Positions 1 to 36,417 of a stretch of 36,417 nucleotides of DNA are shown in pieces. The number at the start of each line of letters is the position of its first letter. Within the stretch, counting starts at the first letter, position 1. The stretch comes from a virus: positions 1 through 36,417 of the IMG/VR virus record IMGVR_UViG_3300024518_002530, one strand, 5' to 3'. The position numbers were made by a program, and so were the translations under genes. A model generated the notes under the pieces. It was given only the letters and a program-made list of their open reading frames with translations. It made no database searches and was not told where the DNA came from.

Positions 1-2
1 GC

Positions 3-74
3 GAGAATCAGACATTGGCCGCCTACAGCTATCCCCCCACCCCGCCCGACGCAGAGGAGGGGGAGGATGATTAG
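3..74 (+). CDS. C-terminal end of an unidentified upstream gene (partial)
   Basis: The window opens inside a reading frame that encodes about 23 residues (ENQTLAAYSY...PPTPPDAEEGEDD) and stops with TAG. The tail is proline- and acid-rich, and its coding sequence also supplies the purine-rich Shine-Dalgarno stretch of the next gene, whose ATG lies 8 bases before this stop. The next gene ends in a similar way (PTPPEGE). The function cannot be told from this fragment. The other two frames give arginine- or glycine-rich strings and are less likely. Confidence 0.5.
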   Translation, partial: ENQTLAAYSYPPTPPDAEEGEDD

Positions 75-327
75 CAGGCACAAACTCCGGTGGGCGCTAG
101 AGGCCCGGTACCCGCTGGATCTATCGTTCAACCTGGACAAGTCCATCGAGGCTGCGGCAGGGCGTGAGGCGGACTACGGCGGGTCCGATGGGTGCTACCG
201 AGACCTTGGGTGGTACTGCGCGACGAAGCAGCAGGCCCTCAACAAGCGGAACCGCATCACCGAGCACACGCCGCAGGCATTCTGCAACATCCGACGCAAC
301 GCCCCCACCCCGCCGGAGGGAGAGTGA
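67..327 (+). CDS. Small hypothetical phage protein, 86 aa
   Basis: This is a small basic protein of 86 residues starting at an ATG with a strong GGAGGGGGAGG ribosome site just upstream. It has no signal peptide, membrane segment or recognised motif. The middle is aromatic and glycine-rich (DYGGSDGCYRDLGWYC) and the C-terminus ends PTPPEGE. Its TGA overlaps the ATG of the next gene (TGATG), so translation of the pair is probably coupled. Its last codons carry the next gene's Shine-Dalgarno site, an arrangement also found at three junctions of the minus-strand cluster near the right end. Confidence 0.65.
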   Translation: MISRHKLRWALEARYPLDLSFNLDKSIEAAAGREADYGGSDGCYRDLGWYCATKQQALNKRNRITEHTPQAFCNIRRNAPTPPEGE

Positions 328-677
328 TGGGATACCTATCGAAGGACGATCTCATCCGGCACCTGCGTGGGCGGGTAGTCGAACTGGAGGGGGAGAAGCG
401 TGAACTCTTCCGAGCGATCCCCGGCGCGGATACGACCGAGCAGTTCGTTTCCATGGCTCAGGCGATGTGGAGGCGAGCGTCGAGCGCAGGGGATGTGGAG
501 GCCGAGCTGCGTGATTACCTCGCCAAGTCGGACGCTATCAAGGCAACCCTCACCCAAGACGCCAACACCGTCGCCAAGGAGAACCTAAGGCTGAGGGTTG
601 AGGTGAACCGGTTACTTGACTTACAAGACAGGGCATGGCGACGGCGAGAAAACGAACGGATGCGACGAGAACAATGA
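327..677 (+). CDS. Hypothetical coiled-coil protein, 116 aa
   Basis: The ATG at 327 overlaps the stop of the previous gene and follows GGAGGGAGAG, so it is preferred over longer in-frame starts. The 116-residue product is charged and mostly helical by eye: an N-terminal segment (LIRHLRGRVVELEGEKRELF), a short central part, then a second heptad-like helix (ENLRLRVEVNRLLDLQDRAW) and a very basic end. A soluble coiled-coil oligomer or nucleic-acid-associated protein would fit, but no family is recognised. Its stop overlaps the start of the lipoprotein gene (ATGA). Confidence 0.65.
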   Translation: MGYLSKDDLIRHLRGRVVELEGEKRELFRAIPGADTTEQFVSMAQAMWRRASSAGDVEAELRDYLAKSDAIKATLTQDANTVAKENLRLRVEVNRLLDLQDRAWRRRENERMRREQ

Positions 678-1096
678 AAGCACCAATCATCATCACAGCA
701 ACCCTCTTCCTCGCATCCTGCTCCCAAGCATCCGCCGACACCTACGATCCATGGAACACGCCCGCCGCTGAATCTTGTGGCCTGCACCTCGCGGGGAACA
801 ACTACACGTGCGCGTGTGGCTGCACTGGGGATACTGCCTACTCCATTAGCGCCAACGACTGGCCCTGGCCCATGGGTATCTGCAAGTATTCCCTCGGCAC
901 ATATCAGGACTACACGAGGGGCGCGACATGCCTCCTGTTCAATGGCCCGTGTCCGAAGACGGCGCATTCCCACTTTCAACTCATCAACGAGGATGGCCAG
1001 GAAGCATGCACAACCCTCGGCGTCCACACGGTGCGGTGCCACGGGTGCGACCACGTGGTGTCCCTGGCGGACTACGGGTGCCAATGGATTCAGTAA
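674..1096 (+). CDS. Cysteine-rich phage lipoprotein, 140 aa
   Basis: The ATG at 674 overlaps the previous stop (ATGA) and gives a textbook lipoprotein signal: a short basic start, a hydrophobic core (IIITATLFLA) and the lipobox L13-A14-S15-C16. Starting 13 codons earlier would bury this signal behind charged residues. The mature part has eleven further cysteines (a C-A-C-G-C cluster near residues 45-49 and C-H-G-C near the end), so it is probably a disulfide-bonded domain tethered in the envelope and facing the periplasm or outside. Many phage lipoproteins act in superinfection exclusion; nothing in the sequence proves that here. The Shine-Dalgarno site is weak, which suggests coupling to the gene before it. 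Confidence 0.7.
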   Translation: MKAPIIITATLFLASCSQASADTYDPWNTPAAESCGLHLAGNNYTCACGCTGDTAYSISANDWPWPMGICKYSLGTYQDYTRGATCLLFNGPCPKTAHSHFQLINEDGQEACTTLGVHTVRCHGCDHVVSLADYGCQWIQ

Positions 1097-1275
1097 ACGC
1101 AATCCGCCACCTCGTCAACATCCGTCGCGGGTTCGATCCTGCGGACGCCGAGGAGTTCGTTGACAACAACCCGCTTGCAATCCGCATGCTAGCCATGCAC
1201 ACTGACCGGCCTGCATCGCAGCGGTACATCACCGCGGAGGATATCGATGAGCTGGACATCGGAGAAACCGACTGA
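1084..1275 (+). CDS. Small acidic hypothetical protein, 63 aa
   Basis: The ATG at 1084 lies 13 bases inside the end of the lipoprotein gene. The earlier in-frame starts would lie deep inside that gene, so the short form is preferred. The product has a basic N-terminal half (NAIRHLVNIRRGFDP) and a very acidic C-terminus (ITAEDIDELDIGETD). It is soluble with no recognised domain. The next gene starts 29 bases before its stop. Confidence 0.5.
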   Translation: MDSVNAIRHLVNIRRGFDPADAEEFVDNNPLAIRMLAMHTDRPASQRYITAEDIDELDIGETD

Positions 1276-1432
1276 GCCCGGGTGGTACTGGCTGCGTACC
1301 GCCGAATCTCTGGCATGCGTCGAGTTCAAGCGCAGCCAGAACGGCACGTGGTTCGTTTACCGCGGTCACCGCATAACTCCCCTCGACGAAATAGACGGAC
1401 AATGGGAAGAGATTTCGCCACCGAAGACGTAA
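1247..1432 (+). CDS. Small W-rich phage protein, 61 aa
   Basis: The product begins MSWTSEKPTEPGWYWLRT and ends WEEISPPKT. The pattern 'KPTEPGWYW...(30-40 residues)...W.EI.PP' is a familiar signature of short uncharacterised phage proteins of 60-80 residues. Its role is unknown; the size and repeated tryptophans suggest a small beta fold. A GGAG lies just before the ATG. It overlaps both neighbours, as is normal in this small-gene run. Confidence 0.6.
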   Translation: MSWTSEKPTEPGWYWLRTAESLACVEFKRSQNGTWFVYRGHRITPLDEIDGQWEEISPPKT

Positions 1433-1869
1433 TCCAGGCTGCTCACTGGCTCGCCAAGATGGCCATCGAGTTCAGGGTCATGCCCGCGGCTGCGGCTTAC
1501 CCCGGCTCGCCTACGTGGCAGCACCTCATGTTCGCTATCGGGGACTTCGAGCGGCGGTACCGCGAGGCGTACCCGGGCGAGGTCGGTGACATCCAGCGGT
1601 ACCAGGGGGTCAAGCTCGACAACGGTGGGGTGCTGCTCAAGGGCGAGCGCGGGATCATCCTTGCCGAGTTGGTGGCGAAGTGCATCGAGATCCCCAAGGC
1701 GTGCCTGGTTGCAATCGAGATCCCGGGCGACGTGCCCCCCGAGCAGGTGCCGATCATTGCTGGCCAGGTCAAGCACATCATCGACGATGACGAGGTGCGT
1801 GTAATGGTTCTCACGAACGGGCAGAAGTTGACGGCGCTGCGTTGTCCTGAGTGCGATCCTGTGGTATAG
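1402..1869 (+). CDS. Hypothetical protein, 155 aa
   Basis: The start is placed at the ATG at 1402 (MGRDFATEDVIQAAHWLAKM), inside the end of the previous gene, because the 40 in-frame codons upstream are an arginine-rich shadow of that gene. The N-terminal half is helical and aromatic. The C-terminal half looks beta-rich (GVKLDNGGVLLKGERGIIL, then VAIEIPGDVPPEQVPII and VRVMVLTNGQKLTALRCPECD). The last residues hold C-P-E-C. No family is recognised. A promoter-like element lies over its last codons, so this is probably the last gene of the first run. Confidence 0.6.
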   Translation: MGRDFATEDVIQAAHWLAKMAIEFRVMPAAAAYPGSPTWQHLMFAIGDFERRYREAYPGEVGDIQRYQGVKLDNGGVLLKGERGIILAELVAKCIEIPKACLVAIEIPGDVPPEQVPIIAGQVKHIIDDDEVRVMVLTNGQKLTALRCPECDPVV

Positions 1870-1870
1870 T
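1842..1870 (+). promoter_or_regulatory. Promoter-like element P1
   Basis: TTGTCC and TATAGT are separated by 17 bases, and the -10 box has a TG one base upstream (TGGTATAGT, an extended -10). It overlaps the end of the 1402 gene and lies about 45 bases before a hairpin terminator at 1916. It is therefore the first of a series of promoter-then-terminator units. The match to sigma-70 consensus is visible; activity is inferred. Confidence 0.5.
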
Positions 1871-1875
1871 CCCGT

Positions 1876-1896
1876 AGCGGGCCAGGGACTCCCGCT
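1876..1896 (+). other. Leader hairpin in the first short unit
   Basis: AGCGGG at 1876 pairs with CCCGCT at 1891 around a nine-base loop. It would be at the very 5' end of an RNA started from P1 and lies before terminator T1, so the P1-T1 transcript would be a short two-hairpin RNA of about 75-80 bases. Confidence 0.4.
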
Positions 1897-1915
1897 GCTG
1901 CTGGTGGATTTCTTG

Positions 1916-1952
1916 GCGCCCCGTGATGTGCTCTCCATTGCGGGGCGCTTTC
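1916..1952 (+). terminator. Terminator-like hairpin T1
   Basis: GCGCCCCG (1916-1923) pairs with CGGGGCGC (1941-1948) around a 17-base loop and is followed by a short TTT run. The U-tract is short, so termination may be partial. The sequence TCTCCATTGCG in and after its loop recurs at T2, so the two hairpins look like copies of one module. Confidence 0.5.
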
Positions 1953-1953
1953 A

Positions 1954-1962
1954 TGTTATGGT
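1954..1962 (+). promoter_or_regulatory. Extended -10 promoter-like element P2
   Basis: TGTTATGGT is an extended -10 box (TG-N-TATGGT) directly after hairpin T1 and 24 bases before the ATG at 1986. No good -35 is seen at the normal distance. It could start a very short leader for the 1986 gene. Confidence 0.35.
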
Positions 1963-1985
1963 GAGCACCTAACCCAGGAGACGCC

Positions 1986-2180
1986 ATGTTCGGTCGATTG
2001 CTAGGAGAGTTGATTTCCGCCCCGTTCAAACTCGCTCAGGTGCCCACCAAGATCCTCAAGGCTGTGGATGAGGCAACTCTGGACACCGGCGCGGCTGAGG
2101 CGCTGGATGACGTCGTGGACGATACCATTGGTGAGGCAGGTCGAAACATCCGCGACAATCTGGCGGACCTGGACGATTAG
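1986..2180 (+). CDS. Small acidic hypothetical protein, 64 aa
   Basis: A CCAGGAG ribosome site lies 7 bases before the ATG. The product begins with an amphipathic, hydrophobic-basic helix (MFGRLLGELISAPFKLAQVPTKILKAV) and then becomes very acidic (DEATLDTGAAEALDDVVDDTIGEAG...). It has no signal peptide. It stands alone between hairpin T1 and the next promoter-like element, with its own possible promoter. Its place in the control region makes a regulatory or early role possible, but no family is recognised. Confidence 0.65.
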   Translation: MFGRLLGELISAPFKLAQVPTKILKAVDEATLDTGAAEALDDVVDDTIGEAGRNIRDNLADLDD

Positions 2181-2201
2181 GTAGCGCACTGGGGCCGGAA
2201 A

Positions 2202-2210
2202 TGGTATGGT
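2202..2210 (+). promoter_or_regulatory. Extended -10 promoter-like element P3
   Basis: TGGTATGGT is an extended -10 box set in GGCCGGAAATGGTATGGT, which is nearly the same as the context of the strong promoter P4 at 2342-2369. The -35 region (around TAGCGC) is poor. It is followed within 35 bases by hairpin T2, so an RNA from it would be only about 55 bases long. Confidence 0.35.
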
Positions 2211-2243
2211 GTGCCCCTGGTCTTACCGGACCGGATCTCCATT

Positions 2244-2273
2244 GCGTCCCCTGTTGTGGCAGGGGGCGCTTTC
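2244..2273 (+). terminator. Intrinsic terminator-like hairpin T2
   Basis: GCGTCCCCTG (2244-2253) pairs with CAGGGGGCGC (2260-2269), ten pairs with one G-U, around the loop TTGTGG, followed by TTTC. The stem is strong and the T-run short. The flanks (TCTCCATTGCG before, GGGGCGCTTTCA at the 3' arm) match those of T1. Confidence 0.6.
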
Positions 2274-2299
2274 ACAATCAGGGGGAGAACGTCTCTCCC

Positions 2300-2343
2300 A
2301 GCCCCCGCGCGATTCTAGCCGAGTTCGTGGGGGCTTCTTTGTT
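2300..2343 (+). terminator. Intrinsic terminator T3
   Basis: AGCCCCCGCG (2300-2309) pairs with CGTGGGGGCT (2326-2335) with one G-U pair and a 16-base loop, followed by TCTTTGTT. Its T-tract runs straight into the -35 box of promoter P4, so it would insulate P4 from upstream transcription. Confidence 0.65.
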
Positions 2344-2369
2344 GACAAAGGGCCCGGAAATGGTATGAT
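2342..2369 (+). promoter_or_regulatory. Strong sigma-70-type promoter P4
   Basis: A perfect TTGACA (2342-2347), a 16-base spacer and TATGAT (2364-2369) with an extended TG make this the best promoter in the window. No plausible gene begins behind it before terminator T4 at 2518, so it appears to drive a non-coding RNA of about 185 bases, or read through into the structural operon. Confidence 0.75.
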
Positions 2370-2375
2370 CCCCCC

Positions 2376-2560
2376 GTGCCTTGTTGGCACACCGTCCCCC
2401 GCAATCCATTAGTCCGGTCGCCGGGGGGCACTTGTAAACTTGGTGGACTGTGACATCCGATTTCGCATAGGTGGATGGTGCCCTGCGAATGCCCATCTAG
2501 TCGCGTTACATCAAGTAAACCCCCTCCCCCAGTCGACTTCGGGGGGAGGGGGTTTTTTTA
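2376..2560 (+). ncRNA. Candidate small RNA between P4 and T4
   Basis: This stretch lies between a consensus promoter and a strong intrinsic terminator and has no credible gene. It can fold: GTGCC-TTGTT-GGCAC right at the 5' end, and TTCGCA near 2460 facing TGCGAA near 2486. Open frames crossing it have no ribosome site and run through the terminator. The predicted RNA is about 185 bases; its 5' end is inferred from promoter spacing. It could be a regulatory RNA or an attenuated leader. No known RNA family is recognised. Confidence 0.45.
2518..2560 (+). terminator. Strong intrinsic terminator T4
   Basis: AACCCCCTCCCCC (2518-2530) pairs perfectly with GGGGGAGGGGGTT (2542-2554) around an ATCGACTTC-like loop and is followed by a run of seven T. 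It is the clearest terminator in the window. Promoter P5 begins at the base after its tail. Confidence 0.85.
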
Positions 2561-2589
2561 TTGACGGTGGGGGTCGGACGATTTACTGT
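2561..2589 (+). promoter_or_regulatory. Promoter-like element P5
   Basis: TTGACG (2561-2566), a 17-base spacer and TACTGT (2584-2589) directly follow the T-run of T4. The -35 is good and the -10 fair. The next features downstream are the two competing hairpins at 2705-2758, so P5 would make a leader of about 160 bases that may end at T5. Confidence 0.5.
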
Positions 2590-2595
2590 GTGAGT

Positions 2596-2758
2596 TCGGT
2601 TTTTCAGGATATAGGCACCCGTCGGAATATCGGTCCGGGGGTTCCATACGCAGGCGACCCCGAGCGCACAGGCCATGGTCGAGGCGGATTTCAAATCCGT
2701 ACTCACGGGGATCTCTGTTAGCCCCGTCCGGATTCATGATCCAGGCGGGGCGCTTTTC
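2596..2758 (+). ncRNA. Candidate second small RNA or attenuated leader between P5 and T5
   Basis: No credible gene lies here. The RNA would contain a hairpin GCGGA-TTTCAAA-TCCGT near 2686-2702 and then two hairpins that cannot form together: ACGGGG (2705-2710) with CCCCGT (2722-2727), or GCCCCG (2721-2726) with CGGGGC (2746-2751) followed by TTTT. That is the layout of a transcription attenuator. The trigger, if any, is unknown. Confidence 0.4.
2721..2758 (+). terminator. Terminator T5, part of a possible attenuator
   Basis: GCCCCG (2721-2726) pairs with CGGGGC (2746-2751), and inside this GGAT pairs with ATCC around TCATG; CGCTTTTCG follows. The 3' arm GGGGCGCTTT resembles those of T1 and T2. 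The upstream arm can instead pair with 2705-2710, which would undo the terminator. Confidence 0.55.
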
Positions 2759-2777
2759 GTCTATATATCGATTCCCC

Positions 2778-2806
2778 TTGCTTTCCTTGCATCCCGACGC
2801 TATAGC
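2778..2806 (+). promoter_or_regulatory. Promoter-like element P6 ahead of the structural operon
   Basis: TTGCTT (2778-2783), a 17-base spacer and TATAGC (2801-2806) lie after T5 and about 70 bases before the portal gene. Both boxes match four of six consensus bases. It is a candidate promoter for head and tail genes; read-through from P4 or P5 is the alternative. Confidence 0.4.
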
Positions 2807-2874
2807 CCCCACCATACCCAGCACGGGGGGCAGAGTTCCGTTCGGGGTCTGCCGAGATCGAGCGAACACTTTCG

Positions 2875-5244
2875 GTGCCGGTGGGTGGGCGAACATCCCA
2901 CGACTTCATCAAGGAGAAAGCACTCTCCATCGGGGGAGGACTCCCTGGACAGTTCGCCACGTCGTCGAGCATCTCCCAGATGCTCCGACAGAGCACCACC
3001 GAAACGCTCGAACGCCCCTACGTCCAGTCGGCCATCGTCTATGCGTGCATCAACGCACGCGCACGCGCCCTGACGGCGATCCCGATCAAGTACTGGACGG
3101 ACGAGTCGAAGGAAACCCCCGTCACGGACCGGGCGTTCCTCGACCTCATGCGGCGCCCCAATCCGCTGCTATCGGCCCGTAAATTCTGGCGAATCCAGGA
3201 AATCCATTATGGGCTAGCGGGGGGGTCGTTCTGGTTTATGAACGGCAAGGACCTCCAGCCCGTCATGCCGGGCGAGCTCCCCACCGAAATCTGGCCCGTC
3301 CGCGAGGATCTGGTCAAGCCGATCTTCGACAAGGGCAACAAGTCCGGGCTCCCCGACGCGTGGGCGTTCAACTCTGCTACCGGAGCCGAGGTCACGTATC
3401 CGGACCACGCCGTCGCCCACCTGTTCGATCCCGACCCCCACAACCCGCTCAGGGGTGTGGGACCGATGCAGGCCGCGTTCCGTGGGGCAAACGTCTCCTT
3501 CAAGGCCGAGGCGTTTGACGATGCTCTCACGGCCAACGGGGGCCGGATCGGCGGGGTTCTCCAGCACGAGAGCGCGATGCTCGATGAGAAGCAGAGATCG
3601 CAGCTAGAGCAGTCGTTCCACGAGAATCACGAGAAGGCGGTCAACCATAAGAAAACCGCCGTCCTGCCCGCGGGACTGTCGTTCAAGCCCACGGCGTTCA
3701 GTCCGCTCGACATGGACTTTGCGACCATGCGGGAGTGGATGCGGCAACAGTCGATGATGGTCTTCGGTTGCACCAAGCCACTCCTCGGTATCACGGACGA
3801 TGTGAACCGCGCCAACGCCGAGGCTGCACGCCGCGTGTTCTACGAGAACACCATCGTTCCTCAGACGTCCTACTATGAGGACGAATTCGATCGCGCGTTC
3901 ATCTCCGATCTCCGGGGGCCGCTGTCGACTGTGGTCATGGAGTTCGATCTCTCGGCGGTGCCCGCACTGCGGGAGAACATCGATTCCCAGGTCGAGCGGA
4001 TTCTGAAGCTCATGGGTGTCGGTCGCTCGTTCGCCGAGGCTGCCGCTATCGTGGGACTGACTATCGAAGAAGACATTCCCGGCGGTGAGGACAGGTACAT
4101 CTCGAACACGTTGACCGCGATTGCGAACGAAGAGAAGGACGACGAGACCACCGCGAGCCCGCAGGCCAGCCTGAACGGAGCCCAGGTCACGGCGATGGTG
4201 GACATCGTGCAGAAGGTCGCCACGGGTACCCTGCCGAAGTCGTCTGCGGAACAGATGCTCACCACGTCGTTCCCGATTGATCTCAAGCGGGCGAAGGCGA
4301 TCCTGTCCAGCGTGAAGGAAGGATCTGTAGATCCGTTGGCGGTGAAATCGTTGTCGCACTCAGACCGACGCGCGAAAGCCGACGCGTTCGATGAGATGCT
4401 GATTCCCTTCGACAAGAAGATTGCCAAGGGATACGCGCGGGTGATGAAGGATCAGATCCTCGCTCAACGCAGTCGGTTGCGCGATATCGCCAAGGGGAAG
4501 AAGGACAACCCCGTTCCGATAGTCGAGTGGTCGCACCTCTACCGCGAGCGGAACATCTATGGCGAACCCGAGGGTGATGCTGAGTGGACGACGGTTCGCA
4601 CGATCAGCGAGGCCGAACTCGACCGACTGTTCATCGGCAACGAAGAGAAGTGGGGCCGCGAACTGTGGGGTGCGATGGAGGGTGGCATGAAGGAAGCCAT
4701 CAACCGCGCGGCCGAGGATATGGCGGCCGAGCTGGGAACCACGGCATTCCCCACCGCGACCGATCCCGCCATCGTCGACATGCTCAAGGCGAAGAAGATC
4801 CTCATTGTCGAGGGCGCCGAGACCACGCTTGCCGAGCAGATCAAGCGCGCGATTCTGCGGGGGATGACTGACGCTGACGATAGCCTCCCGCTTGCGACGC
4901 GAGTAGCGGAAGCCCTGCAAGACCTGGAGTCCGAGATGCGCGTCATGCTTGACCGGGTAGGCACCCGAGCCGAGATGATCGCACGCACCGAAACAACGTC
5001 GGTTGCCAACGCTGCCCGTGTACGGCAGATGGAAGAGGCCGACGTCGAGAAGCACGATTGGTTGTCGGCGGGAGACGATCTCGTACGGACGCTACCTGTG
5101 AACCATCGCATCGATGGCCAGGTCCGCAACGTCGGCAAGGAGTTCTCAAACGGTCTGCGGTGGCCGGGTGACAGCGAACGCGCAACGAGCGCGGGCGCCG
5201 TCGTCAACTGTCGCTGCACCACTCTCGCGGTAATCGAAGAATGA
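2875..5244 (+). CDS. Portal protein with C-terminal MuF-like head morphogenesis domain, 789 aa
   Basis: The N-terminal half (about residues 30-420) has the features of HK97-family portals: YVQSAIVYACINARARALTA near the start, the RGVGPMQAA region, and a long helical part with TKPLLGITDDVNRANAEAA. Portals form the dodecameric DNA gate at one head vertex. The C-terminal part (about 640-789) is a MuF-like minor head domain: ARTETTSVANAAR, then His744 (HRIDGQ) and the closing NCRC motif at 778-781. The two are usually separate genes; here they are one chain, about twice normal portal length. The frame opens after a stop at 2803 and holds only GTG starts (2875 or 2881) with a weak ribosome site, so the exact start is uncertain. 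It overlaps the protease gene by 4 bases. No terminase precedes it. Confidence 0.9.
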   Translation: MPVGGRTSHDFIKEKALSIGGGLPGQFATSSSISQMLRQSTTETLERPYVQSAIVYACINARARALTAIPIKYWTDESKETPVTDRAFLDLMRRPNPLLSARKFWRIQEIHYGLAGGSFWFMNGKDLQPVMPGELPTEIWPVREDLVKPIFDKGNKSGLPDAWAFNSATGAEVTYPDHAVAHLFDPDPHNPLRGVGPMQAAFRGANVSFKAEAFDDALTANGGRIGGVLQHESAMLDEKQRSQLEQSFHENHEKAVNHKKTAVLPAGLSFKPTAFSPLDMDFATMREWMRQQSMMVFGCTKPLLGITDDVNRANAEAARRVFYENTIVPQTSYYEDEFDRAFISDLRGPLSTVVMEFDLSAVPALRENIDSQVERILKLMGVGRSFAEAAAIVGLTIEEDIPGGEDRYISNTLTAIANEEKDDETTASPQASLNGAQVTAMVDIVQKVATGTLPKSSAEQMLTTSFPIDLKRAKAILSSVKEGSVDPLAVKSLSHSDRRAKADAFDEMLIPFDKKIAKGYARVMKDQILAQRSRLRDIAKGKKDNPVPIVEWSHLYRERNIYGEPEGDAEWTTVRTISEAELDRLFIGNEEKWGRELWGAMEGGMKEAINRAAEDMAAELGTTAFPTATDPAIVDMLKAKKILIVEGAETTLAEQIKRAILRGMTDADDSLPLATRVAEALQDLESEMRVMLDRVGTRAEMIARTETTSVANAARVRQMEEADVEKHDWLSAGDDLVRTLPVNHRIDGQVRNVGKEFSNGLRWPGDSERATSAGAVVNCRCTTLAVIEE

Positions 5245-6356
5245 ATACACACGACATCATCCGAGCGTGGGCATACGGCGAAGACGTTGAAGACCTGACC
5301 CCGGAACAGCGACGGGCTATCGCTCAGATCGCATCGGGCACAGCCGACGAACGGGAACTCCTGGCTGCGGGTGAGGCGTTCGTTATGGACGTGAAGGGCA
5401 TTGCCCCGCAAACGCGTTGCCATGCGTGTGGACCGTTCGAGAAAGCGAACAAGGAAGCCGGGGTTATCCCGTGGGTGTTCTCGGACGAATCCGTGGACCG
5501 CATGGGCGACATCGTTCGCCAACGTGGCTTGGGGCTGAAGAACTTCCGCAAGAACCCGGTGATTCTGTTTGGGCACAACGACCGCGGGGAACCGATCGGC
5601 AAGGCGGAGAACATCCGCAAGGTCGAAGTCAAGGGAAGCCCCGCCACGGTGGCCGACATCAAGTTCGCTGTCGAGGAGTCCGAGGACGCGGCGCGTAAGT
5701 TCCGTCTCGCTGCGGGCGGGTTCATCAAGGCGGGGTCCATCGGGTTCAAGCCGTTCGAGACCAAGGTACCCAAGGACGATGACGAACGGCAGTCCATGGG
5801 GCTCGGTCGGTTCGGCGTGGTGTTCGAGAAATCGGAGCTGTTGGAATTCAGCCTGGTGACTGTGCCCGCGAACGCGAACGCTCTGCAACAGGGTATCAAG
5901 GCGGGGGACATCGACGAACGCGATGCCGACTGGTACGCCGCGATTACGGATCCCACGGAAAAGGAGTGGGAGAAGTACGCGCGCAAGCGGGCGAGGGCGT
6001 TTGTTGATATGGGGGCGTCGGGTGACGATATGGAAGCGATGGCGCCGTTACATCGGGTGGGTGATGGGTCTCGCGAGACAGCCGAGTTTCTTGCCGCCAG
6101 AGGAGTGACCGTCAATGACCCGTCGTTCACGTGGGGCACCGAAACCCTCAAGTCCATAGCCGACTCACAGGCCAAACAAAACGACGTGCTAGCCGAGCTT
6201 GCCTCATCGCAACGCATGCTCGCACGATCAATCACCGACCTCGGTGACTGCCTCGGTGGTATCCGCAAGGTGCCCGATACCGAGCCGTCCGATGCTGAGG
6301 ATCCGGTAGAGCTACTTACCGAGATACGAAACCTCTTCAACCGAGGTACGGAATGA
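5241..6356 (+). CDS. Prohead maturation protease, S78 family, 371 aa
   Basis: This serine protease cuts the capsid scaffold domain during head maturation. Family motifs are clear: PVILFGHN with catalytic His112, the strand FIKAGSIGFKPF with nucleophile Ser166, and ELLEFSLVTVPANANA at 199-214. The N-terminal 60 residues precede the protease core, and the C-terminal 150 residues are charged and helical and may serve as a scaffold or targeting part. It is longer than the roughly 200-residue HK97 enzyme. The start is fixed by the ATGA overlap with the portal gene, and the stop overlaps the capsid start, so the three genes are probably translated together. Confidence 0.92.
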   Translation: MNTHDIIRAWAYGEDVEDLTPEQRRAIAQIASGTADERELLAAGEAFVMDVKGIAPQTRCHACGPFEKANKEAGVIPWVFSDESVDRMGDIVRQRGLGLKNFRKNPVILFGHNDRGEPIGKAENIRKVEVKGSPATVADIKFAVEESEDAARKFRLAAGGFIKAGSIGFKPFETKVPKDDDERQSMGLGRFGVVFEKSELLEFSLVTVPANANALQQGIKAGDIDERDADWYAAITDPTEKEWEKYARKRARAFVDMGASGDDMEAMAPLHRVGDGSRETAEFLAARGVTVNDPSFTWGTETLKSIADSQAKQNDVLAELASSQRMLARSITDLGDCLGGIRKVPDTEPSDAEDPVELLTEIRNLFNRGTE

Positions 6357-7645
6357 CGAATGTAATCGACAATGTAAAAGAGGCCGTCGTCCAACTGGGC
6401 GCCGACTTCAACGCGTGGAAAGAGAAGCGCGAAACCGAGAACGAGGAAGGAAAGGCCGCGATTGACGCTCGGCTGGGCCGCATCGATACCCGTATCGATG
6501 AACTCAATGCCGAGGTCGCCAAGGCCGAACGCCTCTGCATCCCGGGCGTCGAAGCCGGTAAGCATGGCGAGAAAGGTAAATTCTCCTTCGCTCGTATGGC
6601 GAAGCTGGTTACCAACGTCGCAGACATCAATGATCCCGAGTATGGCTACGAGAAGGAAGTCAACGAGATCATGCAGACCCGACGGGACGATCTCCCCGAA
6701 GGGTTCATGGGCAAGACGGCGATCAACGCCGCGACCGATACCGGTGGCGCGTTCCTGATTTCGACCGAATTGCAGACCGACCTGATTCCGAAGCTCGAAG
6801 CCATGTCGATTACGTCGGCCCTCGGAGTCACCCGACTCGACGGGTTGCGTGGGAACGTGGCCTGGCCGAAGGACGAGGGTGGGATCACCGCCGCGTACAT
6901 CGATACCGAAGCCGAGGAAACCGGTGCGGAATCGGTGGACACGTATTCCCAGGTGAACTTGCGCCCGCATGTTCTTGCGGCGTTCGTTCCCCTCACGTTC
7001 CAGATGCTCAACCAACCGGCGATTGCGATTGAGTCGCACATCGCCAACCGGATTGCGCTGAAGATCGCGTTGCGGGAAGACCTATCCGTGTTCACCGGTT
7101 CCTCGGCGGAATCGCAACCTCGTGGGATCACCACCACCACGGGCATTCAGACGGTGAACTGGTCGACCGCTCCGGGGACCCCGGTGTTCTCGGGGGCGTC
7201 TGGCGCCCAGAACATCACGCAAGGGCTACGTCTCTACATCAAGGCGATGTTGGACGAGAACGCTTTCGAGGGTGCGACTAAACTTGGTTGGGCTATGTCG
7301 CCGAGTTCGGCGCACGCCATTGGTCTTACCAAGGACAGTGACGGGCATACGATCTTCATGGGGAACAACGATGATGTACTCAAGTCATTGCTGACCCACC
7401 CTGTCAAGATTTCTACGCAGCTTGAGCAGTCGGGCAACACCGACGAGTTCTTGATGTTTGCGGACTGGGCTCAGGTGCTCAATGCGCACTGGGGAACGAT
7501 GGCGTTTGCGTCGTCCGACACCACGGAAACGAACTTCCGCAGATTGCGCACCACTCTGCGAGCGGTCACCGCTCACGATGTGGGCGTGCTTCAGCCGAAG
7601 TCGTTCGTTACCTCCAGCAATTTCAACGTCAGCGCAACCATCTAG
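6353..7645 (+). CDS. Major capsid protein, HK97 fold, 430 aa
   Basis: The first 100 or so residues are a charged coiled coil (KEKRETENEEGKAAIDARL...), typical of the delta domain that acts as a built-in scaffold and is removed by the protease encoded just upstream. The mature part begins around the TDTGGAFLISTELQTDLIP segment and has the usual E-loop, P-domain and A-domain flow (AFVPLTFQMLNQPAIAIESHIANRIALKIALREDLSVFTG). Length and order fit the family well. The exact cut site cannot be read from the sequence. The start overlaps the protease stop by 4 bases. Confidence 0.93.
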   Translation: MTNVIDNVKEAVVQLGADFNAWKEKRETENEEGKAAIDARLGRIDTRIDELNAEVAKAERLCIPGVEAGKHGEKGKFSFARMAKLVTNVADINDPEYGYEKEVNEIMQTRRDDLPEGFMGKTAINAATDTGGAFLISTELQTDLIPKLEAMSITSALGVTRLDGLRGNVAWPKDEGGITAAYIDTEAEETGAESVDTYSQVNLRPHVLAAFVPLTFQMLNQPAIAIESHIANRIALKIALREDLSVFTGSSAESQPRGITTTTGIQTVNWSTAPGTPVFSGASGAQNITQGLRLYIKAMLDENAFEGATKLGWAMSPSSAHAIGLTKDSDGHTIFMGNNDDVLKSLLTHPVKISTQLEQSGNTDEFLMFADWAQVLNAHWGTMAFASSDTTETNFRRLRTTLRAVTAHDVGVLQPKSFVTSSNFNVSATI

Positions 7646-7663
7646 CTGATAGGAGATAACGCC

Positions 7664-8101
7664 ATGACTACCACTGCAATGAACCCGAGCGATCTTCTCC
7701 AGCCGTATCTGGTGATGTCGCCCAGCACCCTCGCCTCTGGCGTGGATGTGGACTTGACGACCGGCATCGATATGTCGCTCTTCGAGTACATTCTGATTCA
7801 TGTGTCTGTCGGCTCGACAGGGGGAACCCTGACCGTCACGCCGCAACACTCCAACACCCTGACCGTTTCCGGGGGCGGGTACACCGCTACCGGCACGGCC
7901 ATCACGTTGGCCGCTACGGCCGACAACAACCTCAAGCAGTTCGAGCTGCGCACGCACGGTAAGAAGCGTTACCTGAACATCAACGCTGTTACGACCGTGA
8001 ACTCGTGCGTTGCATCGATCGTCGTCCAAGGAGTTGGGCGACAGTACCCGGTGAACTTCGCTGTTCTGACTGGCTCCACTGCCGAGCTGGGTCTTTCCTA
8101 A
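7664..8101 (+). CDS. Probable head decoration or minor head protein, paralogue 1, 145 aa
   Basis: A perfect TAGGAG ribosome site precedes the ATG 18 bases after the capsid stop. The product is rich in Thr, Ser, Gly and beta-branched residues with no charge clusters, as in virion surface beta-sandwich proteins. Two stretches, MSLFEYILIHVSVGSTGG and THGKKRYLNINAV, have counterparts in the next gene (SKFDYVVYMIHTTAGST and VNGFQRYIKLVCT), so the two look like tandem copies. The position after the capsid suggests a head decoration role; the exact function is inferred. Confidence 0.6.
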   Translation: MTTTAMNPSDLLQPYLVMSPSTLASGVDVDLTTGIDMSLFEYILIHVSVGSTGGTLTVTPQHSNTLTVSGGGYTATGTAITLAATADNNLKQFELRTHGKKRYLNINAVTTVNSCVASIVVQGVGRQYPVNFAVLTGSTAELGLS

Positions 8102-8112
8102 CCCCACCCCCC

Positions 8113-8154
8113 GGGGGGACGGGGATTCGCCTCTCCTCGTCCCCCCACCTTTTC
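8113..8154 (+). terminator. Strong hairpin with T-run inside the head operon
   Basis: GGGGGGACG (8113-8121) pairs with CGTCCCCCC (8138-8146), followed by ACCTTTTC. It fills the gap between the two paralogous small head genes and ends only a few bases before the next ATG. A partial terminator here would lower expression of everything downstream of the capsid and first decoration gene. The hairpin also leaves no room for a ribosome site for the next gene. Confidence 0.65.
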
Positions 8155-8157
8155 ATC

Positions 8158-8577
8158 ATGGCTATCGGAACAGGACCCAACGAATCGCTGCTCATCGAGA
8201 CGCATGTTGCGTCTGGCAGCCACAGCACCCCGCAACAGGGCACGGGTACCGACACGTCCAAGTTTGACTACGTGGTGTACATGATCCACACCACTGCCGG
8301 GTCAACCTTCACGGGCATGACGATCAAGGTGCAGGATAGCCCTGATAATTCTACGTGGACACTCGTCCAGACTCTTGCCGATCCGGGAGCGTTCGCTGCT
8401 CTGACTCCGCTGTACATCCGCGTCAACGGTTTCCAGCGGTATATCAAGCTCGTATGCACGCCTACCGGTGGCTCGTGGTCTGGCGGGGTACTCTCCGTTC
8501 TCATGGCCCCCGGCTGGGCAAACTCCGCGTTTGACTCCATGACGTGGTTCGATGAAATCCTGACCCCTGGCGGTTGA
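8158..8577 (+). CDS. Probable head decoration or minor head protein, paralogue 2, 139 aa
   Basis: The ATG at 8158 (MAIGTGPNESLLIETHV) is chosen because longer in-frame starts would lie in the previous gene. It lacks any Shine-Dalgarno site: the bases upstream are the 3' arm of a hairpin and CCTTTTCATC. The product is a Thr/Ser/Gly-rich beta protein with segments that align with the preceding gene. The C-terminal 20 residues are aromatic (WANSAFDSMTWFDEIL) and not shared. A virion surface role is likely. Confidence 0.6.
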   Translation: MAIGTGPNESLLIETHVASGSHSTPQQGTGTDTSKFDYVVYMIHTTAGSTFTGMTIKVQDSPDNSTWTLVQTLADPGAFAALTPLYIRVNGFQRYIKLVCTPTGGSWSGGVLSVLMAPGWANSAFDSMTWFDEILTPGG

Positions 8578-8578
8578 T

Positions 8579-8785
8579 ATGAAACAGCAAGTGAAACATG
8601 GATGCACGCTCTACCGCCGAGACGGATCCGTCTGGGCCAAGACTGGCGAGGATGTCGAGATCGATTACAACGATCCCGATTGCGTCAACGCCATGCACGG
8701 CCAGCGGCAGAAGCTCAAGAACGCGCCGCCGCGCCGGGTGATGCCGAAGATGACCCGTGAAGTTCGCACCAAAGATATAGAGTAA
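8579..8785 (+). CDS. Small basic hypothetical protein in head block, 68 aa
   Basis: This starts one base after the previous stop and its TAA shares its last base with the ATG of the connector gene. The product is short and basic (KNAPPRRVMPKMTREVRTKDIE at the end) with two Cys and no membrane segment. In phages of this type the slot between decoration and connector genes often holds a small unassigned protein; the N-terminal part (GCTLYRRDGSVWAKTGEDVEI) may form a small beta fold. No function is claimed. Confidence 0.6.
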   Translation: MKQQVKHGCTLYRRDGSVWAKTGEDVEIDYNDPDCVNAMHGQRQKLKNAPPRRVMPKMTREVRTKDIE

Positions 8786-9399
8786 TGGTCAACGTCACCT
8801 CACGAGGAAGAGTCAAGACTCTGTTGGGCCTAACCGGCACAACGGAGGATGATTTTATCGATACCCTCGTGTCTGGCGTGAGCGCCGAGATTGCGAAGTA
8901 CATCGGACGTCCGATCTCCGAGGAGTCACGCACCGAGCAGTACACCGTTCTCACCAACGGGCGGCAGATATTCCTGAGGGCAACGCCGATCCTCACCGTC
9001 ACATCGATCATCGTCGATCCGTTCTGGCAGTTCACCGGGACCGCGGTGGCGAGTACCCGGTACAACATCGAGACGGATACCGGCGCCGTGTATTTCATGG
9101 ACGCCATCGTTGGCGGGTTTCGCGTGTCGGGATACGAGTCGTCGGTGAAGAACGCGATTCAGGTTATCTACACGGGCGGGCTCGGTGCGTCGGCTGGCGA
9201 CGTGATATCGAACCACCCGAACATCGCGCTTGCTGCGGACATCCAGATTGGCGAGGACTTCAGGCGGCGGAACAACCCCGACACGAAGCAGCGCGGTGGT
9301 CCGTCGGGTGGGCGATCGTGGACGGATGCGCACAGGTTCCTCCCCCGAGTGCAGCAGATGCTAGCCACCGAAGTCCGGTACATACTGGGGTCGAGGTGA
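8785..9399 (+). CDS. Head-tail connector, HK97 gp6-like adaptor, 204 aa
   Basis: The opening GRVKTLLGLTGTTEDDFIDTLVSGVSAEIAKYIGRPI is the hallmark of gp6-like connectors, which form a ring below the portal and extend the DNA channel. It is somewhat longer than HK97 gp6: a beta-rich middle (YTVLTNGRQIFLRATPILTVTSIIV) is followed by helices near the C-terminus. The ATG touches the previous stop and its own TGA overlaps the next ATG. Confidence 0.85.
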   Translation: MVNVTSRGRVKTLLGLTGTTEDDFIDTLVSGVSAEIAKYIGRPISEESRTEQYTVLTNGRQIFLRATPILTVTSIIVDPFWQFTGTAVASTRYNIETDTGAVYFMDAIVGGFRVSGYESSVKNAIQVIYTGGLGASAGDVISNHPNIALAADIQIGEDFRRRNNPDTKQRGGPSGGRSWTDAHRFLPRVQQMLATEVRYILGSR

Positions 9400-10079
9400 T
9401 GGCTATTTTTGAAGTCAACGTCGACGATGACGCGGTGACGGCCACGTTTCGTAAACTGGGCGGGCCGAAGAAACTCAGGGTGATGCGGAAGGCGCTCAAC
9501 GATGTGGGGTTCCTCCATACCCGGACCATGGCTCAGAGTCGGTTCAAGCCGTACACGGGGCGGGCACGTGGGCGGAAGATGCAGAACCGGTCGGGGGCGT
9601 TACGCCGGTCGATCGGGCATAAGGTCGATGGGGGTACACTGGATGCCCTGGCCCTGAAACTGTTCGTCGCATCACCGTACGCGCGCATCCAAGAGGAAGG
9701 CGGGACGATCACAGCGAAGCGCAGTAGGTTCCTCACCATCCCGACGAAGGCTGCACTCACCAGGGGCGGCGCTCAGTCTGGACGGTTCCGGATCAGGAAG
9801 ACCGCGAACGGGTTCAGGACCGACGTAGGACCGACGTTCATATTCAAGAGTCGTGGCGGCAACCTGCTCATCGGCGTGAAGTCCGACAAGACGGGGAAGG
9901 CTCTCGCAACCGGGGCAGGGCGGAACAAGCAACTCAAGGCAATCTACATCCTCCGCCGTAGTGTCAAGATCCCCCCGCGCCTTCGGTTCAAACAGACGTT
10001 CCGCAAACGTACGCGCAAGTTCCTCGATCAACGCATCCAGACGGCTGGGGACGAAATCGTACAGGACGCAGTTCAGTGA
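9399..10079 (+). CDS. Neck or tail-completion protein, HK97 gp10 / Mu gpG-like, 226 aa
   Basis: The ATG at 9399 overlaps the connector's TGA. The product shows the pattern of the gp10/virion-morphogenesis family: an N-terminal helix with an LRVMRKALNDVGFLHT segment, RSGALRRSI, YARIQEEGGTI and, toward the end, RSVKIPPRLRF followed by a basic helix. Members act at head-tail joining or tail completion. It is very basic. Its stop overlaps the next gene by 4 bases. Confidence 0.75.
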   Translation: MAIFEVNVDDDAVTATFRKLGGPKKLRVMRKALNDVGFLHTRTMAQSRFKPYTGRARGRKMQNRSGALRRSIGHKVDGGTLDALALKLFVASPYARIQEEGGTITAKRSRFLTIPTKAALTRGGAQSGRFRIRKTANGFRTDVGPTFIFKSRGGNLLIGVKSDKTGKALATGAGRNKQLKAIYILRRSVKIPPRLRFKQTFRKRTRKFLDQRIQTAGDEIVQDAVQ

Positions 10080-10441
10080 CCACCCTAACCGTAGCCCCCT
10101 ACTTCCCTGTCGCAGTACAGGAGATGCGTCGTGCGGTATCCACACCGCAGGATACGGGGCAGGTTGTGCGTCGTCAGGTTCAGTCCAGCGTGTCACGAAA
10201 CAGCAACCGCGCATCCCTGCGTCAGTGGCAAGTCACGTGGGGTCCGATCACCGTCGCTGAGAAAACGAGTATCCTATCGGTGTTCGATGCCGCCATGGGG
10301 CGGGCGTTTCAGATCACGTGGACACCGCCGGGTCTGTCTGCGGGTGCGATCCCCGTCCGGTTCATGAGTGATGCGCTAGACATCCGGCACATCCAGGGCA
10401 AGCTGTACTCGATCAGCGCCGCGCTTGAGGAGGTGATCTGA
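10076..10441 (+). CDS. gpM-like small tail protein in the neck region, 121 aa
   Basis: The second half (residues about 50-121) has the layout of lambda gpM: an aromatic strand (WQVTWGPI), a helix (EKTSILSVFDAAMG), a W/F-TPP turn (ITWTPPG), and a closing beta strand ending SISAALEEVI. The same layout ends the 15233 gene (FPFTPPGG ... SLQFSMEEIL), so the window holds two related domains. gpM itself belongs at the tail tip; here a stand-alone copy sits between neck and tail-terminator genes. It may have been recruited as an adaptor. The start overlaps the previous gene (GTGACC...), using GTG at 10076. Confidence 0.65.
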   Translation: MTTLTVAPYFPVAVQEMRRAVSTPQDTGQVVRRQVQSSVSRNSNRASLRQWQVTWGPITVAEKTSILSVFDAAMGRAFQITWTPPGLSAGAIPVRFMSDALDIRHIQGKLYSISAALEEVI

Positions 10442-10899
10442 TGGCGGATCCCGTACCGATGCGCATCCTGCAAGACCTGGAGACCACGCTCGGTCTGCCC
10501 GATGGGGGGAGCAGTTATTTCTTCGATATCCAGAAGGTCCTCATCCCCGGCTTGAACGAGTTCGAGATCCTGGAGTTTCCCGGCATCGCGATCATCCCCG
10601 AGGGGACGGTCGATGACGATACCGAACTCCTGTCCGAGCAGACCACGCGGTGGAACATCCTTCTTATCGCCGCCCTCAACGTGCGCACGGACGCAGACGA
10701 TCAGATCCTCAAGCTCATCGCAGACGTGTTCAAGGCGTTGATGATTGATCCGCAGCGTGGTGGGAATGCGATCGACACCAAGTGGCGCGGCTGGACTCCC
10801 GCCGCACCGTCCGACGATGCCGACATGATGACGTGGGCCGAAATCAGAATCCAAGTACACTTCCGTACGTCTGACACAGACATGACCGTATCCAGGTAA
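10441..10899 (+). CDS. Probable tail terminator / tail completion protein, 152 aa
   Basis: Between neck and tube genes, a 150-residue alpha/beta protein is the expected place for a gpU-type terminator, which stops tail-tube growth and joins tail to head. The N-terminal helix (PMRILQDLETTLGLPDG), the strand containing FPGIAIIPE, the central strand (TRWNILLIAALNV), the helix DDQILKLIADVFKALM and a final strand (TWAEIRIQVHFRT) fit that fold. The call rests on position and layout more than on strict motifs. Confidence 0.65.
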   Translation: MADPVPMRILQDLETTLGLPDGGSSYFFDIQKVLIPGLNEFEILEFPGIAIIPEGTVDDDTELLSEQTTRWNILLIAALNVRTDADDQILKLIADVFKALMIDPQRGGNAIDTKWRGWTPAAPSDDADMMTWAEIRIQVHFRTSDTDMTVSR

Positions 10900-10904
10900 C
10901 CCCG

Positions 10905-12149
10905 ATGGCATTCCTAACCAAAAGACGACAGATCGCGGCCCGTTTGGAAACCACCCTGGGGACCGCCGAAACGCTGACCGCTGGAGACAACATCCCGCGA
11001 ATCAGTAACGTGACGTGGGCTCCCACGTCGTTGCAGGTTGAACGCAACATCAACCGGAATACGCTGACGCCGTTCCCCAAACTCGTGCCGGGTCAGACCA
11101 CGATTCAGTTCACGTTTGACGTTGAGATCGGCGGGCACACCACGAACAGCGCCGCGGAGACCACGCTCGTCGAACCGAACTGGGGCAAGCTCCTGCGCGG
11201 CAGCGCGATGGAGAAGGTTAGCTCTCTGCGGACGATGGAGGGGAATAGCGCGATTGTCGGTGGTCCGTTCCAGCACGGCGAAGGGATGAATCAGGCTGTG
11301 TCCGGAGCTGTGGGGACCGTGGTGGCAGACACCTACACTGGGGCCCCCGCGATCTACATCGAAGAAACCTCCGGGACGTTCAACGCCACCAACGAAATCA
11401 CTGGTTCGGTATCCGGAGCAACGATCACCCCCGGCACCCTGAGTACTGCAACGAACATCGCGTACCGGTTGCGCAGCGACACGGACAGCATGGAGGGACT
11501 CACGATGTCCCTGTACGCTGACGGCAAGATCGTCAAGGCCCGCGGGTGCATGGGCACCATGGACTTCGTGTATCAGCACGGCAACCCGGTCAAGGCGTCA
11601 TGCACGTTTGACGGGATCTTTGTCAGCAACGCCGACGGGGAACTGCTGTCCGGGACCGGACTCCAGGTCAGCCAGTTCGTGCCGCCGACGTTCTTCTCGG
11701 GGAACACGGTCCTCAGTCTGACCGACGCGTCGGACGTCTACGGAACCGGGCAGACCGGCGCCGCGGGACCGTTGAACACGATCGGGCTGTCCCTCGGGAA
11801 CTCGGTCGTCATGCGGGAGAACTCGCTCGCCGCATCCGGTGGGCTGGACAACGCGTTCATCAGCGAGCGTGCGGGCGTCGGGTCGTTCAACCCCGATGAA
11901 CTGCTGAACTCGACGTACGACTTCATCTCATCGTTCACGGGTGGAACTTTGAACAGGATGCGGCTGCAAGTGGGAACCACCCACGGCAACCGCTTTGAGT
12001 GGCACACCCCCGGGATGCTGTTCACCGGCATGGGAGACGGCGACCGCGATGGGGTGTATACCCTGGACGCGTCGTTCGATCTCACTGGCGGGGACTACGG
12101 TTCTGGTGCAGCGGGGTCGGATAACGAGCTCGTCATCATTGTTCGGTAA
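10905..12149 (+). CDS. Major tail tube protein, 414 aa
   Basis: The position between the tail terminator and the G/GT chaperones, with strong beta character throughout, marks this as the tail-tube subunit. At 414 residues it is larger than the usual 150-250, and the region around 130-180 (VVADTYTGAPAIYIEETSGTFNATNEITGSVSGATI) reads like an inserted surface domain. After it, the tube-like core resumes (MEGLTMSLYADGKIVKARGCMGTMDFVYQHG). Extra Ig-like or decoration domains on tube proteins are known in siphophages; here the insertion is inferred. Confidence 0.75.
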   Translation: MAFLTKRRQIAARLETTLGTAETLTAGDNIPRISNVTWAPTSLQVERNINRNTLTPFPKLVPGQTTIQFTFDVEIGGHTTNSAAETTLVEPNWGKLLRGSAMEKVSSLRTMEGNSAIVGGPFQHGEGMNQAVSGAVGTVVADTYTGAPAIYIEETSGTFNATNEITGSVSGATITPGTLSTATNIAYRLRSDTDSMEGLTMSLYADGKIVKARGCMGTMDFVYQHGNPVKASCTFDGIFVSNADGELLSGTGLQVSQFVPPTFFSGNTVLSLTDASDVYGTGQTGAAGPLNTIGLSLGNSVVMRENSLAASGGLDNAFISERAGVGSFNPDELLNSTYDFISSFTGGTLNRMRLQVGTTHGNRFEWHTPGMLFTGMGDGDRDGVYTLDASFDLTGGDYGSGAAGSDNELVIIVR

Positions 12150-12170
12150 ACTACTACACGGGAGGCAAGT

Positions 12171-12551
12171 ATGCCCATCGCGATCACGCCGGAAACGACG
12201 TGGGAATGGCAACTACCGGAGGATCGGGCCGAGGATGGCTCGATCGATCCGGAGAAGACTACGGTGACGCTGAAGGCGTTGACCGTTCAGCAGGAAGCGC
12301 AGCTTGAGGACATGGCGGCTACGCTGATTGTCAGCGAAGGGACCGCAACCGAAGGCAAGATGCACACGGGTACGGTCGCGCTGAAGACGCTCGAATATGG
12401 GCTGTTTGGGTGGAAGGAGTTCTTCTACGCTGACGGCAAGCCCGTCCCGTTTCGCAAGGAAAACTTCGGGGCATGGTCCGGGGAACATAGGAAACAGATC
12501 GCCAATGCGATCACTGAACGACAGCACGTCACCGCCGACGAAAAAAACTGA
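12171..12551 (+). CDS. Tail assembly chaperone, gpG-like, 126 aa
   Basis: A GGGAGG ribosome site precedes the ATG. This is the short form of the G/GT pair that binds the tape measure during tail assembly. It is acidic and helical with no membrane segment. The last codons, GAA AAA AAC followed by TGA, contain the heptamer A AAA AAC in the right register for -1 slipping. The size and position between tail tube and tape measure are typical. Confidence 0.85.
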   Translation: MPIAITPETTWEWQLPEDRAEDGSIDPEKTTVTLKALTVQQEAQLEDMAATLIVSEGTATEGKMHTGTVALKTLEYGLFGWKEFFYADGKPVPFRKENFGAWSGEHRKQIANAITERQHVTADEKN

Positions 12552-12838
12552 TCTGCGCCCTCGTTCGTCATTGCTACGATCCGGGGGCGGATGCTTCGTT
12601 GCCCGAGGATACTCACAGAGTTTCCCGGGTGTTCCGATTGTTCCAAGCCTACCACAGTCACGGGGTGCTCCCCGCGGCTGGCGGTATGGCCGAGCAGTCG
12701 GCTACCGCCATGGCCGCGTTTCACATCGCGCAAGTCGAAGTCTCGGACATCGAGCGCGAACAGTGGGAGGAGCATGAACGCGAAATGAAGCGCCAAAAAC
12801 TCATAGCCGACATGGAGGGCCGTCACCGTGGTCGCTGA
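12171..12838 (+). CDS. Frameshifted tail assembly chaperone, gpGT-like, 222 aa (slip at 12548)
   Basis: Slipping back one base on A AAA AAC (12542-12548) joins the gpG frame to an open frame that runs without a stop to 12838. The join is 12171-12548 then 12548-12838, adding 96 residues that start LICALVRHCYDPGADASLPED and end in a very charged helix (EREQWEEHEREMKRQKLIADM). The T part has no convincing start of its own, which supports synthesis only as GT. In lambda the T domain binds the tape measure and recruits tube subunits. The tape measure GTG lies 11 bases before the end. Confidence 0.85.
12542..12548 (+). other. Programmed -1 frameshift slippery site
   Basis: The heptamer A AAA AAC is in frame as GAA AAA AAC and is followed at once by the zero-frame TGA. 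This is the classic X XXY YYZ pattern. No strong downstream pseudoknot is obvious by eye; the close stop codon may itself help slippage. Confidence 0.85.
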
Positions 12839-15233
12839 AACCGAACTCGCAATTCTGATTCGGGTTAGGGATCAGTTGTCTAAGGATCTGGACAAGGCGA
12901 ATAAGAAGGTCAAGAAATTCGGTGGCGAGGCTGAGGACGCGACCAAGAAAGCGAATAAGGGATTCGAGAAGCTGAACAGGAAGCTGATTCAGTTTGTCGC
13001 AGGGTTCGCCGCGTTCCGAATATTGCGGACTGCGATCGATAACGCGATCGAATTCCGTCTGGCTATGTCCGAGGTGTCGACGATTGTCGATACGTCGGTG
13101 GTCAACATGGAGAGGATGGGGGATGCTGTTCGCGATCTCGCTGTAGCGCAGAACGCTAACCAGGAAATCGTAGCGAAGGGGTTGTATCAAACGATCTCGG
13201 CGGGTGTGTCCGACGCGGGCGATGCGCTCAATGTGTTGGGTGTCGCGGGTAAGTTGGCCAAGGCTGGGGTTGCGGAGACAACGGATACTGTCCGCCTGTT
13301 GACTGGCGCGCTAAATGCGTTCCAGTTGCCTATTGAGGATGCGGGTAGGCTGTCTGACATCTTCTTCAAGACTGTCGAACTTGGCCAGACCACTATAGCT
13401 GAGATGTCGTCGAGTATGGGGAAGCTGTTTCCCCTTGCGTCTCAACTCGGCGTCGGTGTGAATGAACTGTCCGCGGCCGTGGCTTCTCTGACGAAGGGGG
13501 GGCTAGGTACGGCGGAAGCTGTGACAGCACTGCAAGGGGCAATGGTTGCATTCCTCAAGAAAGGGGAGGACGCAAACAAACTCTTTGGTGAGGGAACCGA
13601 CCTTATGGGTTCTCAGGCCATCAAGGCCAAGGGCCTGAGAGACGCGTTTGTTGATCTTGCCAAAGCTACCGGCGGGGATGCCGACGCATTGGTGGGGTTG
13701 ATCGGCCGTGTCGAAGGCGCGAATGCCATCCTCGCTTTGTCGGGCAACCTTCTAGAAGACTTCGACACTAACCTACGTAAGGTTGCAGACTCGGCCGGAG
13801 CCACGGGGGAAGCGTTTGATAAGCGGATGAAGGACCCGGCGGAGCGAGTCACCGCCGCATTGAACGGCGCTAAGATCGGAATGAGTGAGCTGGGGGAGGA
13901 ATCGGTACTCCAACTAGCCAAGATTCTTGAGGGGTTTGGAGAGGGAGAGGACGCCGCCGAGAATTTCCGTAGGGCCATCCTGTTTCTAGAGCCAGTCTTC
14001 AAGGTCTTTGGGATCTTCGTCGCAGCCCTCGTCACCGGAATCGAAGCCGTGGTGGTTGCGATTGCCGAGCTTGCTGTTCAGATGTCGCGGATGGCCGAGT
14101 TCTTGGGAATTGTCGACATGGAAACGACGAAGCTCGTCGAGTCCATTCGCAATGATCTGGGGAAATCCTTCCTAGATATGGCCAACATTACGGGCGACTT
14201 GATCGATGATCTAATTGCCTTGGGCAAAGAACAAGACGACAGCATCGCACGAACGCGAGCCGCCGCGGATGCTGCTAGGGAAAACGCTGCTAGGTTGCGG
14301 GCGATGGCGGATGCGGCGGAAGCGGCGGCATCCGCAGTCAAGAAGCTCAACGATCAGACGCCTAAGAAGGTCGGTCCCCTGCCGAGCGGTACGCGCGTAG
14401 ACCTAGACGCCATCGCCGCGTTTGATAGGCAACTGGAGATCATGCAGTCGACAGGAGTCGAGCGCCAAAAGCTAATGCTGCGGGATCGGTTCCTCCTTGA
14501 AAAGCAGGCCACGGATGCCGAATTCTTTGAAAAGAAGCGCGGGCAAGAAGACTTTGAGCTATGGCTCAAGGCGCGGTCGACGAAGCTAGAAATCGATCTG
14601 TTGCAGATCAGCAAGGAAGGACTCGCCAGGAAGCAGGAAGAGGCGCGCAGGTTCAACGAACAGATCATCAAGGACCGGCTGATTGTCTTCCAGGGCGCAG
14701 ACGCCTTCCTCGGCGGTGCCACGGATGCGCTGACCGATTTCGCGATGGGCGCCAAGTCAGCCAAGGAAGCCTTCCGCGACTTTTCCCGACAGTTCCTCAC
14801 GGACATCACGCGCATGATTATTCAAGCGCAGTTGCTGAAGTTCGTGATGCTGTCCCTGAACGGATTCGGGATTCCCGCGGGTGCGATCAGCCAGTTCTTC
14901 GGGACGCCGTTCCCGAGTGCGCAGGGTAACGCGTTCTCCGGGGGCCAGGTCGTTCCCTTCGCAGACGGCGGGGTCGTCACACGCCCCACGATGGCGCCTA
15001 TGGCGTTGTTTGGAGAGGCGGGCCCCGAGGCCATCATGCCCCTGCGACGTACCCCTGAGGGACGCCTGGGCATCGAGGCGACAGGGACGCAGGGCGTGAC
15101 GATCAACCTCGGATTCATCGACGCTGAGGGCGCCGACGATTGGGTGTTCCGCCGTGCCGAGGCGATCGAATCCATCGTCCTGGCCGCCCTGGATTCGCGC
15201 CCGAACTTCCGCGCGGCCGTGGGGGGGGTGTAG
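12828..15233 (+). CDS. Tail tape measure protein, TP901 type, 801 aa
   Basis: The GTG start has a GGAGGG site 8 bases upstream and overlaps the chaperone gene by 11 bases. After a basic N-terminal coiled coil (LDKANKKVKKFGGEAEDATKKANKG), residues about 65-330 match the TP901-type tape measure core (FRLAMSEVSTIVDTSVVNMERMG, LYQTISAGVSDAGDALNVLG, ISAGV/SLTKGGLGTAEA). A hydrophobic segment near 388-412 (FKVFGIFVAALVTGIEAVVVAI) may insert in the host membrane during DNA delivery. The C-terminus is glycine-rich and hydrophobic (FADGGVVTRPTMAPMALFGEAGPEAIMPL), a common tape-measure ending. By the usual length rule about 800 residues predict a tail of roughly 120 nm. Confidence 0.92.
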   Translation: MVAETELAILIRVRDQLSKDLDKANKKVKKFGGEAEDATKKANKGFEKLNRKLIQFVAGFAAFRILRTAIDNAIEFRLAMSEVSTIVDTSVVNMERMGDAVRDLAVAQNANQEIVAKGLYQTISAGVSDAGDALNVLGVAGKLAKAGVAETTDTVRLLTGALNAFQLPIEDAGRLSDIFFKTVELGQTTIAEMSSSMGKLFPLASQLGVGVNELSAAVASLTKGGLGTAEAVTALQGAMVAFLKKGEDANKLFGEGTDLMGSQAIKAKGLRDAFVDLAKATGGDADALVGLIGRVEGANAILALSGNLLEDFDTNLRKVADSAGATGEAFDKRMKDPAERVTAALNGAKIGMSELGEESVLQLAKILEGFGEGEDAAENFRRAILFLEPVFKVFGIFVAALVTGIEAVVVAIAELAVQMSRMAEFLGIVDMETTKLVESIRNDLGKSFLDMANITGDLIDDLIALGKEQDDSIARTRAAADAARENAARLRAMADAAEAAASAVKKLNDQTPKKVGPLPSGTRVDLDAIAAFDRQLEIMQSTGVERQKLMLRDRFLLEKQATDAEFFEKKRGQEDFELWLKARSTKLEIDLLQISKEGLARKQEEARRFNEQIIKDRLIVFQGADAFLGGATDALTDFAMGAKSAKEAFRDFSRQFLTDITRMIIQAQLLKFVMLSLNGFGIPAGAISQFFGTPFPSAQGNAFSGGQVVPFADGGVVTRPTMAPMALFGEAGPEAIMPLRRTPEGRLGIEATGTQGVTINLGFIDAEGADDWVFRRAEAIESIVLAALDSRPNFRAAVGGV

Positions 15234-17233
15234 TGGGAACGCAGTTTCTTCCCTCGGACGACACATTCGAGCACGGGGCCGACGTGTACGGGACGAACGT
15301 GGCGATGTACATCTCCACCCGGCTCACGGCGTCGAGCTCGCCCGTGAAGTGGGGGCAGCGAAACCTGCACTCGGGATACCAGACCGTCGCATCCGACGGC
15401 GTGTTCGATACCCCCGCCGCACTCATCGGCGGATCTGATTCAGTGGCGGACCAGATGCAGCCGGGGGGGATGATTTACCGGGCCATCGCTTCGATTGCCG
15501 ACGTCGTGGTTACAGCCAGGTTTCGGCAGTTTGTTACGCAGGGGAACCCGGGTCTCGTACTCATGGCTGTCAAGGGTGTGATGTCACGGGTGCAGGCTGG
15601 ATCCCTGGCGACCGACGACAGTCTGACCGTCTCGTACAACGCTCCATCATGCTACATCGCGTACTACAAGGGAAACTTCGGGTCGGCGGTGGTGGACTTC
15701 GTAATCGCCAGGGTGAACACGGGGACGTTCACCACGCTGACCAGCACCACGCGCGCGAGTTCCCTCTTCGACTCTGCGGCGCTCGGACAGGCGATGACCG
15801 TCTCCCTCACGGCGACCAACAGCGGGGCCGACGTTGGGCTAACGGCCACGTTTGCGGGGATGGGGCAGGCGGCGACGATCACGCTTACGCACAACGACAC
15901 GGGGGGGAGTGTACTCCAGGGCGTCGGGCGGTGCGGTTTCTCCGCTGGTAGGGATCGCAGGAACTCATCAGACGTGAGTCGGGTAACGGATCTCATCGAG
16001 GAGTTCACCATCCTCAGCGGTTCGTCGGTCCTGCTGGACGACCGGTTCGATCGGTACCAGATCGGTGGCGCGTACGATTTCTCGGCGGATGCGAACTACA
16101 CGGACATCAACGGCAATGCGGGCAACAGCTTGCAGATGGCCTATTACTGGGACCAATTCACGGCGAACGGTGCGCGCATGGAGCGAGACGCCGCGGCGGA
16201 ACGGGCTAAAATATCTCTCATCGCTGGAGATTCTAGTTTCATCGCCGCGACCATGGCGTCACGCAAAGCTACAAACACCCGCAGTCAGCACCGGTCCGCC
16301 GTGTTTGAGATCGAAGAGCAACCCGGCGCAGGACAGGTAGGGCTGGGGATCATGCTTCGGGGGTCGCAACCCGTCCCCACGGTGTCGGATCTCGATGCGG
16401 CAAACGGATACGTAGCGTATGCCGTGTGGTCATCGGGGGGTACAACCACTCCATCATGGATCGTTTCGCGTTGGAAGAACGGACGAGAAACCCAGATTGC
16501 CGAGTTCGAGGACACGGGGGCTACGAATTGGACGGGGTACGGCACGACGTACACCATGGACTTTGAGATATACAACAGGGAGGGATCCACATCGGATGGC
16601 CCCACCACACTGATTCTCAAAATCGATGGGACGCAGGTATCTCTTGCAGACGTGGGGTCCATCGGTATCAAGGTCGACGCCGCCGGGACCGTCGTTGACT
16701 CAACGGGCGCACGGGTCAAGACAGGCGACGGCGAGGGGGTGTATTTCTTCAACACCGCGGGGGCGACCCTATCCCTATACGCGGATTCGTGGGCGGAGGG
16801 CTCCCTCACGAACGCCGAACTCGCGGATAGGGACCAGGCGAGCATCGTTGTAAGTGGTGAGGGGACGCTAACCGGCGTCGATCTCGTGACGATCCTGCCC
16901 CCCGACTACCCGTTGAGCATCCGCGTTCAGCATCAGTCATTGAAATTCCCATTCGAGTCGGGGCACCGCACCACGAATCCGAAGTTCACGAACTCAAGTA
17001 ACGTCGGCATATCGCGGCGGACGTACGGATTCTCTAGGGCTGGGGTTACCACGGCTCAGTTGTCTGTGTTCGTCACGTACTGGAATGCTCATGAGGGATC
17101 CGAACTCGCGTTCCCGTTCACCCCGCCGGGAGGGACGCAGCGTTCGGTTCACTTCGTCGAGGACTCGATGACCTACCGTCTGGACAAGTTCGGGTCGTAT
17201 TCGTTACAGTTCTCCATGGAGGAGATTTTGTAG
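15233..17233 (+). CDS. Large minor tail protein with gpM-like C-terminus, 666 aa
   Basis: The GTG at 15233 overlaps the tape measure's TAG, after a G-rich stretch. Residues 1 to about 560 are beta-rich and Gly/Thr/Ser-rich, with repeated strand patterns that look like two jelly-roll or lectin-like modules (one around residues 90-290, one around 300-530). The last 103 residues keep the gpM plan: RRTYGFSRAGVTTAQLSVFVTYWNAH, FPFTPPGG and SLQFSMEEIL. In lambda, gpM is only 109 residues and follows the tape measure, exactly as here; so this is gpM with a large N-terminal addition that probably decorates the tail tip and may bind host glycans. Confidence 0.7.
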   Translation: MGTQFLPSDDTFEHGADVYGTNVAMYISTRLTASSSPVKWGQRNLHSGYQTVASDGVFDTPAALIGGSDSVADQMQPGGMIYRAIASIADVVVTARFRQFVTQGNPGLVLMAVKGVMSRVQAGSLATDDSLTVSYNAPSCYIAYYKGNFGSAVVDFVIARVNTGTFTTLTSTTRASSLFDSAALGQAMTVSLTATNSGADVGLTATFAGMGQAATITLTHNDTGGSVLQGVGRCGFSAGRDRRNSSDVSRVTDLIEEFTILSGSSVLLDDRFDRYQIGGAYDFSADANYTDINGNAGNSLQMAYYWDQFTANGARMERDAAAERAKISLIAGDSSFIAATMASRKATNTRSQHRSAVFEIEEQPGAGQVGLGIMLRGSQPVPTVSDLDAANGYVAYAVWSSGGTTTPSWIVSRWKNGRETQIAEFEDTGATNWTGYGTTYTMDFEIYNREGSTSDGPTTLILKIDGTQVSLADVGSIGIKVDAAGTVVDSTGARVKTGDGEGVYFFNTAGATLSLYADSWAEGSLTNAELADRDQASIVVSGEGTLTGVDLVTILPPDYPLSIRVQHQSLKFPFESGHRTTNPKFTNSSNVGISRRTYGFSRAGVTTAQLSVFVTYWNAHEGSELAFPFTPPGGTQRSVHFVEDSMTYRLDKFGSYSLQFSMEEIL

Positions 17234-17955
17234 TGGCCCGATGGTCTTCAACCGGAGCAGGCAATGTATCAGGGATCACGCCGACACGGTGGACCCCAAC
17301 TATTCCGATGCAACAGACTGACCCTTACATCTGGTTCTACGCAATCGACATCCCTACGTCGCCGCGTACCAAGCTCCGTCTGACTCCCTACCCGGAGAAT
17401 ACGACGTTCGAGAGAGACGGCACCGCGACGGGGATTATCTGGTATTCGTTCTCCATCGGTCACAACGTGGTCAATCGAGACACCGAGGGCAAGATCCCAT
17501 CAGTGTCGATGACGGTGCAGAACGTCACGCTGTCGATGACGGCGTTCCTGAAATCGCACAACGGCCTCATCGGCGAGACGGTCCGGATCGCCCTGGTGAA
17601 GAAAACGGATCTGCCCAACGGCACGCCGATCCTGGATGATAAGTTCGAGATCCAGTCTTCGCGGGTGACCGAAGGTGCGGTCACGTTCACGCTCGGCCAG
17701 TACAGCCTGTACCGCGTGGGGTTCCCGAACCGGCGCATCAATCGGGTGTACTGCGCCCACGAATACGCGGGTGCGGCGTGCGGGTACGATGCGACACGCG
17801 CAGGGGCGATAGCGACGTGTGACAAGACACGCGACGGCGCGAACGGCTGCCAGGTCCACGGCGACGATGAGGTCACAGCGGGGCTCTCGCGGGCACACCC
17901 GGCAAGGATGCTGATCTTCGAAGGCGTGCTGAGAACGGAGGGGATCGGGGTATGA
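17233..17955 (+). CDS. gpL-like tail tip protein with four-Cys iron-sulfur motif, 240 aa
   Basis: This follows the gpM-like gene and precedes the gpK-like gene, the lambda order. The C-terminal domain has Cys174, Cys183, Cys196 and Cys206 (VYCAHEYAGAACGYD ... ATCDKTRDGANGC). In lambda gpL four Cys at comparable positions, the first two with the same spacing, hold an iron-sulfur cluster, so cluster binding is likely here. The N-terminal part is a beta domain typical of distal-tail proteins. It uses a GTG start that overlaps the previous stop. Confidence 0.82.
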   Translation: MARWSSTGAGNVSGITPTRWTPTIPMQQTDPYIWFYAIDIPTSPRTKLRLTPYPENTTFERDGTATGIIWYSFSIGHNVVNRDTEGKIPSVSMTVQNVTLSMTAFLKSHNGLIGETVRIALVKKTDLPNGTPILDDKFEIQSSRVTEGAVTFTLGQYSLYRVGFPNRRINRVYCAHEYAGAACGYDATRAGAIATCDKTRDGANGCQVHGDDEVTAGLSRAHPARMLIFEGVLRTEGIGV

Positions 17956-18263
17956 AGTATCTGGATCTGCTGAATACGCCGTTCAAAAAGCGGGATTGTC
18001 TTGCAATCGCCGAGGAAGTGAATCGTCGGTTGGGGCACCCGATGAAACACCTGTACGAGATCGGAACTCGGTGGCAGGACGCAACCCTCCCCGGTGACAT
18101 ACTCGTATCCAGCCCCGATGGTAGCGGCGAGATGACGCACGTCTCCACGATGATCGACACCAAGCAGAAACTCGTCCTGTCCTGCTCCGAGCGGCAGGGT
18201 AGCTATGCGTCGAAGGCGTGGGGGATCACGAACCTCATCGGGGTATACCGAGCGATTCGATGA
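17952..18263 (+). CDS. gpK-like NlpC/P60 peptidase domain protein, 103 aa
   Basis: This small protein has the core of an NlpC/P60 cysteine peptidase: Cys16 in KRDCLAIAEEVNRRLG and His63 in EMTHVSTMID, with the usual LPGDILV strand between. Such domains cut peptidoglycan at the tail tip or process tail proteins. It is shorter than lambda gpK because the N-terminal Mov34-like half is missing. The third catalytic residue is not certain. The start overlaps the gpL-like gene and the stop overlaps the next ATG. Confidence 0.72.
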   Translation: MKYLDLLNTPFKKRDCLAIAEEVNRRLGHPMKHLYEIGTRWQDATLPGDILVSSPDGSGEMTHVSTMIDTKQKLVLSCSERQGSYASKAWGITNLIGVYRAIR

Positions 18264-21200
18264 TCCTCATTACCCACCAACGACATTGGATGGCGCCCGA
18301 AAAGGCGGAGCGTACCTGCGTTGAGTGGAAGCCCGGGGTAACGATTCGCTCGCAGGCGCCCGACTGGTTCAAGATCGGGGAACCGTGGGCCGTCTGTCTC
18401 ATGAACAGCGCGCCCACGGAAGAGTGGGATACACAACTCGACGACGGGTGCCATGCGACGTACATGGTGCGGCCTGGGTTCGAGGTCGCCGTCGGCGTAA
18501 AGACGTTTGCATTCCTTTCCGCCGCAGCCCCGTTCCTCAATGCAGTTACCGCGTCCCTGGTTCTCAACGCACTCCTCGCGCCGGGCAAGCCACCCCCGAA
18601 GCGGGATGACGAATCCTCGCCCACGTACGGGTTCACCAACCTCCAATCGAACAACCGCGGGGTGGGTACGCCGATCCCCGTGGTGTATGGCGAGCACAGA
18701 GTATCGCCGCCGATCATCAACCAGTTCGTGCGGAACTTCTTTGACTCGGACGGGGATCCGCAGTCCGAGATACTAATGCTGTTCCTCGTCTCCGAAGGTC
18801 CCATCCAGGCCATCGGAGATAAGACCGCAGACGGTGGCCCGTTCTCCATCGAAGAGGGCAACGCAATCGATGGGTTGCAGATCGACAACCAGCCTGCGGA
18901 GAACTTCAACCAGGTTGAGGCGCACGTTCGTTTAGGTAGTAACGATCAGACGGCCATCGACGAGTTTGCCGAGCCGGTGCTTCAGTTCGAGGTGGGATCG
19001 ATCTTCCGCAACTCCACGGCGACCGGCACGATTACGGCGACCGCTGGAGTGTTCAGTGCGGGCGATGCGAACATAACGAAGTGGGATAACGCGATCTCGT
19101 TCACCGCGGGTGATGATGCCGACGAGTTCTCTGCTGTGGTGGCATTCCTCAACGGGCTGTATTCGATCAGTTCCCAGGGCAACATCACGCCGAACATTGC
19201 GCAGTTCCAAACGCGGTATAGGGAGGTCGACGGGTCGGGTACCCCGTTCGGGGACTACATCGTGCTCCCCCCGGAGAACGCGGTACAGGTAGCCAAGCAA
19301 GGATCGTTCTCGGTTGAGTTCAAGCACCGGTACCTAGACTCGGACGACTACGTTCCCCCGGTCGACGGGTTCTACATGAACTGCCCGTCGACCATGCTGC
19401 TCGGCGGATCGTACACCATCGATTCCGAATCCATCACCCAACGCGATGACGTGGAATTCACGTGGGTGGGGTGGGTGAAATCAGACGGGACGGGGGTATC
19501 GGATCAGCGGTACTGTTTCTTCGACTGGCTCGACTCGGGAAACAACGAAGGCGCACGACTGACCCTCATCATGGGGATCACGAGTGCGCAGTTCCTCCTT
19601 GAAGGAAACGAGTGGAGCGAGCTGTCGGGCGGCCATAGCAGCCTTGCCACGCTCCGCACGGGGACCGCGTGGAACCTCGTCGGGGTTAGCTTCAAAGCCA
19701 ACTTCGATTCGGCGGGTAACGCACGCATCCGGTTCTACATGAACGGCGTGATCGTCTCGCGTGTGATCGCGAACCGTTCTCTGATCCTCGACCTCGGCCA
19801 GATCATCCGCATGGGGATCCGTTCGTCCGGAGCCGCGCAACGATGGATCGGCGGCATGGACGAATGCGCGTTCTACACGCGCGAGTTGTCACAGTTCGAA
19901 GTCGTGTCCAAGTGGAACCTCGGCGCGAACGCTCCGCCGGGTGACGCAGACGAGAACGGGCTCATCGTCGGGTTCCGATACGATACCGAGGCTGGCGGGT
20001 TCAGTCCCGAGGTGTTCGGGCCGGGAACCGACGATGCGGTAACCGGCCTACTCATGGGCTCCGGTACGGGCCTCAGTACGGATCCCGATATCACAACGGG
20101 GTCCGACGTCGGTATCGTTCAGACCCCGCAGACGGGCACGAACGTCAAGTCCAAGTTCCTCGTCGAGATGCAGCGCATCAACCCCGAAGATTCGGGGCTC
20201 GACGATGTGGACGAAGCGACTTGGAGTTCCGTACAACTGCGCGCGTACGATGATTTTCAGTACCCGTCGTGTGCGCTGCTCGCAGTCAAGATCCGGGCAA
20301 CCGATCAACTCAACACATCCCAGCCCCTGGTGACCGCACTCGTCAAGGGGCGCCAGGTTCCGATCTGGGATGGTGGCGATGCGCAGTTCCCCGTTGCTGT
20401 CGATACGTACAGCCGCAATCCCGCATGGATATCCGCGGATCTGTTGGTGAACGACAGGTACGGCATGGGTGCGTTCTACGAGCTCAGCGATCTCGACGTA
20501 AACCAGTTCAAGAACTTCGCTGACTGGTGCGACGATCGAATCTACGGCGGCGGGGATACGGTTCCGTTCACCAGCGTCGCTAGTCGACCCGCGGCCAGCG
20601 TTGCCGGGTGGAGCGTCGACCTCATCGAATGGCGCGTGACATCGTTGCCGCCGAACTTCCCACAACCCACGGCAGGGGTACTTACATCATCGGATGTCTT
20701 CCTCAATATAACGGGGACATCAGTAACACCGTCTTTCCCGTCGTGGGTTACTTCCAATACCGCCACGTCTGCTGAGGTCCTGCAAGTCGCGTGGGACTCG
20801 GACACTTCGTTATTCCATGTCCGGGTCCCGCACCTCAGCACCACGTCGACGATAACCACGTTCTCTGCAACGAGCACGGATTACGTATACAAGATATTCG
20901 AGCCGCGCATGCGGTACGACGGCGTGTTCGATCGCGCTGAGTTCCCCGCGTGGGATGCGTTGTTGCAGGTGTTATTGACTGCACGCGCCGTACCCGTTCG
21001 GCTCGGTAGCCGGATGTCGATATTCTTCGATGACGCGCGTACGCCCGTGGCCCTGATCGGCATGGGCAGCATGATCGAGGGGAGTTTCCAACTCGACTAT
21101 TCGGACATTGCGAGCAGGCCGAACGCTCAGGAAGTCACGTACTTCAACAGGGACGACAACTACGAACGCACACCGATCTCGCGCGAGCACCCGGACCTGA

Positions 21201-23584
21201 CCAACCCGACCCTGCAATCATCGTTCAGGTGGCGGCGTCTGGTCCTTGAGGGCGTGACTCGTCGATCTCAGGCGTTGCGCCACATCGTTCGCGATCTCAA
21301 CGTGTTCAACCTGCTCCGCCGAACGATTCAGTTCGAGGTGGGCATCGACGCGTTGCTGTATCAGCCCGGTGACGTCGTGGCGATCTCGCATGATGTCCCG
21401 GACTTCGGCACGAGTGGGCGCATCTGGGCCGACACCCCAGAGAAAAACCTCCTCAGCGAGTGGATCGATTGGACGCAGTGGGATACGAACGCGTTCGCCG
21501 AAACCCCCACGCTAACCAACGTGACGGGTCCGCTGAGTTACGGCGCCGTGTACGAGATATCCTCAAACAGCGATGGCGGCACGTCGGGTATCTACTCGCT
21601 GGACGCGGGCATCATGCCGCCGGATGGGACGACGCAACTCCTGTCGTTCTACGTGAAGAAGGGAACTGCGACCACGTTCGAGATGAACATCCGCGACGAG
21701 ACGGCATCGCAGTCGTACGCGGCGGTGTTTGACTGGTCAGGGGCCACCCCGTCCGAGACGTCATCCCACGCGAACATCACGTCGACGATCACCGCATCGG
21801 GCAATAGCTTCTTCCTGATTGAGATCCTGCTCTCGGGTGTCACTGGCATCGAGGACAACGCGCGCAAGGTGTACATCTACGCGCCCGCCCTCGGGTCCCC
21901 TGCCGCGAACAAGGATTACCAGGTGTGGGGACCGATGCTTGAGGAGGGGGTAGCGTCTGCATCTGCCACCCCCGCGATGCAGATTCAGGTTGACCGCCCC
22001 CTCACGATCGCGGCGGCAACCGATTACCAGATCCAGGTTGAGGACTCGCTCGCAGACACCCGCGAGACGGTACGCGTCAACACCATCGCGACCCCCGCGG
22101 GGACGTACAGCGCGAGTTCGGCAATCACCCTGTCCGGATCGGGTCTGTCGTTCCTGCCCAGGAAGGACGATGAGTGGGCGTTTGGCACCGTAAGCGGTGG
22201 TGAGTCCGAGCTGTATTCCATCGTCGAAACCCGGCTCGACCCCCGTAAGCTCAAGCACCGCGTACGCGCCGTCGAGTACAACGCCTCAGTTTACGACGAC
22301 GATTTCGGCCAGTTCGAATCGGAGGCGGTGAACACCGTTCCCGAAGCGGGCGATTCGGCGGTCCCCCACGGGGTCGAGAATTTCCAGATCACCGAGGAGA
22401 CGGCCCTCAGCCCGGACGGCTCAGTGCTCATCGGCGCTGCGATATCGTTCACGCATCCCCCGGAGACGTACCACGCCGTGTGGGAGACTCGGATATACGT
22501 TGCCGAGGGTACAGCCACCGCGGGCGTGGGCGCCGCAGAACTCGTCAGGACGCTTCCCAGGACCAAGACATTCCACCGCATCACGGAGTTCAGGTTTGAG
22601 CGGAACAGGACGTATACGATCTATGCGCAACCGGTCACCCGTACCGGGGCCGGGCAGTATCGGAACTTCGTCTCATACGGCGAGTTCACAGCCAACGGGC
22701 TGGCTCCGACTCCTCTTGCGCCTACGAGTCCGTCGGCCAAGGTAGCGGGGGAAGAGGTCATCTACACGTGGGGCGATCCGGGGGACAACGATCTCGTCAA
22801 GTCCCTCGAACTCCGTCGCGGTGGATGGATCCTGGGCGAACGTATCGCGACCCTGCCCAGCGGGACTCTCCAGTACGGTCCCACCCCCGATTGGGTTGGC
22901 GCCCCTGCGAATGCCGCGGGCATGACTGCGCCTCCGATCTACATCCGATCGAAGCGGGGGACAGGGCAGGCGAGTCCCGTGGCGTTGTTGCAGTTCGAAC
23001 CAGTCCCCATCGGTAACGAAGGCGATGCCCTGGAGACCAGCCGCGAGGATGGTAACTGGGTTGGGACTCTGGTAGGCATGACGAAGTTCGCGCCGCCGCT
23101 ACCGGTCGGGGTCACGGTAACCAATCAGCTCATCGCATCCGGATCGGGAACCACGCACACGTACCAGTTCACCGGGACACCGTTCTCTACCGCGGTGCCT
23201 GTGTTCCTGCAAGTGGGCGTTGAGGCAGAACAGCATCACCCCGCCACGCTGACGGAGTTAGACAAGCTCGGTCCCATCGGTGGGAGAAACATGGGACGGT
23301 GGACGCTGGAGGGGCCGCTTGTCGCGCTGTCGGGAGATGCCGGATCAACCGTCAATTGCACCTTGACAACGGAGGTTGCTTTCTCTACGTCTTTGACTGC
23401 GGGATCGGACTTCCGCGAGTACAAGGCAGGGATCTATCGGATGCGATCATTCAAGGTCAAGGTGACGGTTGTACGGCCGGATGCTACGTATAACTTCGCC
23501 ATCACCAGGCTGTCCGTTCGGGCAACGAAGATCGGCGCCCGTCGAGCCGATCCCGTCATCGCGTCCACGTTCTCCCCTAGCTAG
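18260..23584 (+). CDS. Central tail hub, fused gpI-gpJ-like host specificity protein, 1774 aa
   Basis: The ATG at 18260 overlaps the gpK-like stop (ATGA) and is preferred to an upstream in-frame start. Residues 1 to about 150 resemble lambda gpI: a small domain, a hydrophobic segment (TFAFLSAAAPFLNAVTASLV), then SPTYGF...N...G.PIPVVYGEHRVSPPII, the way gpI ends. Without a stop it continues into SEILMLFLVSEGPIQAIGD, the way gpJ begins. Inside the hub are a LamG-like domain (about 396-555, FTWVGWVKSDG to GGMDECAFYTRELS) and a carbohydrate-binding-like jelly roll (about 1060-1235, starting NLLSEWIDWTQWD). The hub strands resume on both sides (EVTYFNRDDNYERTPISREH; RSQALRHIVRDL). Fibronectin-III-like segments follow from about 1370. 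It caps the tail and likely contacts the receptor. Confidence 0.85.
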   Translation: MILITHQRHWMAPEKAERTCVEWKPGVTIRSQAPDWFKIGEPWAVCLMNSAPTEEWDTQLDDGCHATYMVRPGFEVAVGVKTFAFLSAAAPFLNAVTASLVLNALLAPGKPPPKRDDESSPTYGFTNLQSNNRGVGTPIPVVYGEHRVSPPIINQFVRNFFDSDGDPQSEILMLFLVSEGPIQAIGDKTADGGPFSIEEGNAIDGLQIDNQPAENFNQVEAHVRLGSNDQTAIDEFAEPVLQFEVGSIFRNSTATGTITATAGVFSAGDANITKWDNAISFTAGDDADEFSAVVAFLNGLYSISSQGNITPNIAQFQTRYREVDGSGTPFGDYIVLPPENAVQVAKQGSFSVEFKHRYLDSDDYVPPVDGFYMNCPSTMLLGGSYTIDSESITQRDDVEFTWVGWVKSDGTGVSDQRYCFFDWLDSGNNEGARLTLIMGITSAQFLLEGNEWSELSGGHSSLATLRTGTAWNLVGVSFKANFDSAGNARIRFYMNGVIVSRVIANRSLILDLGQIIRMGIRSSGAAQRWIGGMDECAFYTRELSQFEVVSKWNLGANAPPGDADENGLIVGFRYDTEAGGFSPEVFGPGTDDAVTGLLMGSGTGLSTDPDITTGSDVGIVQTPQTGTNVKSKFLVEMQRINPEDSGLDDVDEATWSSVQLRAYDDFQYPSCALLAVKIRATDQLNTSQPLVTALVKGRQVPIWDGGDAQFPVAVDTYSRNPAWISADLLVNDRYGMGAFYELSDLDVNQFKNFADWCDDRIYGGGDTVPFTSVASRPAASVAGWSVDLIEWRVTSLPPNFPQPTAGVLTSSDVFLNITGTSVTPSFPSWVTSNTATSAEVLQVAWDSDTSLFHVRVPHLSTTSTITTFSATSTDYVYKIFEPRMRYDGVFDRAEFPAWDALLQVLLTARAVPVRLGSRMSIFFDDARTPVALIGMGSMIEGSFQLDYSDIASRPNAQEVTYFNRDDNYERTPISREHPDLTNPTLQSSFRWRRLVLEGVTRRSQALRHIVRDLNVFNLLRRTIQFEVGIDALLYQPGDVVAISHDVPDFGTSGRIWADTPEKNLLSEWIDWTQWDTNAFAETPTLTNVTGPLSYGAVYEISSNSDGGTSGIYSLDAGIMPPDGTTQLLSFYVKKGTATTFEMNIRDETASQSYAAVFDWSGATPSETSSHANITSTITASGNSFFLIEILLSGVTGIEDNARKVYIYAPALGSPAANKDYQVWGPMLEEGVASASATPAMQIQVDRPLTIAAATDYQIQVEDSLADTRETVRVNTIATPAGTYSASSAITLSGSGLSFLPRKDDEWAFGTVSGGESELYSIVETRLDPRKLKHRVRAVEYNASVYDDDFGQFESEAVNTVPEAGDSAVPHGVENFQITEETALSPDGSVLIGAAISFTHPPETYHAVWETRIYVAEGTATAGVGAAELVRTLPRTKTFHRITEFRFERNRTYTIYAQPVTRTGAGQYRNFVSYGEFTANGLAPTPLAPTSPSAKVAGEEVIYTWGDPGDNDLVKSLELRRGGWILGERIATLPSGTLQYGPTPDWVGAPANAAGMTAPPIYIRSKRGTGQASPVALLQFEPVPIGNEGDALETSREDGNWVGTLVGMTKFAPPLPVGVTVTNQLIASGSGTTHTYQFTGTPFSTAVPVFLQVGVEAEQHHPATLTELDKLGPIGGRNMGRWTLEGPLVALSGDAGSTVNCTLTTEVAFSTSLTAGSDFREYKAGIYRMRSFKVKVTVVRPDATYNFAITRLSVRATKIGARRADPVIASTFSPS

Positions 23585-23586
23585 CC

Positions 23587-23943
23587 ATGGCCCTTCAATC
23601 AGCAGAGATCCAGCATTTCAGCGCCTCGACTGACGGGAAGCAGATCAAGGTTACGGCTACTTCGACGGCGGGGACGACGATTCATTCCACCGCGTCGGGG
23701 AAGATCGATCAGGTGTTTCTGTATGCAAGTAGCATCACGACGGCGGACGTTGTGTTGACCATCGAATGGGGTGGGGTTGCTGCGCCCGACGACAACCTGA
23801 TTCAGACGATCCCCGGCAAGGAGGGAGATTTTCTCATGGTGTCGGGGAAGACGCTGGGGAATGGGAAAACCATTCAGGCGTTCGCAGCCGTAGCAAACAC
23901 GATCATGATTTCAGGCTTCGTGCAGAGGTTGACGAACGAATGA
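23587..23943 (+). CDS. Small tail-tip associated virion protein, 118 aa
   Basis: This lies just after the hub gene and overlaps the fibre gene by 4 bases. It is Thr/Ser/Gly-rich and looks like an all-beta sandwich (KQIKVTATSTAGTTIHST, KIDQVFLYASSITTADVVLTIEWGG, KTIQAFAAVANTIMISGFVQRL). Similar small beta proteins next to hub and fibre genes are usually virion components that help attach fibres. No specific family is recognised. Confidence 0.6.
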   Translation: MALQSAEIQHFSASTDGKQIKVTATSTAGTTIHSTASGKIDQVFLYASSITTADVVLTIEWGGVAAPDDNLIQTIPGKEGDFLMVSGKTLGNGKTIQAFAAVANTIMISGFVQRLTNE

Positions 23944-25562
23944 GAACCGGGTACATGGGAACCAACGCCTTGCGCAAGGCAACTTTTGGGCGTGTGAACA
24001 CGTCGAAGGTGGTTTTCCCTATTCCGCTGGACATCTACATCGAGCTCAATCAGAGGTTCGCTGAGGAGAACATCCACGGGGCACTCAACCCGCTGTCTAC
24101 TGGCGACACCCTTAGTGCATCTGATGCGATCTCCGTATCCAAGGGCACCGGGAAACTCCTGTTCGTGGTCAACGCTGGGGCAACGTTGACTGGGACAATG
24201 ACGATCACCGGGACCAAGGTCGATCGGGATACCCAGGTCCAGACAGCATCATTCCAAGAGACCTTATCTGTAGTGGGGGTGTCGACCGACAACTCGGACA
24301 CAGATGCCGACGGGAACACGCGGCACTCGTTCTCGCGCGCGTATATATCATCGAACTGGTACACGAGCACGGTTGTGATGTCCACCGCGGACCTCGCCCT
24401 GTCGGATGTGGATGTGTATCACTGCTCGTTTGAACAGGTGAACGATCAGCCGGATATCACCCTCACCACGTTTGACATCAACACGTTTACGTCGAACGCA
24501 AACGCATGGTTGCATGCGCACCTGTACTGCGTATGCGTGTCGGGGTCTCACGTTGAACTATCCCGAGAAGCATCCCTAGAGATCCCCAGCGGCGACGGCA
24601 TAGCCAACAAGTATTGGCGGCTGCGGTCGGGGGTAATTGATAAATCGCTCGACGGCACGACGGACGGGTTCTTCGTCGATGTGTTCTTCGGCCCCTCATC
24701 GCAGACGTACTTCCAAGACTTCACGTGCAAGCTGTGGATTGATGTTCAGAAGGATCTGACGACGTTCCTTGCGTCCATCCCTCCCCACGACCACGCAACC
24801 GAGACGATCATCCCTGCGACGGTGAGCGCGACCACGGGGATGACGTTGAGCGGCGGGATCGTGTTCGCGGATGTGCCAGAGCAGATCCTCGGGTTGGGGA
24901 CAAAAGCCACCCCCACCACGGCGGACCTCATGCTAATTGAGGACCGTGCAGACGGCGATGAGAAGAAGCGAGTTTCGATCAACACGGTGCTCAAGGCCCA
25001 CTACTCCGCCGTGTCGTCGGTTCCCTACCGTGATGGTTCGGGAGCTATCACATCTAGGGCTCTGGCTACAGACGTACTCCTAGGTTCGAATAACGGCCAA
25101 AACGTAGTCACGTACGCATCCACCGCCGGATCGATGATGGCGCGGCGGGTTGCGGACGGGAACCATTCATTCCTGACAAACGATGATGTCCGCAACGAAC
25201 TCCAGATCGGGTTCGTCCTGTGGGGCGAGGAGAACGCCGCCCTAGGGGATGGGCTGTACGAATGGTCTTGGGGGAACGGTGGGGTTCCCGGGGCGGGCGA
25301 AGGATTCGTAGCCCCGTACGCGGGCAAGGTCATCGGCATGGGGCTGTTCACGAACACATCGTCCTCCGCCACGGTGGTCCTTGAGGCCAGCACCGCAAGC
25401 ACCGTGGGGACCGTAGCTACGTCCGGAGCTATTTCAGGAACGATGACGGGAGGCACGTCCACGTTCTCCGCGGGCGAGTTGCTCACGTTCAAGACCATTA
25501 CCGCAGGCGGCGCATCTACTGGCCCGAACATCGTGAACGCGTTCATCGTGTTCAACATCTGA
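23940..25562 (+). CDS. Probable tail fibre, 540 aa
   Basis: The ATG at 23940 overlaps the previous stop (ATGA); a second ATG is 15 bases on. The product has a beta-rich N-terminal domain, and near residues 315-345 a segment (GTKATPTTADLMLIEDRADGDEKKRVSINTVL) of a type seen in many phage fibres as a joint between shaft and attachment domain. The C-terminus is strongly Thr/Ser/Gly/Ala-rich (SSSATVVLEASTASTVGTVATSG...), as in trimeric fibre tips. The four Cys in LYCVCVSG and nearby are unusual for a fibre. Receptor binding is inferred from position and composition. Confidence 0.68.
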   Translation: MRTGYMGTNALRKATFGRVNTSKVVFPIPLDIYIELNQRFAEENIHGALNPLSTGDTLSASDAISVSKGTGKLLFVVNAGATLTGTMTITGTKVDRDTQVQTASFQETLSVVGVSTDNSDTDADGNTRHSFSRAYISSNWYTSTVVMSTADLALSDVDVYHCSFEQVNDQPDITLTTFDINTFTSNANAWLHAHLYCVCVSGSHVELSREASLEIPSGDGIANKYWRLRSGVIDKSLDGTTDGFFVDVFFGPSSQTYFQDFTCKLWIDVQKDLTTFLASIPPHDHATETIIPATVSATTGMTLSGGIVFADVPEQILGLGTKATPTTADLMLIEDRADGDEKKRVSINTVLKAHYSAVSSVPYRDGSGAITSRALATDVLLGSNNGQNVVTYASTAGSMMARRVADGNHSFLTNDDVRNELQIGFVLWGEENAALGDGLYEWSWGNGGVPGAGEGFVAPYAGKVIGMGLFTNTSSSATVVLEASTASTVGTVATSGAISGTMTGGTSTFSAGELLTFKTITAGGASTGPNIVNAFIVFNI

Positions 25563-25563
25563 C

Positions 25564-27513
25564 ATGGCCCTCATATCCGTATCAGTCCAGATCAACCGCC
25601 GGATGAACCCGGTGAAACTCCGGTTCAGCCGTGAGGGTAACCTCGAACTGCGCAAGCTGTACGGACCGGACGATACGCCGCCTGCGACTAAGGATAGCTG
25701 GGCAGTCACACCCGCACTCCCGCCTGGCCTGTCGTTGGAGGAAGGGGTCATCCGGGGCATCCCCACTAAACTGACTCCGAGTCAGACGTACCGGATCTCG
25801 GGGGGGAACGGGCCGGATGGGACCGCTGTCGGGACCGTTACGTTAGTCGTTGCTGCTCAACCTGTTCCGGCAGTTGAGTTCGGGATGAACGTCAACAACA
25901 ACTTCAACTACGAGCGCGCGATTCCGTTTGCTGATCTGATGGCGCGGGGGCAGGAATGGGCATACGTTGTGGGCGGTATAACCACCGTTGCGACATCGCT
26001 CCCTCCGTTGATTGAGTGGGGGTTGCTCGGTGAAGGCAATCCCAATATGTCTCTAGCCACCATCGCTACGGTGGGATCCCGTGTGTTCAACAACATGGAC
26101 GGCAAGATGCCCAACGGCACCGCGGGTTCGCCGTACGTGCTCGTATGGAAGGGTACTGGGGACGTCGATCTGATCGGGCAGGCTGGGCTTGCCGAGATAT
26201 CATCGGTAACGCGGCGCAAGGAATACACACTGTCCGCAGCAACCGCGGCCGATGCCATCTTCGAGATCCACATTACATCGTCCGATTCATCGAACCCCGT
26301 GCGTGATATCCACTGCTGGATGCCTGGATTGAGTGCGGCGGGTCGACCGATCTTCAATCCGGTCTGGTTGTCCTTGATGAACGATGGGAACTTCTCCATC
26401 ATTCGTCTCATGGATTGGTCTTGCGTAAACTTCCACGGAGCTGGCCCGTCCAATTGGTGGTCGTTCCAGCACACCCTAGACGGACGACCACGACCGAGCA
26501 ACCCGAGCCAAGGCACACACCGCGGAGTGTGCATAGAGTACATGGTCGCGCTAGCGAACACGATGAGTACGAACTTCGTCCTCAACGTACCACACCCGGC
26601 ACAGATGAGCGATTCGGATTACGCGGTGCTCATCACCGACATCTTCGATCGGGCCAAGAATGGCAGCCCCGCGATTTCTGGCATCAACGGCGCGTCGGGA
26701 TCTGAGGTAGCGTTCTCGGGGTTGCGATCTGATCTGACGATGTATGTTGAGCGGTCTAATGAGATGTTCTTCGGGTTCCCCGTGGTTTCTTGGGACCATG
26801 CCAGGATGTGGGAAATGGGAGGCCCTCCAGCGGGCTGGCCCATCGCGCGGTGGCGTGGGCTCGTAATAGGCGAACTCATGGATGCTGCGGATGCGGTATT
26901 CGGAGCAGACTCAACGCAGATCAAGCATTACATCGGGGGGCAGACGAATAATCCGGATTACAACTTCTTCATGTTCCGGTTTATGACCGGAACTTACCGG
27001 CCGACCCTGCGTATCGACGCGATTGGTGGTGCCGGATACATCAACCCCACACGGACGGGCTCCGCCGATGACTGGGACGCAAGCACTACCGGGCTAAGTA
27101 TGTGCGAGGCGTTGATTACCGATACCGTCGGATTCTACAGGAATTCGTGGGAGGTCTATCGCCAAGAGGTGGTAGAGAAGTGGTGGAACACCGACGGCAC
27201 CCACCCGGAGTTCATGATGTACGAGGGCGGTCAACACATGACCACCGTATCAACCGACACATGGGACGGGCAACCCGCGCAAAACATCGAGCGGATGTAC
27301 GACGTGTACCGCACGATCGCGTCTATCGCTCAGGTTGAGTTGGTGGACAGGCTAATCTTCTTCTCCTTCATGTCAGACCAGACATCTCCAGGCGACCCCC
27401 AAACCGCGTGGTTTGGCTGTTTCGATAACATGTCCGAAACCCTCACCCTCCCCGTCACTGGCTACACGTCGGGCGAACGCGCGAAAGCGCAAGCCATCTA
27501 TCAGGGACCGTAA
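25564..27513 (+). CDS. Putative tail glycosidase/depolymerase with Ig-like N-terminus, 649 aa
   Basis: Residues about 47-97 look like a putative Ig (He_PIG-type) domain: LPPGLSLEEGVIRGIPTKL followed by two strands. The rest reads as one large enzyme-like domain. Two spots resemble clan GH-A glycoside hydrolases: an NE pair at Asn399-Glu400 (YVERSNEMFFGF), where the acid/base would lie, and Glu554 in MMYEGGQH, where the nucleophile would lie; the 154-residue spacing is plausible for an (alpha/beta)8 barrel. Aromatic residues are abundant, as in sugar clefts. A tail-borne enzyme that degrades capsular or exopolysaccharide would fit its place after the fibre gene. The family is not certain and no substrate can be named. 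Confidence 0.55.
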   Translation: MALISVSVQINRRMNPVKLRFSREGNLELRKLYGPDDTPPATKDSWAVTPALPPGLSLEEGVIRGIPTKLTPSQTYRISGGNGPDGTAVGTVTLVVAAQPVPAVEFGMNVNNNFNYERAIPFADLMARGQEWAYVVGGITTVATSLPPLIEWGLLGEGNPNMSLATIATVGSRVFNNMDGKMPNGTAGSPYVLVWKGTGDVDLIGQAGLAEISSVTRRKEYTLSAATAADAIFEIHITSSDSSNPVRDIHCWMPGLSAAGRPIFNPVWLSLMNDGNFSIIRLMDWSCVNFHGAGPSNWWSFQHTLDGRPRPSNPSQGTHRGVCIEYMVALANTMSTNFVLNVPHPAQMSDSDYAVLITDIFDRAKNGSPAISGINGASGSEVAFSGLRSDLTMYVERSNEMFFGFPVVSWDHARMWEMGGPPAGWPIARWRGLVIGELMDAADAVFGADSTQIKHYIGGQTNNPDYNFFMFRFMTGTYRPTLRIDAIGGAGYINPTRTGSADDWDASTTGLSMCEALITDTVGFYRNSWEVYRQEVVEKWWNTDGTHPEFMMYEGGQHMTTVSTDTWDGQPAQNIERMYDVYRTIASIAQVELVDRLIFFSFMSDQTSPGDPQTAWFGCFDNMSETLTLPVTGYTSGERAKAQAIYQGP

Positions 27514-27785
27514 TGAACAAACAATGGGCAGATTGGATCCTACGGAGCCTGCTCATAGCAGCGGTGCTAGGGTCCCTGGGATTCTCTTTCAAGACCTTCG
27601 GCCAGATGACGTCGCTGACGAGTGACTCGGCCAACCTGAAGGAAGGGCTCGCTGAACTCAAGGCGGACGTGCATATCGGCTTCGCCCGCATCGACTCGCA
27701 AACGCTGTCCGCCATGGAGGTGGAGGCAATGATCCTGAGGGAAGTCGGGCCCCTGAAGGAAAAGATAGCGGCACTAGAAAAGTGA
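27513..27785 (+). CDS. Small membrane-anchored coiled-coil protein, 90 aa
   Basis: One hydrophobic helix near residues 9-26 (ILRSLLIAAVLGSLGFSF) follows a short start with few charges, and the rest is a charged helical coiled coil (LKEGLAELKADV ... LREVGPLKEKIAALEK). The single N-terminal anchor with a long amphipathic tail recalls small phage lysis or inner-spanin-like proteins, and its position after the tail genes and before two more exported proteins supports a lysis-related role. No holin or endolysin motif is seen. It overlaps the previous gene by one base. Confidence 0.6.
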   Translation: MNKQWADWILRSLLIAAVLGSLGFSFKTFGQMTSLTSDSANLKEGLAELKADVHIGFARIDSQTLSAMEVEAMILREVGPLKEKIAALEK

Positions 27786-27792
27786 GGACCAC

Positions 27793-28107
27793 GTGCGCCA
27801 CGCCCGACTTGCCCTACTCTGTGCGGCAGCTCTCGCGCTGCTGTTCATGTCCTATGGGACGTATTCGAAGCTCGATGTTCTGATTCTGCAACAGGAGACC
27901 ACGATGCCTGAACCCGATGAAACAACGATGACTACCTCCTGGTGCTACAAGACAGGGGAGCCAGCCATGCACACCCGCATCGACGTGGCAACCACCCGTC
28001 TGCCCCATGAGACCCCGGCAGAACACAAGGCCCGGCACGAGGCTGCGGTCGCTGCCCAGATTCTCCTAACCCCGAACAACTGCCAAGCCCCTGGGCACCC
28101 GCTATGA
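27793..28107 (+). CDS. Small exported or membrane protein, 104 aa
   Basis: A GTG start follows GAGGACC. The N-terminus is a signal-anchor (ARLALLCAAALALLFMSYGTY). The rest is hydrophilic, has two Cys (one in TSWCYKTGE, one near the end in PNNCQAPG) and a His/Ala-rich helix (TPAEHKARHEAAVAAQIL). With one membrane segment and a periplasmic tail it would fit an envelope-facing lysis or exclusion protein. It overlaps the lipoprotein gene by 4 bases. No family is recognised. Confidence 0.55.
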   Translation: MRHARLALLCAAALALLFMSYGTYSKLDVLILQQETTMPEPDETTMTTSWCYKTGEPAMHTRIDVATTRLPHETPAEHKARHEAAVAAQILLTPNNCQAPGHPL

Positions 28108-28421
28108 AATACCTACTCATCCTGCTTCTGTTCTGCGCGTCGTGCGCAAGCATGTCGGCTGTCGGCCAGCTCGGTAAGGACATCGCGGCGCTCAGTGAAA
28201 AGCCTTACATCACCGAAGCCGACCATGAAGTTCTGGTAGCCGACGTCACCTCACTGGAGGAAGCGGTCGAAGCCGACAAGGCCGCCGGTAAGGGGATCCT
28301 CAACGGGCTCACTGGCGCTCAGGCTGGCGGTGGTGCGCTGGGGCTACTCGCTGCCGCTGTCGCAGCCGCGAACGCATACCGCAACCGTGGGCTTCCTGGG
28401 TCCACCCGAGCCAAGGCATGA
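28104..28421 (+). CDS. Small probable lipoprotein with second hydrophobic segment, 105 aa
   Basis: MKYLLILLLFCASCASM is a lipoprotein-like signal: the second Cys (C14) follows A-S, a common lipobox ending, although the -3 residue is Cys rather than Leu. A charged middle (DIAALSEKPYITEADHEVLVADV...) is followed by a Gly/Ala-rich hydrophobic stretch (GGGALGLLAAAVAAANAY) that may be a second membrane helix. Together with the two genes before it this may form a lysis or envelope cassette; an outer-spanin role is possible but it lacks the usual proline-rich linker. Confidence 0.58.
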   Translation: MKYLLILLLFCASCASMSAVGQLGKDIAALSEKPYITEADHEVLVADVTSLEEAVEADKAAGKGILNGLTGAQAGGGALGLLAAAVAAANAYRNRGLPGSTRAKA

Positions 28422-28798
28422 CCGACACAGCATTCTTCATCGCCACCGCGTCATCGGCTATCGCAACCAGCCTGCGGACGAACGTCGAAACCTCGCTCGC
28501 CAAGGCCAGACGCGAAACCTTGTCCGTCCTCAGTGCGGATGCCATCCTGACCACCAACGTGGACGCCGTGTTCGTCGATGCCACGGGCGGCGTGACGATC
28601 TCCATGCCGCCGTCCCCTACGTCGGGGGATAACTTCCGCATTCAGAAGTACGACGGCACCGCTGGGGTCCTGACGATCTCGGGGAACGGGAACCTCATCA
28701 ATGGCACCGCCACGGTCTCGGCTTCGTCGCAGTGGGCGGGGTGGCAGCTCACGTACAGTGATACGGGTTCGGTCGCGTGGGCCGGGTTCCTGTTCTAA
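28418..28798 (+). CDS. Short fibre-tip-like beta protein, 126 aa
   Basis: After a helical N-terminus (about 40 residues) the product has a pattern seen in fibre tips: ILTTNVDAVFVDATGGVTISMPPSPTSGDNFRIQKYDGTAGVLTI, then GNGNLINGTATVSA and a closing aromatic strand ending VAWAGFLF. It is probably a small trimeric virion or host-binding protein. It is the last gene of the plus-strand operon, just ahead of a strong terminator, and overlaps the lipoprotein gene by 4 bases. Confidence 0.62.
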   Translation: MTDTAFFIATASSAIATSLRTNVETSLAKARRETLSVLSADAILTTNVDAVFVDATGGVTISMPPSPTSGDNFRIQKYDGTAGVLTISGNGNLINGTATVSASSQWAGWQLTYSDTGSVAWAGFLF

Positions 28799-28801
28799 AC
28801 T

Positions 28802-28868
28802 CACCCCCCGCCCCCTAACCGCGGAACTTCGCCTCCCGTGATTTTCGTGGCGGGGTGGGGGGTGTTTT
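28802..28868 (+). terminator. Terminator at end of plus-strand operon
   Basis: CACCCCCCGCCCC (28802-28814) pairs with GGGGTGGGGGGTG (28852-28864), 13 pairs with one G-U, followed by TTTT. The loop is long (37 bases) and can form its own small hairpins. It closes the head-tail operon. Confidence 0.8.
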
Positions 28869-28874
28869 ATCTAC

Positions 28875-28903
28875 GAAAATAGCGGGAGGTGATTGCCCCC
28901 CGC
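28875..28903 (-). terminator. Terminator at end of minus-strand operon
   Basis: Read on the minus strand, GCGGG(G)GG-CAATCA-CC(T)CCCGC forms a hairpin (28882-28903 on the plus strand) with one mismatch and is followed by TATTTTCG. It lies about 10 bases after the stop of the 28914 gene and back-to-back with the plus-strand terminator. Confidence 0.7.
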
Positions 28904-28913
28904 TTGAGTGCGA

Positions 28914-29477
28914 CTATCCCGAAATACGTTCCTGCGTCTGAGCCATGCCCAAACGCTGGACGGTATTGGCTTCACCGGATGCACGGCGACTGCGGTAATA
29001 GCAGTACGCATCCCACAAAGTTGCCCACGGGGCTCCCTCCGGGAAGAACAGGATAGCGACAGCGGGACCGGCACCACGGTTCGGGATAAGGTCGCGAGGC
29101 GCCAAGCGCACGGGCTTCCCATCGAGTTCGTAGTTGGCGGCTTCCTTGCTGACGCCCCTGGTAGAAATCTGTCCCCAGAGGTCAACGACCACTTGAGGAA
29201 CACCGATGGCTACGAAGTCGTCTTCCAGCCCATCCTCGTTCTTGCCGAGGATCTGGGCAACGATTCGTGCGGGGAACCTGCTGTCTACCTCGCGTTCGAT
29301 CTTCTCCGCCACGGCCTGCTTATAGAAAGAGGGCACCGTAGCGTCGAGGATCATTGCCTTGAGGCGTCGAGCATAATACGTCCCGAGCTTCTCAGTGAGG
29401 CATTCTCGGGTAACGAGGTTTGAGCCTTCGCGATTGAGAGCGAGGGCTGCGTTTGTCATGTCGGAAGTGGAAATCAT
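28914..29477 (-). CDS. Hypothetical protein downstream of ParB-like gene, 187 aa
   Basis: This soluble protein of 187 residues overlaps the ParB-like gene by 4 bases and so is probably translated with it. The N-terminal half is helical and charged (CLTEKLGTYYARRLKAMILDATVPSFYKQAVAEKIEREVDSRFP). The middle has LDGKPVRLAPRDLIPNRGAGPAVAILFFPEGAPW, and the end is aromatic then basic. No known motif is visible. A role beside the ParB-like protein, for example in DNA handling, is a guess from context. Confidence 0.65.
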   Translation of the reverse strand: MISTSDMTNAALALNREGSNLVTRECLTEKLGTYYARRLKAMILDATVPSFYKQAVAEKIEREVDSRFPARIVAQILGKNEDGLEDDFVAIGVPQVVVDLWGQISTRGVSKEAANYELDGKPVRLAPRDLIPNRGAGPAVAILFFPEGAPWATLWDAYCYYRSRRASGEANTVQRLGMAQTQERISG

Positions 29478-30709
29478 AGGTCGGTTTTCTCCATACGTTG
29501 ATTTCCGATTTGTTTGATCTCTCTTGAGGGTAGGCCAATGGACTGCAACTCCCTGTCTCCAAGGAAGTCCGTGTTAGCCAGCGCCACGGAGATCGAAGTA
29601 GCGCGTTCCGCCAAACAGTCGAGGTCGGCAACGAGCCGATCCCGGACGTTATCGCGGAGGTTCTCACTGTACTCACTGACGCGGAGTAGTTTCTCCACGG
29701 TGTCCGCGTGCGGGCCGTTCGCGGTTAGCATCTTCCCGAGCTTCTCAGACAACTCGATAGCGAGCTTGTTGATGTCGGGGGGTTGCTGCCGGATCCAGTG
29801 CTTGCCTCGGATGGAGGGCGCGAGGATCTGCTTCTCCGCTTGACGGCGAGCGTGGCGGTAGTCTGGTTTGTCGGAGCGGAGGTTTTCGGCCACGACGTTG
29901 GCGGCCTTCTTCGCGTCTCGTTTCGCGGCGGCGGGGGCGGCCTTCTTGATCTTGGCGGCCTCTTCCTTGAGGGCGGGAGATTTCACCGCGGCTTTCTCTG
30001 CGGCTACCGCTGACTGCTTCCATTCGCGGCGGGCCATCTCGGCGGCGCGGATAACCTCCTCAGCCGATGCGTACGAGACGATGCCCTCAAACGCGGAGGG
30101 GTCCAACGCTTCGTCCCGAATGAGGCGGACGGCGCGGAAGGCGAGGGCGAGCCTCCCTGCTCCTGCGCGGTGGTCGCCTGCACTTTCCGTCCACGCAGTA
30201 CCAAGGAATTTTCCAATAGAGAGTGGGGTTATGATTCTCGGACGGGGGGGGGAGCCACCGTCTAGTACAATTCCCTTACTGCGGTGTTGCGCCGGGGCAG
30301 CAGGCAGGTCAATCTCCCCTCTCTCCGCCGCCTCGATAATGGACTGCACCCCCTCCAACAGCACCCGGAAGTCCCGCTTCCAGTCGTCCATGTTTTCCGC
30401 CATCATCATGCGGATCATGGTCTGATCGTCCAGCGGCTTCACTGGCAGATCGAATACGTCGGTGGGCTTGCAGACTCCTTTGATTCCTTTACCGCCGAAG
30501 TGTGCTCCAATCGCCGCTACCATACGGTGGTGCCCGTATGCAATCTCGTATGCGCCGCGCTCGGTGGGGCTCTTGCGGCAAACGATGTTCTCCCAGAATC
30601 CGGTGTCCTTGATGGACGATTGAAGGGCGAGCACCTTCTCCGGGTTGATGGGGTAAGCCTCCATCCGGCGATACGGATTCGGACGGAGATCAGCCAGTTT
30701 GATCTTCAT
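29474..30709 (-). CDS. ParB/Srx-fold protein, 411 aa
   Basis: The N-terminus has the ParB/sulfiredoxin-fold pattern: a LADLRPNPYR opening (RPNPYR at 9-14), ALQSSIKDTGFWENIV, and the signature YGHHR at 58-62, followed by MMMAENMDDWKR. In chromosomal ParB this fold binds and cuts CTP; in phages related proteins are called ParB-like nucleases. Residues about 170-330 are Ala/Lys/Glu/Arg-rich helices (AAVKSPALKEEAAKIKKAAPAAAKRDAKKAANVV), probably a flexible DNA- or partner-binding part. A strong AGGAG precedes the ATG, and it has its own promoter-like element and inverted repeat, unlike its neighbours. Confidence 0.8.
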   Translation of the reverse strand: MKIKLADLRPNPYRRMEAYPINPEKVLALQSSIKDTGFWENIVCRKSPTERGAYEIAYGHHRMVAAIGAHFGGKGIKGVCKPTDVFDLPVKPLDDQTMIRMMMAENMDDWKRDFRVLLEGVQSIIEAAERGEIDLPAAPAQHRSKGIVLDGGSPPRPRIITPLSIGKFLGTAWTESAGDHRAGAGRLALAFRAVRLIRDEALDPSAFEGIVSYASAEEVIRAAEMARREWKQSAVAAEKAAVKSPALKEEAAKIKKAAPAAAKRDAKKAANVVAENLRSDKPDYRHARRQAEKQILAPSIRGKHWIRQQPPDINKLAIELSEKLGKMLTANGPHADTVEKLLRVSEYSENLRDNVRDRLVADLDCLAERATSISVALANTDFLGDRELQSIGLPSREIKQIGNQRMEKTDL

Positions 30710-30720
30710 GGGGTTCTCCT

Positions 30721-30745
30721 TTCGGGTTGTGAACTGGAACCCGAA
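30721..30745 (-). promoter_or_regulatory. Inverted repeat, possible operator or leader hairpin of the ParB-like gene
   Basis: TTCGGGTT (30721-30728) and AACCCGAA (30738-30745) form a perfect 8-base inverted repeat around 9 bases. It begins at the edge of the promoter's -10 box, covers the likely start point and ends just before the AGGAG site. It could be a DNA operator (autoregulation by the ParB-like protein is attractive) or an mRNA 5' hairpin. Confidence 0.5.
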
Positions 30746-30773
30746 TCCTACTCACCCCACCCCCCACAATCAA
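30745..30773 (-). promoter_or_regulatory. Promoter-like element for the ParB-like gene
   Basis: On the minus strand TTGATT and TAGGAT are 17 bases apart; each matches consensus at four of six positions. It lies in the 67-base gap between the Maf-like gene's stop and the ParB-like gene. It is the only minus-strand promoter candidate seen in the window. Confidence 0.45.
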
Positions 30774-30776
30774 GTG

Positions 30777-32210
30777 CTATCCAATCGCCTCCACCAACGG
30801 CCCCCGAAAAAACCCAATCGACCGTTGCAACAGGTGCATCATCCGCCGAACCCCCATCGGGTCCCCGTTCGCGGACGCAACCTGCGATTCGATGAATTCG
30901 GATTGAGAGTAGAGGGCGAATATCGGCATGCTGTTGGTTAGCTTGCTCAACATTTCCTCATGATGTTTCACATCATCGTTTGCCCGCGTCCCATTCACAA
31001 TCTCCTCGTGCATCTTCAACGCGGCGGACACGTGGAATTCGCAGGGGGTCATCGCGCGGAGCATCGATTGTAGGTGCTTTCTTAGCATCCCCCATCTTTT
31101 ATTGGCATCGAAGTCCACGGTCAGCGATTTATCGAACGGCTCGCCGAACTCAACTGAAGATAGCGGGATGTGCTCCATCCCCTGAATGTACGCCCCGCCC
31201 TCGGTCGCGTTCACCATCCTGAACTCGGTATTCTTCTCCGCCATCGCGGTGAACCAAACCAGGAACGCCTGGAAGCTCTGCGACGTGGCAACCTGGCCAC
31301 CGTGGTATCCGGGGACAACTACGCCGCGTTGGTTTTGGGTGGTTGGTTTCCCGTCACTGAGTACGTGGAACGATCCATCGGGCAACGCACCGACCGTTCG
31401 GTCCCCATCCTCGCTCTCCGCCGCGTAATACTTCCCATCGGTGAGGGCGAGGTCCTGGCCCACCAGAATGATCGGGTTGCATCCCATCTTCATCGCCATC
31501 GACAGGGCCGAGCACGACACCGACCCGCCCGTAGGCAGCGCCGCGTCCTCCTTCAGCCCACCGTACAACCACGCGTCGGCGCGTCCGTTACCCGCGAACG
31601 TGAACGCCTGCTCGCACGGGAGATCGAAGTAATCGTGGCGCACCATCGCGGCGAGGGCGAGCCCCTTGAGATCGCCGACGATTCGGTGTGCGTGTTTCCC
31701 CGGGTCGGCAGCCATCGTGATGTCTGGCGTGATGCCCACGGAATGCAGCGCGGTCAGCGAGTGCGTGCCCGCGATGATGACCACTCTGTCCGCAAGCGCG
31801 GGGAGTTGCGCCAGGTTCTTGGACAACGACGGACCAGGGCTGACGATGATCGCGGGCTTGCCCTTGAATCTGTCCACGTAATGCTCAATCGACGGGACGC
31901 TAGCGATGGAGCGTGCGTTCTCTAGCCCCTGAATCACCCACGTTTTCCCGAACCTGTCCGTGGTCTTGAGCTGCATGTACTTCGCGCCCAACCCGTCGGC
32001 CATGCGTAACGCGATCTGAGCTCGGTCATCCTGCGACACGTCCGACTGAGGGAAGTAGACCCACCACGGCATCTCCCCCGGTTGCAACAGGGACCATGCC
32101 AGCATGTCGGGATCTGTTTCATATTGATGGACAAACCTCCCCTTGTGCGGTTCGGTGTTGCCCACGCAGATGAAGTAGTCGCGGTCGAGGTTTAGTTGTA
32201 GTTGGTTCAT
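30777..32210 (-). CDS. Maf/DUF115-like (MAF_flag10) glycosyltransferase-family protein, 477 aa
   Basis: The start is the ATG at 32210, which overlaps the CmcI-like gene's stop. The middle matches the DUF115/Maf family: KPAIIVSPGPSLSKNL (GPS at 125-128), THSLTALHSVGITPDITMAADP (TPD at 161-163), TGGSVSCSALSMAMKMGCNPIILVGQDLALTDGKYY (GGSVS at 228-232, GQDLA at 251-255). Cellular Maf proteins attach nonulosonic acids such as pseudaminic acid to flagellin; a relative with the same fold is the archaeal pterin kinase MptE. The N-terminal 115 residues are less conserved. Beside a CmcI-like and a methyltransferase gene, surface-sugar or virion modification is the best guess. Confidence 0.8.
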   Translation of the reverse strand: MNQLQLNLDRDYFICVGNTEPHKGRFVHQYETDPDMLAWSLLQPGEMPWWVYFPQSDVSQDDRAQIALRMADGLGAKYMQLKTTDRFGKTWVIQGLENARSIASVPSIEHYVDRFKGKPAIIVSPGPSLSKNLAQLPALADRVVIIAGTHSLTALHSVGITPDITMAADPGKHAHRIVGDLKGLALAAMVRHDYFDLPCEQAFTFAGNGRADAWLYGGLKEDAALPTGGSVSCSALSMAMKMGCNPIILVGQDLALTDGKYYAAESEDGDRTVGALPDGSFHVLSDGKPTTQNQRGVVVPGYHGGQVATSQSFQAFLVWFTAMAEKNTEFRMVNATEGGAYIQGMEHIPLSSVEFGEPFDKSLTVDFDANKRWGMLRKHLQSMLRAMTPCEFHVSAALKMHEEIVNGTRANDDVKHHEEMLSKLTNSMPIFALYSQSEFIESQVASANGDPMGVRRMMHLLQRSIGFFRGPLVEAIG

Positions 32211-32890
32211 CGGCGACGCAGCCATCCGCCCTGGTTGCACGTGAGGAACCTGGGCTCCGATTCGCGCGAGATTTCGAACTCCGGATTCTCAGGCAACCAT
32301 CGAACGATTGATTCCCGCGGCCCGCACCCGTGGTACACCCCGGCATGTCCCGGCACGTCTTCGACGGTGGTGTCTTCGATCACCATGAAGTGCCCCGACT
32401 GTACGAGATCCGAGTACGCTTCCATCTCGTCGAGAACGTGGGAGCACGAGTGGTCTCCGTCGAGCGAGACCAAGCATGATCGTCCGTTGACCTCATCGTG
32501 AACAGCTCTCACAATGTCGGGGTCCGTAGAACTTCCGGTGAGTTGGGTCCAATTGGGGTCAGGCTTCGTGGTCTGGTACCAATCGAGGCTCGCCGTGATG
32601 ACGCACGGGTTGATTCCGTTTAGCTCCTGCATGTGTCGGAAGAACAACGCCGAGCCCCCGTACGCGCCACCGGTTTCGAAGATCACTTCGGGGCGTGTGT
32701 CGAATATGATTTCCTGATAGCGCAGGAGATCGTCCTCAGGTTTCCGCAAGGGAATTCCGAACCACATCAGCGGTTCTTTCTTTCGCCATGTCCAATGATC
32801 CACTCGGATCGCCCCCACTTCTTCGGACCGTTCCGGCGTGGTGGGGGGATAATCGGGGTACTTGGGGTCGTGGACGAATACATGATTCAT
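32207..32890 (-). CDS. CmcI/cephalosporin hydroxylase-like family protein, 227 aa
   Basis: The family signature is clear: WFGIPLRKPEDDLLRYQEIIF, then FETGGAYGGSALFF (72-84), LDGDHSCSHVLDEMEAY (143-159) and MVIEDT (169-174). Despite the name, these are Rossmann-fold, SAM-methyltransferase-like proteins often found in sugar or polysaccharide gene clusters. The glycine-rich loop and acidic DGDH segment are intact. It overlaps both neighbours by 4 bases, which ties it to the methyltransferase and Maf-like genes as one translated unit. Confidence 0.82.
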   Translation of the reverse strand: MNHVFVHDPKYPDYPPTTPERSEEVGAIRVDHWTWRKKEPLMWFGIPLRKPEDDLLRYQEIIFDTRPEVIFETGGAYGGSALFFRHMQELNGINPCVITASLDWYQTTKPDPNWTQLTGSSTDPDIVRAVHDEVNGRSCLVSLDGDHSCSHVLDEMEAYSDLVQSGHFMVIEDTTVEDVPGHAGVYHGCGPRESIVRWLPENPEFEISRESEPRFLTCNQGGWLRRR

Positions 32891-33867
32891 GGGCGGGTTC
32901 CAAAAAACAGGGCAGACGGGCCGCTGTAGGCTGTGTGATAGGTTGAGAGTCCGAAGTCACTGGGTTCCCACGGACCGAGATCGTTTTCGATCACGGTAGG
33001 GTAGCCAATGAATTCGGGGTGATATCCCGCACGTTCCATTAGGTTCGCGACGTCATGCGGTTGGAAGTCGTGGATGTGGGCGGGACACTGCGCGCCGCGG
33101 ATAGGGTAGAACCGTGCGTCAGGCACGGACACGAACACCCGGTGGGTGGTCAGTCCGCACAGGAATTCTTGCGGCTGAGGGATGTGTTCGAGGAACTCAA
33201 TCAACGTTGCCGCTGGGTAGTAGTCGGGCGCTTTCGATTGAAACGATGCGCCGCGGAACGTCTGCCGATTGTACTCCAAGATGGGCTCATTGATGTCTAC
33301 CCCAACGACGTCGGGGCAATACTGCGCGAGCAGCGCCGTTCCCCAACCGAGTCCGCATCCGATATCCACCACGCGCACCCCCTGGAACCGTTCAAGGGCC
33401 GCGCCGTATATGGCCGATCGCTCTACTTGGATGGGGTACTTACGTTGGAACCCGTCCCCAGAGAAATCCCCAGGTGGGGGGCTCTCGGCCATGAGTGACC
33501 GGATCGTATCTAGTCGGGCGTTGAACTGGTCTCGGCCGGTCATCGGGATCGGTTCAACCTCAACCCGAGGGGGGAGAGATAGATTACGGTTTGACCACAC
33601 ATCAACAGCGGTTATTTCTGCTGCGATGATCTCCGCAGTACAGACAAGGTTTGCGTTGAACCCACACCATGGGAACACGCACTCATCGAAATCCCATCCC
33701 ATCTCTTCGGGTTCAAAGTATTCCGAATCAAGAACAATCGTCTCCCCCTTGGGGCGGTACGTCTGTTTCTTGAGCACAACCCACGTGGGGTCAGCGGTTC
33801 GGTACATACGTTCCAGGCGCATCACCACGTCACGGTTCCCCGCGCAGAGGACTGCTATCTTTTTCAT
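32887..33867 (-). CDS. Class I SAM-dependent methyltransferase with extra N-terminal domain, 326 aa
   Basis: Residues about 160-260 form a standard SAM-binding domain: VVDIGCGLGWGTALL (motif I, 166-180), VVGVDINEP with Asp191, and EFLEHIPQP at 224-232. The first 130 or so residues begin with a strand-loop (KKIAVLCAGNRDVVMRLERM) and have CVFPWCGFNANLVCTAEII, perhaps a separate nucleotide- or sugar-binding fold. The substrate is unknown; the overlap with the CmcI-like gene suggests a sugar or small acceptor. A GGGGGG purine run in a hairpin lies a few bases before its ATG. Confidence 0.8.
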   Translation of the reverse strand: MKKIAVLCAGNRDVVMRLERMYRTADPTWVVLKKQTYRPKGETIVLDSEYFEPEEMGWDFDECVFPWCGFNANLVCTAEIIAAEITAVDVWSNRNLSLPPRVEVEPIPMTGRDQFNARLDTIRSLMAESPPPGDFSGDGFQRKYPIQVERSAIYGAALERFQGVRVVDIGCGLGWGTALLAQYCPDVVGVDINEPILEYNRQTFRGASFQSKAPDYYPAATLIEFLEHIPQPQEFLCGLTTHRVFVSVPDARFYPIRGAQCPAHIHDFQPHDVANLMERAGYHPEFIGYPTVIENDLGPWEPSDFGLSTYHTAYSGPSALFFGTRP

Positions 33868-33874
33868 GTTAGGA

Positions 33875-33909
33875 ATCCCCCCGGCCGCTCACACACGAAC
33901 CGGGGGGAT
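33875..33909 (-). promoter_or_regulatory. Hairpin holding the methyltransferase ribosome site
   Basis: ATCCCCCCGG (33875-33884) pairs perfectly with CCGGGGGGAT (33900-33909) in the gap between the MBL-fold and methyltransferase genes. On the minus strand the GGGGGGAT arm, 7-16 bases before the ATG, would be the only Shine-Dalgarno-like stretch, so folding would hide it. No T-run follows. A smaller hairpin (GGTGTG/CACACC, 33912-33928) sits just upstream. Confidence 0.5.
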
Positions 33910-33936
33910 GGGGTGTGGAAGTCACACCTGTTCGGT

Positions 33937-34650
33937 TTACCAATTCCCATGCGCCGGGCGTTGGACCGAGCTCGGCGTGCATGTCGTGTTGCGTTGAGAT
34001 CCTAGGACGGTTACCCCAGCGATGGTGAGATCCATGGTTCCGGCGGTGTGCTCCGGCCGGTTCCTGATCGACACCTCCCCTAAAACCGAGGACCAGACCC
34101 GCAGTTTATTACCACACCCGGTCCCGCTCACCACCTCAACAGCGAGCGCATCCTGTACCGTCCACTGCTGGTACGGCCCATCGTACCACTGCGACGACCG
34201 ATCCAGGTAATCGGGCACGTCCCCCTCGTGGATGATGATCGTCGAGATGTGATACCCCAACCCACGCAGGGCATGCACCGATTCCGGCGCGAGGTGGTCC
34301 GGGTGAAAGTGCGGCGCCACGATGATGATCTCCGTCGTTGAGCTGAACAGCAGGCAGTCCCGAATCACGTGGTCGACGAGAGCCATGTCCTCCGCAGGCG
34401 GGCGGTCCCCAAGGATGGTGTCCCCGTACCCCGTGCCGAATAGTAGCACCTTGTCTAACCCTAGCGGCACCACCGTCATCTTCACGTTGCCCGGTGCGTA
34501 CGGGTGGAACACCCTCGGCGAGTACACCACGTAGAATCCGGGGGCCACCCAATCCACAGTGGATTTCGGGGGGTCGGTGGGGAGGTTGAGACCGGAGTCC
34601 TCAGCCACGCATTGGGTTTGCAGAATCAGGGCGATGAGTAGGGAGATCAT
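33937..34650 (-). CDS. Exported metallo-beta-lactamase-fold protein, 237 aa
   Basis: The ATG at 34650 overlaps the previous stop and gives a signal peptide (MISLLIALILQTQCVA, likely cut after Ala16). The MBL metal motif is present as His114-Phe-His116-Pro-Asp118-His119 in VAPHFHPDHLAPES, and the second His lies in PEHTAGTMDL (His201), which matches the usual HTxGS turn. The next expected metal ligand, Asp in a 'GD' turn, is replaced by Ser (VTVLGSQ), and the chain ends soon after, so the site may hold one metal or be altered. The family cleaves many substrates (esters, thioesters, lactams, phosphodiesters). Export points to a periplasmic target; an antibiotic role cannot be claimed. Confidence 0.75.
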   Translation of the reverse strand: MISLLIALILQTQCVAEDSGLNLPTDPPKSTVDWVAPGFYVVYSPRVFHPYAPGNVKMTVVPLGLDKVLLFGTGYGDTILGDRPPAEDMALVDHVIRDCLLFSSTTEIIIVAPHFHPDHLAPESVHALRGLGYHISTIIIHEGDVPDYLDRSSQWYDGPYQQWTVQDALAVEVVSGTGCGNKLRVWSSVLGEVSIRNRPEHTAGTMDLTIAGVTVLGSQRNTTCTPSSVQRPAHGNW

Positions 34651-34937
34651 TTGTGCTTGCACTTGGGCTTGATCTTGCACCACCCCTCGTCGGGGGGGAG
34701 GTAGTAGTAGCGATCGCTGACGACATCGCCGAAGCGGAACTTGGCCTCCCTGGGCCTGCCCTCGATGTCGATCCATGCGGAGCACCCGCCTTGCTTCTCG
34801 TGGCAGACATGATCCCGCCCAGGTTCGGGCTCGGGGTCGGACCAGCCCCACGATGTTCCGATGACGAACGCGGTGGCTAGGATGAGGAAGACGCGGAACG
34901 CGAAGAGGGCCTTCTCGCGGCGGATTGGGTCTTTCAT
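34647..34937 (-). CDS. Small membrane protein with four-Cys periplasmic domain, 96 aa
   Basis: MKDPIRREKALFAFRVFLILATAFVIGTSWGW is a basic start followed by one membrane helix (about 12-31), so the rest should face the periplasm. That part has four Cys (HVCHEKQGGCSAW and GWCKIKPKCKHK), probably two disulfides, and an aromatic strand (SDRYYYLPP). It overlaps the MBL gene start by 4 bases and may work with that exported protein. The ATG at 34937 overlaps the preceding gene's stop. No family is recognised. Confidence 0.65.
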   Translation of the reverse strand: MKDPIRREKALFAFRVFLILATAFVIGTSWGWSDPEPEPGRDHVCHEKQGGCSAWIDIEGRPREAKFRFGDVVSDRYYYLPPDEGWCKIKPKCKHK

Positions 34938-35239
34938 GGCTTGGGGTCCTTGAGGGCTGCGAGCTTGGCAAACACGGCTTCGATCCATTGACCTCTGTGT
35001 CCGTAGAGGGGGTCGAGGTCTGCCATCACGTCCCGGATCCGGGCTTCGGTGAGTGTGGGGACTGCATTGTGCGGTCGGCCATACCACCGTTCGCGCCTGT
35101 TCACGCCAAGCTCGAACGCCTCCAGGGCGCCTACCATGAACTCAGCGAGGATGAAGTCGGGCGTGTCTGAGTCCTGCTCTCGGGACACCTCGTTGAGGAG
35201 GGCGGCGAGGCGGTCAGCCAGGGGATCTTTTTCAGTCAT
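34934..35239 (-). CDS. Small conserved-type phage protein, 101 aa
   Basis: The start MTEKDPLADRLAALLNEV overlaps the preceding gene by 4 bases. The segment DTPDFILAEFMVGALEAFELGVNRRERWYGR is a pattern familiar from short uncharacterised phage proteins. It is helical and soluble. No function is known. The Shine-Dalgarno is weak, so coupling is likely. Confidence 0.65.
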   Translation of the reverse strand: MTEKDPLADRLAALLNEVSREQDSDTPDFILAEFMVGALEAFELGVNRRERWYGRPHNAVPTLTEARIRDVMADLDPLYGHRGQWIEAVFAKLAALKDPKP

Positions 35240-35502
35240 AGTTGTTTTCCTTGCCCCTTGAGGGCTGCGAGTAACAGATCGATGTCTTCGCGGTAGCCTA
35301 CACGCTTGTACGCCGGGACCTTTTCGTGCCACGACGCCTCGATCTTGCGCGCCGCCTCCCGGATCTGCTGCTCTGTGTAGGCGGGGGGTTGCTCCTCGTC
35401 CTCGTCGTTGGCATCACAAGCGCCGCAGATTCCGTCACCGTCTTCGGGGCCGAGATCGCACTTGCAAACACAACACGTGTGAAGTTCGGGCATGTAAGAC
35501 AT
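35236..35502 (-). CDS. Small zinc-ribbon-like protein, 88 aa
   Basis: The ATG at 35502 overlaps the previous stop (TGATG) with a GGGGGGAG site. The N-terminal 35 residues have a zinc-ribbon or knuckle pattern: CCVCKCDLG followed by GICGACDAN, i.e. two C-x2-C-type pairs 15 residues apart. Then comes an acidic linker (DEDEEQPPAY) and a helical C-terminal part (QQIREAARKIEASWHEKV). It may bind nucleic acid or protein. It lies after a copy of the 27-base junction repeat. Confidence 0.65.
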   Translation of the reverse strand: MSYMPELHTCCVCKCDLGPEDGDGICGACDANDEDEEQPPAYTEQQIREAARKIEASWHEKVPAYKRVGYREDIDLLLAALKGQGKQL

Positions 35503-35526
35503 CACTCCCCCCTCGGCTCTGAGGGG
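35500..35526 (-). repeat. 27-base gene-junction repeat, copy 1
   Basis: The 27 bases are identical to 35811-35837. On the minus strand the repeat encodes the last residues of the upstream gene (SEPRGE then TGA), holds the ribosome site GGGGGGAG, and ends in the ATG of the downstream gene. CCCCTC and GAGGGG within it can pair and would enclose part of the ribosome site. Confidence 0.8.
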
Positions 35527-35813
35527 GTCCCCTGCGCCTCCATGGCTTCGTCCACGAACATGTCGATTCCGTACCGACCATCGTGCCTGTAGCCGGGCTC
35601 GTATTCGTAGATTCCACGCAGGCTCTCGTATCGGCACCCGACCTCGACTCCGCACGTCTTGCATGGTCGATGGTACGGCCAGCCGTTGTAGTAGATCCAT
35701 TCGATCTGCCCCAGGTCGTGGCCCCGCACGGCGCAGATGGTCCGCCGCTTTATCCAGGGGACTACTCGGAAGCGCCATCGGTAACGTGCGATCATCCATT
35801 GCCTTTCAAGCAT
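35502..35813 (-). CDS. Small basic protein with Cys motif, 103 aa
   Basis: The start is placed at the ATG at 35813 inside TGATG; a GTG one codon upstream is less likely. The N-terminus is basic and aromatic (MLERQWMIARYRWRFRVVPWIKRRTICAVRGHDL), followed by a possible metal-binding part (HRPCKTCGVEVGC, with ICAVRGH before it). This resembles short phage proteins with a 'C.rGH ... C..CG' zinc-ribbon pattern. It ends PSEPRGE, the same tail as the preceding gene. Confidence 0.65.
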   Translation of the reverse strand: MLERQWMIARYRWRFRVVPWIKRRTICAVRGHDLGQIEWIYYNGWPYHRPCKTCGVEVGCRYESLRGIYEYEPGYRHDGRYGIDMFVDEAMEAQGTPSEPRGE

Positions 35814-35837
35814 CACTCCCCCCTCGGCTCTGAGGGG
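35811..35837 (-). repeat. 27-base gene-junction repeat, copy 2
   Basis: This is identical over 27 bases to 35500-35526 and has the same position relative to genes: end of one gene, ribosome site, stop-start overlap TGATG. A looser version (GGGGAGGGGGAGTGATG) is at the 36034 junction and another (CGGAGGGAGAGTGATG) at 327 on the plus strand. Confidence 0.8.
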
Positions 35838-36034
35838 CGCAAGCCAAAGTGTGGATTGGCACCCTCTTCCTCGTATGGGTCACGTCCTTCCTTGATCGCC
35901 TCCAGATCCAGTGATCCGCGGGTGGTGATCGCGTGGTCCATCATCAATGCACCCACGTCCTCGACGGAGAGGCGGCACCCGGTTCCGTTGAGCCCGGCCT
36001 CATAGATTCTGGCCCAGGGGGTTCGCTTGCGCAT
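35813..36034 (-). CDS. Small hypothetical protein, 73 aa
   Basis: The ATG at 36034 overlaps the previous stop and follows GGGGGAG. The product begins MRKRTPWARIYEAGLNGTGCRLSVEDVGALMMDHAITTRGSLD, a helical layout seen in short phage proteins of unknown role, and ends in the shared PSEPRGE tail. The longer in-frame start adds an Arg/Gly/Pro-rich stretch that is a shadow of the next gene. Confidence 0.6.
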   Translation of the reverse strand: MRKRTPWARIYEAGLNGTGCRLSVEDVGALMMDHAITTRGSLDLEAIKEGRDPYEEEGANPHFGLRPSEPRGE

Positions 36035-36267
36035 CACTCCCCCTCCCCTTGCTCCACCACGCGGGCGCGGGCGGCCCAGCGGTTCCATTCCTTTGAGGTT
36101 GCGCTATGCAGGCCGTCGCGGGAACCGTCCGGCCAAGAGCGACTCCAGTAGACATGTCCCCCACGGTTAACGGCGGAGGGGTCAAGGGCGTGGACGACTC
36201 TGCGCGTGCCGTCCTCGTGCTCGCACACCATCCCCGGCTTGAGGTCCGCGAAGTCGCAGCTACTCAT
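36034..36267 (-). CDS. Small hypothetical protein, 77 aa
   Basis: The product (MSSCDFADLKPGMVCEHEDGTRRVVHALD ... HVYWSRSWPDGSRDGLHSATSKEWNRWAAR) looks like a small beta barrel of the SH3-like type: a 'LKPGMV' turn, a short strand pair, then an aromatic strand. Such folds are common in tiny phage proteins. It ends VEQGEGE with a TGATG overlap with the next gene. Its start overlaps the end of the gene before it by a few bases. Confidence 0.6.
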   Translation of the reverse strand: MSSCDFADLKPGMVCEHEDGTRRVVHALDPSAVNRGGHVYWSRSWPDGSRDGLHSATSKEWNRWAARARVVEQGEGE

Positions 36268-36417
36268 GGTCTTGCTCCTGCTCCTGCGGCTGGGCGAGGG
36301 CGGCGCAGACGGCAGCTAGGAAGTCTTCAAGGACGGTCCCATCCCATCCACCGTAGGCGTCGAGAACAACCTCCCTCACGCGCTCCAGGTGCGCCGGGGT
36401 GAAGGTGGGGGAACCGA
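36260..36417 (-). CDS. C-terminal end of an unidentified gene (partial)
   Basis: A minus-strand frame enters from the right edge and stops with TAG at 36260. It encodes about 51 residues beginning GSPTFTPAHLERVREVVLDAYGG and ending in a Gln/Glu-rich tail (AQPQEQEQDHE). The helical, acidic character suggests a soluble protein. It overlaps the start of the next gene by 8 bases. The function cannot be told. Confidence 0.55.
   Translation of the reverse strand, partial: GSPTFTPAHLERVREVVLDAYGGWDGTVLEDFLAAVCAALAQPQEQEQDHE

Follow-up and report, generated by a model that had tools for sequence, protein, structure and literature searches.

An array of short putative transcription units between a conserved gene and the portal gene of a virus

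In lambdoid phages, polymerase that has been antiterminated passes the terminators of morons, and the Q-binding element lies in the promoter spacer. This element is on the DNA, beside a promoter-proximal pause (PMC7171158). In its first definition a moron is a whole transcription unit that a phage genome has gained, and ORFs 3-5 of phage SPP1 are counted among morons (PMC6316719). The put RNA of phage HK022, ~70 nt long and with two stems, lets polymerase pass terminators (PMC9378689), and conAn of plasmid pLS20 has two parts, a protein and an RNA, encoded where an operon begins (PMC8955417). With these systems we compare an array of promoter-like boxes and hairpins that lies between a gene of 155 codons and the portal gene of a virus, ahead of the capsid genes. 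Most likely the array represents a known type of accessory cargo and not a new control system.

The window, that is, the whole stretch of DNA analysed, is IMG/VR virus record IMGVR_UViG_3300024518_002530 (36,417 bases). Its head and tail operon extends from 2875 onward and includes portal, protease-like, capsid, head-tail adaptor, tape measure and tail fibre J genes; the portal gene (2875-5244, + strand), the first gene of this structural run, has a Mu F-like C-terminal part. The gene on the other side of the array (155 codons, 1402-1869, + strand) is 43% identical to positions 991-1536 of the nearest relative found, the viral contig L003 (portal 57% and capsid 52% identical), where it is also adjacent to the portal gene, and it serves as the synteny anchor. 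The record is probably incomplete, with a terminase expected to the left of it; a search of the 36,417-base window for a relative of the L003 terminase gene gave none. Neither at 2805-2875 in the window nor at 1646-1835 in L003 is there a clear ATG with a ribosome site for the portal gene. Since both portal frames are open upstream of the first ATG, GTG or TTG and have ATC GAG CGA in common, in frame, the true portal start may be a rare codon. Far from the array, MptE-like, CmcI/rhamnosyl O-methyltransferase-like and further methyltransferase genes follow one another at 30777-33867 (- strand), perhaps for surface modification.

Promoters were scored on both strands with a sigma70 matrix; that sigma70 rules apply in the host is an assumption. 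As a check on the scan, the fourth-ranked site lies on the - strand, immediately ahead of the ParB-like gene (29474-30750), where a promoter is expected; this site, directly upstream of 30750, is among the best promoter-like sites of the window. The initial annotation had pointed to four -10 boxes of the extended TG-N-TATRRT form, and these prove to be the only four in the window: a scan of both strands (36,417 bases) finds TGNTATRRT four times (1.17 expected from shuffles), at 1862, 1954, 2202 and 2361, each time on the + strand and all within 508 bases. The chance that four random sites fall on one strand within 508 nt is ~1e-6.

Six promoters had been proposed, all on the + strand, and we regard that number as an overcount. 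By their sequences, P1 and P4 are strong candidates. P4 (2342-2369, TTGACA-16-TATGAT with extended TGG) ranks first in the window, and P1 (1842-1870, TTGTCC-17-TATAGT, also with extended TGG), which overlaps the stop of the upstream gene, ranks second. P2 and P3 appear plausible. P2 (1954-1962) has the extended -10 box TGTTATGGT 24 nt before the 64-codon frame and no good -35 box (rank 75), and P3 (2191-2210) has the extended -10 box TGGTATGGT, in a context common to P4, without a -35 box. P5 (2561-2589, TTGACG-17-TACTGT, rank 12) is mediocre and P6 (2778-2806, TTGCTT-17-TATAGC, rank 106) is weak, and by sequence neither can be told from background; the matrix scores of both P2 and P6 are in the background range. 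Two further candidate features were rejected. P1, P3, P4 and the relatives had seemed to share a 5'-terminal hairpin at each promoter's +1, but its stability does not exceed that found at random positions in the GC-rich window. The second feature was CCGGAAATGGTATGRT as a wider late-promoter motif. Not one of its 19 exact matches in viral contigs has a recognisable promoter setting; these look protein-coding, because open frames of 129-806 codons lie over them and most share a recurring coding context.

All five proposed hairpins, T1-T5, were recovered at their places on the + strand when both strands of the window were scanned by energy and T run. T3 (2300-2335, TCTTTGTT) and T4 (2517-2555, followed by TTTTATT) are good intrinsic terminators, and T4 ranks second in the whole window. 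The other three have short T runs: T1 (1915-1949) has 14 pairs and TTCATGTTAT, only TTTC; T2 (2244-2269), with flanks common to T1, likewise has only TTTC; and T5 (2721-2751) is followed by GCTTTTCG, with GCTTTTC. This 1 kb holds 5 of the best 22 hairpins on both strands, although hairpins are common at 60% GC. Another hairpin, without a T run, lies between T2 and T3 (2280-2299, + strand; fold of 2210-2342, z -4.9), so that T2-T3 forms three consecutive hairpins (z -6.2); from P3 to T2 there are two hairpins in ~55 nt. Stacked hairpins near a transcript start (P3, T2, T3) recall the put RNA of HK022 (PMC9378689); the likeness is one of layout only and, unlike put, the array has T runs after two of these three hairpins.

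The units had also been described as duplicated. Short patches of similarity exist: GGSCCGGAAATGGTATGRT is common to P3 and P4 (shuffle p 0.003), within a shared stretch of 19 bases around the -10 box, and T1 and T2 share the flanks TCTCCATTGC...GGGGCGCTTTCA with a 17-nt gap between them (p 0.007). Each p is below 0.01, but 15 comparisons were made, and thus the likeness is moderate evidence. Duplication of whole units is not supported, as none of the 15 pairs compared is similar over unit length. The composite T1/T2 pattern has no match in viral contigs. The 16-mer of P3 and P4 recurs in contigs L021-L039, where most occurrences belong to a single family of viral coding sequences with the context ELKELFAGNGMVGFVAKERVDGKL, a codon coincidence.

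A single gene was reported inside the array, and by codon usage no other frame on either strand is coding-like in 2181-2875. This gene (1986-2180, + strand, 64 codons) has an AGGAG ribosome site and a strong coding character, with codon usage resembling that of the structural genes (0.44, against 0.35 +/- 0.15 for these). Its product is acidic, predicted to be helical and of no known family; no relatives were found in viral contigs, phages, PHROGs or NCBIfam. A one-sequence AlphaFold model is likewise helical and of low confidence (mean pLDDT 67), too poor to serve as a search query. The gene has a candidate promoter before it (TGTTATGGT at 1954, without a -35 box) and T2 and T3 after it.

The array had been suggested to be a small-RNA cassette. 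The sequence supports an arrangement in short units of promoter and terminator, and one of these units does look like a small-RNA gene. From P4 to T4 (2376-2556, + strand) a non-coding RNA of ~180 nt is predicted; the stretch holds no coding frame, and against shuffled sequence its fold has a z of -4.2 to -4.4 with the terminator, much better than the shuffles, and a moderate -2.1 without it (background of 141-nt windows: mean z -0.3, sd 1.3). A role as a decoy for host RNA polymerase, also raised, found no support: no match of meaningful score was obtained to 6S or any other family in Rfam, which, phage pRNA included, gave only three sub-threshold, chance-level matches (E up to 5). Antisense pairing of the P4 RNA with + strand transcripts of the window does not reach 11 nt anywhere; there is one 13-nt match to a - strand transcript. 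No tRNA or tmRNA was found in the region with ARAGORN or Rfam. At 2684-2700, GCGGATTTCAAATCCGT resembles the anticodon arm of a tRNA (anticodon UCA), and the hairpin after it occupies the place of a long variable arm.

A DNA search of cultured phages gave no matches, protein matches to cultured phages reach only 20-30%, and no relatives were found by way of the 64-residue protein, a single-sequence portal query or genome contigs. A scan of viral contigs with the capsid protein returned L003 (52%), L005 (42%) and a group at ~35%. In L003 the order is terminase, a gene for 108 residues, the homologue of the 155-codon gene, and portal. Thus the flanking genes are the same, and in this one relative compared the array is missing at the same junction. 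Between the homologue and portal lie 110 to 300 bases, a range that reflects the uncertain start of portal; this gap holds one terminator-like hairpin (1556-1570, GTTTTTG) and has no high-scoring promoter, no extended -10 boxes, no gene for the 64-residue protein and no P4-T4 RNA. The array is therefore lineage-specific and not a conserved leader of the group. The initial annotation had called it a head-operon leader, open to doubt if related phages lacked boxes and hairpins alike; the array does stand ahead of the portal operon, and L003, without boxes and with one hairpin, weakens that description.

In the more distant L007, L008 and L013, terminase is directly upstream of portal, and in the gap of ~0.2-0.3 kb there are a single TGCTACAGT box and hairpins that lack T runs. 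The box is only suggestive, since the L008 record (38 kb) has three of this type in all; the L007-type records examined differ little from each other. With loose gap costs and many gaps, the short L003 leader aligns to 2774-2897 of the window, the part that contains P6, better than 99.4% of control stretches do; at stricter gap costs the similarity is not significant. The gapped alignment gives a hint that only the last ~100 bases before portal are old leader and that the remainder was added. Similarity between the P1 region and the end of the L003 gene is borderline (p 0.055 by shuffles) and was not relied on.

The reading that fits best is that compact, insulated transcription units were inserted ahead of portal in the manner of a moron, and we give it a probability of about one half. 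In its favour are the short gaps before portal in L003, L007, L008 and L013 and a clustering of the boxes far greater than expected by chance. About 0.9 kb of lineage-specific DNA (roughly 1870-2770) would have been added between the conserved upstream gene and the old, short portal leader. P2, or P1 reading through T1, would yield a short mRNA, ending at T2/T3, that encodes the 64-residue protein, and P4 a non-coding RNA of ~180 nt that ends at T4; P3, without a -35 box, may be a weak or remnant copy. Terminators bracket both the 64-codon gene and the P4 RNA, and they would keep the units from driving the capsid genes and block upstream transcription from entering the units; host polymerase could transcribe these without modification, whatever the stage. 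We infer that the promoters fire, that the hairpins terminate and that the units are autonomous, and the same is true of any function of the protein or RNA. The elements themselves, the coding character of the 64-codon gene and the lack of the array in L003 between the same neighbours are established.

As in phage morons, a short gene with its own box and terminator is missing from a relative with the same neighbours and lies at a portal-gene junction; in SPP1, ORFs 3-5 lie between terminase and portal. Unlike these, the array consists of several tandem units, at least one apparently non-coding, and their autonomous expression is only predicted. A compositional difference, common in morons and not obligatory, is not seen (GC 0.59, against 0.60-0.62 around the array), nor was a second copy of the cassette found elsewhere, as a mobile moron might show. 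With one close relative found, the alternative may be that L003 lost the array and the window did not gain it. At the place of the conserved gene's upstream neighbour, L003 has a different gene, and the insertion-rich stretch may thus begin further left. Five small ORFs without a known family lie at 67-1429, upstream of the 155-codon gene, and the ORF at 674-1093 resembles a secreted lipoprotein.

Pure insertion leaves unexplained, and this counts against it, that no strong promoter follows T4; transcription of the portal operon would have to rely on P5 or P6, on an activator or on read-through. A leader like that of the lambda late operon (pR'-tR') would supply the last of these: P4, and P1, would be constitutive, their short RNAs would stop at T4 and T1, respectively, and late in infection a phage antiterminator loaded near the promoter would allow read-through into the portal operon. 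At the sequence level the likeness consists of the strongest promoter of the window, a predicted RNA of ~180 nt (similar in length to the lambda late leader) and then one of the strongest terminators, directly before the late genes; with nothing good between T4 and portal, this explanation remains a serious rival. The motif shared by P3 and P4 is also in the spacer just upstream of the -10 box, about where a Q-type binding element would sit, although P1 and P2 are without it. Q and the pause element, however, are not seen. A search for Q- or put-like signals, proposed earlier, gave no put-like homology and, by a crude pattern test (NANNAT or TANNNT), no -10-like sigma-dependent pause in the first 46 nt of P1-P4, and no Q-family match was found among the proteins searched, which cover part of the ORFs of a fragment record. 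Further differences from lambda are the additional promoter-terminator pairs and the lack of conservation in L003, which has neither P4 nor T4. On balance we find such a leader possible but somewhat unlikely; it and a moron-like insertion are not mutually exclusive.

A plain operon boundary, in which the terminators end upstream transcripts, the weak P5 or P6 or an unrecognised late promoter starts the structural operon, and most of the P1-P4 boxes are remnants or of minor importance, would fit the gaps before portal in L003 and the L007-type records, which also hold hairpins and a possible -10 box, and the position of P6, within sequence that L003 may have in common with the window. It leaves unaccounted for that P4 and P1 are so close to consensus and that all four extended -10 boxes are clustered, and we regard it as distinctly improbable. 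Much further down the scale is processive antitermination of the conAn kind (PMC8955417), in which the 64-residue protein and the structured P4 RNA would modify polymerase for the structural operon. The likeness is one of layout only, a small protein gene and a structured RNA being adjacent at the head of a long operon, and unlike in conAn the P4 RNA ends in a terminator, T4, that it would need to read through, and the array is missing in L003; we give this explanation hardly any weight. That the protein and the P4 RNA are a two-part, phage-encoded antitermination device gating the structural operon through the stacked T1-T5 seems very improbable.

If antitermination of either kind were true, the array would be a control region for a phage group of which no cultured member was found in this analysis. 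If instead the moron-like units are transcribed as predicted, the phage would carry, at the start of its capsid operon, cargo in the form of very short units, each with its own terminator and one non-coding. Since gene callers overlook non-coding morons, these rarely receive an annotation.
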